From positions 62,001 to 126,000 of the forward strand of contig JAKPDW010000021.1 of assembly GCA_029552245.1 (NCBI GenBank): a DNA stretch of 64,000 nt, read 5' to 3'. How positions within the stretch are numbered: the stretch's first letter is position 1; every line of letters begins with the position of its first letter. Source of the DNA: Deltaproteobacteria bacterium (GTDB lineage: Bacteria; Desulfobacterota; Desulfomonilia; UBA1062). Under the pieces are notes generated by a model that saw nothing but the letters and a program-made list of their open reading frames with translations, was not told where the DNA came from and did not search any database. Made by a program: the position numbers and the translations under genes. Below, piece by piece: positions 1 to 64,000 of the stretch.

Positions 1-621
1 CGCGGCGATGTTCGTCTTGTGGTCGAGCATCTCGGAGGCCGTGTACCCGGTGATCTCCTCGGCAGCCCTGTTGAAGATGAGGGCGTGCCCCTTGAGATCG
101 GAGGCGACGATCGCGTCCGAGGAGCTCGCAATCAGCCCGGCGAGGAACCTGTTCGTGGATTCGAGGCCCTGCTCCATGCCCTTGCGCCTGGTGACGTCGT
201 GAGCCACGTGGAGCGTGGCCTCACCGCCGGCCACGGTGATGACCGAGCTCGAGACCGATGCGATCCTCTCATGGCCGGCGGCGGTCTTGAAGACGACCTC
301 GATCCTGCGGGCCTCGGCCTCAGGGTTTCGCCCCAGCTCCGTGCAGACCCTCATCATGGCCTGCGCGGAGTCCTCGCGCATGAGGTCGTACACCCTCATG
401 CCATCGAGTTTTCGGGCATCCCTCCCCACGAGCCTCGCAAAGGCGGGGTTCACGTAGAAAAGACGATCGGAGATCAGGACGAAGATGCCGTCGTGCGCGT
501 TTTCCACCATGGCCTGGAAGACGGCCTTGGTGAGGCTTTTTGTCCTTGAGCGTCGAGAGAGCGGTGCCCGCGCATTCACGCTGGGAACATACACGATGGG
601 GGTGCGTGAATCAAGGTTCAT
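1..621 (-). CDS. PAS-domain sensor protein, 3' end cut by the window edge
   Basis: I translated this by hand from the minus strand; the frame stays open from an ATG at 619-621 to the window edge. It encodes two successive PAS modules. The first (about residues 38-150) contains DGIFVLISDRLFYVNPAF and ends with the HDVTRRK type of junction that links PAS modules. The second (from about residue 158) contains SDAIVASDLKGHALIFN and EEITGYTASEML. PAS modules bind ligands or sense redox state and usually sit ahead of a histidine kinase, GGDEF or other output domain, which would lie beyond position 1. No membrane segment is visible. The start is uncertain: the Shine-Dalgarno sequence is poor, and an ATG near 507 could be used instead. 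Confidence 0.7.
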   Translation of the reverse strand, partial: MNLDSRTPIVYVPSVNARAPLSRRSRTKSLTKAVFQAMVENAHDGIFVLISDRLFYVNPAFARLVGRDARKLDGMRVYDLMREDSAQAMMRVCTELGRNPEAEARRIEVVFKTAAGHERIASVSSSVITVAGGEATLHVAHDVTRRKGMEQGLESTNRFLAGLIASSSDAIVASDLKGHALIFNRAAEEITGYTASEMLDHKTNIAA

Positions 622-632
622 CCCTTACGGCT

Positions 633-1151
633 TCAGGCCTTGAACTTGCCGAAGTCCTCGGGGTTCATCTTCTCAAGGATCTCCTTGAGCTTCTCCTGGT
701 CCTGCTCGAAGCCGACCATGATCTTGCCGGCGGCGGGCTTGGCCGTATCCACGCGGATGGCGTCCTTGACCACGTGTTCGGCCACGTAGATGGGGGAGTT
801 CGTCCTGAGGGCGATCGCTATGGCGTCAGAGGGCCTCGCGTCTATCTGGAGACGTTCATCCCCCTTGATCACGGTGATCAGGGCGTAGAATACGTTGTCC
901 TTCAAGTCCACGACCTCGATCTTCTCCACGACGACGCCCAGGTGCTCGACGAAGGACCGGAAGAGGTCATGGGTCATGGGCCTGGAGTAGACCACACCCT
1001 CGAGGGCCGCCGCAATGGCGCTCGCCTCCATGATCCCTATCCAGATGGGCAGGATGAATGTGCCGTCAATGTCCCTCAGGATGACAATGGGGGCATTGTT
1101 GCTCGGGTCGAGAGCGATACCGGCCACCTTCATCTCGTAGAATTCCGGCAT
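633..1151 (-). CDS. Bifunctional nuclease family protein (DUF151/BFN)
   Basis: This is a 172-residue protein of the DUF151/BFN family, whose plant members have RNase and DNase activity; the role in bacteria is poorly defined. The N-terminal strand pattern with LPIWIGIMEASAIA and the later block RPSDAIAIALRTNSPIYV are family hallmarks. The lysine-rich, acidic C-terminal tail (about residues 140-172) is variable in the family. I chose the ATG at 1149-1151 rather than the GTG two codons upstream because GAGGTG lies seven bases before it. The gene stands alone on the minus strand behind its own sigma-70-like promoter. Confidence 0.88.
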   Translation of the reverse strand: MPEFYEMKVAGIALDPSNNAPIVILRDIDGTFILPIWIGIMEASAIAAALEGVVYSRPMTHDLFRSFVEHLGVVVEKIEVVDLKDNVFYALITVIKGDERLQIDARPSDAIAIALRTNSPIYVAEHVVKDAIRVDTAKPAAGKIMVGFEQDQEKLKEILEKMNPEDFGKFKA

Positions 1152-1172
1152 GTGCACCCACCTCGATACATA

Positions 1173-1201
1173 ACATTAAGCGGCTTGCCCCAGAGAGTCA
1201 A
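1173..1201 (-). promoter_or_regulatory. Sigma-70-like promoter of the DUF151 gene
   Basis: On the minus strand a -35 box TTGACT (1196-1201) is followed after 17 bases by a -10-like TAATGT (1173-1178). The start codon is about 22 bases downstream of the -10 box. Spacing is ideal; the -10 box matches the consensus only partly. Confidence 0.5.
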
Positions 1202-1393
1202 GTGATACGAAACCCGGCGGAAAGCCCCGGGGACGAGCCCGTGCATCGACCGGTCGCGACGCTTCCCGGCACACGCGTTGAGCCCGCCCCGAGGGCGCAG
1301 GGCGGCCGAGGGCGATGCGCACCGCGGCCTCGGGAGGCTGACCTGGGACGACGCCCGTGCCGCCTTCAACTGGCCCGAACGCCGCGGGAGGCC

Positions 1394-2251
1394 TCACTCC
1401 CCGTTTTCGGGCATGCCTGCCAGCAGCCTCAGGCGACGGACGAGGCCGTCCATGTCCCAGGACGGCCCGTCCAGCTCAAGTCCACCGGCGCGGAGCCACT
1501 GCTGCGCCTTCACCACGAGGGGGATCTCGAACGGGTACCCCCGGGCAATGTCCGGCCTCGCGAGGAGATCCTCCACCGATGCGTCGAAGACGACCCTGCC
1601 GGCGTCCAGGCACACGACCCTCTCGGCCACGCCGAGGAAATCCTCCAGGTTGTGGGTGACCACCACCACGGCCGTCTCTCCCAGCGACGAGATGACCCTC
1701 GCGACGTCCTTCCTCCCAGCCGGGTCGAGACCGGCGGTCGGCTCGTCGAGCATCAGGATCTCGGGCTCCATGACCAGGGCGCTCGCCAGGGCGAGCCTCC
1801 GCTTCTGGCCCGTGCTCAGCGAGAAGGGGGAGACCTCCTTGAGGCGGCCCGTATCGAGCCCCAGGTACGAGGCGGCCGAGGCCGCCCTCTGGTGAATCTC
1901 CTTCTCGTCCGATCCGAAGAAGTTGCGCAACGAGAAGGTGAGTTCCTCGTAGGCGCTCTGGTGAAAGAACTGGTCCTCGGGGAACTGGAAGAGCACCCCG
2001 GCCCGCCTGCGCACGGCGTGGAGTTCCCGCCGTGCGGCCAGGTCACGTACGCTCCTGCCGTCGAAGAGGACGTCGCCCCTTACGGGCAGCACGAGTGCGT
2101 CCATGAGCTGGAGCAGGGTCGTCTTCCCGGAGCCCGCAGGCCCCGTGATCACCATGCGCTCACCGGGCCGCACCTCCAGGGTCACGCCGTCTATCGCCCA
2201 CGGCCCCGACCCTTGGTAGCGATACGATACATCCACGCACTCTATGACCAT
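1394..2251 (-). CDS. ABC transporter ATP-binding protein, ECF/CbiO type
   Basis: This is a 285-residue ATPase subunit of an importer. Walker A is GPAGSGKTT (about residues 37-45), the Q-loop region is FQFPEDQFF, the signature is SPFSLSTGQKRRLALA and Walker B is ILMLDEPTAGLD, with a switch histidine in VVTHN. The FQFPEDQFF block and the QKRR after the signature are typical of energy-coupling-factor ATPases (EcfA/CbiO) that power vitamin, cobalt or nickel uptake. The signature reads LSTGQ rather than LSGGQ. The start overlaps the end of the PHP/PolX gene by 10 bases, so translation is probably coupled. No EcfT or substrate-binding subunit is visible, so the substrate is unknown. Confidence 0.85.
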   Translation of the reverse strand: MVIECVDVSYRYQGSGPWAIDGVTLEVRPGERMVITGPAGSGKTTLLQLMDALVLPVRGDVLFDGRSVRDLAARRELHAVRRRAGVLFQFPEDQFFHQSAYEELTFSLRNFFGSDEKEIHQRAASAASYLGLDTGRLKEVSPFSLSTGQKRRLALASALVMEPEILMLDEPTAGLDPAGRKDVARVISSLGETAVVVVTHNLEDFLGVAERVVCLDAGRVVFDASVEDLLARPDIARGYPFEIPLVVKAQQWLRAGGLELDGPSWDMDGLVRRLRLLAGMPENGE

Positions 2252-3978
2252 CGCCTGGATACCACCTCTCTCACCTCGCGCACGTCCATGCAGTTGACGC
2301 AGGAGGCCGCGGACAACAGCCCCTTGCGGGCCATCACGAGGCCGTACCGCATGTCGTCGTAGCCCGAGGGCTCGTGGGCGTCCGGGTTCACCGCCACCAG
2401 CCCCCCGGCCCCGGTGAAATCCCTGATCAGCCTCCAGTCGAGGTCGAGCCTCATGGGGTGCGCGTTCAGTTCCACGATCACCCCGAGCCTGGAGGCGGCA
2501 TCCAAGACGGCGTCCACGTCCAGCTCGTAGGGCCTCCTGGACAAGAGCAGCCTGCCTGTCGGGTGGCCGAGCACGCTCGTGCGCGGGTTCTCCAAGGCCC
2601 GAAGGACCCGTCTCGTCATGGCGGCCCTGTCCATGTCCATGTGCGAGTGCACGCTCGCGATGACAAAGTCGAGCCGCTGGAGCACCTCGTCGGGGTAATC
2701 AAGGGAGCCGTCCGGCAGGATGTCGGACTCCACCCCCTTGAGCACGGTGATGCCCGCCGAACCCTCGTTCAAGGCGTCGATGGCCCGGCACTGGTCCTCC
2801 AGGCCCTCCACGGAGAGCCCCCCCGCATAGTAGGCGCTCCTGCTGTGATCCGAGACGCCGACCCACGAGTAGCCCCTCGCTCCTGCGGCCATGACCATCT
2901 CCTGAAGCGACGCCTTGCCGTCGCTCGCGGACGTGTGCACGTGGAAGACGCCCTTGACGTCCGCGCGGTCCACGAGCCTCGAGCCTTGGGGGGACGAAAA
3001 GAAATCCCACTCCACCGCCCTGCCCTCACGGGCCTCCGGGGGGATTTCCCGCATGCCCAACAGGCCGTAGATCTCGCCTTCCTGCGCCAGGGCCACGGGC
3101 TTTCCCCGCCTCGAGACCATCGTCTTCGTGACGAGGATCGACTCGATGGCCGAGCGCGCCACGAGCTGCTCCACGTGTTCTGGCGCTCCTGTCGTGAAGA
3201 ACAGGGCCGTCGCTCTCGAGCCCTCTGGACACAGGTGGACAACCAGCTCCGGCCTGCCGGGGAGGCCCACGGCGATGCGCCCTTCCGAGAGCTCCGGCCT
3301 CCGCCCCGTGAAGGCCTCGAGCGCCGATGCCACACCCAGGGCCTCTTCCCGGCCTCCCGCGCACAAGAGTTCCACCCGCCCCAGCACCTCCATGCCGCGC
3401 CTGGACTCTCCCGTGGGCTCGGCCTCGATACCCGCCCCGGCGAGGACCCCCCTGATCGTCTCCATCCATGCCCAGGCCTCGTCCAGGAGGAAGAGTCCAC
3501 GGTACGACAACGCCTCGGCGACCGACCTCCTCAGCTTGTCGAGGGTCTTCTCGGTGAACCCCTTGGATCCGGCCAGTCTCCCTTCGTCTATGGCAGAGGC
3601 CAGGTCTTCGAGCCCCTGGATGCCGTATTCCTCGAACAGCCTCCGTATCCGCCGGGGGCCCAGGCCCTGCACCTTCCTCAGTTCTGCGTACCCGGAGGGG
3701 AGCCTGGACTTGAGCTCGTCCAAGAACGCCGTGTCGCCCGAGGTCACCCAGGCGCGCACGACCGAGGCGATGGACGGTCCGATCCCCTTGACGAGGTGGA
3801 TCGTCCCGTCAGCCACGAGGTCGGCGACGTCCTTGTCGAGCCGGACGATGGACTCTGCGGCCTTCCTGAAGGCCTTCGCCTTGAAGGGGTTCTCCTCCAG
3901 AAACTCGAGGGCTTCAGCGGCCTCGAGGAGGAGTCCCGCCATCTGGTCATTGGACAAGGGGCTCCCCGGTAAGGACAT
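2242..3978 (-). CDS. polX: PolX-like protein with PHP phosphoesterase domain
   Basis: This 578-residue protein has the bacterial family X polymerase layout: an 8-kDa-like domain and helix-hairpin-helix motifs (KGIGPSIASVV near 64-74, VQGLGPRRIRRL near 103-114), a palm-like region (about 170-300), then a C-terminal PHP domain (from about 345). The PHP metal-binding motifs are intact: HVHTSASDG, SDHS, SVHSH, GHPTGR and NPDAHE. PHP domains of PolX act as Mn-dependent 3'-5' exonuclease or AP-endonuclease. The palm has lost its metal-binding aspartates: the usual GDxD reads GRVE (200-203), and the third Asp position reads PELVV (Glu244). Polymerase activity is therefore doubtful. The start lies 32 bases inside mtaB. 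Confidence 0.88.
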   Translation of the reverse strand: MSLPGSPLSNDQMAGLLLEAAEALEFLEENPFKAKAFRKAAESIVRLDKDVADLVADGTIHLVKGIGPSIASVVRAWVTSGDTAFLDELKSRLPSGYAELRKVQGLGPRRIRRLFEEYGIQGLEDLASAIDEGRLAGSKGFTEKTLDKLRRSVAEALSYRGLFLLDEAWAWMETIRGVLAGAGIEAEPTGESRRGMEVLGRVELLCAGGREEALGVASALEAFTGRRPELSEGRIAVGLPGRPELVVHLCPEGSRATALFFTTGAPEHVEQLVARSAIESILVTKTMVSRRGKPVALAQEGEIYGLLGMREIPPEAREGRAVEWDFFSSPQGSRLVDRADVKGVFHVHTSASDGKASLQEMVMAAGARGYSWVGVSDHSRSAYYAGGLSVEGLEDQCRAIDALNEGSAGITVLKGVESDILPDGSLDYPDEVLQRLDFVIASVHSHMDMDRAAMTRRVLRALENPRTSVLGHPTGRLLLSRRPYELDVDAVLDAASRLGVIVELNAHPMRLDLDWRLIRDFTGAGGLVAVNPDAHEPSGYDDMRYGLVMARKGLLSAASCVNCMDVREVREVVSRRWS

Positions 3979-5152
3979 GACCCTGGACCCCGGTTATCCT
4001 CACGGGCACGATGCCGCCGGGCTCGATCTTCGTGCTGGAGAAGACCCCGAGGTACGTCGACGAGACGCCGAAGACCCCGCCTTCTTCCGCCCTCGTCACG
4101 AGGACCTCCTCCACCGAGCCCACCCTCGAGGCTGCAAAAGCCCTTCGTTTCCTCTGCGAGAGCGACCTCAAGGCCCGCGACCTCATGGACACGACCCCCG
4201 GATCCACCCGCCCCTCCATGGACGACGCCCTCGTCCCCGGCCTCGGCGAGAAGGGGAACACGTGGAGGTACGAGAAGGGCAGCTCCTCGAAGAACGCGTA
4301 CGTCTCGAGGAAGTCACGCTCCGTCTCGCCGGGGAAACCCACGATCACGTCCGCGCCGAGGGACAGGCCCAAAACGCTAGATGAGAGGAGCTCCACGAGG
4401 GACCTCAACGCCCTGGACGAGAGCGGCCTTCCCATGGATGCGAGGATCCTGTCGCTGGCGTGCTGGACACTCAAGTGCAGGTGGGCGCACACCCTCGGCT
4501 CGTCCGCCAGCAGATCCGCGAGGCAGTCCTCGACCGTGAAGGGCTCGAGGGAACTCAGGCGGACCCTCTTGACGCTTGTGTACCTGAGGACCTTCTGGAC
4601 CAACCGGGTGAGCCCCCCCTCGTAGAGCCCGGTGTTGACACCGGTCAAGACCACTTCCTCGACCCCGAGGTTCACCAGGTGCGCCACCTCTCCGACGACC
4701 TCCTGCCAGGGCCTGCTGCGCGGGACGCCCCTGGCGTGGGGCACCACGCAGTACGTGCAGAAACGGTCGCATCCGGTCTGGACCACGACGAAGGCCCTGG
4801 AGTGGCCCTTGAGTCCCGAGACGAACCTCGGCGTCTCTATCCCGAGGACCGTGGGGACGTGGTCCGGCCTGACGACCCTGGCCGACGGGAACGCCCGCCT
4901 GAGGGCTTCCGGGTACACCACGGCCTGGCATCCCGTCACCACCACCTCGGCCCCGGTGCGCAGGGCCTTCCGGACGGCCCTCCTCCCGTCCGCATCCGCG
5001 CGATGGGTCACGGTGCACGTGTTCACGACGACCATGTCGACCGCCTCGCCGAAGCGGGCCTCACTGTGGCCTTGGGCCGCCAGGCCTTCACGGATCTTCT
5101 GGGAGTCGTACTGGTTGACCTTGCACCCGAGGGTGCACATGGAAAATCTCAT
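3947..5152 (-). CDS. mtaB: tRNA t6A37 methylthiotransferase MtaB
   Basis: This is a 401-residue radical SAM methylthiotransferase. The N-terminal MTTase domain has the three cluster-binding cysteines in TLGCKVNQYDS, VNTCTVTH and TGCQA. The radical SAM CxxxCxxC motif is CDRFCTYCVVPHARG (about residues 128-142), and a TRAM-like C-terminus follows. The KVNQYDS block and the VNTCTVTHRAD run point to MtaB (2-methylthio-t6A) rather than MiaB or RimO. It is the first gene of a minus-strand chain: polX starts inside its 3' end and the ABC ATPase starts inside the end of polX. The ATG at 5150-5152 immediately follows an untranslated spacer of about 30 bases. Confidence 0.9.
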   Translation of the reverse strand: MRFSMCTLGCKVNQYDSQKIREGLAAQGHSEARFGEAVDMVVVNTCTVTHRADADGRRAVRKALRTGAEVVVTGCQAVVYPEALRRAFPSARVVRPDHVPTVLGIETPRFVSGLKGHSRAFVVVQTGCDRFCTYCVVPHARGVPRSRPWQEVVGEVAHLVNLGVEEVVLTGVNTGLYEGGLTRLVQKVLRYTSVKRVRLSSLEPFTVEDCLADLLADEPRVCAHLHLSVQHASDRILASMGRPLSSRALRSLVELLSSSVLGLSLGADVIVGFPGETERDFLETYAFFEELPFSYLHVFPFSPRPGTRASSMEGRVDPGVVSMRSRALRSLSQRKRRAFAASRVGSVEEVLVTRAEEGGVFGVSSTYLGVFSSTKIEPGGIVPVRITGVQGHVLTGEPLVQ

Positions 5153-5184
5153 GTGGCACGCATACTATGGGGCTGCATCCAGTG

Positions 5185-5781
5185 TCAATCGACGCAGCCC
5201 TTGGGGCCCCCCTCCAGGGAGCTGATGATGCGGTTGATCTCGGCGACGAACTCGTCGGGGGGGCTTGCGAGCCTCACCCCCGTCTCGGCCCTTCCCGACT
5301 CCTCGGGTATGGACCACATCGCCTTCCCCCTGGCCTTCCTGCCTGCGAGCTCTATGGACACCTCGCATTCCGGAGGGATCTTTTCCTCGGTCTCGAGCAC
5401 GACGCCCGTGCCCTCGGCGTTGAGGAGGAGCCCGGCCCTCGGCCCTTCCCCGAGGTCGTAGATCACCGGCTCATGCACACGCCTCTGCCTGAGCCTGAGC
5501 TTCTCCTTCAAGGCGTCCTTGTTCGCCATGCTCCTCAGCTGGGCGTCCAGGGCGGACACCGCGTTGAAGTACCTGGTTCTCTGGTCCAGCCTCGCGACCT
5601 TCGGGAGATCCCTGAGGAGGGTCTTGCGCTGCCTGTCGAGCGTGTCCACCAGGTGCGTGAAGGAGGCCTCGAACTCCCTGTTGCCCTTGTTGGCCAGGTA
5701 CGCGCCGATGACCGAGGGGAGCCTCTTCTTGATCTTGGTCTCGAAATCCACGAGGGTGCGTTCGAACTCTTCCCTGGTCAT
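5185..5781 (-). CDS. PilZ-domain protein
   Basis: This 198-residue soluble protein has a helical N-terminal half (about 1-100, ending in a basic LRLRQRR run) and a C-terminal PilZ-like beta-barrel with LLLNAEGTGVVLET, CEVSIELAGR and RAETGVRL. PilZ domains bind c-di-GMP through RxxxR and (D/N)xSxxG. Here the first motif may be supplied by RLRQRR, but the second reads NAEGTG, with Glu in place of Ser, so binding is uncertain. I chose the ATG at 5779-5781 over a GTG six codons upstream. It fits with the pilus genes and HD-GYP regulator elsewhere in the window as part of surface signalling. Confidence 0.7.
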   Translation of the reverse strand: MTREEFERTLVDFETKIKKRLPSVIGAYLANKGNREFEASFTHLVDTLDRQRKTLLRDLPKVARLDQRTRYFNAVSALDAQLRSMANKDALKEKLRLRQRRVHEPVIYDLGEGPRAGLLLNAEGTGVVLETEEKIPPECEVSIELAGRKARGKAMWSIPEESGRAETGVRLASPPDEFVAEINRIISSLEGGPKGCVD

Positions 5782-6042
5782 GCACGAACGATACACCACG
5801 CGTGCACAGAAAGCAAACCGGGGGTTCGCCTTCCGCCCCCCGGCACACTCCTCCCTTCACCTGCCCTTCGATTCCATGGGGATAGCGGGGGAACCCCGGC
5901 CCCGTACCCTTCCCACCGGGGAAGAGGTCCGCCCGCCGTCAAGGCGGAGCGATGCGTCGGTGCACGATGGAGGCGACATGGCAGGAAGACGCCGCCGGGG
6001 CATCCCCGGCCGGAGGGACTGCCGGCTCACCGGTCGTGTCCC

Positions 6043-6072
6043 TTTACTCGGGCCCGGCCACTCGTGTATGAT
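6043..6072 (+). promoter_or_regulatory. Promoter immediately before glgA (leaderless mRNA candidate)
   Basis: TTTACT (6043-6048) and TATGAT (6067-6072) are separated by 18 bases. The -10 box ends only six bases before the glgA ATG at 6079, so transcription would start at or very near the start codon. No Shine-Dalgarno sequence is present, which agrees with a leaderless message. Confidence 0.5.
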
Positions 6073-6078
6073 AGACAC

Positions 6079-7503
6079 ATGGAATCATTGAGGGTGCTGT
6101 TCTGTTCCTCGGAGGTCACGCCGTACGCCAAGACAGGGGGCCTTGCCGACGTGAGCGCCGCCCTGCCCGCCGAGCTCAGGCGCCGGGGGGTGGACTGCAC
6201 CGTGGTCATGCCCCTCTACAGGGAGATCATGAACGCGCGCCTCCAGCTGAGGCCGCGCTTCACCCTCTCCGTGCTCACCGGGGCCGGGCCCACGGAGGCA
6301 CAGGTGTATTCCCACAAGGAGATCTTGTTCATCTCCCACCCCCTCTTCTCTGACCGGACGGGCCTCTACTCCTACTCGGGGTACGACTACCCCGACAACC
6401 TCGAGCGCTTCTCCCTGTTCTCGAGGGCATGCGCCGAGCTCGTGCGGGCCCTCGGCAACATCGACGTGGTCCACTGTAACGACTGGCAGACCGCCCTTGT
6501 ACCGGCCTACCTCAGAGACTCCCTCCAGACGGAGGTCGGATGCCTCTTCACGATCCACAACCTCGCCTACCAAGGTCTCTTCGACGCCGTCCTGTGGCCC
6601 ATGCTCTTTCTGCCCCACGAATACTTCAACCCCGAGTGCATGGAGTTCTACGGCAGGATCAACGTCATGAAGGCGGGGATCGTGTTCTCGGACGCGGTCA
6701 ACACGGTCAGCCCCACGTACGCCCGCGAGATCCAGACACCGGCGTTCGGGTGCGGCCTCGAGGGGCTCCTGTCCTCGGTCTCGCACAAGCTCACGGGGAT
6801 CGTCAACGGCATAGACACCGACACCTGGAACCCGGAGACCGACGAACACATAGCCGGTACGTACTCGAAGGCCGACTTGAGGGGAAAGGCGCTCTGCAAG
6901 AGATCCCTCATGGACGCCTTCTCCCTGGATCCGACCGACGCACCCGTCTTCGGTCTCATCGGCCGCCTCGTGGAACAGAAGGGCGTCGACTGCGTGCTGG
7001 AGGTCATCCCGGGGCTCCTCCAGGAGGGCGCGAGGGTGGTGGTCCTCGGCAACGGGAACCCCGCGTACGAGAAACGGTTGAAAGAGCTCGAGGCCTCGCT
7101 CAAGGGCCGGATGGGGGTCCACATCGGCTTCGACGAGAGGCTCGCACACATGATCGAAGCAGGGTCGGACTTCTTCCTCATGCCCTCCAGGTTCGAGCCG
7201 TGCGGCCTCAACCAGATGATCAGCATGAGGTACGGGACCATCCCCATCGTTACCCCTGTGGGCGGCCTCAAGGACACGGTGAAGGCCTTGGGCGAGACGG
7301 ACAGGCCCTGCGGCATACGGGCGGCCTCCCCCTCGGCGGTGGACCTTGAGCACGCGGTTCGGGAAGCCGTGAGGATCTACACACAAGACAAGGCCCTCTT
7401 GAATGCCATGATATCCAATGCGATGGAACAGGATGTGAGCTGGGATGCCCCTTCCAGTGAGTACGCGGATCTGTATCGTATTTGCAAAAAACGAGAGAAA
7501 TGA
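6079..7503 (+). CDS. glgA: Glycogen synthase GlgA
   Basis: This is a 474-residue GT5 ADP-glucose-dependent glycogen synthase, the usual length for bacterial GlgA. The N-terminal glucan/ADP-glucose motif KTGGLADVSAALPAEL, the inter-domain IVNGIDTDTWNP and the C-terminal PSRFEPCGLNQM (with the conserved Glu near the acceptor site) are all present. The enzyme extends alpha-1,4-glucan chains in the cytoplasm. The frame is open far upstream through the pilZ gene on the other strand, but homology begins at MESLRVLFCSSEVTPYAKTGG, so the ATG at 6079 is the start. A promoter sits directly in front. A GH57 glucan-acting enzyme at 51.7-53.8 kb may work on the same polymer. Confidence 0.93.
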   Translation: MESLRVLFCSSEVTPYAKTGGLADVSAALPAELRRRGVDCTVVMPLYREIMNARLQLRPRFTLSVLTGAGPTEAQVYSHKEILFISHPLFSDRTGLYSYSGYDYPDNLERFSLFSRACAELVRALGNIDVVHCNDWQTALVPAYLRDSLQTEVGCLFTIHNLAYQGLFDAVLWPMLFLPHEYFNPECMEFYGRINVMKAGIVFSDAVNTVSPTYAREIQTPAFGCGLEGLLSSVSHKLTGIVNGIDTDTWNPETDEHIAGTYSKADLRGKALCKRSLMDAFSLDPTDAPVFGLIGRLVEQKGVDCVLEVIPGLLQEGARVVVLGNGNPAYEKRLKELEASLKGRMGVHIGFDERLAHMIEAGSDFFLMPSRFEPCGLNQMISMRYGTIPIVTPVGGLKDTVKALGETDRPCGIRAASPSAVDLEHAVREAVRIYTQDKALLNAMISNAMEQDVSWDAPSSEYADLYRICKKREK

Positions 7504-7525
7504 GCCGATATCGAAAGCTCCTCAC

Positions 7526-7546
7526 TTATCGACATTTTGTCGATAA
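7526..7546. repeat. Perfect inverted repeat in the glgA-dnaA spacer
   Basis: The arms TTATCGACA (7526-7534) and TGTCGATAA (7538-7546) are exact reverse complements around a TTT loop. Each arm differs from the DnaA box TTATCCACA at one base. No U-run follows on the plus strand, so it is not an obvious terminator. The downstream stretch 7590-7690 is clearly richer in A and T than its surroundings. It may be a DnaA operator, part of an origin, or a site for another dimeric regulator. Confidence 0.55.
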
Positions 7547-7766
7547 CCCGGCCGGGCTGTGGTGGATCCGATCTCCTGAACACTTTGTCCCGAAATGAGA
7601 TCCAAAGTTCTTTTTTTTGGTATCTCGTTGATATTTCTCGCGTATTCGAGAATTCCCCAAAAGAAACCTCTTCTCAGGATAACGGCCATGGTTTGCCTTT
7701 GACGTTTGACCGACCCGCGGTCATCATGGCGGGCGTTGATTGAGGTTCATCTCAGTGGGGGATTGC

Positions 7767-9113
7767 GTGGACCATCTTGCAATGATCAAGGATTCCATCC
7801 TGTTACGGGCAAAGGGTACACCGGATGCGGCTCTTCTCGAGCAGGTCTCGTTCACCGAGGAAGGGGACACGGTCGTCGTCGAGTGTCCATCCGTGTTCGC
7901 GCAGAAGTACCTCGGCAAGATGTACCGGGACCTCATCACCCAGGCCGCCAGATCGCACCTCGACAGAAAGGTGGACGTGGACTTCAGGGTGACGGACCCT
8001 GCCAAGCAGGATCACGGTTCATCCCGCACCATGGACCGCACCCCGGTGCAGATGAGCCTGCCCGCATGCTCTGAGCCCCAGGCCTCGACCGGGCTCAACG
8101 CACACTTCACGTTCGATGAGTTCGTCGTGGGGAGCTGCAACGCCTTCGCATACGAGGCGGCCCAGGCTGTCTCCAGGGGCGAGTGGGCCAGGTACAACCC
8201 CCTCTTCTTCTACTCTGACATCGGGCTCGGCAAGAGCCACATCGCGCACGCGATAGGAAACGACGTCCTGTCCCGAAAACCAAGGACCCCGGTGCGTTTC
8301 GTGTCCGCAAGGGACTTCGCCCACCACTACGTGAACTCGGTGCGCAACGACTGCATGAAGACCTTCAGGAACCTCTACAGCAGCGCCTCGATGGACGTCC
8401 TGTTCATCGACGACGTGCATCTTTTCAAGAACAAGGAGAAGACGCAGCTCGAGTTGTGTCATGTGCTGGATGACCTCATCGGCGCCGGCAAGCAGGTCAT
8501 CCTGTCGGGGTTCAGGCCCCCCGCCTCCATCCCCCATATCGAGAACGGGCTGCGTTCCCGGCTGTCATCGGGCCTGAGCATCAACATCAAGCGGCCCGAC
8601 AGGGATACCAGGGCGAGGATCGTCCTGCACAAGGCGAACAAGAACGGCGTGACCATACCCGACGAGGTCGTCGACTTCATCAGCGAGAACGTGCACTCGA
8701 ACATCCGCGACCTGGAGAGCGCGGTGCTGACCATCTCCGCCATGAGCTCCCTCATGAAGCGGCCGGTGTCGATGGACCTCGCCCGAGAGCTCCTCGACGG
8801 GACGTTCAAGAAGCAGCAGACGATGACGATCCCCGCGATCATGAGCCTCGTGGCGAAGAGCTTCTCGGTCCACACGGAACAGCTCGTCTCGCCCTCCCGC
8901 AAGAAGGAGATCGTGTACCCGCGCCAGGTGGCGATATACCTGTGCAGGCGCTACACCGGCGAACCGCTCCAGGCCATAGGCGAGGCGTTCATGAGGAAGC
9001 ACTCCTCGGTCATCCACTCCCTCGAGACCATAGAGAACCGCTACACCTGCGACCTGGCCGTCAAGCGCGACATCGACTACCTGGTCGAGAAGATAGAGAG
9101 CGAGCTCGCGTGA
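7767..9113 (+). CDS. dnaA: DnaA-family replication initiator, divergent
   Basis: This 448-residue protein has all DnaA parts: a domain I-like N-terminus, a short linker, an AAA+ core and a DNA-binding C-terminus. Walker A is GLGKSH, Walker B is VLFIDDVHLF, the sensor II region is HSNIRDLESAV, and domain IV starts SRKKEIVYPRQVAIYLCRRYTG. Two deviations are notable: GLGKSH instead of GLGKTH, and AFMRKHSSVIHS where the DnaA signature normally has a DHSTV/DHTTV core. It may be the only DnaA or a paralogue. I chose the GTG at 7767 because GGGGGA precedes it; a TTG at 7740 and an ATG at 7782 are alternatives. The 263-base upstream spacer holds a DnaA-box-like inverted repeat. Confidence 0.82.
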   Translation: MDHLAMIKDSILLRAKGTPDAALLEQVSFTEEGDTVVVECPSVFAQKYLGKMYRDLITQAARSHLDRKVDVDFRVTDPAKQDHGSSRTMDRTPVQMSLPACSEPQASTGLNAHFTFDEFVVGSCNAFAYEAAQAVSRGEWARYNPLFFYSDIGLGKSHIAHAIGNDVLSRKPRTPVRFVSARDFAHHYVNSVRNDCMKTFRNLYSSASMDVLFIDDVHLFKNKEKTQLELCHVLDDLIGAGKQVILSGFRPPASIPHIENGLRSRLSSGLSINIKRPDRDTRARIVLHKANKNGVTIPDEVVDFISENVHSNIRDLESAVLTISAMSSLMKRPVSMDLARELLDGTFKKQQTMTIPAIMSLVAKSFSVHTEQLVSPSRKKEIVYPRQVAIYLCRRYTGEPLQAIGEAFMRKHSSVIHSLETIENRYTCDLAVKRDIDYLVEKIESELA

Positions 9114-9134
9114 GCCTCACGCAACCGGCCGGCC

Positions 9135-10397
9135 TCAAATGACACCCGAGGCGCGCCTGCTCTGGTCGCGGAAGTTGTCAACGGCGGTGAAGAACTCCCT
9201 CATCATCACCACCCAGTAATACCTCCCCTTCCTGGTGAGCTCGAGGCGGCCGCCCCTCGATCGAAGGCCGCCCAGCAGCATGAAGAAGAGGATCTCCGGC
9301 CCCACGAGTGACCACCATGGGCGTTTGAGGCGCCTCCTGAACTCGGACAGGTCAAGTCTCAGCCCGAACAGCGTCATGAGCAGGTGGTAACGCGCGAGCT
9401 CGCGGGTCGTGAAGACACGGCTGTGGGCGACCGGGGACGCCCCCGCCCCCAAGGCCTCGATGTACCTCTCGAGCGAGAACGTGTTTGCGTACACCGACCC
9501 GCCCACGAACCCGAGCGCACCGCACCCGACACCGGCATACTCGCTCCCCCCCACCACGTACTCGTCGATCATGGCGGCCCCGCCCTTGGAGTAACACCAC
9601 GCCGAGTTCGGGACGTAGCGCCCCTCGAGGGCGTCTGCTATCAGGTCATGGAACAGCCTCGACCTCTTTCTCGTGGTCGAGCCCATGATCCGCTCCATGC
9701 GCGACCTCGTTTGGCTCGAAACCATGAGGGGGTAGTAGGTGATCTGGTCCGGCATGATCTCGAGGAGCACGTCGAGGTCTTTCCCGAGCATGCGCTCGTC
9801 CTGGATGGGGAAGTCGTACATCATGTCCACGTTGAGCGTCTCCACCACGCCCGACGCATCGGCAACGCGCCTTCTGAGCACCTCCGAGGACCCGTACCGC
9901 GCGAGCCTGCCCACCGCCTCGAGGATCCTGTCGGAGAAGCTCTGGATCCCCACCGACACCCTGCGCACGCCGCATGCGGCAAGGCGCCCGAGCGTCTCTC
10001 TGTCCAGCCGGTCGGGGTTCGTCTCCACGGAAATCTCCGAGGGCCCGAAGAGCGTGTGCACGCACTCGAGGGTCGCGATGAGCTCGTCCATGAGGATCGT
10101 GGGCGTCCCGCCGCCCACGTAGACCGACGAGAAGGAGTAGCCGAGCCTCGCGTAGAGACCGAGCTCCCTCCTGAGCGCCGCGAAGTATCGCACCGCCGCC
10201 TGCCCGTCGAAGGGGAAACGGTGGAAGGAGCAGTACGGGCAGAGCTCCATGCAGAACGGCACGTGGATGTAGAGGTGTATCCCCTCCGAGGGAGGTCGGG
10301 GTATCTCCACGGGCGCCCCCTCGGTGAACCGGAGGCTCTTCGACGCCTGGCGGGCGACCACCCGTTCGACGATGGCCTCTGCCACCCGGCCCCTCAC
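9135..10397 (-). CDS. HemN/HemW-like radical SAM protein
   Basis: This 420-residue protein carries the HemN-family cluster motif HVPFCMELCPYCSF, the SAM-binding YVGGGTPTI and a HemN C-terminal region with GVGCGALGFVGG. Family members are oxygen-independent coproporphyrinogen III oxidases, haem chaperones (HemW) or related anaerobic porphyrin enzymes, and the sequence alone does not separate these. The start is a GTG that overlaps the stop of the upstream DUF2905 gene as GTGA, so the two genes are translationally coupled. The frame remains open further upstream but only in shadow of DUF2905. It converges on dnaA with a 21-base gap and no visible terminator. Confidence 0.82.
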   Translation of the reverse strand: MRGRVAEAIVERVVARQASKSLRFTEGAPVEIPRPPSEGIHLYIHVPFCMELCPYCSFHRFPFDGQAAVRYFAALRRELGLYARLGYSFSSVYVGGGTPTILMDELIATLECVHTLFGPSEISVETNPDRLDRETLGRLAACGVRRVSVGIQSFSDRILEAVGRLARYGSSEVLRRRVADASGVVETLNVDMMYDFPIQDERMLGKDLDVLLEIMPDQITYYPLMVSSQTRSRMERIMGSTTRKRSRLFHDLIADALEGRYVPNSAWCYSKGGAAMIDEYVVGGSEYAGVGCGALGFVGGSVYANTFSLERYIEALGAGASPVAHSRVFTTRELARYHLLMTLFGLRLDLSEFRRRLKRPWWSLVGPEILFFMLLGGLRSRGGRLELTRKGRYYWVVMMREFFTAVDNFRDQSRRASGVI

Positions 10398-10612
10398 TTG
10401 AGCCACCTCAGGATCGCCACGATGACGCTGAGGACGATACTTGCGAGGATGCACGTGGTGACGGGGAAGTAAAGGCGCATTGTCGGCCTCTCGATCACGA
10501 TGTCGCCAGGCAGCCTCCCGATCCAACCGAGACCCCAGCCGAAAGCGAGAGCGAGCCCGAAGACGGCGATCGCGAGCCCCGCGACCACGAGCAGGATCCC
10601 TACTTCCCTCAT
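10394..10612 (-). CDS. DUF2905 small membrane protein
   Basis: This is a 72-residue protein with two hydrophobic segments (about 5-27 and 48-69) flanking GWIGRLPGDIVIER, the hallmark of DUF2905. Members are small inner-membrane proteins of unknown function, often encoded next to housekeeping genes such as ruvB or queA. Here it precedes the radical SAM gene, with which it shares a GTGA overlap. The length matches the family. Confidence 0.85.
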   Translation of the reverse strand: MREVGILLVVAGLAIAVFGLALAFGWGLGWIGRLPGDIVIERPTMRLYFPVTTCILASIVLSVIVAILRWLK

Positions 10613-11117
10613 GGCACCTTCCTATATACCAGGGGGCTGCGGGGTACAACCCCCGTCCGCAAAGGGGCTGGGCTTCTTATGCGAGTGGGATCATCTGCTA
10701 CGACGTACAACCCCCGGCCGCAAAGGGGCTGGAGGCAGCCGAGGTCCAGGCGAGGAGCCCCGCGGCGACACCCCCCGGCAGGAAGCAGCACAGACGGTCC
10801 ACGGCCCGGGCCACAGGTTTCTGCGGACAAGACCCGGCACAGGACCCGCGTCGGCCTTCGCCCTGCCCCAGACAGGGTCTTTGGGATTGCCCGCACCGGG
10901 ACGTTCATGGTAAGGCGAGCCACAGGAACATGCACGCTATGCGCCCCATCAGGGTCACGGAACCATCCGGCGCTTCCAGGCCCGCCCCCTCCCGTCTTCC
11001 TGCGCCTGCGTCGGGGGTCTTCCACGGCCTCGTTGCCGGAGATGAAGCCCGGGCAGCGGTACCGAGCCCGAGAGAACCGGCCCGAGGGGGCGATCGCATG
11101 CACGGGGTGACGCCGTC
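10613..11117. other. 505-bp GC-rich gap without a gene
   Basis: No convincing coding region was found between the divergent DUF2905 and rhomboid genes. Near its left end it carries two 28-bp repeats 61 bp apart. The remaining 380 bases are GC-rich, and I see no further clear structure there. Confidence 0.5.
10644..10732. repeat. Two-copy spaced repeat array, 61-bp period
   Basis: Copies at 10644-10671 and 10705-10732 match at 27 of 28 positions. They begin GTACAACCCCCG, end GCAAAGGGGCTGG and enclose a CCCC/GGGG stem. The 33-bp spacer is unrelated to the sequence after copy 2. The period is not a multiple of three, which argues against a coding repeat. Confidence 0.75.
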
Positions 11118-11783
11118 ATGTTCCCGGTGAAGGACACGACCCTCGAGCGCGCCTTCGCGCCCGTCACGACCCTCCTCATCCTCGCCACCATCGCGTTGTA
11201 CATCGCGGACCTCAGGCTCTCCGGCGGGCTCCAGGCCATCTCGAGGGTGAGCCCGCTCGATGCGAGGAACTCGCTCGTCCTGGGGTCGCCCGGCCTGGTG
11301 CGCCTCCATGCGTCGATCATCCTGTCCGGCTTCATGCACACTGGCGTCCTTCACCTCGCCTTGAACCTCGTGTTCCTCTCCGCCTTCGCGCCTGCGGTGG
11401 AGAGGACGTTCGGATGGGTCCCGTTCTCCGTGTTCTTCATCGCCGCGATCGTCTGCGCGTTCTACACCCACGCGATCGTCAACCCTCACCTGGCCGCCCC
11501 CGTGGTCGGCTCGTCGGGCGCCGTCGCCGCCGTCATGGGCGCCTACCTCGTGCTCAGGCCGACAGGCCGCATCCTGACCCTCATCCCCCTTTTGCCCTCG
11601 ATGGACGTGGTCGAGGTCCCCTCGCTGATCTTCATCCTCGTCTGGCTCGCCCTGCAGATCCTGCCCGCCGCCCTGACCCCCCATGCAACGTCCCATGTGG
11701 CCTGGTTCACGCACATAGGCGGGTTCCTCTTCGGCCTCGTCGCCGGCGTCAATCTCAGGATCTCGGGCAGGGCGAAGCGGTAA
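11118..11783 (+). CDS. Rhomboid-family intramembrane serine protease
   Basis: This 221-residue multi-pass membrane protein has the rhomboid catalytic pair: Ser133 in GSSGAVAAVMGAYL and His199 in FTHIGGFLFG. There are about six hydrophobic segments, and HTGVLHLALNLVFLSAF matches the conserved membrane helix before the active-site serine. Rhomboids cleave transmembrane segments of substrates inside the inner membrane; the substrate here is unknown. In systems with exosortase, a rhomboid relative (rhombosortase) processes GlyGly-CTERM tails, but this protein looks like an ordinary rhomboid. The start is the ATG at 11118. Confidence 0.85.
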   Translation: MFPVKDTTLERAFAPVTTLLILATIALYIADLRLSGGLQAISRVSPLDARNSLVLGSPGLVRLHASIILSGFMHTGVLHLALNLVFLSAFAPAVERTFGWVPFSVFFIAAIVCAFYTHAIVNPHLAAPVVGSSGAVAAVMGAYLVLRPTGRILTLIPLLPSMDVVEVPSLIFILVWLALQILPAALTPHATSHVAWFTHIGGFLFGLVAGVNLRISGRAKR

Positions 11784-11950
11784 CGATAGTGAAACCCGCG
11801 GAGGCCTTCTTTCCCTTGACAAAGACAACATCCGTTACCAATTTGATATTTCCCTAAAGATTCATTTTCCGCTTCCCGATAGAGAGGCTATGCGAAAAAG
11901 GGGATTGATTTTTAGTGCAGTCCGATGGGTATTGGGATATACAGGAGACG

Positions 11951-12238
11951 ATGAGAACGACGCACGCTCTTATCCTCGGGGCGATTCTTGTCTTCGCCCT
12001 ACTGCTCGTCTTCACGCTCCCCGGGGAACGCGGCGTCATCAGGGGATACCAGCTCCACAAAGATCTCACCACTCTCAAGAGCACCAACGAACACCTCGAG
12101 CGGGAGAATGCGGCGCTTGCCAAGGAGGCCACCATGTTGAGGGACAACATGGCCTATATAGAGCACGTGATCGTGAGAGAACTGAACATGGTGAGGCCCG
12201 GGGACACCATCGTGGTGTTCAAGAGGAAAAAGAACTGA
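11951..12238 (+). CDS. FtsB/DivIC-like septum formation initiator
   Basis: This is a 95-residue protein with one N-terminal membrane segment (about 5-22), a leucine/glutamate-rich coiled coil (about 33-70) and a basic tail. That is the plan of FtsB/DivIC, which joins FtsL and FtsQ in the divisome. The ATG at 11951 is preceded by AGGAG at the correct distance. It lies 15 bases upstream of pilM and is probably co-transcribed with the pilus genes. A role in pilus assembly rather than division cannot be excluded, because short coiled-coil membrane proteins are hard to tell apart. Confidence 0.7.
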   Translation: MRTTHALILGAILVFALLLVFTLPGERGVIRGYQLHKDLTTLKSTNEHLERENAALAKEATMLRDNMAYIEHVIVRELNMVRPGDTIVVFKRKKN

Positions 12239-12253
12239 TCGCGGGGTGAGGCG

Positions 12254-13309
12254 ATGTTTCTCGAGAAGAATCTCCTGGGACTGGATATCGGTTCACAGTC
12301 CATCAAGATGGTGGATATCGCGAAGACTCGCAGCGGCTATCAGCTCAAGTCGATGGGCATCGGTCTGATCCCTGCCGAGTGCATCGTGGACAAGGACATC
12401 ATCGATTCCGAGACCGTGGTGGACACCATCAAGAACTTGAGGGAGAACCTGAAGGTCCGCACGCGCGGGTCCGCGACGGCCATCTCGGGCCACTCGGTCA
12501 TCGTGAAGAAGGCCGAGCTGGCGCTCATGAGCGAGGCCGAGCTCAGGCAGAACCTGCCCATCGAGGCCGAGCAGTACATCCCCTTCGACATCAACGACGT
12601 CTACCTGGACACCTTCATCCTGGGGGAGAGCATAGAGCGCTCCGACATGATGGACGTGCTGTTCGTGGCGGCGAAGAAGGAGCTCGTCGACGAGTACGCC
12701 TCCGCAGTGCGCAACGCGGGGCTCAAGCCCATGCTCATAGACATCGACGTGTTCTCCCTCGAGACCATGTACGAGGTCAACTACCCGGATGCGCCCGAGA
12801 GCATCGTCGCTCTCGTGAACATCGGGGCCTCGATGATCAACGTGAACGTCCTCAAGGACAACATGTCCATCTTCGCCAGGGACATCTCCATGGGCGGACG
12901 CCAGCTCACCGAGCGCATCCAGCGGGAGTTCAACGTGAGCTTCGAGCGGGCCGAGAACATCAAGACGGGGGCCGACATCGAGGGGATCGACCTCGAGAAG
13001 ATCAACTACATCTTCAAGATGGCGGCCGAGACCTACGTGCAGGAGATCAGGAGGACCCTCGACTTCTTCCTGTCGACCATGGTCAACGAGAACATCGAGA
13101 AGATCTACATAAGCGGAGGGTCCTCGAGGATCCCGGGCATCACGAGGCTGCTCGAGAAGCAGATGGAGATCCCCGTCGAGATAGTGAACCCCTTCAACAA
13201 CATCTCATGGGACGAGCGCGTATTCGATCCCGAGTACATGGCCTATATCGCCCCGCAGATGGCAGTGGCTGTGGGCCTTGCACTAAGGAGGGCCGACTAC
13301 AAATGGTAA
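12254..13309 (+). CDS. pilM: Type IV pilus assembly protein PilM
   Basis: This is a 351-residue actin-like (FtsA/SHS2 fold) cytoplasmic ATP-binding protein. It begins LLGLDIGSQSIKMVDIA, the phosphate-1 loop of PilM, and the second phosphate region is IYISGGSSRIPG (about residues 287-298). PilM binds the cytoplasmic tail of PilN and connects the inner-membrane platform to the motor ATPases. A GGTGAGG Shine-Dalgarno precedes the ATG. Its last seven bases overlap the start of pilN. Confidence 0.95.
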   Translation: MFLEKNLLGLDIGSQSIKMVDIAKTRSGYQLKSMGIGLIPAECIVDKDIIDSETVVDTIKNLRENLKVRTRGSATAISGHSVIVKKAELALMSEAELRQNLPIEAEQYIPFDINDVYLDTFILGESIERSDMMDVLFVAAKKELVDEYASAVRNAGLKPMLIDIDVFSLETMYEVNYPDAPESIVALVNIGASMINVNVLKDNMSIFARDISMGGRQLTERIQREFNVSFERAENIKTGADIEGIDLEKINYIFKMAAETYVQEIRRTLDFFLSTMVNENIEKIYISGGSSRIPGITRLLEKQMEIPVEIVNPFNNISWDERVFDPEYMAYIAPQMAVAVGLALRRADYKW

Positions 13310-13836
13310 AGATCAACCTCCTCCCCATCCGTGTCGAGCTGAAGAAGAGGGCCCTGATCGAGCACGTCGTGCTCCTCTTGCTGTGCGTCACGCTGGTCCT
13401 CATCAGCGAGTATTTCGTCCAGCACTCCATGGTGTCCAGGCTGGACTCCCTGAAGAAGGAGATCGCCGACACCAAGGTCGAGATCAAGCGGCTCACCGCA
13501 GAGGCCGGCGAGATCGAGAAGTTCAAGAAGCAGAAGCAGGAGCTGGAGAAGAAGCTCGACGTCATCAGGGACCTCAACGCGAAGAGAACCGGGCCGGTTG
13601 AGGTGCTCGACGAGCTGAGCATGATCATCCCCGAGAAGGCGTGGCTCACCTCCTTCACGAACAAGGGCGACACCGTGGTTCTCGAGGGCGCCGCGGTCGA
13701 CAACACGACGATAGCGGCGTTCTTGAAGCAGCTCCAGGCATCCAAGCACTTCGACAACGTGAACCTTGTCCTGTCAAGGCAGGAAGGCGGCCAGCAGAAG
13801 TTCTCCATTACCTGCAAGATCAAGCTCTCGTCATGA
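13303..13836 (+). CDS. pilN: Type IV pilus assembly protein PilN
   Basis: This is a 177-residue bitopic inner-membrane protein. The N-terminal MVKINLLPIR is the PilN tail that PilM binds; a membrane segment follows (about 20-40), then a coiled coil (about 45-95) and a periplasmic ferredoxin-like domain. It forms the alignment complex with PilO and PilP. The start overlaps the pilM stop, with AAGGAGG about 11 bases upstream. Its stop overlaps a possible pilO start as ATGA. Confidence 0.95.
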   Translation: MVKINLLPIRVELKKRALIEHVVLLLLCVTLVLISEYFVQHSMVSRLDSLKKEIADTKVEIKRLTAEAGEIEKFKKQKQELEKKLDVIRDLNAKRTGPVEVLDELSMIIPEKAWLTSFTNKGDTVVLEGAAVDNTTIAAFLKQLQASKHFDNVNLVLSRQEGGQQKFSITCKIKLSS

Positions 13837-13847
13837 GGTCAGCGACC

Positions 13848-14483
13848 ATGGACAAGATCATAGACACGCTGTTGCGCCAGAAGCCCCTCGTGAAGGTCCT
13901 CGTCCTGGCGGTCGTGCTGGGACTGGTCGTGGGCGTCTACTGGCAGTTCTTCTTCAGACCCATCCAGGCCGAGATAGCCGCGGTTGAGCCGGAGCTGAAC
14001 CAGCTGAAGGCCGAGCTCGCGGCAAAGAAGGAGATCGTCAAGGAGAAAGCGAGGTACCTGGCCGAGCTCGAGAAGACCAGGGAAAAGCTCTATGTGGCGT
14101 TGAAGCAGCTCCCCGACAAGAGCGAGATCCCCACCCTGCTCGAGAACGTCTCCTCGCTCGGTACCGCCGCCGGTCTCCAGTTCAAGCTCTTCAAACCCAT
14201 GCCCGAGGTCCCGAAGAACTTCTACGCGGAGATCCCGGTTGACATCGAGGTGGAGGGCACCTTCCGCGACGTCGTGTCCTTCTTCGACAACGTGTCGAAG
14301 ATGCCGAGGATCGTGAACATCGTGAACATCACCATGGACAAGCCGCACAAGAACCCCACGGGCGGGACCCTGGTGAACACCACCTGCAACGCGGTGACGT
14401 ACAAGTTCATCGAGTCTGCTTCCCCGGAGGGCGGGCCGGCCAAGCCCGCAGGAAACGATACGAAGGAGGTGACGAACAAATGA
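13848..14483 (+). CDS. pilO: Type IV pilus assembly protein PilO
   Basis: This is a 211-residue inner-membrane protein with one N-terminal membrane segment (about 15-35), a coiled coil (about 40-80) and a periplasmic domain containing IPVDIEVEGTFRDVVSFFDNVS, typical of PilO. It pairs with PilN and contacts PilP. I chose the ATG at 13848 because GAGG lies nine bases upstream and PilO proteins usually begin MDK or similar. The ATG at 13833, which overlaps the pilN stop as ATGA, would add five residues and is possible. The gene ends with an ATGA overlap into pilP. Confidence 0.93.
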   Translation: MDKIIDTLLRQKPLVKVLVLAVVLGLVVGVYWQFFFRPIQAEIAAVEPELNQLKAELAAKKEIVKEKARYLAELEKTREKLYVALKQLPDKSEIPTLLENVSSLGTAAGLQFKLFKPMPEVPKNFYAEIPVDIEVEGTFRDVVSFFDNVSKMPRIVNIVNITMDKPHKNPTGGTLVNTTCNAVTYKFIESASPEGGPAKPAGNDTKEVTNK

Positions 14484-15013
14484 CAAGGGTTCTGACCTCA
14501 CTGTTCGTACTCTGCCTCCTCATGTCGGCGGCGTCCTGCACGGGGGGGTCGCAGGCCCCGGCGCCGGCCCCCGTGAAGAAAGCACCCGCAGCCGGAAAGG
14601 TCGAGGCGGAAAAGCCGGTGCCCGTGCTCGAACAGGTGGAAGAGCAAAAGCCGCCGGAATACCAGGTGGTGGGCGTGCGTGACCCGTTCCAACCCTTCGC
14701 GGGCCTGAAACCCGCCGAGTCCATGATCTCGGGAGAGATCGGCAAAGGGGTGGACCCGTTGCAGCAGCTCTCCCTCGCCCAGCTCTACCTCGTGGGCGTG
14801 ATCATGGGCAAACAGAACAAGGCGCTGCTGCAGGACACCACCGGACTGGGGTACATCGTCCACGAAGGGACCCTCATAGGAGAGAACAACGGCGTGGTCA
14901 CGAAGATCACGAAGGACTCCGTTACCGTCAAACAGCACTTCAAGGACTACATGGGACGCGTGAGCACCCGCGAGGTCGTCCTGGCGCTCAGGAAGGAAGA
15001 GGGGGTAAAGTAG
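14480..15013 (+). CDS. pilP: Type IV pilus assembly lipoprotein PilP
   Basis: This is a 177-residue lipoprotein. The signal peptide ends in a lipobox (SAASC, Cys at about 20). A proline/alanine-rich linker (about 25-65) follows, then the PilP domain with RDPFQPF, the short motif at the head of PilP and GspC homology regions, and a beta-rich end. PilP links the PilNO inner-membrane complex to the PilQ secretin in the periplasm. The start overlaps the pilO stop as ATGA and the stop is two bases before the pilQ ATG. Confidence 0.94.
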   Translation: MTRVLTSLFVLCLLMSAASCTGGSQAPAPAPVKKAPAAGKVEAEKPVPVLEQVEEQKPPEYQVVGVRDPFQPFAGLKPAESMISGEIGKGVDPLQQLSLAQLYLVGVIMGKQNKALLQDTTGLGYIVHEGTLIGENNGVVTKITKDSVTVKQHFKDYMGRVSTREVVLALRKEEGVK

Positions 15014-15015
15014 GC

Positions 15016-16845
15016 ATGAAGAGAGACACCATCCTTTTGACCATACTAGCCATCGGATTACTGGTCCTGCCGGGGGCCGCGCATGGCCTGAGCATCAAGA
15101 GCGTGGACTTCCTGAACCTCGACAAGACGTCCAGGCTCCAGATAGGTATCGACGGCAAGGCATCCTACGACGTGAACAGGTCCGGGAACAACGTGATCCT
15201 GAGGATCAACAAGGCCACCATACCGGCCCACCTCGCACGCCCCTACATCACGAGGGAGTTCCCAAGCGCCGTCGACCAGATCATCCCGAGACAGGACAAG
15301 GCGGACGTCGTCTTCGAGATCACCTTGAAGCAGGTGACACCCTACTTCGTGTCCCAGGACGGCAAGCTCCTCATCATGGACTTCGACACCCCGGCGGACA
15401 TGCAGGCGAGAGCCGCCGCCCCGGCCCCGAAGGCGGCGCCGGTCCTGTCCGGCCAGCAGGCGGCCAGGAAAACCGAGAGTTACGTCAAGGGTCTCACCAC
15501 GAACGAGGCCCCGCAGAGCACAATCATCGACACGGACACGGGGCCGAAGTACAAGGGTGAGCGCATCACGCTCGACTTCCAGAACGCCGACATCCACAAC
15601 ATCCTGAGGATCATAGCCGACGTGAGCGGCATGAACATCGTGACCTCCGACGAGGTCAAGGGCACGGTCACCATCAGGCTCAAGGACGTCCCGTGGGACC
15701 AGGCCCTCGACGTCGTGCTCGAGAGCAAGGACCTCGACAAGATGACCATGGGCAACGTGATCCGCATCGCGCCCGCGGACAAGATCAAGCAGGCCCAGGA
15801 GAGGCAGCTCTCGTCGAAGAAGACGCAGGAACAGCTCGAGCCCCTCGTGACATCGGTGATCCCGGTGAACTTCGCCAAGGCATCTGAGATCGCATCGACC
15901 ATCAAGGGCAAGGAGGTGGGGCTGCTCTCGGAGCGCGGGAACATCACCGCCGAGAACAGGACCAACGTGCTCATCGTCAAGGATATCCGCAAGAGCGTGG
16001 ACGAGGTCACGGCCATGGTGAAGAAGCTCGACAAGCCCACCCCGCAGGTGCTCATCTCCGCGCGGATCGTCCAGGCGGACACCAGCTTCACCAAGGGACT
16101 CGGCGTCCAGTGGGGCGGGTCGACGAGGAACCAGTCCGGCAAGTACCTGTTCGGGCTATCCGGCGTGAACACGGGCGCCACGGTCAACCCGTTCGACGCA
16201 TCGGTGACCTCGGGCGGCAGGCCCATGTGGTCCACGGACCTCGTGCCCACGCCCTCCATGGCGGTCAACTTCCCGACGAACCAGGCCGCCGGCTTCGGCA
16301 TCACCGTCGGCAGGCTCGGCTCGACCGCAGCGACCCTCGATCTCAGGCTGGACATAGGCGAGACGTTGGGCAGCGTGAACGTGCTGTCCAGGCCGAAGAT
16401 CGTGACCATGGACAACAAGAAGGCCACCATCCGCCAGGGCGAGAAATACCCCTACATCGTCCGCGACGAGAACGGCCAGCTCTCCACCGAGCTCAAGGAC
16501 ATAGACCTGGTCCTCGAGGTCACCCCGCGCATCGCCTTCGACGGGAGCGTGAACATGGAGGTGAGCGTGAAACGCAACTCCCTCGGCTCGATCACGAACC
16601 AGCTGGGCGACCCGTAGATCGCCGCCAGGGAGGCGGTGACCGAGGTCCTGGTGAAGAACGGCGAGACGAGCGTCATCGGCGGCATCATCGAGGAAGAGGA
16701 CCGGAGCAACATCACGCAGGTCCCGTTCTTGGGGAACATCCCGGTGCTGGGCTATCTCTTCAAGGGCACGGAAAAGTCGAAGATCAAGAAGGAGCTCCTC
16801 ATCTTCATAACGCCGCAGATCATAGAGCCGCTCGCGTTCCAGTGA
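15016..16845 (+). pseudogene. pilQ: Type IV pilus secretin PilQ, interrupted by an in-frame TAG
   Basis: The gene spans 609 codons plus a normal stop. It encodes a signal peptide, an AMIN domain (about 25-125), an STN/N0 domain (about 175-245, with ADIHNILRIIADVSGMNI), N1 repeats and a secretin barrel. Codon 534 (16615-16617) is TAG. The same frame then continues with IAAREAVTEVLVKNGETSVI and the secretin signature VPFLGNIPVLGYLF, ending at 16845. Without the last 75 codons the outer-membrane barrel would be incomplete. The residue just before this I-x-x-REA block is variable in secretins, so one base change (for example CAG, AAG or TCG to TAG) explains it. It may be a true mutation, readthrough or a sequence error. 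TAG is an ordinary stop for pilP, pilT and ftsH here, so general recoding is unlikely. Confidence 0.88.
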
Positions 16846-16873
16846 CGACCTGACCGACACCGTACGCATTCCA

Positions 16874-16908
16874 GGAGCCCCGGCCTCGAGGCCGGGGCTC
16901 CTTTTCTT
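16874..16908 (+). terminator. Rho-independent terminator after pilQ
   Basis: A perfect hairpin with 14-base arms (16874-16887 and 16888-16901, starting GGAGCCCCGGCCTC) is followed by TTTTCTT. It lies 28 bases after the pilQ stop and closes the ftsB-pilMNOPQ transcription unit. Confidence 0.9.
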
Positions 16909-16951
16909 CCGCAGCATCCCCTCCGCGAGGAGATCCGGGGAGAATCACCGA

Positions 16952-16981
16952 TTGACAGAGAACGCACCGTGTCACTATATG
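16952..16981 (+). promoter_or_regulatory. Sigma-70 promoter of the TPR-ftsH run
   Basis: A consensus -35 box TTGACA (16952-16957) and TATATG (16976-16981) are separated by 18 bases. The start codon of the TPR protein is at 17009, with GGAGG at 16996-17000. It lies just after the pilQ terminator and probably drives the following seven genes. Confidence 0.7.
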
Positions 16982-17008
16982 TGTGCTAACGATCTGGAGG
17001 ACGCTTTC

Positions 17009-17659
17009 ATGGCAATCGACAAGAAAGACAGGCTAGACGCGCCGGACGAGTTCGTCAAGAGCGCGAGCACCACCCTTTTGTGGATCAAGGAGCATCCCCT
17101 CAACACTGCCGTCATCGCCCTGGTGGTCCTGGGCGTCGTGGCGTCAGGTTTCGGCCTCGTGTACTGGAAGACCTCCAGGGACACGGACGCGATGAACGCG
17201 CTCTTGAAGGCCACGGACGACTACGACCTGACCCTCAAGGTGACCAGGGACTATCCTGGCACGAAGGCGGACAAGCTCGCGCGACTCAGGCTCGCCCGCA
17301 TGTCCTACGAAAAGGGGGACACCGCCAAGGCGCTCCCGATGGTGGAGGAGTTCATCGACGACTGGGGCAGGCAGGACACCTTCCACTGGCAGGCGGTCCT
17401 CCTCGCGGCCGCGTGCCACAGGGACCAGAAGCACCCGGACAAGGCCCTCGCCCTCCTGGATTCGGCCATCGGGTCCGCGGGAGGGGTCTTGAGGGACCAT
17501 GCCCTCTTCATGAAGGGTTCCATCCTCCTCTCCCAGGGAAAGACCGACGAGGCGAGCCAGGCGCTCCAGGGGGTCTCCGAGAACTACAAAGACATGGCGC
17601 GGTCGGCCCTGGCCGCCTCCCGGGCCGCAGCCGCCCCGGCGCAGCCCCCTGCCCAGTGA
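17009..17659 (+). CDS. Tetratricopeptide membrane protein (YfgM-like)
   Basis: This 216-residue protein has a short cytoplasmic N-terminus, one membrane segment (about 32-52) and a periplasmic TPR-like solenoid, ending in an alanine/proline-rich tail. The plan matches the YfgM/TPR_21 family, which assists the Sec translocon and periplasmic chaperones. Assignment rests on architecture and weak similarity such as [19 protein letters not shown]. The ATG at 17009 has a GGAGG site; the TTG at 16952 overlaps the -35 box and was rejected. ftsH starts eight bases downstream. Confidence 0.68.
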
Positions 17660-17666
17660 GCATTCG

Positions 17667-19475
<1,809 letters not shown>

Positions 19476-20643
19476 GCGGCTGTGCCGTGCCGGGGCGTCG
19501 GACATCCTCGCCCTGGGCGCGGACCCTGCCTCGCTCCCCTTCCTGTTGCCCAAGCTGGGGCACGTAAACGTCCTCGTCGAGGGGGTCAAGCTCTACGCGG
19601 CGAACATCCTCAAGCAGTCCATGCTCTCCATCGGCGGCGACGTCGCGGTTCACCGCGACGTGATCTCGGGCAAGGCCGAGTCCTCGACCTGCCTCGTCAT
19701 GGGCGACCTCAGGCACTACCGGCTCCTCATCGACAAGCTCGGACTCCAGAAGGGGCTCGAGCCCCTGGCCGAGGCCATCAGGCGCCAGGTGTTCCCAGAC
19801 GAAGGCCCCCTCGAGATGTCCCTGTGCGGCCGGCGGGTGGTCTTCACCGAGCTGCCGGTGATCATGGGGATCCTCAACGTCACCCCGGACTCGTTCTCGG
19901 ACGGCGGCGCCTTCCTCGGGACCGAGGCCGCGGTGAGACATGCCTTGGAGATGGTCGAGCACGGCGCCGAGATGATCGATGTCGGGGGCGAGTCGACGAG
20001 ACCAGGGGCCGTGCCCGTTGATGGAGAGGAAGAGATCAGGAGGGTGGTCCCGGTGATCGAGCGCATCGTGAAAGAGGTGGACGTGCCCGTCAGCGTCGAC
20101 ACCTCCAAGCACCGGGTGGCCAGGGCGGCCCTCGAGGCGGGGGCGGTCATGGTCAACGACGTGACGGCCCTGAGGAACGACCCGGCCATGATGGGGCTGG
20201 TGCGCTCCACCGGGTGCGGCGTCGTGCTCATGCACATGCGCGGGACACCTTCGACCATGCAGTCCGACACCTCGTACGGGGACGTCGTGGCCGAGGTGTA
20301 CGCCTTCCTCGACGAGAGGATAGAGGCGTGCCTTGAGGCCGGGATAGACCCGGCCTGCATAGCCGCCGACCCCGGCATCGGGTTCGGCAAGGACCTTGCG
20401 GGCAACCTCGCCCTCGTGCGCCACATCTCGGAGTTCTCGTCGCTCGGCGTACCCGTGCTCCTCGGCCACTCGCGCAAGTCTTTCATAGGGGCCGTGCTCG
20501 ACTCCGCCGTGGACAACCGGCAGGACGGCACCGACGCGGTGACCGCGTGGGCGGCTGCGAACGGCGTGGACATCGTGCGGGTGCACGATTGCAGGCGCGC
20601 GAAAAGGACCAGGGCCATGATCAGGGCCATCGCGGGGGCATGA

Positions 20644-21021
20644 GTGATCGCCGGGGTAGGCATAGACATCGTCGACATCCATCGCGTAGCCTCCATCGTG
20701 GAGCGCTACGGCGAGAGGTTCCTCGAGCGCATACTCACCCCGGCCGAGCTCGGGCGCTGCCGGGCCCTGCTGGACCCGGCCCCGTACCTCGCCGGGAGGT
20801 TCGCGGCCAAGGAGGCCGCGTTCAAGGCCCTGGGCGCCCCCAGAGGCTCGGGCATAGGCTTCCACGACGTGAGCGTGGACTCCTCTGGCGGCAGGCCGGT
20901 GATAACGCTCGGCGGCAGGGCGAGGGAGAGGGCGGCGGAACTGGACGTGCGCGACGTTCACGTGAGCATCTCCCACGACGGCGGCTGCGCGGTCGCCGTC
21001 GTCATCCTGGAGAGGCCATGA
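20644..21021 (+). CDS. acpS: Holo-[acyl-carrier-protein] synthase AcpS
   Basis: This is a 125-residue phosphopantetheinyl transferase of the AcpS type, which transfers 4'-phosphopantetheine from CoA to apo-ACP. The N-terminal GVGIDIVDIHR holds the magnesium-binding Asp, and FAAKEAAFKALG holds the second acidic ligand and the conserved Lys. The length is normal. Translation starts at a GTG directly after the folP stop with no gap, and the stop overlaps the tsaE start as ATGA, so it is coupled on both sides. Confidence 0.93.
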   Translation: MIAGVGIDIVDIHRVASIVERYGERFLERILTPAELGRCRALLDPAPYLAGRFAAKEAAFKALGAPRGSGIGFHDVSVDSSGGRPVITLGGRARERAAELDVRDVHVSISHDGGCAVAVVILERP

Positions 21022-21467
21022 CGACGACGTTTGCGAGCTCCTCGCCGCTCGACACCCTGGAGATCGGCGCCCGCCTGGGCTCGCTGCTCAAGGGCGGCGA
21101 GATCGTCCTCATCACGGGGGAACTCGGAACGGGCAAGACGATGCTCGCCAAGGGTATCGCCAAGGGGCTGGATGCAGACCCCTCGACCCCGGTGTTGAGC
21201 CCCAGTTTCACCCTCGTGAACATCTACCACGCGAGGCTTGACATCGTGCACGTCGACCTCTATAGGCTAGACTCTGAAGAAATCGTCCACCTCGGGTTGG
21301 AAGACTACCTGGATTCCGGGCACGTCCTGGTCGTCGAGTGGGCCGACAGGGCACAGGGTTACTTCAGGGGCGATCTCGTGGAGATAGCCATCTCGCATGC
21401 AGGCGAGGACGCCCGCGAGATCCGCGTCAGCTCTGATGTCCCATGGCTGGGGCCGCTGGCAGGGTGA
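21018..21467 (+). CDS. tsaE: tRNA threonylcarbamoyladenosine biosynthesis ATPase TsaE
   Basis: This is a 149-residue P-loop protein. Walker A is GELGTGKTML; the family blocks SPSFTLVNIY, HVDLYRL and VLVVEWADR follow, with the conserved Asp and Glu in the last two. TsaE binds TsaB-TsaD and drives t6A formation on ANN-decoding tRNAs; MtaB at 4-5 kb modifies the same t6A further. The ATG overlaps the acpS stop (ATGA). A 77-base gap separates it from lysC. Confidence 0.93.
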   Translation: MTTTFASSSPLDTLEIGARLGSLLKGGEIVLITGELGTGKTMLAKGIAKGLDADPSTPVLSPSFTLVNIYHARLDIVHVDLYRLDSEEIVHLGLEDYLDSGHVLVVEWADRAQGYFRGDLVEIAISHAGEDAREIRVSSDVPWLGPLAG

Positions 21468-21544
21468 CTCCCGCAGGATCCCGCCCCGGGGGGAATTCTT
21501 CGTTGGAACACGTTCAAGAACACCACGAGACGGGGTGAAAGGCG

Positions 21545-22777
21545 ATGGGTATCGTTGTCCAGAAGTACGGGGGAACCTCGGTGGGGTCCCTGGAGAAGAT
21601 CAGGTTCGTGGCGAACAAGGTGGCCTCGCGCTACCGTGAGGGTCACGACGTGGCCGTGGTGGTCTCGGCCATGGCGGGCGAGACGGACAGGCTCATCAGG
21701 CTCGCGAAGGACCTCTCGCCTACCCCTGACCCGAGGGAGATGGACGTTCTCGTGTCGACGGGGGAGCAGGTGAGCATCGCGCTCCTCGCCATGGCGCTCA
21801 AGGACCTGGGCATCCCCGCCAGGTCGCTCCTGGGCTTCCAGATCGGCATCAAGACCGACGACGCCTTCATGAAGGCGAGGATCCTCGACATCGACACCCA
21901 GGTCTTGAGGAAAATCTTCGAGGCAAAGGAGGTGGCGGTGGTCGCCGGTTTCCAGGGGATCACCGAGGACATGGAGATCACCACGCTCGGCCGCGGCGGG
22001 TCCGACACCTCGGCGGTGGCCCTTGCCGCCGTCCTGGGCGCGGACGTCTGCGAGATCTACACCGATGTCGACGGCGTGTACACCTGCGACCCGAACATCT
22101 ACGACAAGGCGAGGAGGTTGGACAAGATCTCGTACGACGAGATGCTCGAGATGGCGTCACTGGGGGCAAAGGTTCTCCAGACGCGCTCGGTGGAGTTCGC
22201 GAAGAAGTATAACGTGCCCATCCTCGTGAAGAGCACCTTCAGCGACGAGGGAGGCACTCTGACCACCCAGGAGGATGCCGACATGGAAAAAGAGGTCGTC
22301 TCAGGGATCACCCACGACAGGAACGAGGCGAAGATAACGATCTTGGGCGTACAGGACAAGCCCGGGGTGGCGGCCATGATCTTTACGCCCCTGGCCGAGA
22401 ACAACATCAACGTGGACATGATCATCCAGAACGTCTCCGCAGACGGCAAGCTCGCGGACCTGAGCTTCACCGTGAGCAAGAGCGACTACGAAAGGGCCCT
22501 CGCCATCGTCAAGGGGATAGCGGACAGACTCGGGTGCAGGGACGTCGTGGGCGACACATCCGTCGCGAAGCTCTCCATCGTCGGCGTCGGCATGCGCTCC
22601 CACGCGGGGGTCGCGTCCAAGATGTTCTCCGCGCTCTCCAGCGTTGGCATCAACATCCAGATGATCTCCACCTCGGAGATCAAGATCTCCTGCGTGATCG
22701 ACGAAAAGTTCATAGAGCTCGGGGTAAGGGTGCTCCACGACGCCTTCGAGCTGGACAAATCGAGGGGAGAGGCTTGA
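21545..22777 (+). CDS. lysC: Aspartate kinase
   Basis: This 410-residue aspartokinase catalyses the first step toward Lys, Thr, Met and Ile. The N-terminal VQKYGGTSVGS and the GRGGSDTSAVALA block form the catalytic site. Two ACT domains at the C-terminus (from about residue 265, for example VQDKPGVAAMIF and GVGMRSHAGVASKMF) suggest feedback control by lysine or threonine. A GGTGAAAGG Shine-Dalgarno precedes the ATG. The stop overlaps the TTG start of cimA, linking aspartate-family and isoleucine precursor synthesis in one unit. Confidence 0.95.
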   Translation: MGIVVQKYGGTSVGSLEKIRFVANKVASRYREGHDVAVVVSAMAGETDRLIRLAKDLSPTPDPREMDVLVSTGEQVSIALLAMALKDLGIPARSLLGFQIGIKTDDAFMKARILDIDTQVLRKIFEAKEVAVVAGFQGITEDMEITTLGRGGSDTSAVALAAVLGADVCEIYTDVDGVYTCDPNIYDKARRLDKISYDEMLEMASLGAKVLQTRSVEFAKKYNVPILVKSTFSDEGGTLTTQEDADMEKEVVSGITHDRNEAKITILGVQDKPGVAAMIFTPLAENNINVDMIIQNVSADGKLADLSFTVSKSDYERALAIVKGIADRLGCRDVVGDTSVAKLSIVGVGMRSHAGVASKMFSALSSVGINIQMISTSEIKISCVIDEKFIELGVRVLHDAFELDKSRGEA

Positions 22778-24375
22778 GAAGGGTCGAGATCTACGACACC
22801 ACCCTGCGAGACGGCGCACAGGCCGAGGACATCAGCCTGTCCCTGGACGACAAGGTATCGATCGTCTCCAAGCTCGATCAGCTCGGCGTCCACTTCATCG
22901 AGGCGGGGTGGCCCGGCGCGAACCCGAAAGACGACAAGCTGTTCGCAAGGCTCAGGCAGATGCACCCCAAGAACGCCACGATCCTGGCGTTCTGCAGCAC
23001 CTGCAGGCCGGGCCAGACACCCGAGAACGACCGCCTCATCAAGGCGGTCTTGAACGCGAGGCCCCAAGGGGTGACCATCTTCGGCAAGACGTGGGACATC
23101 CACGTGAGCGGACAGGGCGGGCTGGGTTGCACCCTCGAGGAAAACGTGAGGATGATCAGGGACACGGTCGCCTTCCTCAAGACCCATTACCCCATGGTGA
23201 TCTTCGACGCGGAACACTTCTTCGACGGCTTCAGGGCCAACAGCGAATATGCCCTCGCGGCGGTGAAGGCCGCATCTCTGGGCGGTGCGGACCGGGTCGT
23301 CCTGTGCGACACCAACGGCGGATCTCTGCCTGACTACATCGCGGCTACCGTGGGCAGGGTCAAGGCGACCATCACGTCGCCCATAGGGATCCACTGCCAC
23401 AACGACTCGGAGCTCGCCGTGGCCAATTCCTTGAGCGCCGTTCAGGCAGGCGCAGTCCAGGTCCACGGCACGATCAACGGCGTGGGCGAGAGGTGCGGGA
23501 ACGCGAACCTGTGCTCCATCATCCCCACCCTCTCCCTCAAGCTCGGCTGCGAGACGATCCCCAGGGAGAACCTCGGCATGCTGAGCGAGATCTCGAGGTT
23601 CTTCGACGACATCGCCAACCTCTCCCACGACAAGCACCAGCCCTACGTCGGAGAGGCCGCCTTCGCCCACAAGGGCGGGGTCCACGTGAGCGCGGTCATG
23701 GGCGACCCGTCCACCTACGAGCACATCGACCCCTCACTCGTGGGCAACCAGCGCAAGGTCCTCGTGTCCGAGCACTCGGGCAAGAGCAACATCATCTACA
23801 AGGCCCGGGAGTTCAACATAGACCTCTCGAGGGACGACGCCACCGCCGCAGAGATCGTCAAGAGCATCAAGGACCTGGAAGACTGCGGGTTCCAGTTCGA
23901 GGGCGCGGACGCATCCCTGGAACTCCTCATGAAGAAGGCCATGGGCGAGCACATGCGGTTCTTCAAGCTGAAGGGCTTCAGGGTCAACACGGAACGCCGC
24001 AGCGACGACACCGACCCGGTCTCCGAGGCGACGATCATGATCGAGGTTGACGGCAACGTCGAGCACACCGCGGCCTTGGGAAACGGCCCGGTCAACGCGC
24101 TGGACAGGGCGCTCAGGAAGGCGCTCTCGAAGTTCTACCCGTCCATAGAAGAGGTCCAGCTCCTGGACTACAAGGTCCGCGTCATCTCGTCGCGAAAAGG
24201 CACCGAGTCTGTGGTCAGGGTCCTCATAGAGTCGGGCGACAGGAAGGATCACTGGTCCACGGTGGGCGTGTCCAGCAACATCCTCGAGGCCTCCTGGATG
24301 GCCCTGGTGGACAGCATGGATTACAAGCTCTACAAGGACTCCATGAAGGCACGGGCGCGCCACAAGAACCGCTGA
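22774..24375 (+). CDS. cimA: (R)-citramalate synthase CimA
   Basis: This is a 533-residue LeuA-family enzyme that condenses pyruvate and acetyl-CoA to citramalate, the threonine-independent entry to isoleucine. YDTTLRDGAQ carries the catalytic Arg-Asp, IHCHND the metal-binding histidines and GVGERCGNANL the conserved C-terminal loop of the barrel. A LeuA regulatory domain makes up about the last 130 residues. The length and the AQAEDISLSLDDK block fit CimA rather than isopropylmalate synthase. Translation begins at a TTG overlapping the lysC stop (TTGA) behind GAGGGGAGAGG. The frame upstream of this TTG runs through lysC and was not used. Confidence 0.93.
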   Translation: MRRVEIYDTTLRDGAQAEDISLSLDDKVSIVSKLDQLGVHFIEAGWPGANPKDDKLFARLRQMHPKNATILAFCSTCRPGQTPENDRLIKAVLNARPQGVTIFGKTWDIHVSGQGGLGCTLEENVRMIRDTVAFLKTHYPMVIFDAEHFFDGFRANSEYALAAVKAASLGGADRVVLCDTNGGSLPDYIAATVGRVKATITSPIGIHCHNDSELAVANSLSAVQAGAVQVHGTINGVGERCGNANLCSIIPTLSLKLGCETIPRENLGMLSEISRFFDDIANLSHDKHQPYVGEAAFAHKGGVHVSAVMGDPSTYEHIDPSLVGNQRKVLVSEHSGKSNIIYKAREFNIDLSRDDATAAEIVKSIKDLEDCGFQFEGADASLELLMKKAMGEHMRFFKLKGFRVNTERRSDDTDPVSEATIMIEVDGNVEHTAALGNGPVNALDRALRKALSKFYPSIEEVQLLDYKVRVISSRKGTESVVRVLIESGDRKDHWSTVGVSSNILEASWMALVDSMDYKLYKDSMKARARHKNR

Positions 24376-24778
24376 GATCTGCGCCCGCACGCCGCATACC
24401 CCGCTGCTTCCCTCCATCGACCCCTCGCCTCCCGGCAAGGAGCAAAGCATGGAGTTACGCCCGAGGGGACCACGCGCAGAGCAGGCTTGTGGGCCGCAAG
24501 CCATGTGAGGGGACTCACCCTGCTGGGTGCCCCACCGCGCATGACCCTGCCCTTCGTCTCCAGCCGGGGCGTCCTGCCGACGCTTGATGCCTCTCATCGG
24601 CCGTCCCCTGCCGCGCGCCTTCCTGGGGCCTCTGGGGCCCGGGCCGGGGACGACGACCCTCTCCAGGCAAGGGGAAGGAAGCCCCGGGATGGACACGCCC
24701 GCCCGGCTCACGTGTCAAGGCCCCCACGACTCCGGCCGATAAGGTATGTAGGGAGGGAAACCAAGGAAGGTGCCAGTC
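24376..24778. other. 403-bp GC-rich gap without a gene
   Basis: No coding region is credible here. The stretch holds several short hairpins, for example GGCTTG with CAAGCC (24484-24502) and CACCC with GGGTG (24516-24529). No T-run terminator was found after cimA. Confidence 0.4.
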
Positions 24779-25075
24779 ATGAAGAGAACCGAGCAAACAT
24801 ACCAGGAAAACAGGAAGTTCGAGTTCCAGGGGATGAAGAAGTGGCTGAGTCGGGGAGAGTACATCATCTCGACCATCAGCGAAGACGGCACCATATGGAC
24901 CTACTCGAGCAAGGTCCTTCCCATATTCGACTTCGGGAGCACCAAGATCTTCCAGGCGCAAGAGTCGGGGGTGGCCGAGGTGAGCGGCGTGGAGAGGGGA
25001 GAGGAGTTCTACTTCTCCATCCAGGGTGTCCGGGTCACCAAGGTCTACGACTACTGTTACGCCGAGGAGCTCTAG
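24779..25075 (+). CDS. Small protein of unknown function
   Basis: This is a 98-residue protein I do not recognise. It is rich in charged and aromatic residues, lacks a signal peptide or membrane segment, and alternates short polar and hydrophobic stretches suggesting a small beta-rich fold (for example EYIISTISEDGTIWTYSS). The ATG at 24779 has GGAAGG eight bases upstream; a GTG three codons earlier is possible. It stands alone between two long non-coding gaps. Codon use resembles neighbouring genes, supporting that it is real. Confidence 0.65.
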   Translation: MKRTEQTYQENRKFEFQGMKKWLSRGEYIISTISEDGTIWTYSSKVLPIFDFGSTKIFQAQESGVAEVSGVERGEEFYFSIQGVRVTKVYDYCYAEEL

Positions 25076-25493
25076 GCACAGGGAAGAGCGACCGCCCGAA
25101 GACGTCCACCTTCTCCCACGCCGACCCCAGCAGGGATCTGCAAGGCCCTTTGCGGCACACGATGTCCTGATGCACCCCTCTCGCCACGTGCGGCTTCCGC
25201 CCGCCCGGAAGGCAGGACAGGACCGCGAAGGCATCGTCCCCCAAACAGGGCTGCAAGGACGAAGGTCTCAGGCATCGAACGAGCTTTGCGCCCAAGGAGG
25301 CGCACCAGTTGGGGCATCGGGGCGTCAACGGGCACGGCAGCCCGGGTGTCGTGCGAGGGGACCTGCCCCGCTCTTTACCGGGAAGACCTGCATGAGCGAG
25401 ACGCCCACGCGCACGCCGCACCCGTGGCGGGATCTTCGTGAGCAGGGCCCCAGGCATCTCATCGCGCTCACCCGGGGCATATCCCCGTAGATC
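25076..25493. other. 418-bp GC-rich gap without a gene
   Basis: No gene is supported. The heptamer GGCATCG recurs at 25230, 25271 and 25313 (41 and 42 bp apart), a possible weak phased repeat that could be chance. Confidence 0.35.
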
Positions 25494-25718
25494 CTACGGC
25501 CTGAAGAAAAACCCGCCCAGGAGCGATCCCAGCGTGAGACACAGAACGGCCATCATGGCGCGCGACCTTTTCCCGTCCCTCTTCAGCATGGACCACTCGA
25601 CCAGGCAGAAACCCACGACCACGGCGGTCATGAGGGAGAGGGAGAGAGGCTCGATACGAGAGGCGTAAACCCTCCACAGGTAGTACGCGACAGGTAGGTA
25701 CACAAGCGCCCAGATCAT
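25494..25718 (-). CDS. Small three-helix membrane protein
   Basis: This is a 74-residue protein with three hydrophobic segments (about 3-17, 27-42 and 53-71) separated by short basic loops (ASRIEP, LKRDGKRSR), which is a plausible topology for a small inner-membrane protein. I do not recognise the family. The ATG at 25716-25718 lacks a clear Shine-Dalgarno. An overlapping frame of 87 codons on the same strand was judged less likely because it is arginine-rich and non-hydrophobic. Confidence 0.5.
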   Translation of the reverse strand: MIWALVYLPVAYYLWRVYASRIEPLSLSLMTAVVVGFCLVEWSMLKRDGKRSRAMMAVLCLTLGSLLGGFFFRP

Positions 25719-25960
25719 GACGATTCGACACTACACCACAAGGGCCTCACCGGGCAATCCCCTGCATGACGCCAGGGTACGTCTCGATCCCCCGCAGGCA
25801 CGTTGTTCACTCACCTGCTGAGCATGCGGACGGAAGCCTTCCCTTCCCCCCGTCGAGACCAAGCCTTGCCGCGGGCCACCCACTCTGTCCCCAAGCACCT
25901 ATCCTGCTCATCTTCTTCTTGATCTTTTCACCCATCCATGACATAGGGGGTTGTCGAACT

Positions 25961-26033
25961 GAGCCAGTAGCTCAGTCGGTAGAGCATCGGACTTTTAATC
26001 CGGTGGTCGAGGGTTCGAGTCCCTCCTGGCTCA
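25961..26033 (+). tRNA. tRNA-Lys(TTT)
   Basis: This is a complete cloverleaf. Acceptor arms GAGCCAG and CTGGCTC enclose the structure, the discriminator is A, the anticodon loop is CTTTTAA with anticodon TTT, and the T-loop is GGTTCGAGTCC. The CCA end is not encoded. tRNA-Glu begins nine bases later. Confidence 0.97.
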
Positions 26034-26042
26034 CTGGTAATC

Positions 26043-26117
26043 GTCCCCATCGTCTAGCCAGGCCCAGGACACCGGCCTTTCACGCCGGCGACAGGGGTTC
26101 AAATCCCCTTGGGGACG
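26043..26117 (+). tRNA. tRNA-Glu(TTC)
   Basis: This is a complete cloverleaf with acceptor arms GTCCCCA and TGGGGAC, discriminator G, anticodon loop CTTTCAC with anticodon TTC, and T-arm GGGGTTCAAATCCCC. The CCA end is encoded at 26118-26120, unlike in the adjacent tRNA-Lys. Confidence 0.97.
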
Positions 26118-26251
26118 CCACTGTATACCCCACAGGGGGGACATCGGTCGATGACCCCCTGTATCTTTCCAACAGGCCAACAGGACACCACCGAGGATTC
26201 CCGGGCAAGGCACACGCTCATGCATACTGCGTCTCGTCCGCCGGCTGCACG

Positions 26252-26354
26252 GTGGCCACAGGCCAGGCTTTCAAGGGGAGGCTTCGGGGTGTATGGATGG
26301 AGAGGAGCCCCGCCCCAAGGCACAGTGGAGACATGCCAGGCTTTCATGGGGAGG
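26252..26354. repeat. Two-copy spaced repeat array, 73-bp period
   Basis: Copies at 26252-26281 and 26325-26354 match at 26 of 30 positions without gaps and share GCCAGGCTTTCA followed by GGGGAGG. The 43-bp spacer is unrelated to the flanks. A weak third copy may lie near 26191-26210. The array fills the gap between tRNA-Glu and the convergent HD-GYP gene. Confidence 0.7.
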
Positions 26355-26402
26355 GCTGCCTGTCTCCGGGGCGCAAGGCGCCGATCGCCCGGGTGCGGCG
26401 GA

Positions 26403-27362
26403 TCAGCTCCCACCCTGGATCTTTTCCTTCATGGCCTGAGCGAAACACCCGACGATCTCGGGGTCGAGGATAGTGCCCTTCATGGAGTCGAGCATCTCGA
26501 GCGCCCGCTCGGGGGAATACGCCCCCCTGTAGGGCCGCTCGGTGGTGAGCGCGTCGTAGACGTCGGCCACGCTCACGATCCGCGCCTCGAGAGGTATATC
26601 CTTGCCCGAGAGCCCCAAGGGGTACCCCTTCCCGTCGTAGCGCTCGTGGTGCGACAGGATGATGTTCACGATGGGCCTCGAGAGGTGGCCTGTCCGGGCC
26701 ACGTCCGCGCCCCAGAGGGGATGGTTGTGGATGACGTGGACTTCCGCCTCGTCGAGTGGGCCCTCGTAGTTGAGTATGTTCTCGGACACGCCTATCTTGC
26801 CGCAGTCGTGCAACCAGCTCCCGTAGCGGATCGCGTCCTGCTCGTCCTCGGCCAGGCCCAATGCCCGCGCGATCAAGACCGCATACTCGGCGACCCGCTC
26901 CGAGTGCCCCCTGGTGTAGGGGTCCTTCAGCTCCAATGCGTGGACGAGCGAGCGCATGGTGGACTGGTCCCCCCTCATGATGGACTTCACGAGCCGGTAC
27001 CGCTCGAGGGCGTCCTCCACCAGGGAAGCGAGCTGCTCGTTCTCGAAGGGCTTCACGACGAACCGGTAGACCTCCGCGCGGTTGATGGCCTCCAGGGCCG
27101 TCTCCAGATCGGCGAACCCTGTCATGACGATCTTCACCGTGTCCGGCGAGATGACCTTGACGCGCGAGAGGAGCTCGATCCCGGTCATGCCCGGCATGTG
27201 GTTGTCAGCCACGATCACCGCGACCTCGTTGGACCTCACGATGTCGAGCGCCTCCATCGGCCCGGCCGCAGTGAGTATGTCCTTGCCGCGCTCGGAGAAG
27301 ACCTGCCGGACGATGTCCAGGATTACCGATTCGTCGTCAACGAAGAGGATCTCTTCAGCCAT
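26403..27362 (-). CDS. HD-GYP response regulator (c-di-GMP phosphodiesterase)
   Basis: This 319-residue protein has an N-terminal receiver domain (about 1-120: acidic pocket VDDE, phospho-acceptor Asp in VADNHMPGM, then MTGF and VKPF) and a C-terminal HD-GYP domain (about 135-310). Metal ligands and the signature are intact: HSERVAEYA, WLHDCGKIG, HHERYDGKGYP and SVADVYDALT. Such proteins hydrolyse c-di-GMP when phosphorylated. No partner kinase lies beside it. A good Shine-Dalgarno (AGGTAGGG) precedes the ATG. It probably acts with the PilZ protein and the pilus genes in surface behaviour. Confidence 0.93.
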   Translation of the reverse strand: MAEEILFVDDESVILDIVRQVFSERGKDILTAAGPMEALDIVRSNEVAVIVADNHMPGMTGIELLSRVKVISPDTVKIVMTGFADLETALEAINRAEVYRFVVKPFENEQLASLVEDALERYRLVKSIMRGDQSTMRSLVHALELKDPYTRGHSERVAEYAVLIARALGLAEDEQDAIRYGSWLHDCGKIGVSENILNYEGPLDEAEVHVIHNHPLWGADVARTGHLSRPIVNIILSHHERYDGKGYPLGLSGKDIPLEARIVSVADVYDALTTERPYRGAYSPERALEMLDSMKGTILDPEIVGCFAQAMKEKIQGGS

Positions 27363-27867
27363 TTCCCTACCTCATCGTCCTGATGGGTATCCAAGTTTAC
27401 GCCCAGTCCCACTCCTTGGCAAGGCCGGCGCCTTTTCGTGGGTGGAGAGCGCCTCTGGGCTGTCCTTCCGGGACAGCCGCCACGGGCCGGGCCTCCATCC
27501 TTGCATCACCTGTCCCGCCCGTCACGCCGCCGATCCCGCCCGTTATGGAAAGGGCCCTTGCTCACACCGGCTGCCGTTCTCCCCACGCGAGACGGCATGT
27601 CGGGCCTGCCGCCTGCGCGCGTATCGAGAAACCAGGGGGCGTCTCCCCCTGCTTTCGGCAGCCTCTCGAGCTTCGAGCACAGGGGCCGCTCCCCCATCCG
27701 GCGCGCCGATGCATGCCACCCGAGTCACAACCTGTCGAACAACCCGGCGAGGACCACCGCGCCGCCCTGCCAGGGACATCCACCTGCGTACCCCTCCTCG
27801 CGGCAGGCACCCGGCGCACCATCGAGACGGGATGACATCCGTTGCCACTTTGTGGTAGACAAGGCCC
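27363..27867. other. 505-bp divergent gap without a gene
   Basis: No coding region is credible. It contains hairpins such as CTGTCC/GGACAG (27459-27476) and CAGGGGG/CCCCCTG (27633-27651), and a tandem TCCCGCCCGT 22 bases apart (about 27513 and 27535). No clear 60-75 bp array was found. Confidence 0.4.
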
Positions 27868-28257
27868 ATGACCTCCGTAGGGGACATCGTGGTCGTCCAC
27901 GTGAGCGACAAGCCCTCCGTCTACGCCAGGATCGAGGCGGTCGAGCCTGACGTGAAGGCAGGCTGGTTCAGGGTGAAGCTCCTCTTGTTGACCTTCCCCC
28001 CCCGCGAGGTCATTTGGATACTCAGGAGGGAGTACATCGAGGGGGCGCGGTTCACCATGCAGGATGTGCCCATGCACCTCTCCCGCCTCCAGGCGCCTTC
28101 CGGCAGACAGCCCCTTGACGAGGCGGGCACCCGCTCGAGGCCGAAGGTGATACCCCTCAGGAAGGCCGCACGATCCCGGGAGGGAGACGACGAGCCCACC
28201 GAAGGGTCTGACCACACGATCCTCAATGCACCCCCCACGGAACCGGGGCGGTCGTAA
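27868..28257 (+). CDS. Conserved small protein of unknown function
   Basis: This 129-residue protein has a conserved-looking N-terminal 75 residues (VGDIVVVHVSDKP, IEAVEPDVKAGWFRVKLLLLTFP, WILRREYIEGARFTM) that predict a small beta-barrel, followed by a polar, probably disordered C-terminus. I have a memory of similar short proteins near deltaproteobacterial pilus or housekeeping genes but cannot name a family. It starts at ATG 27868 and lies 96 bases upstream of pilB, which has its own promoter. Confidence 0.65.
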   Translation: MTSVGDIVVVHVSDKPSVYARIEAVEPDVKAGWFRVKLLLLTFPPREVIWILRREYIEGARFTMQDVPMHLSRLQAPSGRQPLDEAGTRSRPKVIPLRKAARSREGDDEPTEGSDHTILNAPPTEPGRS

Positions 28258-28285
28258 CATCTCATAAGAACGCACGATTACACCA

Positions 28286-28313
28286 TTGATAACGGTGGAT
28301 GGTCCGTTAAAGT
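28286..28313 (+). promoter_or_regulatory. Promoter of pilB-pilT-pilC
   Basis: TTGATA (28286-28291) and TAAAGT (28308-28313) are separated by 16 bases. The transcript would start about 33 bases before the pilB ATG. The match is moderate. Confidence 0.45.
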
Positions 28314-28353
28314 CGGCATATCCACATGCCGATAGGCTAACAGAAGGTGAAAC

Positions 28354-30057
28354 ATGGCGAACGAGCGCATAGGCGAGCAACTTGTCAAGAACGCACTGAT
28401 CACCCCTGAACAACTCCTCGAGGCGCAACGCGCCCAGAAAACCACGGGGACCCGGCTCGGATCCCAGCTCGTCAAGCTCGGGCACCTGAGCGAGGAACAG
28501 CTCGTCGAGTTCTTGGGCAAGCAGTACCGCCTGCCCTCCATCATACTCAAGAACATGAACCCCGACCCGGAGGTGGTCAAGCTCATACCGCTGAACGTGG
28601 TGCAGAAGTATCACGCCATCCCCTTCGACCGGAACGGGTCCACCCTCAAGGTGGCGATGACCGACCCCACGAACATCTTCGCCGTCGACGACCTCAAGTT
28701 CCTCACGGGGTATTCCATCGAGGTCTACGTCACCTCCGAGGACTCCCTCAAGTGGGCCATCGACCACTTCTACGACCAGACCGCCTCCCTCGACGACGCC
28801 CTGAGCAGCATCGAAGACCTGGGCGGGGCCGTCGAGGTGAGCATGGACGGCGACGAGATATCGGTGGGAGACCTCGAGAAGGAGGCCGACCAGGCGCCTG
28901 TCATCAAGCTCGTCAACCTCACGCTCCTGGACGCCATCAAGAAGGGCGCGAGCGACATCCACATGGAGCCGTACGAGAAGTTCATGCGGATAAGGTACCG
29001 GCTTGACGGCATGCTCATCGAGGCCATGAAGCCGCCCTTGAAGCTCAAGAACGCGCTCGTCTCGCGCATCAAGATCATGGCCAAGCTCGACATCGCGGAG
29101 CGGAGGCTCCCCCAGGACGGCAGGATCAAGCTCAAGGTCCAGGGGGGCAAGGAGGTGGAGTTCCGCGTGTCGGTGCTCCCGACCCTGTTCGGCGAGAAGG
29201 TGGTGCTGCGTATCCTGGACAAGTCGAACCTCCAGCTCGACATGACGAAACTCGGGTTCGAGGAGGAGGCGCTCGCCCGTTTCAAGGAGGCCATCTACAA
29301 GCCCTGGGGCATGGTGCTCGTCACCGGGCCCACCGGGTCGGGAAAGACCACGACCCTGTATTCCGCCCTGTCGGAGCTCAACAAGATTGACCGCAACATC
29401 TCCACGGCCGAAGACCCCGTCGAGTTCAACCTCCCGGGCGTGAACCAGGTCCAGGTGCACGAGGAGATCGGCCTCACCTTCGCCGCGGCCCTGCGGTCCT
29501 TCCTGAGGCAGGACCCGGACATCATCCTGGTGGGCGAGATACGCGACTTCGAGACCGCCGAGATAGGGATCAAGGCGGCCCTCACCGGCCACCTCGTGCT
29601 GTCGACCCTGCACACCAACGACGCCCCCTCCACGGTGAACAGGCTCCTGAACATGGGCATCGAGCCGTTCCTGGTGGCATCCTCGGTGAACCTCATCGTG
29701 GCACAGAGGCTCGCCCGGAAGGTGTGCACCCAGTGCAGGACCAAAGACGAGGTGTCCGTGGAGACCCTCCACCAGATGGGGATGGACCTCGAGACCGCCG
29801 GTCGCGTGGAGTGTATCACGGGCAAGGGGTGCCCGATGTGCGGCAATACCGGGTACAAGGGCAGGATCGCGCTCTACGAGGTGATGCCCATCACCGAGTC
29901 CATCCGCGAGCTCATCCTCATGGGCGCATCCGCAACGGAGATCAAGAACCAGGCGGTCAAGGAGGGGATGAAGACCCTCAGGCAGAGCGGTCTCACCAAG
30001 ATCGTCGAGGGGGTCACCTCGGTGGCCGAGATCCTCAGGACCACCATGGCGGACTGA
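28354..30057 (+). CDS. pilB: Type IV pilus extension ATPase PilB
   Basis: This is a 567-residue GspE-family hexameric ATPase. The N-terminal MshEN/N1 domain (about 1-160) is a known c-di-GMP-binding module in this family. The catalytic domain has Walker A GPTGSGKTT, an Asp box TAEDPVEF, Walker B ILVGEIRD and a His box LHTNDAPS. A zinc-binding tetracysteine is present (CTQC and CPMC). PilB powers pilin addition at the PilC platform. It heads pilB-pilT-pilC with 21- and 3-base gaps. With HD-GYP and PilZ proteins nearby, control by c-di-GMP is plausible. Confidence 0.96.
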   Translation: MANERIGEQLVKNALITPEQLLEAQRAQKTTGTRLGSQLVKLGHLSEEQLVEFLGKQYRLPSIILKNMNPDPEVVKLIPLNVVQKYHAIPFDRNGSTLKVAMTDPTNIFAVDDLKFLTGYSIEVYVTSEDSLKWAIDHFYDQTASLDDALSSIEDLGGAVEVSMDGDEISVGDLEKEADQAPVIKLVNLTLLDAIKKGASDIHMEPYEKFMRIRYRLDGMLIEAMKPPLKLKNALVSRIKIMAKLDIAERRLPQDGRIKLKVQGGKEVEFRVSVLPTLFGEKVVLRILDKSNLQLDMTKLGFEEEALARFKEAIYKPWGMVLVTGPTGSGKTTTLYSALSELNKIDRNISTAEDPVEFNLPGVNQVQVHEEIGLTFAAALRSFLRQDPDIILVGEIRDFETAEIGIKAALTGHLVLSTLHTNDAPSTVNRLLNMGIEPFLVASSVNLIVAQRLARKVCTQCRTKDEVSVETLHQMGMDLETAGRVECITGKGCPMCGNTGYKGRIALYEVMPITESIRELILMGASATEIKNQAVKEGMKTLRQSGLTKIVEGVTSVAEILRTTMAD

Positions 30058-30078
30058 CGTCGGCAACGGAGGTTAACC

Positions 30079-31182
30079 TTGGAACATTCCATATACGACT
30101 TGCTCAAGATGATGGTGGACAAGGGGGCATCGGACCTCCACGTAACCACGGGTTCCCCGCCCCAGGTCCGCGTGCGGGGCCAGCTCTACCCGCTCGATTC
30201 CCCGGTGCTCGATCCCAAGAGCGTCCGTGAGCTGCTCTACTCGATCCTCACCGAGGCCCAGAAACACAAGTTCGAGGAAGAGCAGGAGCTCGACCTCTCC
30301 TTCGGCATCAAGGGGATAGCGCGCTTCAGGGCCAACATCTTCGTGCAGCGCGGGGCGCTGGCCGGCGTGTTCAGGATGATCCCCTACGAGATCATGCCGC
30401 TCGACGGCCTGGGCCTGCCCCCCGTGGTCATGAAGCTCACCTCGCTGCCCAGGGGTCTCATCCTGGTCACCGGCCCGACCGGGTGCGGCAAGTCCACGAC
30501 CCTGGCCGCCTTTCTCGACAAGATCAACACCGAGCGTCACGACCACATCGTGACCATCGAGGACCCCATCGAGTTCGTGCACAAGCACAAGGGATGCCTG
30601 GTCAACCAGCGCGAGATCGGCTCGGACAGCAAGAGCTTCGCCAACGCCTTGAAGTACATCCTCAGGCAGGACCCGGACGTGGTATTCATCGGCGAGATGC
30701 GCGACCTCGAGACCATGCAGGCCGCGCTCACCATCTCGGAGACCGGCCACCTCGTGTTCGCCACCCTCCACACCAATTCCGCGGTCCAGACGGTGAACAG
30801 GATCGTGGACGCCTTCCCTGCGCACCAGCAGTCACAGATCAGGGCCCAGCTCGCCTTCGTGCTCGAGGCGGTGATCGCCCAGCAGCTCATCCCGAGGCTC
30901 GACGGCAAGGGCAGGGTGCTCGCATCCGAGGTCATGATATCCACCCCGGCCATCAGGAACCTGATCAGGGAAGACAAGATCCACCAGATCTATTCCCAGA
31001 TGCAGGTCGGACAGACGAAACACGGCATGCAGACGATGAACCAGTCACTGCTCAACCTGTACCTGCGCAAGCTCATCTCGCTCGATGACGCCCTCGGCAG
31101 GTCGCTTGACCCCGAAGAGCTCAGGCAGATGATGTCCTCGCCCTCGCATCAGCGCAGCACTACGGGTATGGAGAGGAGATAG
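30079..31182 (+). CDS. pilT: Type IV pilus retraction ATPase PilT
   Basis: This is a 367-residue hexameric ATPase that depolymerises pili. It has the PAS-like N-terminus (KGASDLHVTTGSPP), Walker A GPTGCGKSTT, Asp box TIEDPIEF, Walker B VVFIGEMRDLETM, His box LHTNSA and the C-terminal IRNLIRE motif (AIRNLI) that separates PilT from PilB. Translation begins at a TTG behind GGAGG. It ends with TAG three bases before pilC. Confidence 0.96.
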   Translation: MEHSIYDLLKMMVDKGASDLHVTTGSPPQVRVRGQLYPLDSPVLDPKSVRELLYSILTEAQKHKFEEEQELDLSFGIKGIARFRANIFVQRGALAGVFRMIPYEIMPLDGLGLPPVVMKLTSLPRGLILVTGPTGCGKSTTLAAFLDKINTERHDHIVTIEDPIEFVHKHKGCLVNQREIGSDSKSFANALKYILRQDPDVVFIGEMRDLETMQAALTISETGHLVFATLHTNSAVQTVNRIVDAFPAHQQSQIRAQLAFVLEAVIAQQLIPRLDGKGRVLASEVMISTPAIRNLIREDKIHQIYSQMQVGQTKHGMQTMNQSLLNLYLRKLISLDDALGRSLDPEELRQMMSSPSHQRSTTGMERR

Positions 31183-31185
31183 CCC

Positions 31186-32379
31186 ATGGCAGTATTCGTG
31201 TGGGAAGGAAGGCTCGTAGACGGTACCGTCAAGAAAGGCGAGATCGAGGCCGCTGACAAGGCGGTGGTGGGCATGATCCTCAAGAGACAGCGCATCGTCC
31301 CCACCAAGATCAAGGCGAAGCCCAAGGAGCTGACCCTGTTTACGCGCGGCGTGAAGACCAAGGAGATCGTGATCTTCACCCGGCAGTTCGCAACCATGAT
31401 CAGTGCAGGTCTGCCGCTCGTGCAGTGCCTGGACATCCTGTCCACGCAGCAGCCGAACCCCTCTTTCAAGAAGGTGCTCTCCCAGGTGAAGCAGGACGTG
31501 GAGTCGGGAAGCACCTTCGCCGACGCCCTCAGGAAGCACCCGAAGGTGTTCGACAGCCTGTACGTGAACCTGGTGGCGGCGGGCGAGGTGGGCGGCGTGC
31601 TCGACACCGTCCTGAACAGGCTGGCCGTCTACATGGAGAAGAACGAAAACCTGAAGAACAAGATCAAGAGCGCCATGACGTATCCCATCATCGTGCTGTG
31701 CGTGGCCTTCGGCGTGGTGGCGGTGCTCATGATCTTCGTGATCCCGACCTTCAGCGACATGTTCAAGCAGTTCGGTTCAGCCCTCCCGGCCCCGACCCAG
31801 CTGGTGGTGAACCTGAGCAACCTCTTCAGGCATTTCTGGTGGGCGATCTTCGGGGCCATCGTCGGGTTCGTGATCGCATTCAAGTGGGTGAGGACCCAGA
31901 AGAAGGGCAGATACATGACGGACAAGCTCTTCCTGCGCCTGCCCATCTTCGGGCCCCTGCTCAGGAAGGTGGCGGTCGCGAAGTTCACCCGCACCCTGGG
32001 CACCATGATCTCCTCGGGCGTGCCCATCATGGACGGGCTCGAGATCACCTCGAGGACCGCGGGCAACGTGATCGTGGAGGAGGCGATATTGGCGGTGAGG
32101 GCGTCCATCAGCGAGGGCAAGTCCATGTCCGAACCCCTCGAGCAGACCGGCATCTTCCCCGGCATGGTCGTCCAGATGATCTCGGTGGGTGAGGCGACAG
32201 GCGCCATGGACCAGATGCTCGGGAAGATAGCCGACTTCTACGACGAGGAGGTCGACGCGGCGGTGGAGGCGCTGACCTCGGCCCTCGAGCCCATGCTCAT
32301 GGTGTTCTTGGGCGGCATCATCGGTTTCGTGGTCGTCGCCATGTACCTGCCCATCTTCCAGATGGCGCAGAACGTCTGA
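31186..32379 (+). CDS. pilC: Type IV pilus platform protein PilC
   Basis: This is a 397-residue inner-membrane protein of the PilC/GspF family with two repeated T2SSF domains (about 65-190 and 270-390) and three main membrane segments (about 168-190, 216-236 and 368-392). Family blocks include FTRQFATMISAGLPLVQCLDIL and the second-repeat FTRTLGTMISSGVPIMDGL. It converts ATPase rotation into pilin addition or removal. The GGAGAGGAG Shine-Dalgarno sits in the end of pilT. Confidence 0.96.
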   Translation: MAVFVWEGRLVDGTVKKGEIEAADKAVVGMILKRQRIVPTKIKAKPKELTLFTRGVKTKEIVIFTRQFATMISAGLPLVQCLDILSTQQPNPSFKKVLSQVKQDVESGSTFADALRKHPKVFDSLYVNLVAAGEVGGVLDTVLNRLAVYMEKNENLKNKIKSAMTYPIIVLCVAFGVVAVLMIFVIPTFSDMFKQFGSALPAPTQLVVNLSNLFRHFWWAIFGAIVGFVIAFKWVRTQKKGRYMTDKLFLRLPIFGPLLRKVAVAKFTRTLGTMISSGVPIMDGLEITSRTAGNVIVEEAILAVRASISEGKSMSEPLEQTGIFPGMVVQMISVGEATGAMDQMLGKIADFYDEEVDAAVEALTSALEPMLMVFLGGIIGFVVVAMYLPIFQMAQNV

Positions 32380-32388
32380 GACGGCGGC

Positions 32389-32658
32389 GTGAGCGTCTAC
32401 GAGGCGGTCATGCTGATCTGCTTCGGGTCGGCATGGCCGGTTTCCATCTACAAGTCCGCGGTGTCCAGAACCGCCAAGGGCAAGAGCGCGGTCTTCCTCT
32501 TCATCGTGCTGGCTGGCTACGTTGCGGGCATCCTGCACAAGGTCCACTACAACCTGGACTGGGTCACGGCCCTCTACGCGATAAACGGCCTCATGGTGCT
32601 CGCCGACATCGTCCTCACCTTGAGGAACGTCCTCCTGGACAGGCGAAGTCGGGCCTGA
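32389..32658 (+). CDS. Small PQ-loop-like membrane protein
   Basis: This is an 89-residue protein with three hydrophobic segments (about 4-20, 32-50 and 58-78). The order GSAWPVSIYKSAVSRTAKGKSAVFLFIVL resembles a PQ-loop/SemiSWEET half-transporter, although the defining Pro-Gln pair reads Trp-Pro. Close relatives are small conserved membrane proteins of unknown role. It starts at a GTG nine bases after pilC and may be read with it. Confidence 0.7.
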   Translation: MSVYEAVMLICFGSAWPVSIYKSAVSRTAKGKSAVFLFIVLAGYVAGILHKVHYNLDWVTALYAINGLMVLADIVLTLRNVLLDRRSRA

Positions 32659-32877
32659 GGGCGGCTCGAAGGCTCTCATCCCCGGTCTCGGGCTGATCCC
32701 CGGTCTCCTCCAGCACTCAGCAGAGGGCATGGGCGCTCTCCCGACCCTCCCCTTTTCTGAGCAGCGGCTTTTCTCCGTCTCCCACAAGGCAGGGCCGGCG
32801 CACCAACCAAACCCGCCCTTCAGGGCGTGCCTCGAGGTGGGTGCAAAGGCCCGGCACACCGTCTGCGGGCGCGTGCA

Positions 32878-33630
32878 TCACTCCAGGCCGACGAGATCCC
32901 GGAAACTCGTGAGGACGAACCCCGGCCCCCTCAACGGCCGGCCCCGGGCCGCGCGTTCGAGGGCGTCCAGCTCGCGGGCACGCCAGGGGTCGCCCCCGAG
33001 CGAGGGGTGCACGACGAGCTCCGTGGTGCCCTCAGGCGGCTCGTCCATGAACCCGAAGATCAGTCCCGCACCTTCAGCCATCCGGTCGCAGTGGAAGATA
33101 CCGGCCCGCGTGAGCGCCTCTTCCATGGCGAGGGCCTCTTCCGGTTGGAGGGGGATGTCCTGCCTCGTGGGGAGGCGGTACCCCCCCCGGCTGAACCTGA
33201 GCGCAGGGATCCCGTACTCGAGCGCAAGCCTCACGACGAGATCGAAGACGGGCCTGAACCCGTGCACGTGGTGGTGGGTGTCCAGGTGTGAGGGGGCCAT
33301 CCCTGTCGCGAAGAAGGCCTCGATCTGCCTCCTCGCGGCCTCCTCGCACGCGTGCGCGAGATCCCCCTTCTCCAGCATCCGCTTGAGCTCGGTCCGGGGG
33401 TATCGCTCCCCGCCACCCGGGCTCCAGCAGAGAGGGCCGTCCAGGTCGAGATGGATCCCCGCGTGGGTGACACCCAGGCGGAGGAGGTCTTCCACCCCCC
33501 GGGGTGCGAACGGCGCCATAACGAGTATGGACGTGTCGCTCAGGAACCCCTGCCTGAGACCGAGCACAACCGCCGCGTTGACTTCTTCGCTCAGCCCGAA
33601 GTCATCCGCGTTCACCACCAGTCGGCACAT
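32878..33630 (-). CDS. ChbG/HpnK (YdjC) family carbohydrate deacetylase
   Basis: This is a 250-residue metal-dependent deacetylase of the YdjC family, acting on N-acetylated sugars or hopanoid sugars. The catalytic NADDFGLS near the N-terminus, HLDLDGPL and the histidine cluster HLDTHHHVHG are the metal and active-site motifs. The substrate is not determined by sequence; chito-oligosaccharide and hopanoid deacetylation are the known examples. The ATG shares one base with the TAA stop of the upstream zinc-ribbon gene, so the two are coupled. Confidence 0.88.
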   Translation of the reverse strand: MCRLVVNADDFGLSEEVNAAVVLGLRQGFLSDTSILVMAPFAPRGVEDLLRLGVTHAGIHLDLDGPLCWSPGGGERYPRTELKRMLEKGDLAHACEEAARRQIEAFFATGMAPSHLDTHHHVHGFRPVFDLVVRLALEYGIPALRFSRGGYRLPTRQDIPLQPEEALAMEEALTRAGIFHCDRMAEGAGLIFGFMDEPPEGTTELVVHPSLGGDPWRARELDALERAARGRPLRGPGFVLTSFRDLVGLE

Positions 33631-34103
33631 TACATCTCACGCTGCCACTGCAGCCTCACGAACCTCTCCTCGAGCGAGTATCTCACCCTGAGATCGCCCT
33701 TGAACGCACGGTGCACGGCGTGTGCCACCCGGCGTGCCAGGTGATCGTCCGTCAGGCGCACCACGAGATTCCCCTCGGCTTCCTCTATGTCCATCAGGCG
33801 CTTGAGGGGGGATCTCGAAGTTGCCTGTCCCACCGTCTTGTTGATGAGGTTGAGGATCTCGTCCTTGTGCTTCTTGACATAGGAGCCCGAGAGCCTCACC
33901 TCGCCCGCAGGGAACGCGTCGCGCACCCTCTTGCAGGCCCCGCACAGGACCGGGTTCCCGAGACGGACAGGGACATCCGACCAAATCCACCGCCCCTGCC
34001 TGTACACGGCACCACACTCGGGACAATAGGCGCCCTCCGGGTACTTCCGTGCCTCTGCGTACGGATCGTGGCCTCTTTCCTTGATATTCCTGTCCATTCG
34101 CAT
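33630..34103 (-). CDS. BCAM0308-family zinc-ribbon protein
   Basis: This 157-residue protein has two CxxC pairs, YCPECGAVY and LCGACKRV, with RWIW and FPAGEVRLSG between and after them, matching the BCAM0308 family. The C-terminal half (VVRLTDDHLARRVAHAVH) resembles a small alpha/beta domain also seen in NMD3-like proteins. Function is unknown; a role in RNA or ribosome biology has been suggested for the fold. I chose the ATG at 34101-34103 because GGAGGGAGGGAAGG precedes it; the frame is open upstream but looks non-coding. Confidence 0.8.
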   Translation of the reverse strand: MRMDRNIKERGHDPYAEARKYPEGAYCPECGAVYRQGRWIWSDVPVRLGNPVLCGACKRVRDAFPAGEVRLSGSYVKKHKDEILNLINKTVGQATSRSPLKRLMDIEEAEGNLVVRLTDDHLARRVAHAVHRAFKGDLRVRYSLEERFVRLQWQREM

Positions 34104-34696
34104 GATCCTTCCCTCCCTCCACTTAAGGTAGTCGCTTCTCGACGAAAGGCAAGACCCTGGTTGGGGCCCAAACCCTTGCGGCCACCGGGCGCCGGGGGAC
34201 ATCCTCACCCTGGGGCCCAACGCGGCCGGAAACACCACGGACGGGGAGAAACGCTTGGGGCGACACGGGCCCGGGGCCGCCCTTCGGGGGCGTTACCGGG
34301 GAGACCCCTTCTTGCACTCGGGGCCGCGACCCACGAGGGAAGGCCGGTACCGCGGTCGACGTCGCCGCGAGATCCTGGTATCGAGCCCACCCGTGCACGA
34401 GAAACGACCATCGGCAAGGAGGATCTACGGCTGACCGAGACATCGTGCCCACCTGTGCACGAGAAACGAGCGTTTGCCCGTCTCGAGGGCCGGGCAGAGG
34501 GGATGGGCCGGAAACCCGGCAGAGCCTCGCGGTCTTCCCACCCGAGGACCTGCCATTGGTCGTTCGGGACACCGGCCGGCCTGGCCGGGTGACACCCTGT
34601 CCGAGCGACGCAAGGCCGGGTGCGGCGGCCTCGATACGGCGGGCAAGGATGCCCTCTCTGGGCCCCCGCCCCAGGGCGGGTCCGGGCATGAACCGC
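34104..34696. other. 593-bp GC-rich gap without a gene
   Basis: No gene is supported between the two minus-strand units. The centre carries a two-copy 28-bp repeat with a 62-bp period. The flanks contain GC-rich inverted repeats but no T-run terminator. Confidence 0.45.
34380..34469. repeat. Two-copy spaced repeat array, 62-bp period
   Basis: Copies at 34380-34407 and 34442-34469 match at 26 of 28 positions and share GTGCACGAGAAACGA after GCCCACC. The 34-bp spacer is unique. A degenerate third copy may lie at 34318-34345. A related string (CGTGCCCAC followed by ACGAGAGAAAAC) occurs in another gap at about 47338-47360. Confidence 0.75.
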
Positions 34697-35407
34697 CTAC
34701 CACCCGATGGAGATACCTTCGGACACGAGCTCTCGCCTGCCCGTTCTCGTCTCGACAACGAGATGGCCGTCGAGGGTGAGGTCCACTATCGTGCACGGCT
34801 CGCCGGTGTCGTCCCTCACCTCGAGGCCTTTCAGCATGCCGTGCACGAGGAACTCCACCCTGACGGGTTCGAACCCCTCCCTCCCGTACCTCTCCACCCA
34901 TTCGGAGAGGCTGTCGGTCACGCGGGACGCGACCTCGTCCAGGTCGAAGTCCCGCCCGGCGAGCTGGCTCAGCGACACCGCCCTGGGAGCGAGCGGATCG
35001 GGCCACGCCTTCTGGTTCACGTTGACGCCCATGCCCACCGCCGTTATCCCGTAGGAGCTCTCGCAGAGGATGCCGCAGAGTTTCCTGCCTGCGGCCACCA
35101 CGTCGTTCGGCCACTTCAGGAGGACCTCGACGCCCGGGACCAGCCCGGAGAGCGCCTGCCTGGCCGCCACCCCCGCCACGATAGGGTAGTGTTCGCGCAC
35201 CGGCGAGAGGGTGTAGGTGATGTAGAGGTTCTCCCCGGGCGGAGAGAACCACGACCTCCCCCGCCTGCCCCTGCCGGCGCTCTGGCCGAGCGCCGCGACG
35301 ATCACACCGGACCGGCCCGTCTCGAGCGCGTAGCGGTTCGTGGAGTCCACCTCTTCGAGCTTGACGACCTCGGTGAAGATGCCGGTCTTGTCCACGCCGA
35401 CGATCAC
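34697..35407 (-). CDS. birA: Biotin-[acetyl-CoA-carboxylase] ligase BirA (no HTH domain)
   Basis: This is a 236-residue group I biotin ligase that makes biotinyl-AMP and loads biotin on carboxylase carrier domains. The catalytic part has DSTNRYA, the biotinyl-AMP loop SAGRGRRGRSWFSP, the conserved KWPND and GMGVNVNQ. A small SH3-like C-terminal domain follows. It lacks the N-terminal DNA-binding domain, so it is not a repressor. The GTG start overlaps the valS stop (GTGA). Confidence 0.93.
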   Translation of the reverse strand: MIVGVDKTGIFTEVVKLEEVDSTNRYALETGRSGVIVAALGQSAGRGRRGRSWFSPPGENLYITYTLSPVREHYPIVAGVAARQALSGLVPGVEVLLKWPNDVVAAGRKLCGILCESSYGITAVGMGVNVNQKAWPDPLAPRAVSLSQLAGRDFDLDEVASRVTDSLSEWVERYGREGFEPVRVEFLVHGMLKGLEVRDDTGEPCTIVDLTLDGHLVVETRTGRRELVSEGISIGW

Positions 35408-38040
35408 CCGGCCAGCATGTCGAAGGCCTTCTGCAGGCTGGCGAGCTCGAAGGAGAGCTCCCTGGCCAGCCGCTCCTGCTCCTCCACGACCTCCTTCTTC
35501 GCCTTCTCCAGGAAGGTGGGGTTATCGAGCTTGCGGCGTTTCTCCCCGAGTTCCTTTTCCACCTTCTTCATCTGCTTGGAGAGGCGCTCGAGCTCCTTCT
35601 CTATGTCGACCACCCCCTCGAGCGGCACGTACACCTCGAGCCCCTTCCTGACCGCAAGGGCGCACTTCTTAGGCCTTTCGGACTCGTCGGCGATGCATGC
35701 GACGCGCCTGGCGCGCGCGAGGTTCGCGATGTAGACCGAATGCTCCTCGACGAGACGCCTCATGGCCGGGTCGTCCGTCTTGACGACCACGTCGAGCAAG
35801 ACCGAGGGTGCGATCCCCGTCTCGCCCCTGATGCTGCGCACCCCGCTTATGACCTCGATGACCGTGTCCATGAGCCCCGCTTCAGCGAGGAACCTGAAGC
35901 CGGCCTTCTGCTTCGGGTAGGCGGCGATCACGATCGACTCCCCGCCTTTGCCCGGCAGGCTCTGCCAGATCTCCTCAGTCACGAACGGGATGATGGGGTG
36001 GAGGAGCTCCAGCAGGGTCTTGAGGACGTGGTGGAGAACCCACTTCGTCGCATGGCCCGACTCGGTGTTGACCGTGGACTTGCTGAACTCGATGTACCAG
36101 TCGCAGAAGGTGTGCCAGGCGAAGTGATAGAGCGTCTCCGCGGCATCGTTGAACCGGTACTCGTCGAGCGCCGACCGGGTCTGTTCCACCGCCTCGTCGA
36201 GCCTGGTGAGTATCCACTTCTCGGCCAGCCCCAGGTCGTCCGGGCCCGGCTCGGGCCTCGCGGGGTCGAACCCGGCGAGGTTCGAGAGCACGTACTTGCC
36301 CGCGTTCCAGATCTTGTTGACGAAATAGCGGTAGCCCTGGACCCTCTTGTCACTGATGCGCACGTCCCTGCCCATGGCCGCGAACGCGCACAGCGCGAAG
36401 CGGAAGGCATCCGCACCGTAGGTGTCCATCACGAGGATCGGGTCGACGATGTTCCCCTTCGACTTGCTCATCTTCTGGCCCTGCTCGTCGCGGACCAGGG
36501 CGTGCAGGTACACGTCCCTGAAGGGGACCTCCCCCATGAACCTGAGGCCGAGCATCATCATGCGTGCCACCCAGAAGAACAGGATGTCGAAGCCCGTGAT
36601 GAGGACGTCCGTGGGGTAGAAACGCCTGAGCGTCGGCGTGTCTTCGGGCCACCCCATGGTGGAGAACGGCCAGAGGCCGGAGGAGAACCAGGTGTCCAGG
36701 ACATCGGTCTCCTGCCTGAGTTCGGCGTTCCCGCAGGCGCCGCACGTCTTCGGCTCCACCTCGTCCACGATCACCGCGCCGCAGCCGTCGCAGTACCAGG
36801 CCGGGATCCTGTGGCCCCACCAGATCTGGCGCGATATGCACCAGTCGCGGATGTTGTTCATCCATTCGTAGTAGACCTTCTCCCAGTTCCCGGGGACGAT
36901 CCTCGTCCTGCCGTCGTGTACCGCCCTGATCGCCTCCTCGGCGAGTGGCTTGGTGCGGACGAACCACTGCTTGGAGAGGTAGGGCTCGATCGTGGTCTTG
37001 CACCGATAGCACTTGCCCACAGGCACCCGGTACGGCGTCTTGTCCACGAGGTATCCCTGGGCCTCGAGATCGAGCTCGAGACGCCTCCTGCACTCGAACC
37101 GGTCGAGCCCCTCGTAGGGGCCGGCGTTTGCGTTCATGACCCCGGAGTCGTCTATCACCACGACAATCTCGAGGCCGTGCCTAAGGCCGGCCTCGTAGTC
37201 GTTGAGATCGTGCGCCGGGGTGATCTTCACCGCCCCGGTCCCGAACTCCTTGTCCACGACCGCGTCGGCGATGACGGGGATCCTGCGGTTCATCACCGGG
37301 AGGATGAGTTGCCTGCCGATCATGTCACGGTAGCGCTCGTCCGAGGGGTTGACGGCCACCGCCGTGTCTCCGAGCATGGTCTCGGGCCTCGTGGTCGCCA
37401 CCACGATCCCCCCGTCCCCGTCCGCCAAGGGGTAGCGGATGTGCCAGAGGTGACCATCCTCTTCCTCGTGCTCCACCTCGAGGTCCGACAGGGCGCTGTG
37501 GCACCTGGGGCACCAGTTCACTATGTAGTCGCTCCTGTAGATGAGCCCATCCCTGTAGAGCGCCACGAAGACCTTGCGCACGGCGTGCGAGAGCCCCTCG
37601 TCCATGGTGAACCGGGTCCTCTCCCAGTCGCACGACGCACCCAGGCGCTTGAGCTGGTGGATGATGAGGCCGCCGTGCTTCTCCCTCCACTTCCAGACCT
37701 CCTCGACGAACGCATCCCTCCCCAGGTCGTGCCTGGAAAGGCCCCGTTCGGCGAGCGCCTTTTCCACCACGTTCTGGGTCGCGATGCCGGCATGGTCGGT
37801 GCCGGGCATCCACAGGGCGTTGTAGCCGTCCATGCGCTTGTAACGGATCATGACGTCCTGCAGGGTGTTGTTCAGGGCGTGCCCCATGTGGAGCACGCCG
37901 GTCACGTTCGGCGGCGGGATCACGATCGAATAGGGGGGCCTGGTGTCGTCGAGCTCGTCGGCGTGGAAGTAGCCCTTCTCGAGCCACACGTCGTACCACT
38001 TCTGTTCGATGTCCTTCGGGTCGTACTCTCTGTCGAGCAT
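35404..38040 (-). CDS. valS: Valyl-tRNA synthetase
   Basis: This is an 878-residue class I synthetase. The HIGH-type motif is PPPNVTGVLHMGHAL (about 40-54), the editing domain follows (with TTRPETMLGDTAVAV), and the KMSKS loop is GQKMSKSKGN. The C-terminal coiled-coil arm (last 70 residues) is typical of ValRS. I chose the ATG at 38038-38040, with AGGAG seven bases upstream; the frame is open for 39 more codons without family similarity. birA is coupled downstream. Confidence 0.96.
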   Translation of the reverse strand: MLDREYDPKDIEQKWYDVWLEKGYFHADELDDTRPPYSIVIPPPNVTGVLHMGHALNNTLQDVMIRYKRMDGYNALWMPGTDHAGIATQNVVEKALAERGLSRHDLGRDAFVEEVWKWREKHGGLIIHQLKRLGASCDWERTRFTMDEGLSHAVRKVFVALYRDGLIYRSDYIVNWCPRCHSALSDLEVEHEEEDGHLWHIRYPLADGDGGIVVATTRPETMLGDTAVAVNPSDERYRDMIGRQLILPVMNRRIPVIADAVVDKEFGTGAVKITPAHDLNDYEAGLRHGLEIVVVIDDSGVMNANAGPYEGLDRFECRRRLELDLEAQGYLVDKTPYRVPVGKCYRCKTTIEPYLSKQWFVRTKPLAEEAIRAVHDGRTRIVPGNWEKVYYEWMNNIRDWCISRQIWWGHRIPAWYCDGCGAVIVDEVEPKTCGACGNAELRQETDVLDTWFSSGLWPFSTMGWPEDTPTLRRFYPTDVLITGFDILFFWVARMMMLGLRFMGEVPFRDVYLHALVRDEQGQKMSKSKGNIVDPILVMDTYGADAFRFALCAFAAMGRDVRISDKRVQGYRYFVNKIWNAGKYVLSNLAGFDPARPEPGPDDLGLAEKWILTRLDEAVEQTRSALDEYRFNDAAETLYHFAWHTFCDWYIEFSKSTVNTESGHATKWVLHHVLKTLLELLHPIIPFVTEEIWQSLPGKGGESIVIAAYPKQKAGFRFLAEAGLMDTVIEVISGVRSIRGETGIAPSVLLDVVVKTDDPAMRRLVEEHSVYIANLARARRVACIADESERPKKCALAVRKGLEVYVPLEGVVDIEKELERLSKQMKKVEKELGEKRRKLDNPTFLEKAKKEVVEEQERLARELSFELASLQKAFDMLAG

Positions 38041-38534
38041 GTCGCACTCCTGCGAGCAATGTGGTGGTGTCCACATAGCATAAACAGGGCTGTGGTGGCA
38101 AAGCGGCGATGCCGTCGGGCAGGTCCCTGACCGATCCCTGCACCGAAGACCGCTCACGCTCGAGGCGCCGCTTGATGCCCTGAGCGTGCAGAGGCACAGA
38201 CCTCGCCGATATGGGCGTACCGGGTCGAACCCTCGGGCCCGGGACGCTTAGACGCTACCCCTGTCGAGAACCCGAGACATGCCTGAACAGGGTCTACCAC
38301 GATGACGGCGTGGGCCGGAGAACCATTGGACAGCACCCCCGAGGCCCCCTCGGAGGAAGAGCCTCCCCTTCCCCGTCTATGACCCGGGAGGAAGGGGCCT
38401 GGCATGCTGCAGGCATGCGGGAGACAGGCGGCGTGACCTCCCTGTGGGTGCGAGGCCTCCATGCCCTGGCTGCCCGAGACGACGGGCACCGTCTTCCGCG
38501 GGAAAGCAGCGCCGCTTCCTGGAAACGGGCGCCT
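38041..38534. other. 494-bp GC-rich gap without a gene
   Basis: Apart from a probable valS promoter near 38060-38100 (TTGCCA and TATGTG on the minus strand), no gene or strong signal was found. An inverted repeat GCATGC-TGCAG-GCATGC lies at about 38403-38419. Confidence 0.4.
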
Positions 38535-39608
38535 TCACAGGGCGAGCTTCTTCAGCTTCTCGATCTCCTCGCGGATGACCTTCTCGACGAGACCCGGGAG
38601 CACCTCCCTGGTCGAGGCCACGATCTCCTGCACGAGTTCCTGGACGAGCGGCCTCACGATGCTCTCCAAGAGGGCGGGCATGTCCTTCCTGAAGTCCTCG
38701 ACCACGGCGCCCATGACGTCCCCGACCGGCACGCCGCCTTCTGCAAGGCAAGGCTCCCGACGGTCGGCACCTGCCAGGGCAGGGGGGACGGGACCGGCCT
38801 CAGCCTCCCCAGGGCCGGGCACAGCCTCACGGTCTGAGGGAGGGGTCGGCTCGGCGAGGCCGCCTAAGGCTTTTGCGGGTGTCACTTCGGCGCCCTCTTC
38901 CGGCGTCTCGCTCAACAGCACCTCCTGTTCCTTCTCCGTCAAGGGGACCTCCTCGAGGGTTTCTCTCAAGGCCAGGTCGATCTCCGTGGACAAGGAGGGC
39001 TTGGGCTCCCCATGCGCCCGTCCCTGGGCGGGGGGTTCCCCGAGCAGCGTCTCCACGTCCGAGACGGGCTTGAGCCCGAGCTCCTCTTCCCCGGCCAGGC
39101 CCAGCTCCTCCGCCGCCTCCTTCAGGGCCAGGTCGATCTCCGTGGACAAGGCAGGCTTGGGCTCCCCATGCGCCCGTCCCTGGGCGGGGGGTTCCCCGAG
39201 CAGCGTCTCCACGTCCGAGACGGGCTTGAGCCCGAGCTCCTCTTCCCCGGCCAGACCCAGCTCCTCCGCCGCCTCCTTCAGGGCCAGCTCGGTCTCCGTG
39301 GACAAGGCGGGCTCCCGCTCCGGCCGCATCTGCAAGGTGGCGGGGGTTTCTTCCAGCGGTATCCCCATGTCGGGGCCCGCCTTGGTTGCCCGGCCGTCCT
39401 CCGCCAGGATCCCCGCCGTGTCCTGGTCTATCTCTTCGATCGGTATATCGAGATCGGTTGCGAGCTCCTTGCCCAGATCGAACGAGTCCGGTTCGGTCAC
39501 CGGCCTCTTCCTCGCCGCCTCTTCCGGGGGTTTCCCCGAGGGGGTACCCTCCTCGAGGAGGTCGGTGAGGTCTATGATTTCCTCGTCCAAGAGATCCCTG
39601 TCCGGCAT
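38535..39608 (-). CDS. Acidic repeat protein with PopZ-like C-terminus
   Basis: This 357-residue protein is very rich in Glu, Leu, Pro and Ala and has no signal peptide. Two nearly identical 52-residue repeats (about 107-210) contain EAAEELGLAGEEELGLKPVS, and a third partial repeat follows. The DNA repeat is 156 bp long (near 38966-39300) and almost unchanged, so the duplication is recent. The last 60 residues form amphipathic helices with VLPGLVEKVIREEIEKLKK, which resembles the oligomerising C-terminus of PopZ/DUF2497 polar scaffolds. The similarity is my reading, not a search result. A good AAGGAG precedes the ATG at 39606-39608. The function is unknown; a polar or cytosolic scaffold is a reasonable guess. 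Confidence 0.72.
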   Translation of the reverse strand: MPDRDLLDEEIIDLTDLLEEGTPSGKPPEEAARKRPVTEPDSFDLGKELATDLDIPIEEIDQDTAGILAEDGRATKAGPDMGIPLEETPATLQMRPEREPALSTETELALKEAAEELGLAGEEELGLKPVSDVETLLGEPPAQGRAHGEPKPALSTEIDLALKEAAEELGLAGEEELGLKPVSDVETLLGEPPAQGRAHGEPKPSLSTEIDLALRETLEEVPLTEKEQEVLLSETPEEGAEVTPAKALGGLAEPTPPSDREAVPGPGEAEAGPVPPALAGADRREPCLAEGGVPVGDVMGAVVEDFRKDMPALLESIVRPLVQELVQEIVASTREVLPGLVEKVIREEIEKLKKLAL

Positions 39609-39651
39609 GGCAATCTCCTTTTTCGACCGGCTCCGCAACAACCGGAACCCC

Positions 39652-40974
39652 TCAGCCCTCGTTCACCATGACGGGCTGTCCCGTGGCCTCTCTCACGCTC
39701 ATCCACAACGGCCCGCCGACGTCTATCTTCTTCCTGCCCTGCATGCAGATCTCGGTGGGTATATGTACATATACATTATTCCACAGGCCGATCAACATGT
39801 CCGTTTTGCCGCACATGCCGGCATGTACCGCCATCTGTGCAAGGAAACCGCAGAAGATCGAGTCGGAGGCGTTGGCGGTCACGCTCCTTATGGTGTAGCT
39901 CGGGTCTATGTACTTCAGGTTGACCGGCAGAGCGACCTCTTGGAAGTACCTCTCGATCCTTTCTTTCAGGTAGACGCCGATGTCGTGCTTCCTCACGTTT
40001 CCCGAGGCGTCTTTTTCCTCGGGCATGTCCGTGAAGAACTTCTGGCCTGCACCCTCGGCAACGACCACCACGGCATGGCCCCTTGTCCGTATCCTCTTTT
40101 CGAGGGCGCAGAGGAACCCCCGCGGGCCTTCGAGGTCGAAGTCCTCTTCCGGGACGAGGACGAAGTTCACGTCCCTCGATGCGAGGGCCGCGTTTGCCGC
40201 TATGAATCCCGAGTCCCTCCCCATGAGCTTGACGAGGCCGATACCGTTGGGAGCACCCTTCGCCTCCGCGTGGGCGCACGTGATGACCTTACGCGCCTCC
40301 TCGACGGCGGTATCGAAGCCGAATGTCTTGGATACAAAGGCGATGTCGTTGTCGATGGTCTTCGGGATGGCGATGACCGCGCACCTGTACCCCCTCTCGA
40401 GGGCCTCCCGGGCGACCGATGATGCGGCCTTCAGCGTCCCGTCACCCCCGATGAAGAACACGATGTTCATGTTGAGCCGTTCGAGCGCGTCCACGATCTC
40501 GCCGATGTCCTGGGAGCCCCTGGAAGACCCCAGGACCGTCCCCCCGAGCTCGTGGATGTGCTCGACCGCATCCGGGGTGAGCTCCACGAGCGCGTGGCCG
40601 TACGACGGAATGAAACCCTGGAGCCCGTACGGCACACCGTAGATGTTCTCCACGCGGTAGGCGTAGTGCAGCTCGAGCACGAGGCTCCGTATGACGTCGT
40701 TGATGCCGGGGCACAACCCTCCGCAGGTGACGATGGCGCACTTGGTCTTCGAGGGGTCGAAGTAGATCTTCCGGCGCGGACCCGCGAGCTCGAAGGACAC
40801 AGGCTCGGAGCCGGTCTCCATGCACCGCTTGAAGAACCCCAGGGAGGTGTCGATGACCACCCGCTCGTGATCCTCCACGAAGATGGTGCTCCCGGAGACG
40901 GGAGAATCGATGGTCGCCCTTCCCAGGCTCTTGATCGTCGTCTCGATCGAACGGCAGGCGGCCTCCTGGTTCAT
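39652..40974 (-). CDS. pfkA: ATP-dependent 6-phosphofructokinase, long group
   Basis: This 440-residue phosphofructokinase has GGDGTLKA for nucleotide binding, the catalytic PKTIDNDI and the substrate-binding MGRDSGFIA. The GGDGT sequence (Gly rather than Asp at the key position) points to ATP use even though PKTIDND is shared with PPi enzymes. The same combination is known from TP0108-like and trypanosomal PFKs. A GAAAGGAG Shine-Dalgarno precedes the ATG. The gene lies 43 bases upstream of the acidic repeat protein and is probably co-transcribed with it. Confidence 0.9.
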   Translation of the reverse strand: MNQEAACRSIETTIKSLGRATIDSPVSGSTIFVEDHERVVIDTSLGFFKRCMETGSEPVSFELAGPRRKIYFDPSKTKCAIVTCGGLCPGINDVIRSLVLELHYAYRVENIYGVPYGLQGFIPSYGHALVELTPDAVEHIHELGGTVLGSSRGSQDIGEIVDALERLNMNIVFFIGGDGTLKAASSVAREALERGYRCAVIAIPKTIDNDIAFVSKTFGFDTAVEEARKVITCAHAEAKGAPNGIGLVKLMGRDSGFIAANAALASRDVNFVLVPEEDFDLEGPRGFLCALEKRIRTRGHAVVVVAEGAGQKFFTDMPEEKDASGNVRKHDIGVYLKERIERYFQEVALPVNLKYIDPSYTIRSVTANASDSIFCGFLAQMAVHAGMCGKTDMLIGLWNNVYVHIPTEICMQGRKKIDVGGPLWMSVREATGQPVMVNEG

Positions 40975-41149
40975 GGTCGTCGTCTCCTTTCCTAGCCGGC
41001 CTATCGACTTTCCCCGCGGTTTTCTTGAAGACGGCCGTCAGGTTCCATTGTACCACGCATGGTATATCGTGAACACAGGGGTTCATGTCATGCCTGCACG
41101 GGTCCGAAGCATCTTTTGCGCGAGGCCCCGCTATGCTATAGGCTTGCTC

Positions 41150-41467
41150 GTGGGCAGGCACAGGGACGGACTGGACAAGACCGAGAAAGAGCTCCTCGAG
41201 GAGATGGCAAAGGCCCTCGGCAATACCGGGCACCAGCTCGAGGAGGTCATCGAGGAGATGAAGGCCCTCGAGGAGGTCATGGAACGGACCGAGGACGTCG
41301 AGGAGTACAACCTGCTGGTTGAGAGGTTCAACGACCTTCACAGGACGGCTATGGCGAGGAGAGAGATGCTCATGATCCACCGCGAGGCCATAAAGATCTA
41401 CAAGCACACGGTCATAGACGCCGTCTACCCCATCCCCGAGCGGAAGAAGAAGAGGACCGCGCCGTGA
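41150..41467 (+). CDS. Small coiled-coil protein of unknown function
   Basis: This is a 105-residue, almost entirely helical protein rich in Glu, Lys, Leu and Met (KTEKELLEEMAKAL, LEEVIEEMKALEEVMERTEDVEEY), likely a coiled coil; the C-terminus is basic. I do not recognise the family. A -10-like TATGCTATA lies just upstream (41132-41140), and the GTG at 41150 is the best start. The stop overlaps the GTG of the following oxidoreductase as GTGA, implying coupling. Confidence 0.65.
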   Translation: MGRHRDGLDKTEKELLEEMAKALGNTGHQLEEVIEEMKALEEVMERTEDVEEYNLLVERFNDLHRTAMARREMLMIHREAIKIYKHTVIDAVYPIPERKKKRTAP

Positions 41468-42836
41468 GCGCCGACACCCGGCACGACCTCATCGTCATCG
41501 GCGGCGGGCCCGCCGGATACACCGGGGCGCTCCTCGGCGCGAAGAAGGGGCTCAAGGTGTGCATCGTGGAACAGGACCGCTGGGGAGGTACATGCACCAA
41601 CAAGGGTTGCATCCCCACGAAGGCGTACATGGAATCCCTGAGGGTCAAGGGCCTCGTAGAGAAGGCATCGCGCTATGGCATCGAGATCGAAGGCGCTTTC
41701 CAGGTGAAGGCATCGCTCGAGGCCATGAGGAAGAGGACCGAGCGCATCGTCAAGAGGCTTGCCAAGGGCGTGGAGTTCCTCCTGGCCAAGGCCGGCGTCA
41801 CCCTGATCGGCTCCACCGCACGCCTCGAGGGCGCACGCAGGGTGGCGGCGGGGGGGCGGGTCATGGAGGCCTCCGCCGTCCTCATCGCCACGGGGGCCAG
41901 GCCCAGGATGCCCGCATCGTTCACCCTGCCGGGATTCATCACGAGCGACGAGGTCTTCGATCTGGAGCGGGCCCCCACCTCCCTCGTCATCGTGGGAGCA
42001 GGTGCGGTGGGCATGGAAATGGCGCATATCTTCTCCCGGCTCGGGACGGAGGTGGTCGTCCTGGAGGAGCAGGACCGGGTCCTCCCCCTTGAGGACGAGG
42101 AGGTCTCGAGGCTCCTCGCCTCTCGATACAGGGAGGTCCGGTTCGTCACCGGGGCGCGCATCCTTCCGCCGGGGCCGGTGACGGCCGCGTGACGCTCGAT
42201 GTCGAGACCGCGTCAGGAAGGACGACCGAGAAGGCGGAGCTCTGCCTGGTGTGCACCGGGAGAGAGCCGGTCGTGCCCGAGGGGGTCCAGGGCTCGGGCG
42301 TGGAGGTCGGCGAGGGTGGGGGCATACACGTCGACGGGCACATGCGCACGAGCGTCCCGGGCGTCTACGCGGCAGGCGACGTGACGGGGTCGCACATGTA
42401 CGCGTACGTGGCATCCCGGGAGGCTGAGGTCGCGGTCATGGGCATCGTGGGCGAAGAGACGGCGGCCATGAGGTACGACCTCATCCCCCGCGTCGTGTTC
42501 ACCGACCCGGAGGTCGCCTCTGTCGGCAAAGGTGTGGCGGGCGACAGGGAACCCGGCAGGCAGGGGGTCTTCCCGGTCTCGGCCCTCGGGAGGGCGAGGA
42601 CCATGGACGAGTCCGAGGGGTTCGCACGGGTCGCCTGCGCTCCAGGAGGGGAGATCTCCTCGGTCAGCATAGCCGCGCCGCATGCCACGGAGCTCATAGC
42701 CTGGGCGACCCTCGCGTTGAACCAGGGGCTCACCCTCGAAGACTTCCTGGAGCCGATCTGCCCGCACCCGACGCTGTCCGAGATCCTGAGGGAGGCGGCC
42801 TTGGACGCGGCCGGCTTGTGCATCCACAAGCCCTGA
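41464..42836 (+). pseudogene. Dihydrolipoamide dehydrogenase homologue, frameshifted
   Basis: Together the two parts make one class I pyridine nucleotide-disulfide oxidoreductase. Part 1 (41464-42192) has the FAD-binding GGGPAGYTGA, the redox disulfide GGTCTNKGCIPTK and the NAD-binding GAGAVGMEMA. Part 2 (42189-42836) has the second FAD motif VYAAGDVTG and the dimerisation domain ending in ICPHPTLSE. The catalytic His-x(4)-Glu of lipoamide dehydrogenases reads HPTLSE. Part 1 ends in TGA at 42190-42192 and part 2 begins at GTG 42189 in another frame. One missing G in GCGTGACG would restore a single frame. It may be a real frameshift, a coupled split gene or a sequence error. Confidence 0.82.
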
Positions 42837-42866
42837 TCTCAAAGATACGGGCATAACCCCGCACGC

Positions 42867-42895
42867 TTGACACCGCTCGAGCAAACCTGTTACAG
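42867..42895 (+). promoter_or_regulatory. Possible promoter of hisI-hisG-map
   Basis: A consensus TTGACA (42867-42872) lies 45 bases before hisI. The expected -10 region (TTACAG at 42890-42895, 17-base spacing) is a poor match. Confidence 0.35.
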
Positions 42896-42916
42896 CTCTG
42901 CTCGCAGGAGGCGTCC

Positions 42917-43297
42917 ATGGGAAAGCTTTTGGATTTCGGGAAGGCGGGCGGGCTCGTGCCTGCGATCGCGCAGGATGCCGCCACGGGAGAGGTGCTCATG
43001 CTCGCCTACATGAACGAGGAGTCTTTCGAAGAGACCCTGCGCACCGGCAGGGCATGCTACTTCAGCCGCTCGAGGAACAGGCTGTGGCGCAAGGGCGAGG
43101 AGTCCGGGAACGTCCAGGAGGTCGTCGAGGTCCTCGTGGACTGCGACCAGGACGCCGTGCTCCTCAGGGTCAACCAGGTGGGGGGCGCCGCCTGTCATAC
43201 CGGGTACCGCTCGTGCTTCCATCGTGCCGTGAGGGACGGCGCCCTTGCGACCACAGGGGAGCGCGTCTTCAACCCCGAAGAGGTCTACAAGAAATGA
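42917..43297 (+). CDS. hisI: Phosphoribosyl-AMP cyclohydrolase HisI
   Basis: This is a 126-residue enzyme of histidine synthesis that opens the purine ring of PR-AMP. Family motifs are [32 protein letters not shown], the metal-binding DCDQDAVLL and CHTGYRSCF. It is the monofunctional form without the HisE domain. GGAGG precedes the ATG, and the stop overlaps the hisG start (ATGA). Confidence 0.95.
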
Positions 43298-44172
43298 GCC
43301 TGATTCGACTCGCACTGCCGAAGGGCAGTCTCCAGACCTCCACCATCGAACTCTTCAGGGACGCCGGCTGGAACATCAGCACCTCGTCCAGGAGCTACTT
43401 CCCCTCCATCGACGACAAGGATATCGAGTGCGCCTTGGTCAGGGCGCAAGAGGTGTCCAGGTACGTTGAGTCGGGGCTGTTCGACCTCGCGCTCACCGGC
43501 AAAGACTGGATCCTCGAAAACGGCTCCGACGTCGTGGAGGTCGCGGACCTCGTCTACTCGAAGGCCACCTACACGCCGGCGAGGTGGGTGCTTGCAGTGG
43601 ACGAGAAGTCACCCGTTCGGAGCATCGAAGATCTCAGGGGGAAGAAGATCGCAACCGAGCTCGTCAACTTCACGAGGCGCTTCTTCGCCGAGAGGGGGAT
43701 CGAGGTCGAGGTGGAGTTCTCCTGGGGTGCAACCGAGGCCAAGGTCGTCGAGGGTCTGGCGGACGCCATCGTGGAGGTCACCGAGACCGGTTCGACCATA
43801 CGGGCGCACAACCTGCGAATCGTGGACACCCTCCTCGTCACGAACACCAAGCTCATCGCGAACAGGCAATCGTGGGCGAACGAGGCGAAAAGGGCCAAGA
43901 TAGAGCAGATAGCGCTCATGTTGAGGTCCGCCCTCCAGGCCGTGGGGATGGTGGGGCTCAAGATGAACGCGCCCAGGGAGAAGCTCGAGGAAGTGATCGC
44001 CATGCTCCCCGCGCTCACATCCCCGACGGTCTCCCCCCTGCACGACCCCGGCTGGTTCTCCCTCGAGGTGATCGTGAACGAGTCTCACTCGCGCTCCCTG
44101 ATCCCGGAGCTCCTGAAGGCGGGCGCCAGAGGCATCATCGAATATCCCCTCAAGAAAGTCCTCGATGGATGA
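43294..44172 (+). CDS. hisG: ATP phosphoribosyltransferase HisG (long form)
   Basis: This is a 292-residue long-form HisG, the first and feedback-controlled step of histidine synthesis. The catalytic part starts [11 protein letters not shown], and the PRPP loop region is [16 protein letters not shown]. The C-terminal ACT-like domain (about 210-292) binds histidine, so HisZ is not needed. Here hisI precedes hisG and the other his genes are absent, so the pathway genes are scattered. Coupled on both sides by ATGA overlaps. Confidence 0.95.
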
Positions 44173-44915
44173 TCGTCCTCAAGTCGCCCAGAGAGATCGC
44201 CACGATGCGGGAAGCGAACCGTATCCTGGCGCTCTTGTTCGAACACCTCCAGGGCCTGATCCAGCCCGGCGTGACCACCGCCGAGCTTGACCAGGAGGCC
44301 GAACTCTTCATCCGCTCGCACAACGCCGTGCCCGCGTTCAAGGGCTACCGGGGGTACCCTGCGACGCTCTGCACCTCCGTGAACGAAGAGGTCATTCACG
44401 GCATCCCGTCGAAGAGGAAGCTCAGGAAGGGGGACATCGTGAGCATAGACGTGGGTGCCGTCTACGAGGGCTTCTACTCGGACTCGGCCAGGACCTTCCC
44501 GGTGGGCGAGGTGTCCGATGACGCCCTGAGGCTCATGGAGGCGACCGAGCGCGCGCTCATGGAGGGGATCGAGCGGGCCAGGCCCGGAAACCGCCTCCAC
44601 GACATCTCGGCCGCCATCCAGGACGTGGTTGAGAGGGCCGGGTTCAGCGTGGTCAGGGAGTTCGTGGGCCACGGCATCGGCAGGTCCCTGCACGAGGACC
44701 CCCAGGTCCCCAACTTCGGCAGGAAGGGTTCGGGCCCGCTGCTGCAGGAAGGGATGACCCTCGCGATAGAGCCCATGGTGAACCAGGGCACGTGGAAGGT
44801 CGAGATCCTCGACGACGGGTGGACCGCGGTGACGGCCGACGGCTCCCTGTCCGCCCACTTCGAGCACAGCATCGCGATAACCTCGAACGGCCCGGTCATC
44901 CTGAGCGTCTTGTAG
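44169..44915 (+). CDS. map: Methionine aminopeptidase, type I
   Basis: This is a 248-residue metallopeptidase that removes the initiator methionine. The metal-binding Asp, Asp, His, Glu and Glu ligands are in [32 protein letters not shown] and HFEHSIAIT. The length is normal and there is no zinc-finger extension. The start overlaps the hisG stop (ATGA), an unusual neighbour for map, which more often lies with secY and infA. Confidence 0.95.
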
Positions 44916-44985
44916 AGGCGCAAGCCCCCTGCCCCATCACGCCCCGGACAGCTCACCCGCCTGGCCGCACCGCTCCCATACCCTT

Positions 44986-45082
44986 TCATGCCGGGCATCC
45001 AGGAAGAGGCGGCATGCCATGACTCAACCACCAGGACGCGTCGACCCGGAACGAACCTGTCATACCGGGTTTCCAGGAAGGG
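44986..45082. repeat. Two-copy spaced repeat array, 74-bp period
   Basis: Copies at 44986-45008 and 45060-45082 match at 19 of 23 positions and share TCCAGGAAG after CCGGG. The 51-bp spacer is unique. Confidence 0.6.
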
Positions 45083-45382
45083 TCATCCTCCCACGACCTC
45101 GACCCGGTCGGATGCCCGCGTTCGACAGGTGCCGCCTAACGGCCCTCAAGGGGCCGAACACGAGAAACCATAGACCTGATACAGCTCAAAGACCACGTGA
45201 ATGCGGGACCACGACGAGGTGAACCGAGGCACTGCCCCTGGACGCGTCGCTCACCCGATGGGGACCGGGAAGGAAAGGGCCCTGTGGCGGAGAGGAAAAG
45301 GCGGGCCCGTGGGGAACCGGCCATCGACGTGCACGGCCGAGACGGGTATCGGGCGTCCCCTGCCTCCCTGCACGGTGCCGCG

Positions 45383-45493
45383 GGAAGAGACGCAGGTCCG
45401 GGCTTCAGGCCGTTTTGAGCGTGTCCACATCGTTGAAGTTGCGCTGGGGTCCGTGATGGAAGAGACGCAGGCCAAGTTTCAGGCCGTTACGAG
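45383..45493. repeat. Two-copy spaced repeat array, 75-bp period
   Basis: Copies at 45383-45419 and 45458-45493 share the exact blocks GGAAGAGACGCAGG and TTCAGGCCGTT plus a final GAG, with one base of length difference between the blocks. The 38-bp spacer is unique. The repeat is 36-37 bp, a size reminiscent of CRISPR repeats, but only two imperfect copies exist. Confidence 0.72.
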
Positions 45494-45527
45494 ACCTACC
45501 GGGAACGCGCAAGGCCGCGGGGACGGC

Positions 45528-46886
45528 TCACTGGGCGCCCCTGCCCTTGAGCGCGATCTTGATCGTCTGGAAGATGATCACCAGATCCAGCCACAAGGAC
45601 CTGTGCTTCATGTAGTAGAGCTCGTACTTGAGCTTCTCCTTGGCGTCATCGAAGGTGTCCCCGTAGGGGTAGTTGATCTGTGCCCAGCCGGTTATCCCGG
45701 GCTTCGCATGGAGCCTGAGGGCGTAGAAGGGGATCGCCTTCTCGAGCTGATCCACGAAGAAGCGCCTCTCGGGCCTCGGCCCCACGAAGCTCATGTCGTT
45801 CTTGATCACGTTGATGAACTGCGGGAGTTCGTCGATCCTCAGCTTCCTGATGATCCTGCCCACGCGCGTTATCCGGGGGTCATGCTCGCTCGCCCACTTC
45901 GGGCCGTCCTTCTCCGCGTCCTTGTACATGGACCTGAACTTTATCACCTTGAAATCCCTGCCGTCCTTCCCCACGCGGTTCTGGAAGTAGAAGACCGGGC
46001 CGGGCGAGTCCAGCCGGATGGCAAGGGCGGTCAGCAGCATGACCGGCGCGCACAACACGAGCCCGACAACGGCGAAGACCAGGTCGAAGGCGCGCTTGAC
46101 GATATCCTGGAGGCGTGAACTCTGGTATCCCTCGGTGAAGATGATCGAACTGGGGCGGATCTCCTCCACGAGGATCCTGCCGGTCACGCGCTCGTAGAAG
46201 GTGGGCGCGTCGACGACCTCGCACATGGACAACTTGATCTTGAGCAGGTCCTCAACGGGGAGCGTCCCCCTCCACCCGTCAGGGGCGACGACGAGCATGT
46301 CGGGGTCGTGCCGCTCGACGATATCCCTGACCTCTTCGGCGGGCCCGAGCCTCTTGAGGGGCAGGTCCCAGTTGACCTTCCCGACGTACCCCTCGAAGAG
46401 GACAGGGTAGCCGGAAGAACGCATCTCCCTGAACAGGAACTTCGCGTTCTCGCCGTCGCCGAACAGGACGACCCTGATGCCTGCGTATCGGGAGCCCCGC
46501 ACACGAGTGAGCGCGTATCGCACGGCCGAGGTCCCCACGATGGTGATCCCGATGGCCATGAAGAGCACGTCCCTCTCGATCCCGACAGAGGGTATGACGA
46601 AGAACAAAAACGCGAGGATGATGAGGCAGAGGCCCTCGGCCAGCAGGATCGAAGACGCCAGTTCGGAGATCCTCTTGAAGAACCTCCAGTCGTAGAGGTC
46701 CTGGAAGTAGAAGATCAACACGGTCACGGCCGAGTAGACGCCGGCCTTGAGCCCCAGCAGCTCGTCGGGCAGGCACACCTCGGGCAGGAGGAACTGGAGG
46801 TACTTCGCGAGGTGGACCGCCCCCCATGAGACCACCACGTCGGACACCAGCAGGATGATCTCCGGAAGAACCCTCTTTATCTTCAT
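45528..46886 (-). CDS. EpsB-type polyprenyl-phosphate sugar transferase, PEP-CTERM associated
   Basis: This 452-residue membrane enzyme starts exopolysaccharide units by moving a sugar phosphate to undecaprenyl phosphate. There are four N-terminal membrane segments (about 10-120), a Rossmann-like central domain (RVVLFGDGENAKFLF) and, after a further hydrophobic segment (about 270-290), a bacterial sugar transferase domain with KRAFDLVFA, VGKDGRDFKVIKFRSM, LRIDELPQFINVIKNDMS and PGITGWAQINYPYG. The overall layout and the C-terminal MKHRSLWLDLVIIFQTIKI fit the family tied to XrtA/PEP-CTERM loci (TIGR03013 type). The ATG at 46884-46886 has AAGGG upstream. The PrsT-like lipoprotein and a PEP-CTERM protein lie within 8 kb. 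Confidence 0.88.
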   Translation of the reverse strand: MKIKRVLPEIILLVSDVVVSWGAVHLAKYLQFLLPEVCLPDELLGLKAGVYSAVTVLIFYFQDLYDWRFFKRISELASSILLAEGLCLIILAFLFFVIPSVGIERDVLFMAIGITIVGTSAVRYALTRVRGSRYAGIRVVLFGDGENAKFLFREMRSSGYPVLFEGYVGKVNWDLPLKRLGPAEEVRDIVERHDPDMLVVAPDGWRGTLPVEDLLKIKLSMCEVVDAPTFYERVTGRILVEEIRPSSIIFTEGYQSSRLQDIVKRAFDLVFAVVGLVLCAPVMLLTALAIRLDSPGPVFYFQNRVGKDGRDFKVIKFRSMYKDAEKDGPKWASEHDPRITRVGRIIRKLRIDELPQFINVIKNDMSFVGPRPERRFFVDQLEKAIPFYALRLHAKPGITGWAQINYPYGDTFDDAKEKLKYELYYMKHRSLWLDLVIIFQTIKIALKGRGAQ

Positions 46887-47688
46887 GCACCCTTCTCTCG
46901 CCTCGTCCCCATCCGTGCACGAACCTATGACCGGGACGGGCGCCTCGGCTCGAAAGCGGTCACCACGCAGGTCCCGACCCCGTCCACCATCCGTCTCGAC
47001 CGGCACGAACCGGGGAGACGCCCGGCCGGGCTCCTTGTGTACGCCGCCCGTCGAACAAGCTGACCATGAGCATATACCGTATCAATACCACACAGATACC
47101 GTGATCGGAAGGTCATGATCACAGAGGGTCTCTTGCGTGGTGGCCCCGGCGGGTTCCCGGCCTCGAAAGGCCGGCCGCGGAGGCCGGTGAGCCTTTCATG
47201 GGAAAGGGCCCGACCCAGCTCGGATCACTGACCCAAGCGGATGGGCCCCCTGAAAGGCATCGTTCCGTCAAGACCCTCAGCGGTGACATCGATCGTCCAT
47301 CACGAAAGCCCCTTCCAGAGAGACACCCTCACGGGGCGTGCCCACGTTACGAGAGAAAACCCCGTCTCTTTGCCGGTGGGCATCGCGGACACACCGAGAC
47401 CATGCAAGATACGGTCGTGCATCGCCGCCGCCGAGTCTTACGGATCGATACCCCTTACCGGGGAGCCGCCCTGCGGCGGCACACGAGGATACGCCGTGAG
47501 AAGCCGTGGCCGCCTCCCAGGTCTCCTCAGGCGATCGCCCGACGAGGCGGTGTCCGGGGAGGGAGGCCGACACCGTGATCTCGTATGCACGAGGGGAAGA
47601 GTCGGACTGGGGTACAGGACTCAGCCGGAGAGGTGAACGTGTGTGATAGGCTCTCTCCGTGCGCTGACCGTGTCAGGCCCGAGAACCC
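46887..47688. other. 802-bp GC-rich gap without a gene
   Basis: No credible gene was found. The part nearest the sugar transferase is locally AT-rich (47065-47105, with GATACGG and GATACCG strings) and may hold its promoter. At 47338-47360 there is a string related to the 34380 repeat. GC-rich hairpins such as GGCCGG/CCGGCC occur around 47155-47190. Confidence 0.4.
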
Positions 47689-48381
47689 TTACTCGTCCCT
47701 CCCCCCGAGGAAACCGGCCCTGATGAGGAAATACAGAAGCTGCACGATTGCGGCGGCCGCGGCGGCGACATAGGTGAGCGCCGCTCCATTGAGCACCTTC
47801 CTCGCACCCTCCATCTCGGCCGCGGAGAGGATCCCCGATGCAGGCAGGGCCTCGAGCGCTCGGGACGAGGCGTTGAACTCCACGGGCAGGGTCACGACCT
47901 GGAACAGAACGGCCAGGCTGAAGAACACGATACCCGCCGCTATCAGCGACTTGGCCATCAACAAAAACCCTATGATGATGAGCGGCCACGCGAGGTTCGA
48001 CCCGAGGGTGGAGATGGGGACGAGGGCGCTCCTGAGTCTGAGCGCGGCATACCCACGGGCGTGCTGGATCGCGTGACCGGCCTCGTGGGCCGCCACCCCG
48101 ACGCTCGCCAGGGAGTCTCCCGAGTAGACCTGTTCTGAGAGCCTGAGGACCCTGGATCGCGGGTCGTAGTGGTCCGACAGGAAGCCGTGCGCCCGTTCTA
48201 TGGCGACCCCGCGTACACCGGCGGCATCCAGGATGATCCTCGCCGCCTGTGCGCCTGTTACGCCACGCGAGGTGGGCACCCGGGAAAAACGGGTGAACGA
48301 AGACTTCACCTTGACCTGTGCGTACAGGCTCAAGGCGAGTGTGGGTATGATCATGACGATGTAGAGGGGATCGAGAAACAT
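47689..48381 (-). CDS. Neutral zinc metallopeptidase, YugP family
   Basis: This is a 230-residue membrane metallopeptidase. An N-terminal membrane segment (about 4-22), a zinc-binding HEAGH (AAHEAGHAIQHARGYAALRLRS, about 97-118) and three C-terminal hydrophobic segments (about 128-150, 150-168 and 203-222) match the YugP/Zn-peptidase-2 family. Physiological substrates are unknown. GAGGAGAAG precedes the ATG. A promoter with TTGACA lies upstream at 48412-48440. Confidence 0.88.
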   Translation of the reverse strand: MFLDPLYIVMIIPTLALSLYAQVKVKSSFTRFSRVPTSRGVTGAQAARIILDAAGVRGVAIERAHGFLSDHYDPRSRVLRLSEQVYSGDSLASVGVAAHEAGHAIQHARGYAALRLRSALVPISTLGSNLAWPLIIIGFLLMAKSLIAAGIVFFSLAVLFQVVTLPVEFNASSRALEALPASGILSAAEMEGARKVLNGAALTYVAAAAAAIVQLLYFLIRAGFLGGRDE

Positions 48382-48411
48382 CGGGTCTTCTCCTCGAACG
48401 CTTTTTAAGTT

Positions 48412-48440
48412 CCTTTAGTATCGAGACCCCGGATTGTCAA
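48412..48440 (-). promoter_or_regulatory. Promoter of the YugP-like peptidase gene
   Basis: On the minus strand TTGACA (48435-48440) is followed after 17 bases by TAAAGG (48412-48417), about 30 bases before the ATG. The -35 box is perfect and the -10 box is moderate. Confidence 0.5.
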
Positions 48441-48616
48441 CGGATACCGGTCGTCTCACCCCCCGGCCCGAGGCGCGGCCGCCGGGCCTCCCGGCACTGA
48501 TGCCCGCTGCTCTTCACGCCCCGCAGGACGCGGATGCGCGGCTTCATACCCCATTGGAACTTTTATCGAGGCCTTGCCTGTGGTATCGTTTCGGGCATCT
48601 TGAAGGGGGAGGCCTT

Positions 48617-50908
48617 ATGAAGAGACACCTGCTGGCAATACTCGTCGTGGTCGTTGCGACGATGGTCGTGCCTGGATGCAGCAAGAGCCCCGAAGAGAAG
48701 AGAAACGCATACCTCGAAAGCGCAAGGTCCTACGAGAACGAAGGGAAACTGGCGGAAGCGGCCATCCAGTACCAGAACGCCCTCCAGATAGCCCCAGACG
48801 ACGCCGCCACCCTCGTGAGCCTGGGAGAGGTGCAGCTCAAGCTCAACCGTCCCCAGGAGGCATACGCGTCGTTTGCGAAGGCTGCTAAGACCGATCCCAA
48901 GAACGTCAAGTCCAGGGAATACATGGCGTCGATGCTCCTGTTGTCCAAGAGGTACGATCTGGCTCAGAAGGAGGCCGAGGCCATCATCGCCATAGACCCC
49001 AAGCACACGCTCGCACGAGAGATAAGGGCACAGGCGTTGTTCATGAGCGGCAACCGGGACGAGGGCGTCCGGACGATGGAAGAGCTCTTGAAGACCGAGA
49101 AACCGACCGAGGAGATGTACCTCAACACCATCCAGATGTACATGGCGGTCGGGAGGACGGACGACGCGCTCACGCTCGTGGACAGGGGGGCGGCGCTGTT
49201 CCCCTCCTCCACGAAGCTCAGGTTCATGGCGAGCGACATCCACTCGATGAGGAAGGACGCGGCCAAGGCCAGAAGATGGGCCGAGGAGGCCTACCGGGTA
49301 TCCAACGGGAGCGTTTCGGCGGGGGTGGCGCTCGCCATGTTCTATGCGAGAAACAACATGGACGAGCTCTACAAGAACCAGCTCAAGGAGCTCATGGCGA
49401 GGCACCCCAAGAACCCCGAGCCGTACCTGCTCGAGGCCACCGTGTACCACACGAAGGGCGACCTGGACGGCGCCCTCGCCTCGGCCCGCAAGGCACGGTC
49501 CATCGAGGACACCGCCCAGGTGAGGGTCCTCATCTCCCAGCTGCTCCTCGAGAAGAAGCAACCCGGCGAGGCGAAGGCGATCCTCAAGGAGTCGATCCAG
49601 AAGGACGGCCAGGACTTCATGGCCAGGATCATGCTCGCCCAGATCCTCCTGGATGAAAAGAACCCGACGGAGGCACTCGAGGTCCTCGATGAGCCGATCA
49701 AGAAGATCCCGACGAGCCCGGACCTCGCAGCGACGGCATCGCAGGCCTACCTGCTCAAAGGAGACGTCCAGAAGGCGCGCCAGCTCGTCGAGAAAGCCCT
49801 GGCAGCGTCACCACAGAACGTGGCCCTCACGAGGATGATGGCGAAGATCCTCTACGTGCAGGGGGATTCCAAGGCCGCGCTCGACCAGACCCGCACCCTC
49901 GTGGGAAAGCAGGTGAAGACACCCGACATCCTCTACATAGGCGCCTTGTCGGCCCTGCGCGAGGGCCGTCTCGATGAGGCGAAGTCCTACGTGGACGAGC
50001 TGGACAAGCATGCACCGGAGACCTGGCCGACCTTGCACGCGCATATCCTCTGGCACCTCCAGAGGAAGGAGGCGAAGGCGGCCTTCCCCTATGCCGAGCG
50101 GGCCGTGGAGAAGGAACCGGGCAACGAAGAGGCGCTCGCCCTGTACGCATCCCTGGCCCCGAAGACCATAGGCCTTGCAAAGACCGTGGAAAAGGTACGA
50201 TCCCTCTGCTCGAAAAAAGAGACGTCGACATGCCACATGGTGCTCGCCCTCCTGGTGGAGCAGGCGGGCAACAAGGACGAGGCCCTTGCCGAGATCAAGA
50301 AGGCGATCGCGCTCGACCCCGGCCGCACCTCCTCCTACCATGCGCTCGCACAGTACTATACCCGCAACAACATGACCCGGAAGGCCATCGACGAGTACGA
50401 GGCCATCCTCAACAAGAACCCCAACGACCTCGCGGCTGCGTCCATGATCGCCCTGCTCCAGCAGGACGCAGGCGATCTGGAGGCTGCGAAAAAGGCGTAC
50501 AGGTACGTGCTCGATCGCGACCCGAAGCATGGGTTCGCCGCCAACAACCTGGCGTGGATCCTGGCCCAGAAGGGCTCGAAAAAGGATCTCGACGAGGCGC
50601 TGAGGCTCGCCCAGATCGCGAAGGACAGGTACCCGGACGACCCGAGGGTGGCCGACACCCTCGGGTTCGTGTACCTCGGCAAGGGCATGGCCGAGGCGGC
50701 CCTCGGTCAGTTCCAGATGGCGCTGGACAAGATGCCGGAGGAGCCCACGCTCCTGTACCACAAGGCCCAGGCCCTTGCCGGGATGGGCCGGACGGCCGAT
50801 GCCGTGAGCTCGCTCAAGAAGGCCCTGTCGAGCGCGAAGCCCTTCCCGGAGAAGAGAGAGGCGCAGGAACTCCTGGCAAGACTCTCTCAAAAGGCAGGGA
50901 CCAAGTGA
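48617..50908 (+). CDS. PrsT-like TPR lipoprotein of the PEP-CTERM system
   Basis: This 763-residue lipoprotein has a signal peptide ending in the lipobox VPGC (Cys about 21) followed by at least fifteen TPR-like helix pairs, such as AAIQYQNALQIAPDDAATLV and AIDEYEAILNKNPNDLAAAS. Long TPR lipoproteins of this type (PrsT) accompany exosortase and EPS genes and probably act in EPS export or assembly in the periplasm. The assignment rests on architecture and neighbourhood (EpsB-type transferase 1.7 kb away, PEP-CTERM protein 4 kb away). The ATG at 48617 starts the signal peptide; the open frame upstream is non-coding. It converges on rsmE. Confidence 0.85.
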   Translation: MKRHLLAILVVVVATMVVPGCSKSPEEKRNAYLESARSYENEGKLAEAAIQYQNALQIAPDDAATLVSLGEVQLKLNRPQEAYASFAKAAKTDPKNVKSREYMASMLLLSKRYDLAQKEAEAIIAIDPKHTLAREIRAQALFMSGNRDEGVRTMEELLKTEKPTEEMYLNTIQMYMAVGRTDDALTLVDRGAALFPSSTKLRFMASDIHSMRKDAAKARRWAEEAYRVSNGSVSAGVALAMFYARNNMDELYKNQLKELMARHPKNPEPYLLEATVYHTKGDLDGALASARKARSIEDTAQVRVLISQLLLEKKQPGEAKAILKESIQKDGQDFMARIMLAQILLDEKNPTEALEVLDEPIKKIPTSPDLAATASQAYLLKGDVQKARQLVEKALAASPQNVALTRMMAKILYVQGDSKAALDQTRTLVGKQVKTPDILYIGALSALREGRLDEAKSYVDELDKHAPETWPTLHAHILWHLQRKEAKAAFPYAERAVEKEPGNEEALALYASLAPKTIGLAKTVEKVRSLCSKKETSTCHMVLALLVEQAGNKDEALAEIKKAIALDPGRTSSYHALAQYYTRNNMTRKAIDEYEAILNKNPNDLAAASMIALLQQDAGDLEAAKKAYRYVLDRDPKHGFAANNLAWILAQKGSKKDLDEALRLAQIAKDRYPDDPRVADTLGFVYLGKGMAEAALGQFQMALDKMPEEPTLLYHKAQALAGMGRTADAVSSLKKALSSAKPFPEKREAQELLARLSQKAGTK

Positions 50909-50962
50909 ACCCATCGAGCGGCCGGGGAGAACCCTGAGCTGCACAGGGGCCGGCGCACTGCA

Positions 50963-51670
50963 TCATCCTGATTGCACCTGCTGGCCGAGGATGGCCATCG
51001 CCGCGACAGCCGCCGTGACGGAGCGGAGCGTGGTGTCACCCATGCCCGCAGCCCTGAACCCCGCCCGCTTGAGCGTCTCCATCTCGTCGTCGGTCAGCCC
51101 TCCCTCGGGCCCGATCACGATACCCCCCTCACGGCCGAGGGCGGGGGCGAGAGGGTCATGGGCGCCCCCCACCGCCACGAACCTCCATTCCCAGTCCCTC
51201 GACACCTGTTCGGCAAAGTCTTTCAGCCCTTGCGGGTCGTGCAGGACCGGCACGCTCCTCCTGCCACACTGCTTCACCGCCTCGAGCGCGATTAAACGCC
51301 ACCGCTCTTTCCTGGCATGGGTCACGGACCTGACCTGGGACCTCTTGGAAACCAGGGGATGGACGTGCGAGACACCGAGCTCCACGACCGAGCGGAGCGC
51401 CCACTCCCACTCCCTGAGGTCGAACAGGCACAAGGCGAGGTGGATCACCTTGTGGGTTCGGTCGTGGAGGGTGACCTCTTCGATGAGCTCGAGGGTCGCC
51501 TCTGTGGGGCCGAGGCCTGTTATCCTCGCCAGGTACCCCTGTTCACCGACCCTCACGTCGAGCTCGTCGCCCACCCTCTTCCGGAGGGCCTTCCTCAGGT
51601 GGGCGACCGAGGGGGTGTCGTCGATGACGGCGCCGGGAAACCTGGTTATCCTGCAGAAGAACCTCGGCAT
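50963..51670 (-). CDS. rsmE: 16S rRNA (uracil1498-N3)-methyltransferase RsmE
   Basis: This is a 235-residue SPOUT methyltransferase that methylates U1498 of 16S rRNA. The N-terminal PUA-like domain (MPRFFCRI, then HLRKALRKRVGDELDV) precedes the knotted catalytic domain with IGPEGGLTDDEM and the C-terminal GDTTLRSVTAAVAA. The last motif normally reads LR-x-ETA; here the Glu is Val, a mild departure. The ATG at 51668-51670 is preferred over a TTG two codons upstream. It lies 35 bases after the GH57 gene on the same strand. Confidence 0.93.
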   Translation of the reverse strand: MPRFFCRITRFPGAVIDDTPSVAHLRKALRKRVGDELDVRVGEQGYLARITGLGPTEATLELIEEVTLHDRTHKVIHLALCLFDLREWEWALRSVVELGVSHVHPLVSKRSQVRSVTHARKERWRLIALEAVKQCGRRSVPVLHDPQGLKDFAEQVSRDWEWRFVAVGGAHDPLAPALGREGGIVIGPEGGLTDDEMETLKRAGFRAAGMGDTTLRSVTAAVAAMAILGQQVQSG

Positions 51671-51705
51671 GGACAATCAACCGTGCATCATCCGGTGCTA
51701 TCCCA

Positions 51706-53757
51706 TTAGAGGGAGCGGATGGTGAGGGACACATCCGGGACCTTGCCTGAACACTGCTGCATGAAGTAGATGCTGTGCCCCTGGAAGGTCTTCTCGAATC
51801 CCTCCTCGCTCTGCGAGACGCACTCGATGGGCACCACGCAGCACACCCAGTAATCGGGCGAGGAAACCACGACCTCCAAGCCCTTCACGGTGTCCCTCAG
51901 GGTCACCAGGCGGGACCTGTACACGCCCCTGTCGTCCTCCATCTCGCGGCCGTCCACCATGGGTCTCTCGCCGCTCAGGGTGAAGATGTTCCACTCGATG
52001 GCCAGCCACGAATCGTGGTCTTGCGGGTACACCTCGTGCGAGAGCGTGACGCAGCCGGCAGGGTCGTACCCGTAGGTCTTCCTGATCGAGAAGCCATCCC
52101 CTTCCATGCCGAAGGACACGACCAGGGACCCGTCTTTCTCGTCGATCCCGATGAGCTCGAAGGGGGCCTGGGCGCTCAAGGAGTTCTCTATCCGGTTCTC
52201 GTTGAGGATCTTCTCCACCGATGCGGGGGTCTTGAGGTAGTGGGTCACGAAGCAGTCTTTCCGGTAGGTATCGTAGACGAGGAGCTTGCGGATCTCGTCG
52301 CTCGCGGCCCTTCGCATGTCATGGATCGACAGGGGCTGCCCGGGGTCCACACGGGGAGCCTCGGGCATCTCCAGGACTTCCTTGTGGTAGATCTCGGGGG
52401 TGCGCATGAGCACGTTCGAGATGTTGTACGCCCTCGGCTTGTACTCCAGGGCGAACACGGAGGCGTTCGACCCCGGGGATATGAAACAGTTGAGGTTCCT
52501 TCCCCATACGAGGACCTCTTCCCTCCCATCCATGTCGTGGTCCGAGCGTTCCACCGACCACCGTGAAGAGGAGAATCTCTTCTCGTCGACGAGGGACTCC
52601 GCCGCAAGGAGGTTCTCGTACACCGCGTGCCTCAAGGCGCCCACGTAGATGCCGCCGAAGAGCCCGTGCCAGTAGGCGCAGTTGCACTGGCCCATGAAGA
52701 GCCTCCTTTTCGCCTCGGTTGGACCCACGTGGTGGTCTACGAGTTCGCTCACCCTGAGCATCTTCTTGTGCATGAGGTTGGAGGCCCGGTACTTGGACAG
52801 GAAGTTGTCCCACATCCCACCCCTAAGAAAGGCCCGTTTGCGTTCCCAGTCGTGCTGGGCCTTGGCCTGCTTCACGAGTTCCTCGTAGTACCTTCCCTGG
52901 GGTGCGAGGAGGCTCCACTCCATCATCTCCTGGTAGGTCGCCGTGGGCAGGTAGACGAGCCCCCTCGGCCTCGTCCTGGCGATCGCCTCCGACAGGGGGA
53001 CGAGCTCTATCTTGTCTTTCACCCCGAGCATCGCGTCGAAGAACCTCCTGAGCCAGCCCTGCTCCATCACCCACATGCGGGTTCCGGGCCACATGCCGAA
53101 CTTCTCGCCGTCGTCTCCGTAGGTGAGGACTTCCACTCCCCGCGAGCGGAGCCTGAGGAGATACTCGATCGTCTCGTGGGGCTCCTTGAACGGGATCAGG
53201 TACCGAAGGCGCATGTCGATGGGGAACACCTTGAGGGCATACCCCTCGCGCTCGGTCATGAAGTAGCCGTGTACATCCTCGGGGCACAGGCCTGCAGAGA
53301 GGAAGTGGCTGTCGTCGAGCAGCGTGTACTCCACGAGCGATCCCGCCCTGATCTTCTTCGGCAGGCTCGGGTCCCATATGCGCTCCGTGCACCACATGCC
53401 CGTGGGTCTCACGCCGAACCGGTCCACAAGGTAGCGCGAGGTGTACTCGATCTGCGAGACTGCGTCGCGTTCAGGGATCACCGAGAGGATGGGCTCGTAG
53501 AACCCCCCACCCATGAGTTCCACCTGAGACCTCGCCACGAGTTCCGAGAGGATCTCGAAGAACTCGGGGGAACTCTTCTCGAACCACTCGAAGAGCGGGC
53601 CGGTGTAGTGGAGGGTCATCCTGATGTCGGGGTATTCCCTGAGAATTCTCAAGAAGGGGATATAGCAGTCGTTCGTTCCCTGTTCGAAGACCGAGTCGTA
53701 GTTTCCCACGGGCTGGTGCGAGTGCACGCAGAAGGCCAGGAGAATCTTTGGTCGCAT
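51706..53757 (-). CDS. GH57 4-alpha-glucanotransferase/alpha-amylase family protein
   Basis: This is a 683-residue GH57 enzyme. The N-terminal barrel carries the family motifs HSHQP, GGGFYEP, the nucleophile Glu in WCTERIWDP and the acid/base Asp in TYGDDGEKFG. A C-terminal beta-sandwich (about 390-683, DUF1925/1926 type, with FALEYKPRAYNISNVLMR) follows, as in Thermococcus 4-alpha-glucanotransferase. It likely reshapes glycogen or maltodextrin chains in the cytoplasm, since no signal peptide is present, and may work with GlgA at 6 kb. GGAGGTGA lies seven bases before the ATG. Confidence 0.93.
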   Translation of the reverse strand: MRPKILLAFCVHSHQPVGNYDSVFEQGTNDCYIPFLRILREYPDIRMTLHYTGPLFEWFEKSSPEFFEILSELVARSQVELMGGGFYEPILSVIPERDAVSQIEYTSRYLVDRFGVRPTGMWCTERIWDPSLPKKIRAGSLVEYTLLDDSHFLSAGLCPEDVHGYFMTEREGYALKVFPIDMRLRYLIPFKEPHETIEYLLRLRSRGVEVLTYGDDGEKFGMWPGTRMWVMEQGWLRRFFDAMLGVKDKIELVPLSEAIARTRPRGLVYLPTATYQEMMEWSLLAPQGRYYEELVKQAKAQHDWERKRAFLRGGMWDNFLSKYRASNLMHKKMLRVSELVDHHVGPTEAKRRLFMGQCNCAYWHGLFGGIYVGALRHAVYENLLAAESLVDEKRFSSSRWSVERSDHDMDGREEVLVWGRNLNCFISPGSNASVFALEYKPRAYNISNVLMRTPEIYHKEVLEMPEAPRVDPGQPLSIHDMRRAASDEIRKLLVYDTYRKDCFVTHYLKTPASVEKILNENRIENSLSAQAPFELIGIDEKDGSLVVSFGMEGDGFSIRKTYGYDPAGCVTLSHEVYPQDHDSWLAIEWNIFTLSGERPMVDGREMEDDRGVYRSRLVTLRDTVKGLEVVVSSPDYWVCCVVPIECVSQSEEGFEKTFQGHSIYFMQQCSGKVPDVSLTIRSL

Positions 53758-54729
53758 ACGGGATCACCTCCACCCGGATCTCTATCTATCGGACACAGGC
53801 GGCTTCTCCTCGGCATGGGGCCTGTTCATGCAGCACGTGAAAGATCACAGGCGGAGCCTTTCCCTGGGTCTTGCCCCATCCCTCGACGTTTTTTCGATCC
53901 ATGCCGTCCGGTAAGGACATGGCCCCTGTGCACTCTCCTTATACGGAAACGGGCACCGGAGGGGAAGAGGAACTTGGCAGGGTTTTGCCGCCGTGGAAGC
54001 AAACCATACGGTCGAACACCCCCTTGGGTGAGGAAATCGGCCGGGTGCAGCCTTCTCGAGGGGGGTGACCGTGGGGCTCCATGGACATGCAAGAGAGAAA
54101 GGGGGAGCAGGCAGGCTTATCGGGCGGAAGGACACGGGGCGACAGTCTCAGGCCCTGCCTGGCAACACGCTCTCCCGCTTGCGGTCTTTCCCTCCCCATA
54201 AGGGAAGACCTGGCGATGCTGTTGAGGATGGTCGCCGACGAATCGTTCTTCCCATCCCCCTTTGGGAGGATCCAATCGGCGCACCCACGCACCATGCCTT
54301 CGTGAGGTCTTCCCATACCCGTAAGGAATGATCTGCCGGATCGTCGTGATGACACGGCGTACGACGGCGGCCTTCCCATCCCCGGAAGGGAGGATCACGC
54401 CGAGCGTCATGCCGGATCCACGGTCCTGGCAGAACCGAGATCACGGTGTTCATTGGGTCTCAGAGTCGTCGCTGCACGGGCTGTTCAGGCCTTTACCCCA
54501 AGCACGAGACGACCCGCCTGCTTCACCCCAGACAACGCCATGCTCGATACACACACCGTGACATCAAGACCACGAGTCTTGCCCGGGTCTCCCTCCCTGG
54601 AGGAGAGGGCCATTGGGCAAACAAATCTCCAATAGTGGTAGTATATTTCCATATTATAGCATTTAAGAGATGTGCCTTTGGTAATGCTCTGATTATCCGT
54701 CGTGTTTCCCTCTCCTCAAGGAAAATGGC
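53758..54729. other. 972-bp gap without a gene, with a four-copy repeat array
   Basis: No credible gene lies between the divergent GH57 and PEP-CTERM genes. The central part holds a four-unit repeat array (54185-54396) and more degenerate relatives near 54014-54043. From about 54620 the composition turns AT-rich, leading into the sigma-54 promoter. Confidence 0.5.
54185..54396. repeat. Four-copy degenerate repeat array, 61-63 bp period
   Basis: Four 26-bp units lie at 54185-54210, 54247-54272, 54308-54333 and 54371-54396 (steps of 62, 61 and 63 bp; spacers of 36, 35 and 37 bp). Each has the form TCTTCCCATCCCC, two variable bases, AAGGGAGGATC, so each unit can form a short hairpin. The first unit is a near-perfect palindrome (GTCTT with AAGAC). 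Spacers are unrelated. A degenerate unit is also recognisable near 54014-54043. Confidence 0.8.
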
Positions 54730-54746
54730 TTGGCATTGTCTTTGCT
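54730..54746 (+). promoter_or_regulatory. Sigma-54 (RpoN) promoter of the PEP-CTERM gene
   Basis: TTGGCATTGTCTTTGCT has the -24 GG (54732-54733) and -12 GC (54744-54745) separated by exactly ten bases and matches the TGGCAC-N5-TTGCW consensus closely. The start would fall near 54757, about 80 bases before the ATG. RpoN with the PrsK/PrsR pair controls PEP-CTERM genes in other bacteria, which fits. Confidence 0.75.
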
Positions 54747-54837
54747 TTTTCCTCCATGTGGATTATTATACGAGTAACGGTGTTTTCACGATAGATGACA
54801 GGGGAAGGCTCTCGGTCGAGAGGAAAGAGAGGTGAGG

Positions 54838-55254
54838 ATGAAAAAATATCTGGCTATCATAACGGCGATCCTCTTTGCGGCCCCATTCACGGCATACGCT
54901 CTTCCTCTCAGCGGGACGGACGTCGGCACGACGAGAGGGTGGACAAGCAACCAAAGCTCCGCCTTCTGGTTCTCCTGGGGCTTTTCCTCGGGTGGGCCGT
55001 ACATGCCCTTCCCGGCCGGGCCGAGCGAGGGGGACAACCACTGGAGACCTGAATACCCCTACCATCAACCTCACCACGACAGCGGCCCAACCCCGGGAAC
55101 ATACCCTCCGGTCGGCGGAGATACCGGGTATGATGGGGGGAACCCGGTCCAGGGAGAGGAGCCTGCACCGGCCCCGGTCCCTGAGCCCGCGTCCATGCTT
55201 CTTCTGGGGTCAGGGCTCATCGGCTTGGCGTCTGCAAGGAGGCTCTTCAGGTAG
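54838..55254 (+). CDS. PEP-CTERM sorting-domain protein
   Basis: This is a 138-residue exported protein. The N-terminal signal peptide (about 1-21, cleavage near AYA) is followed by an Asn/Ser/Gly/Pro-rich low-complexity mature part without recognised domains. It ends with VPEPASMLLLGSGLIGL, then a basic tail (ARRLFR): the PEP-CTERM tripartite signal recognised by exosortase. Such proteins are often floc or matrix components. The ATG at 54838 is preferred over a GTG two codons earlier, with GAGAGGTGAGG upstream. A sigma-54 promoter precedes it, and a GC-rich hairpin (CCCCGGG with CCCGGGG, 55265-55293) follows the stop. Confidence 0.92.
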   Translation: MKKYLAIITAILFAAPFTAYALPLSGTDVGTTRGWTSNQSSAFWFSWGFSSGGPYMPFPAGPSEGDNHWRPEYPYHQPHHDSGPTPGTYPPVGGDTGYDGGNPVQGEEPAPAPVPEPASMLLLGSGLIGLASARRLFR

Positions 55255-56083
55255 GCTTGACAAGCCCCGGGCGGGATGCCGTCCGACCCGGGGAAAGGCC
55301 TTGCACCCTGTTGCTGCAAGATCCGGCCTGCGCATGAACCTGGTCGGATTTGAGCGGCATATCAAGTCTGCGCCCTCGTGACGCGCCCTTTCCCGAGGAC
55401 CAGCCAGGGCCTCTTTCTTGTGGTTTTGCCGTCTAAGGGCATCCCTGCTCACGAATCCATCCTCGCGAAAACGACGCCGAGCTTGTCCGCCCCCACCGTG
55501 GCGCAGCGTCGCAGAACGCCTCGCCGAGCCCCCGCAGAGGACTCATCGTGCCGCCTTCGCGCATCCCGGCCATGACGGGAGCGCAAGCACCGAGGGTGTC
55601 GAGGTTGAGCCCCGCGCCGGAGCCCAAGGTGAACCTCTGAAGCCGTACTCTGTGCGTAAAAAGCACCGAGGGTGTCGAGGGTGAACCCAGCTGGCAGGGG
55701 AGATCCTCGAGGGCTTCACCGCTGAGGCCGCTGCGAGGCACCGTGGAGGTTGTCGGGGTGGCCAGGCGACCCGAAGGGCGCCTGCGCCTTGGCTTCGATC
55801 GATGGGCCTACCGCGGGAACGCTCGAGAGCCGGTCTCCCGCCCTTCACGAGGATGATCCCGGCGCTCGAGAGATACACGGCGCGACATACGGCGAAAGAG
55901 ACAGGCCAAGCCCTGCCGCTACCGGGAGGAGAGGTCTCGGATCCATGCACGCGCTTGTCATCGGCCTCAGGATGGGCGCAGCTCGAGCAGGGGTGGTGAC
56001 GACCGGGTGGTTCGTTGCAGACGGGTGTTTTGAACGGGGGTGCTCAACCGTGTTCGAGGCCTACGATACCTTTATTGGGGGGG
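55255..56083. other. 829-bp GC-rich gap without a gene
   Basis: No credible coding region was found. The gap contains a three-copy spaced repeat (55585-55763). Its first 40 bases hold a strong hairpin after the PEP-CTERM gene. Confidence 0.45.
55585..55763. repeat. Three-copy spaced repeat array, 75-76 bp period
   Basis: Copies at 55585-55612 and 55661-55688 match at 26 of 28 positions (AAGCACCGAGGGTGTCGAGG, then TGA and CCC). A third, weaker copy at 55736-55763 matches at 17 of 28. Spacers of 48 and 47 bp are unrelated. Confidence 0.72.
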
Positions 56084-56086
56084 TGG

Positions 56087-56160
56087 TAGCGGAGGAGGGA
56101 TTTGAACCCCCGACACTGCGGATATGAGCCGCATGCTCTGACCACCTGAGCTACTCCGCC
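56087..56160 (-). tRNA. tRNA-Met(CAT), elongator-like
   Basis: This is a complete cloverleaf on the minus strand. Acceptor arms are GGCGGAG and CTCCGCT (G-T at the end), discriminator A, with CCA encoded at 56084-56086. The anticodon loop is CTCATAT. G at position 1 and a normal closing pair argue for elongator Met; a CAT-anticodon tRNA-Ile cannot be fully excluded. Confidence 0.93.
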
Positions 56161-56226
56161 ACGGTCATGTCTTCTACCCAAGAGGCACCCCTTTGTCAAC
56201 GTTTTTGGGTGACTCGATCCCTTGCC

Positions 56227-57213
56227 CTAAGGCACCATGCAGGCGTCGTCGACGAGGTCCCTGGCCGCCGGGAGACCGCCCATGGAACATGCCCTCCACA
56301 CGGCGTTCAGGAGCGCCTCACGGGCAGCATCCTGGGCGAGCACGCCCAGATGCAGCGGGTGGGCCTTCTTGTCTCCCACGGACAGGCAGAACACCATGTC
56401 CCCGTCCAGGGGGGTGTTGTACGGCACGATGTGGCGAGCGAGCCCCTGGCCTGCCATGCGTGCCACCTGCATGGCGGACACCTTGTCGAGCAGGGCGTCG
56501 GTCACCACCACGCACAGCGTGGTGTTGCCGGGCGCCCCGAAGCGTTGCCTGACCTCCCCCTTTCGAATGGCACCGGCCATGTCCAGGAACGTCCCGCCGT
56601 CCCGCGCACCGGCCACTATCCTGCCCGTCCTGTCGAGGACGTCGCCGAAGGGGTTCGCGACGACGAGCGCGGCCACGCAGACCCCGTCCGCTCCATGCAC
56701 CAGGCTCGAACCCAGCCCGCTCTTGGTGGCGTTGAGAACGCCGCGCAGCTTGCCGCACGTGGCCCCGGTCCCTGCGCCGACGCACCCCTGCTCCACCGGG
56801 TCGGACGTTGCGGCCAGGCACGCCTCGTAGGCCATCCTGGGCGTGGGACGGGCCTTGGGGTCCATGAAGGAGAGGTCGTAGATCACCGCGGTGGGGACCA
56901 CCGGCACACGGGCCACCACGAGGTCGAGCCCCACGCCACGCTCTTCGAGGTAGCGCGCCACGCCGCACGCCGCATCCAGGCCGAAGGCCGAGCCACCCGC
57001 GAGACACAGCGCGTGCACCGCAACCCCGGGGTGCATCATCTCGAGGGAGTCCACCTGGCGGGTCGAGGTCGCAAGACCGGTCATGTCCAAGGCGCCAAGC
57101 GCAGGCCTGTCGAAGAGGATGACGCTCACGCCGGTGCCGCCCGCACCGTCGGTCGCGTGACCCACCCTCACGCCGTCAATCCCCGTTATGGTCAGGTTCC
57201 TTGGGCTTGACAT
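56227..57213 (-). CDS. P1 family peptidase (DmpA/L-aminopeptidase-D-esterase type)
   Basis: This is a 328-residue Ntn-type self-cleaving peptidase. The N-terminal GIDGVRVGHATD, the central LCLAGGSAFGLDAA, GAGTGATCGK and the cleavage/nucleophile region APGNTTLCVVVTDALL follow the family order. Members act on short N-terminal D- or L-amino-acid peptides; the true substrate is unknown. The start at 57211-57213 lies 38 bases inside the end of dnaX, so it is probably co-transcribed with dnaX. Confidence 0.9.
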   Translation of the reverse strand: MSSPRNLTITGIDGVRVGHATDGAGGTGVSVILFDRPALGALDMTGLATSTRQVDSLEMMHPGVAVHALCLAGGSAFGLDAACGVARYLEERGVGLDLVVARVPVVPTAVIYDLSFMDPKARPTPRMAYEACLAATSDPVEQGCVGAGTGATCGKLRGVLNATKSGLGSSLVHGADGVCVAALVVANPFGDVLDRTGRIVAGARDGGTFLDMAGAIRKGEVRQRFGAPGNTTLCVVVTDALLDKVSAMQVARMAGQGLARHIVPYNTPLDGDMVFCLSVGDKKAHPLHLGVLAQDAAREALLNAVWRACSMGGLPAARDLVDDACMVP

Positions 57214-58735
57214 GTCTCACGGTCCCGTCGAACTCGCTCACGAGATCCTTCACCGCGCTCGACCGCAAAGCGGCGGCCCTCAACTCAGACGGCCTGGGTC
57301 CCGTCGATCCGCCGTTCTCCTCGAGCTCCACCGCGAAGGCCACGCCCCTCCCGAAGAAGGCCTCGGCCCTCTTCTCGATGTCCGCCAGGGCCTTCCTCGC
57401 CTGTTCGAGGGAGAACGCGCCCTTGCACACGAGTCGGAACGAGTCGGGTCCTGACTCCTGGACCCTGGCGTTCGTGACCACGGCGTACAGGGGCAGGTCG
57501 TGCTCCTTCAAGAACGCCACGAACCCCTCCCAGGACACCGGCAGGCTCGACGGCGGGTTCTTGTACACCTCCACCCGGCCCTGGGTCCTCTCGCGCGTGG
57601 TCGGAAGCGCAACCTGCCGGGAGGAGACCGCACGGACGAGTTCCTGTATATCCACGAGCCTGGGCGCCGCCACGATGCGCATGAGCACGGTCTCCAGGGA
57701 GATGCGGGCGAAACTCGTGTACCTCAGGTCCTCTTCCGCCCGTATGAGGACGCTCAAGTACCTGTGGATCTCCTCGAGGGGGACCTGCGTCGCGATCTCT
57801 CTCAGGAACAAGGCGTCCTCCTGCGGCAGCCCCCTGCAGGCGAACCCCGCCTTGATGACCATCATGTTCCTCACGTATTCCACGAGGGACCGGTAGAGTT
57901 GCGCAAGGTCCTGCCCCCCCTCGTGCACCCTCTCCACCACGTCGAGCACCACGGGGGCGTCCTTCTTGACGAGCGCGGCCACGAGGTCGCGCATGGTCGC
58001 CCTACCCACGAGCCCGAACGCCTTCGAGACCGCGTCTGAGTCTATGAGGCCCGTGGAAGCCGACCAGACGTGCTCGAGCATGCCCTGGGCGTCCCTCATG
58101 CTGCCGTCCGCCTGCAGCGCTATGGTCACGAGAGCGCCCTCGTCCACGGGGATGCCCTCCCTTTGCGCAACCTCGCGCAGCCTGCCCACGATCCCCTCGA
58201 CCGGGATCCTCCTGAAATCGTAGCGCTGGCAGCGGGACAGCACCGTCAGCGGCACCTTGGCCGGCTCCGTCGTCGCGAGGATGAAGACCACGTGCGGGGG
58301 GGGCTCCTCGAGGGTCTTCAGCAGGGCGTTGAAGGCGCTGCGCGACAGCATATGCACCTCGTCGATGATGAACGTCTTGTACCGGGCGACTGCGGGCGCG
58401 TACCTCGCGTTCTCGATGAGGTCCCGTATCTTGTCCACCTGGGTGTGCGTCGCGGCGTCGATCTCGAACACGTCTACGGCCCTCGATGCCGTGATGTCCT
58501 GGCACAACGTGCACTCGTTGCACGGGGTGCTCGACATCCCGCGTTCGCAGTTGATGGCGCGCGCGAGGATGCGGGCGACCGACGTCTTCCCGACACCCCT
58601 CGGGCCGGAAAAGATGAAGGCGTGGTGCAGCCTTTGGAGCTCGATGGCGTTGCCTATGACCTTGGTCACGTGTTCCTGGCCGACGACGTCTTCGAATCTC
58701 TGAGGTCTGAATTTCCTGGCTATGACATGATACAT
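57176..58735 (-). CDS. dnaX: DNA polymerase III subunits gamma/tau
   Basis: This is a 519-residue clamp-loader ATPase. Walker A is GPRGVGKTS, the zinc site is CERGMSSTPCNECTLC, Walker B is FIIDEVHMLS and the sensor 1 region is FILATTEPAKVP. A collar domain and a short tau-like C-terminus follow. The order tadA, tRNA-Ser, ffs, dnaX on one strand is a common bacterial arrangement. The ATG at 58733-58735 gives MYHVIARKFRPQRFEDVVGQ, the usual N-terminus. No slippery A-run for gamma frameshifting was noticed. Confidence 0.95.
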   Translation of the reverse strand: MYHVIARKFRPQRFEDVVGQEHVTKVIGNAIELQRLHHAFIFSGPRGVGKTSVARILARAINCERGMSSTPCNECTLCQDITASRAVDVFEIDAATHTQVDKIRDLIENARYAPAVARYKTFIIDEVHMLSRSAFNALLKTLEEPPPHVVFILATTEPAKVPLTVLSRCQRYDFRRIPVEGIVGRLREVAQREGIPVDEGALVTIALQADGSMRDAQGMLEHVWSASTGLIDSDAVSKAFGLVGRATMRDLVAALVKKDAPVVLDVVERVHEGGQDLAQLYRSLVEYVRNMMVIKAGFACRGLPQEDALFLREIATQVPLEEIHRYLSVLIRAEEDLRYTSFARISLETVLMRIVAAPRLVDIQELVRAVSSRQVALPTTRERTQGRVEVYKNPPSSLPVSWEGFVAFLKEHDLPLYAVVTNARVQESGPDSFRLVCKGAFSLEQARKALADIEKRAEAFFGRGVAFAVELEENGGSTGPRPSELRAAALRSSAVKDLVSEFDGTVRHVKPKEPDHNGD

Positions 58736-59224
58736 CCGTGCATCACCGTTCGAGAGGGATCGATCATCACCGTATCACGAGCGACCCGCCTGTTCAACGC
58801 CCTTCGGTGTGATCGCGTGAAGAGGAGGCGAGCAACGGGGCCTTGCGCCGTCACGCGGTCTTTCCGGCAGGGGTGAACGCCGCGTGGGTGCCCTGCCCTC
58901 GAGGTTCGGCATAAAACCGCCCTTGTCTCCAGGGGTTACCGGTTGGCCGCGTCGCGAGAGGCACGCAAGAGCGAGCTTCACGGTGGGGCAGGCCCTCCTC
59001 CAGCACGCCGTGGGGATAAGCGGCCTCCCCGCATGGGGGAAGGCCTTGCAGAGGGTGCCCCGAGGGCAGCAATGAACCGAGACCGCCGGCACCCCTCTCA
59101 GGCCGACCGTGCCTCAACCGGGGCGAAACAGGCACGCCTTGGCGATGCCCCATCCGTTCCGCGAGGCGGCACCGCTCGTGAACCGGAGATCCACGCCCGG
59201 CAGGGACGACACGGCCCTGCAAGA
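58736..59224. other. 489-bp gap between dnaX and ffs
   Basis: No gene is supported. A TGAACCG/TCAACCG string recurs at 59073, 59114 and 59179, perhaps another degenerate array, but the match is weak. A GGCCTTCC/GGAAGGCC-type hairpin lies at about 59024-59045. Confidence 0.4.
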
Positions 59225-59321
59225 GGCCAGGCCTGGCCATACACATGCGTCGTGTCGCGTACCGCTGCTCCCTCCCGGGCCTGACGGGGTTGGCGCCGTC
59301 GCATTGCATGGAGACCTGGCC
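59225..59321 (-). ncRNA. ffs: Small SRP RNA (4.5S type)
   Basis: On the minus strand the conserved SRP core CCCCGTCAGGCCCGGGAGGG is followed by AGCAGCGGTA, matching the bacterial domain IV consensus (GTCAGG-CC-GGAA-GG-AAGCAGC). The apical tetraloop is GGGA. Outer stems close the RNA: GGCCAGG (59315-59321) with CCTGGCC (59225-59231), and CCATGCAATGCG with CGCATGTGTATGG. Position between tRNA-Ser and dnaX is typical. The ends are estimated from the stem. Confidence 0.88.
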
Positions 59322-59341
59322 GCTTGCAGGGCCATGTGTGG

Positions 59342-59431
59342 CGGAGAGAGAGGGATTCGAACCCTCGGTACCGTTTTTAGCGGCACACACGATTTCCAAT
59401 CGTGCCCCTTCGGCCTCTCGGGCATCTCTCC
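59342..59431 (-). tRNA. tRNA-Ser(GGA)
   Basis: This is a class II tRNA with a long variable arm. Acceptor arms are GGAGAGA and TCTCTCC, discriminator G, with CCA encoded at 59339-59341. The anticodon stem-loop CGATTGGAAATCG gives GGA. It lies 20 bases upstream of ffs. Confidence 0.96.
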
Positions 59432-59464
59432 GTCTCTATCTCGTGCTCCTATTCGTCAAGGTGG

Positions 59465-59552
59465 CGGAGAGGGAGGGATTCGAACCCCCGGTCCCTGAAA
59501 AGGGACAGCCGATTTCGAGTCGGCCCCGTTATGACCACTTCGGTACCTCTCC
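59465..59552 (-). tRNA. tRNA-Ser(CGA)
   Basis: This is a class II tRNA. Acceptor arms are GGAGAGG and CCTCTCC, discriminator G, with CCA encoded at 59462-59464. The anticodon stem-loop CCGACTCGAAATCGG gives CGA. Its 5' 24 bases are also the last codons of tadA. Confidence 0.96.
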
Positions 59553-60005
59553 CTGTTTCCTTCTCTGTCTGAAAAAGGCCTTCATGAGCTCGGAAGCCTC
59601 GCCGGCGAGCACGCCGGACACCACCACAGGCCTGTGGTTGAGCCGCAGCTCGAAGGCTCGCACCATCGACTCCACGGCCCCGTACCTCGGGTCCGCCGCG
59701 GCGTAGACGAGCCTCTCCACCCTCGCCTGTACGATGGCGCCCACGCACATGATGCACGGCTCGACGGTCACGTACAGGACAGATCCTGCGAGCCTGTGGT
59801 TGCCCACCTGCCTGGCGGCCTCCCTCAGGGCCACGATCTCGGCATGCGCCGTCGGGTCGGCATCCATGATGGTGCGGTTATGCGCCCTGATCACGAGCCC
59901 TCCTGCCAGGAGCACGGCGCCCACCGGCACCTCCTGGGCCTCGGCCGCCTTGAGGGCCTCTTCCAACGCCATGTTCATGAAAGAGCGGTCGTCAGGTTCT
60001 TGCAT
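59529..60005 (-). CDS. tadA: tRNA-specific adenosine deaminase TadA
   Basis: This is a 158-residue zinc deaminase that converts A34 of tRNA-Arg(ACG) to inosine. The zinc-binding HAEIVAL (catalytic Glu) and PCIMCVGAI are intact, with the TadA-type NRTIMDADPTAHAE before the first. The first stop in frame (TAA at 59529-59531) lies inside the downstream tRNA-Ser gene, so the last residues GEVPKWS are read from the tRNA 5' acceptor and D-arm. The start ATG is at 60003-60005. Confidence 0.94.
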   Translation of the reverse strand: MQEPDDRSFMNMALEEALKAAEAQEVPVGAVLLAGGLVIRAHNRTIMDADPTAHAEIVALREAARQVGNHRLAGSVLYVTVEPCIMCVGAIVQARVERLVYAAADPRYGAVESMVRAFELRLNHRPVVVSGVLAGEASELMKAFFRQRRKQGEVPKWS

Positions 60006-60272
60006 GTATCACCCTGCCCATGTTTTCGTCAAGTGAGGGAAGACATCAGGTCATCACTGCACCTTGCACCCAGTCGCCCCACGGTCGTCCCGTCCAGGGC
60101 GATCGTCCGCAGCATCACCTGGGGCCGCCTCTCCCGGCAGGCGAAGACGGGCACGAGACAAGGGCCCCGGGCATGTTCCGCCACGGCAGCCTGCACAAAG
60201 ACGCGTGCCGGACCCGGCATTTCTTTGTCCTCCCGGCCGCCTTCCCTCCAGGTGAACGCCTCCCTTGCCCGA

Positions 60273-61910
60273 TCACTCCCTCCTTGACCTCACCTCTTCC
60301 TTGATGCGCTGGATGTGTCCCCTCCCGAGGCCCTTGACCTCGCAGCCGAGCTCGAAATAGCGCCATATCCTGGCGTCGTCGAGGATGCCGAAACAGTCGA
60401 CGACGGCCGCAGGCGAACCGATCATGCCGACGACCTCGTCGGGGTCCAGCTCGAGGTAGTGCCTGTGCCTGACCGCGAGCACGACCGCCTCCGCCCCCTG
60501 AAGCGTCTCGGCGAGGTCCTTTCCCACGTGCAGATCCCTGAGCATGTCCTGGTTCCTGAAAAAACGCGCCAGGCCGGCGCCCACGGCAGGGTAGGCGTCC
60601 TGGGCCTCGAGCTCCCACCAGTGGTCGACGTACGGGTCATGGACCCTGATGTCCGCGCCCATCTCCACGAGCTTGCGCACGATGACCTCCGAGCCGCTGT
60701 AGCGCGTGTCGCCCACGTCTTCCCGGTAGGAGGCGCCGAGCACGCACACGGTGGAGGCGGCGACGATCTTCCCCATGTTCCTCAGGGCGTCCCTCACCAG
60801 TTGAACGGCCCTGAGCGCGCGCGTATCGTTTATGTCGATCGCCAGCGGGGTCATGCGGAAGATCTCGTCGGTGAACCCCATGAGGTGGCGGTACGCCCAC
60901 ACGCCGAGGCCGCCGTCCTTGGGCAGGCAATACCCGCCGATGCCCGGACCGGGAAAGAGCATGTTGGAATGCGTCGGCCTGACCTTGATAGCCTGTATCA
61001 CCTTGACGAGGTCCACCCCGTTCTTCTCGCAGAACGTGCTCCACTCGTCCATGAAGGCGAGGATGGTCGCCCGGTAGCTGTTCTCGACGATCTTGGCCGT
61101 CTCGCTCTCTATCGGGCGGTCCAGGACGGTCAGGGGGTATTCCTCCACGTTCAGGACATCCGAGAGGAAGCCTATCACCCTTGCCTTGCTCTCCTCGTTG
61201 ATCCCGCTGCAGACCCGCCAGAAGTCCCTGATGGATCTCACGTAGTCCTTTCCCGGCATGACCCTCTCGTAGCTGTGCGCCAGGAGGGGTTCGCCCTCGA
61301 TGCCCCTCTTCCTGAACGCCCTCTTCAAGATGGGGTACGCGATGTACTCGGTCGTGCCGGGCGGCACCGTGGTCTCGATGAGAACCAGGCACCTGGGGTC
61401 GATCCTTTCCGCCAGGATCTTCATCGACTCCTCGAGCGCCGCGATCTCCGCGCTGCCCGTCGTGCAGTTGCCGAGCTCCGACTTCAGGAAATCGCACTGG
61501 ACGTCCACCACCACGACGTCCGCAAGGCCCAGTGCATCGTACGTGTAGGTCGCAACGAGGTTCTTCTGCTCGAGGACTCAGCGCCTGATGAGGACGTCCA
61601 CCTCGGGGTCCTCCGCCTTGACGGGAGAGACCCCCTCGTTCAGCTTGTGTATCTTCCAGAAGCTCCTGGGGCTCGGCCTCTGCATCCCTATCACGAACTT
61701 CTTCGGCCTGCCCGTGGTCCTGTCGGTGCTGCCGGCCACGACCGCGGCCATGACAGCGCCCACGAAACCGAGGCCCATCACCACGACGATCTCGCTTCCC
61801 CGTGCCCGGTGGCTCGCCACAAGCTTCTCGAGCCGGCCGATCTCCTCCAGATAGTCGTCCTTCCCTGGGAGAGGGTATCTCTTCCCGTCAGGACTCGTGG
61901 AATATTCCAT
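60273..61910 (-). pseudogene. wbpA: Nucleotide-sugar 6-dehydrogenase (WbpA-like), interrupted by an in-frame TGA
   Basis: The frame covers 545 codons plus the final stop. The N-terminal part has the NAD-binding VVMGLGFVGAVMAA. After an in-frame TGA (61578-61580) it continues in the same frame as VLEQKNLVATYTYDALGLAD, then VVVDVQCD, ETTVPPGTTEY, the catalytic Cys in GYCLPKDGG and the C-terminal UDP-binding domain. Such enzymes oxidise UDP-GlcNAc (or similar) to the uronic acid. GGAGGTGA stands before the ATG at 61908-61910. A GTG at 61514 could start a fragment lacking the NAD fold. With the next two genes it forms a WbpA-B-D-E set. Confidence 0.85.
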
Positions 61911-62060
61911 GTACCGTCACCTCCATAGGATGCATCAGTGCACGAAATGGCCCCGTCCCGGCCTCGACGCGGGCTGCGGCATGCCGCTCAACGAACCTTG
62001 GGAACCGTGGAGCAGGCGAGCGCCCCTGCCAACGCCACGATGTCAGCCGGCGCCGTTTCG

Positions 62061-63650
62061 TCATGCCCTGAGTCTCAGGCCCCTCTCGTCCCTCTCGTAG
62101 ACCTTGCCGCAGTGCGAGCACGACAGGGCGTCGTCGAGCCGGTTGCCGCACTCGCAGACCCAGCCGATCTGCCGTGCCGGGCAACCGACCATGAGCGCAT
62201 GATCGGGCGCCCCCCGTGTCACCGTGGAGCCCGCGCCGATGAAGGCATAGGCGCCGATGGTGTGACCGCAGACGATCGTCGCGTTGGCGCCTATTGTCGC
62301 GCCCCTCTTCACCACCGTCGGCCTGAGCTCGTCCATGCGGGGGATGTGGGCGCGCGGGTTGAAGACGTTCGTGAAGACCATGGACGGCCCGCAGAAGACA
62401 TCGTCTTCGAGGGTCACGCCCTTGTACACGGACACGTTGTTCTGGATCTTGCAGTTGTTGCCGATGGTCACGTCCGGGCCTATGACGACGTTCTGGCCTA
62501 TACTGCACCCCCTGCCGATCCGCGATCCCTTGAGGATGTGGCAGAAGTGCCAGATCCTGGTGCCCTCTCCTATCGTGACGTCTTGATCCACGTAGCTCGA
62601 CTCGTGAACCATGATCCCGGAGGGCCCCCTGCCTTCTTGTGCCAGGAAGACCCTCTTTCCGCCTGCATTGAGAGACTCCTGACCCGCCTTGAGCACCCTG
62701 AGCACGGCGATGCCTTCCTCGGCGTCTGTCACGGGGGTGCGCCTCGAGGCAATGCACTCGAGGAAGTGCCGGCACTCGGCCTTCAAGGGCTCGATCGTCT
62801 CCACCCTCACGGCGACGGCCTCTTTCCTGTCGGGCACGGGAACGCCGCCCTCCCAGTGTATGTCGTGGGGGTAGAGCAGGAGCTTCTCTTCCCACTGGGC
62901 GGTGTCACGGAACACGGCCATGTTCTTGTCGCCCACGACCACCAGCATCTGCTCCTTGAAGGGGTGCAGCCAGGAGACGAACACGTGGGCCTTGAGCCCG
63001 CTCGGGAAATCGAGGTGGGTGGTCGTGACGTCGGCTATCTTCTTGTGGAGATAGTTGCCGCCCGTCGCCATGACGGACTCGGGGACCTCCCTGGCAAGGG
63101 ACAGGATCATGGAGATGTCATGGGGCGCGAAGCTCCACATGATGTCTTCTTCCCTGCGTATCTTGCCGAAACTGAGACGGTTGGAGTAGACATAGTTGAT
63201 CCTGCCGAGCTCGCCTTGCAGGACGAGCTCCTTCAGCTTGACAAAGGCGCTGTGGTACTGGAGGAGGTGGCCCACCATGAGGACGCCTCCCTTGCCGGCC
63301 GCGATGTCTCTCAGCTCGTACGCCTCGTCCACATCGAGGGCGAGCGGCTTTTCCACGAACACGTCCTTGCCGGACAGCAGGGCCTCGCGCGCAAGAGAGA
63401 AGTGCGTGGAGGCGGGCGTGGAGATGACGACCCCCCTGACGGCGTCGTCTTCGAGTATGGACCGGTAATCGGTGGTTCTTGGTATGGATGGGTAGAGCCT
63501 GCCGAGCTCGGCAATCACCGCATCGTTGCTGTCGCACAAGGCATGGAGCGCGCCGAGCTCGTTGAAGTTCCTCACGAGGTTCCTGCCCCAGGAACCGGCG
63601 CCTATGACGGCCACCTTCACGGTATGCACGGTATCCACCTCATCCTCCAT
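62061..63650 (-). CDS. WbpB-WbpD fusion: Gfo/Idh/MocA dehydrogenase plus left-handed beta-helix N-acetyltransferase
   Basis: This 529-residue two-domain protein starts with a Gfo/Idh/MocA oxidoreductase (about 1-330: [28 protein letters not shown], the catalytic region [10 protein letters not shown]). It continues as a hexapeptide-repeat acetyltransferase (about 350-505: [41 protein letters not shown]) and ends in a zinc-ribbon-like tail with two CxxC pairs (CECGN, CSHCGK). In Pseudomonas and Bordetella, WbpB/WlbA oxidises C3 of UDP-GlcNAcA and WbpD/WlbB acetylates the new 3-amine; here one chain would do both, with WbpE acting between them. The gene lies 12 bases after wbpE. A GTG a few codons downstream is a possible alternative start. 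Confidence 0.9.
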
Positions 63651-63662
63651 CCTCAGGTCGGT

Positions 63663-64000
63663 TCACCTGGCGGCGTTTCGTATCACGTCCGCTATCCTCT
63701 CCTGGTCCCGGCGGGAGAGGTACGGGTGCATGGGCAGGGAGAAGATCCTCGACGCGACGCTCATCGAGACCGGGAAGTCGTCGGGCCTGTACCCCAGGTA
63801 TGCATAGGCGGCCTGCACGTGCAGGGGTTTTGGGTAGTAGATCGCCGTTGGGATGCCCGCCTCCCTCAACGCATCGAGCACCTTGGCGCGGTTCGCACAC
63901 AACGGCGAGTACTGCGCCCAGACGCTCGTGCAGCCGGGCCTGACGACAGGGCAGGTTATGCCGTCCACATCGCCCAGGAGCTCGCCGTAGCGTGACGCCG
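63663..64000 (-). CDS. DegT/DnrJ/EryC1 (WbpE-like) aminotransferase, 5' part beyond the window
   Basis: Only the C-terminal 112 residues are present. RYGELLGDVDGI, SVWAQYSPL, GIPTAIYYPKPLHVQ, FPVSMSVASRIFSLPMHPYLS and the terminal helix are the standard ending of PLP-dependent sugar aminotransferases of the DegT family. The catalytic Lys lies upstream of the window. Beside the WbpB-WbpD fusion it would be the 3-keto-sugar aminotransferase WbpE. Confidence 0.88.
   Translation of the reverse strand, partial: ASRYGELLGDVDGITCPVVRPGCTSVWAQYSPLCANRAKVLDALREAGIPTAIYYPKPLHVQAAYAYLGYRPDDFPVSMSVASRIFSLPMHPYLSRRDQERIADVIRNAAR

Follow-up and report, generated by a model that had tools for sequence, protein, structure and literature searches.

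The locus described here raises the question of whether a chromosome initiator and the DNA sequence that it reads have changed together, and whether the spacer carrying that sequence is the origin of replication. The window, i.e. the whole 64-kb stretch of DNA that was analysed, contains a glgA-like gene followed by a spacer (7504-7766) and dnaA; further along, at 12254-16617, lies an ordinary run of PilM/N/O/P/Q-like genes typical of a type IV pilus operon, recognised from translations only. A preliminary description had pointed to an inverted repeat around TTT within the spacer and to an AT-richer stretch, and both were recovered: the repeat, TTATCGACA-TTT-TGTCGATAA, occupies 7526-7546 and starts 22 bp past the stop of the glgA-like gene, and the 2-kb segments 6001-8000 and 7001-9000, with 60.8% and 59.8% GC, are among the lower, though not the lowest, of the values found for all 2-kb segments (58.7-67.5%). 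The features of the locus are listed in Table 1.

Table 1. Features of the dnaA locus (positions in the window)
Feature	Position	Strand	Basis or remark
Left box TTATCGACA, position 6 = G	7526..7534	+	Counterpart at 23 of 24 family dnaA genes
Right box TTATCGACA	7538..7546	-	3-bp gap from left box
Conserved ATAAnCG block, upstream of -35	7677..7685	+	Alignment of 22 upstream regions
Likely dnaA promoter, TTGACG-17 bp-CATCAT, in conserved block	7699..7727	+	Consensus scan; 22 aligned upstream regions
dnaA	7767..9113	+	GTG start, set by comparison with relatives; preceded by GGGGG
Walker A GLGKS	8223..8237	+	Translation; invariant in 12 aligned relatives
Domain IV helix-turn-helix, turn deletion and RKHSSV	8967..9050	+	HMMER alignments to solved DnaAs; predicted helices
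Lys420 codon (457-aa frame), equivalent of E. coli Asp433	8997..8999	+	K in 23, R in 1 of 24 family genes

The DnaA-coding open reading frame spans 7740-9113, the start being moved to the GTG at 7767 by alignment with relatives. The frame scores 391.4 bits against TIGR00362 (cut-off 343.9), is matched by both PF00308 and PF08299, and its predicted structure, albeit of modest quality (mean pLDDT 73.8, pTM 0.42), has solved DnaAs as its eleven best structural matches. It has domains III and IV, the Walker A motif and the helix-turn-helix (HTH) in common with canonical DnaA (TIGR00362; E. coli, B. subtilis), and judged from these matches it is a bona fide DnaA, very probably the chromosome initiator. 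It is also the sole DnaA match detected in the source genome (3.27 Mb, 95 contigs, 99.3% complete), in which no second dnaA was found. The P-loop GLGKSH, which had been described as altered, is indeed present (G162-L163-G164-K165-S166-H167) but does not change across 12 aligned relatives; as serine is permitted in the Walker A motif, the sequence reads as that of a normal and unremarkable Walker A.

The DNA-reading motif is another matter, as the altered KHSSV core of the preliminary description was confirmed, in the form RKHSSV, together with a turn deletion that the description had overlooked. In HMMER alignments the HTH of the window DnaA reads FMRKHSSVIHS, as against FGGRDHTTVIHA in B. subtilis, with the recognition motif RDHTTV converted to RKHSSV: the residue before the HTH histidine, D433 in E. 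coli, is lysine, the two threonines after that histidine are both serine, and the turn is shorter by one residue. The canonical RDHTT-type motif with D433 is thus replaced by RKHSS with a turn deletion. The HTH helices are predicted at residues 410-416 and 421-437 and therefore, in this modest-quality model, Lys420 would immediately precede the recognition helix. The order to which the source genome belongs consists of one family (f1; 24 genomes in 10 genera), in which 21 of the 24 genomes gave a DnaA match and 24 dnaA genes were obtained, two each in G003, G018 and G022. RKHSS was also found in all 19 f1 loci (L002-L020) collected separately from genome contigs, a set that overlaps in part with the organisms of the 24-gene set. 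Second K433 dnaA copies are carried by three of the 24 genomes (L042 in G018, L043 in G022 and L044 in G003). In PMC7561715 and PMC5043019 residue 433 is counted among the base-specific contacts of DnaA, the latter describing the 433-434 dyad as highly conserved, and PMC8235120 assigns the D433 contact to box position 7, not 6.

Within the window TTATCGACA is present twice, both times in the repeat, against an expectation of 0.12, and two copies arose in just one of 100 shuffles. Five further copies occur singly on five other contigs of the source genome, which in total holds seven TTATCGACA and four canonical TTATCCACA. Among the 24 f1 dnaA genes, 23 are preceded by the repeat with a score of at least 17 out of 18 and a gap of 3 bp in all 23, whereas 200 shuffled sequences, 25 for each of 8 of the 24 regions, reached 15 at most; the one gene without it is L044, the second dnaA copy in G003, while both dnaA copies of G018 and of G022 bear the repeat. 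The exact pattern TTWTCKACA-N2..3-TGTMGAWAA was found in 8 of 297 genomes of the phylum, these being 8 of the 10 f1 genomes sampled and none of the 287 others, with one site in each, a gap of 3 and every site upstream of dnaA, and the two remaining f1 genomes (G004 and G007) carry one-mismatch forms. At position 6, where the canonical box has C, the 46 arms of the 23 repeats have G in 14, T in 31, A in 1 and C in none, i.e. a keto base in 45 of 46, and a similar distribution (T 31, G 15, A 2, C 1; n=49) is obtained from all sites in the f1 dnaA upstream regions; a canonical TTATCCACA lies 126 bp upstream of dnaA in G018. The consensus scan for promoters returned one candidate, compared to 0.4 expected from shuffles. 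Among the literature matches listed we recognised no report of TTATCGACA as a DnaA box, and those for TTATCGACA with dnaA concern, as judged from the listing, Staphylococcus aureus.

A counterpart of the repeat with the amino bases C or A at position 6 was present in 21 of 118 genomes, and in none of the three f1 genomes of that set. In 19 of the 21 this mirror pattern is found no more than 500 bp 5' of the DnaA match, the gap being 2 each time; it is located elsewhere in G076 and G147, and G108 has two additional copies elsewhere. All 19 DnaAs concerned (10 and 9, read in two sets) are of the long-form D433 type. A convergent box pair upstream of dnaA thus recurs in the phylum, and in the f1 version position 6 is changed and the gap is one base longer. 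In 42 long-form D433 relatives C occupies position 6 at 97 of 212 sites (upstream C 53, A 29, G 13, T 6, n=101; downstream A 53, C 44, T 8, G 6, n=111), the coding background for C being 9 of 39 in f1 and 22 of 67 in the D433 relatives. A survey of 80 outgroup loci from 39 families established C6 sites near dnaA in all 18 families with a long-form D433 DnaA, in 3 of the 8 with a short-form D433 DnaA (three of these 8 lack sites altogether) and in 1 of 13 families without D433 (9 of the 13 have sites). The family f2, which has D433 and is of the same class as f1, has C at 6 of 28 sites and G at 8. No TTWTNNACA site was present near dnaA in 7 short-turn outgroup families, and no TTATNNACA-type repeat upstream of dnaA was seen in the short-turn outgroup loci when these were scanned for 9-base inverted repeats with no more than one mismatch, of which a maximum of four were listed for each locus. 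Other arrangements upstream of dnaA include TTAGTCACA with a gap of 2 in L095 (D433, short turn) and TTATCAACA-GG with a TTATAAACA arm in L119 (long turn, N433).

The spacer upstream of dnaA had also been put forward as an origin candidate, in favour of which are its convergent boxes, the AT-richer stretch, its adjacency to dnaA, and the frequent presence of a box pair immediately 5' of dnaA in D433 relatives. The GC skew, however, keeps its prevailing sign across dnaA, apart from scattered bins of opposite sign, in the three contigs followed (C43 of the source genome, 142 kb; G018:C17, 357 kb; G006:C40, 189 kb), and no sign change was found at the dnaA spacer in any of them. In the two dnaN contigs followed the skew turns instead at or near dnaN, a gene that did not share a contig with dnaA in any of the 8 genomes tested. 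For G018:C16, of which 160 kb were analysed, the cumulative minimum falls approximately 0.7 kb before dnaN, and C24 of the source genome displays a broader turn at about 49-60 kb, with dnaN at 60-61 kb, the skew fading after 90 kb and being weakly negative beyond 100 kb. All 8 genomes have a parS-like site (at most 2 mismatches) at a distance of 1.8-1.9 kb upstream of dnaN, a second and weaker one being present in G016, as compared to one site in 2 of 8 genomes when parS was read backwards. Visual inspection of the translations gives the order parA-parB-spacer-dnaN-gyrB-gyrA for the source genome. The parB-dnaN spacer, delimited by a rough stop-codon rule, measures 164-192 bp in 16 of 21 genomes (three are shorter and two were not determined), and its AT content ranges from 52 to 79%, the source genome having the lowest of the 21 (52%). 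Each of the 21 spacers bears 2 to 5 box-like sites, that of the source genome three. With a skew turn, a nearby parS-like site and a spacer with several boxes that is AT-rich, albeit only 52% AT in the source genome, oriC is likely to be the parB-dnaN spacer, on a contig other than that of dnaA, and the origin does not lie at the repeat (7526-7546). The glgA-dnaA spacer as chromosome origin was rejected on the skew and is very improbable. In dnaA orientation the skew is mostly negative on both sides in the window, G018:C17 and G006:C40, and dnaA therefore appears to be on the lagging strand in all three contigs.

The presumed oriC carries boxes of its own, T[AT]TNNACA being found 72 times in the 21 parB-dnaN spacers against 10.3 expected. 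Position 6 of these sites is A in 35, G in 23, T in 11 and C in 3. A pure keto rule, with G or T only, fails here, as A is the commonest base, and the rule is therefore weakened to 'not C': over the oriC and dnaA upstream sites of f1, C is found at 4 of 121 as compared to 9 of 39 in the coding background, a comparison that ignores that the f1 sites are not independent of one another, for which reason we give no p-value from Fisher tests. Slightly looser sites are arranged in tandem on the same strand in 19 pairs at 8 bp (0.04 expected), an unusual spacing; box-like 8-mers such as TATGAACA and TATCGACA are arranged in this way in the presumed oriC of the family (L164/L166 of G000:C24, and L158-L163, L165 and L186-L198). 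A count made without assuming any box returned TATCGACA as the most shared 8-mer, present in 12 of 21 presumed oriC spacers and 11 of 24 f1 dnaA upstream regions. This lineage shares with DnaA systems of the E. coli/B. subtilis type the presence of boxes both upstream of dnaA and at the presumed oriC, but where the canonical box TTWTNCACA has C6 the lineage has G or T (repeat) or A, G or T (presumed oriC).

In a tree of 104 DnaAs made by a quick method (24 from f1, 80 outgroup), f1 forms one clade (support 100) whose stem branch is 1.91 changes per column long, and therefore many residues besides 433 have changed too. The clade is nested in a short-turn group of 60 rows, in which residue 433 is D, N, T, S, H, Y, E, Q, K or R; the short-turn group extends across the phylum, its outgroup loci (within L056-L124) having D, N, T, S, H, Y, E or Q. 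Loss of D433 is not exclusive to f1, D433 being missing in 47 of the 104 DnaAs, 24 of those 47 in f1. The f2 DnaA, with D433, lies on the opposite side of the tree, which suggests replacement or old paralogy; the f1 DnaA has the short turn and that of f2 the long turn, though the two families share a class. K/R433 with keto boxes is confined to one clade and represents one event, and counts of sites or genomes therefore overstate independence; an independent-pairs test of residue 433 against C6 on the tree had 2-4 pairs, too few to reach significance, and no second K/R433 lineage was present among the 80 outgroup loci fetched, all from the phylum of the window.

Taken as sequence evidence, the above points to a bona fide DnaA with shifted box specificity and a dnaA-linked operator distinct from oriC, a reading that we consider probable. 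Against it count the boxes of f2, in which C is infrequent despite D433, the lack of the repeat at L044, the canonical TTATCCACA copies of G018 and the source genome, and the low AT content and three sites of the source genome's own parB-dnaN spacer. Domain IV of the window DnaA would read an altered DnaA box, the replacement of D433 by K or R and the one-residue turn deletion accompanying the loss of C at position 6, and the repeat would be a convergent pair of altered boxes that has stayed with dnaA, while the parB-dnaN spacer, as the likely origin, would bear boxes of a related altered kind. DnaA may bind the repeat, which stands roughly 150 bp 5' of the dnaA promoter, and would there most likely control its own gene, by analogy with the dnaA autoregulation of E. 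coli and B. subtilis treated in PMC13220808, which states for B. subtilis that DnaA boxes lie in the dnaA promoter region, likewise in the window. From the systems covered there the window differs in its strict inverted repeat of 3-bp gap some 150 bp upstream of -35, a putative operator. As to the cause of the changed preference, we infer a role for residue 433, in that Lys or Arg could donate a hydrogen bond to G-O6 or T-O4 where Asp could accept one from the amino groups of C or A. PMC8235120, however, puts the D433 contact at position 7, and therefore the f1 contact must shift or act indirectly; this one-base shift is the weakest step of the mechanism. A class-wide box shift together with HTH changes has a precedent in the Epsilonproteobacteria, with TTCAC-core boxes, for which PMC5043019 gives T at position 5 and variation at residues 435, 438 and 439 with C6 retained, unlike in the window lineage. 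Thermotoga maritima DnaA likewise pairs a divergent HTH with a divergent box, ACCTACCAC (PMC10316083), which is dissimilar to TTATNNACA; in the HMMER alignment its HTH aligns as R-S-H-P.

The changed preference might alternatively be no preference at all, any base being tolerated at position 6 and C having been lost by drift after the contact was relaxed. The oriC sites, which take A, G and T (35, 23 and 11 of 72), agree with this, as does the rarity of C where outgroup families have a residue other than D at 433 (1 of the 9 such families that have sites), but the keto base in 45 of 46 repeat arms and the depression of C below the f1 coding background (4 of 121 versus 9 of 39) argue for selection, the sites in both cases not being independent, and we regard relaxation as rather unlikely. 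Binding of the repeat by another regulator is improbable. Operators of BlaI/CopY-like proteins contain TACA..TGTA, and a TACA-n-TGTA core does occur in the CTACA variants of the repeat; against such a regulator, the top 8-mer held in common with the presumed oriC is TATCGACA, the repeat occurs once per genome and upstream of dnaA in all 8 exact-match genomes, and it accompanies both dnaA copies of G018 and G022.

The start of the repeat 22 bp after the glgA-like stop would suit an RNA hairpin or terminator behind that gene, yet in 22 of the 24 best-scoring repeats (the poor match of L044 included) the arms differ such that one or more RNA pairs are lost, a terminator scan found none, and the second copies L017 and L019 keep the repeat behind a different upstream sequence. 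The broken arm pairing and the absence of a terminator led us to discard this explanation, to which we give hardly any credence. That the window DnaA is not the initiator and that an undetected second initiator acts at dnaN is highly improbable: dnaA is strongly divergent and no longer lies at the presumed origin, but one DnaA copy was found in a genome that is 99.3% complete, both the AAA+ domain and domain IV are present in it, and matching boxes occur at the presumed oriC. It had been anticipated that an origin placed by skew next to a canonical dnaA elsewhere, and a repeat lost from relatives, would speak against a joint change of initiator and box. The skew indeed locates the origin elsewhere, but no canonical second dnaA was found in the source genome and the repeat is kept in relatives.

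Co-evolution of initiator and box, raised as a possibility in the preliminary description, is supported by the sequence comparisons, since the K433 family has a keto-type repeat where 19 D433 relatives have an amino-type one, and the presumed oriC sites avoid C6. It is conceivable, and we advance it tentatively, that an order-level lineage has switched its origin code, such that K/R433 DnaA with non-C6 boxes would be orthogonal to D433 with C6, residue 433 and position 6 forming a natural specificity switch. A lineage in which initiator and box have both been replaced is a natural setting in which to test how an essential initiator can change its DNA code, and K/R433 DnaA with the altered boxes is a candidate for an orthogonal replication-initiation pair. 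The dnaA gene of this lineage, remote from the presumed origin but with a conserved box pair, also helps to tell an operator role from an origin role.
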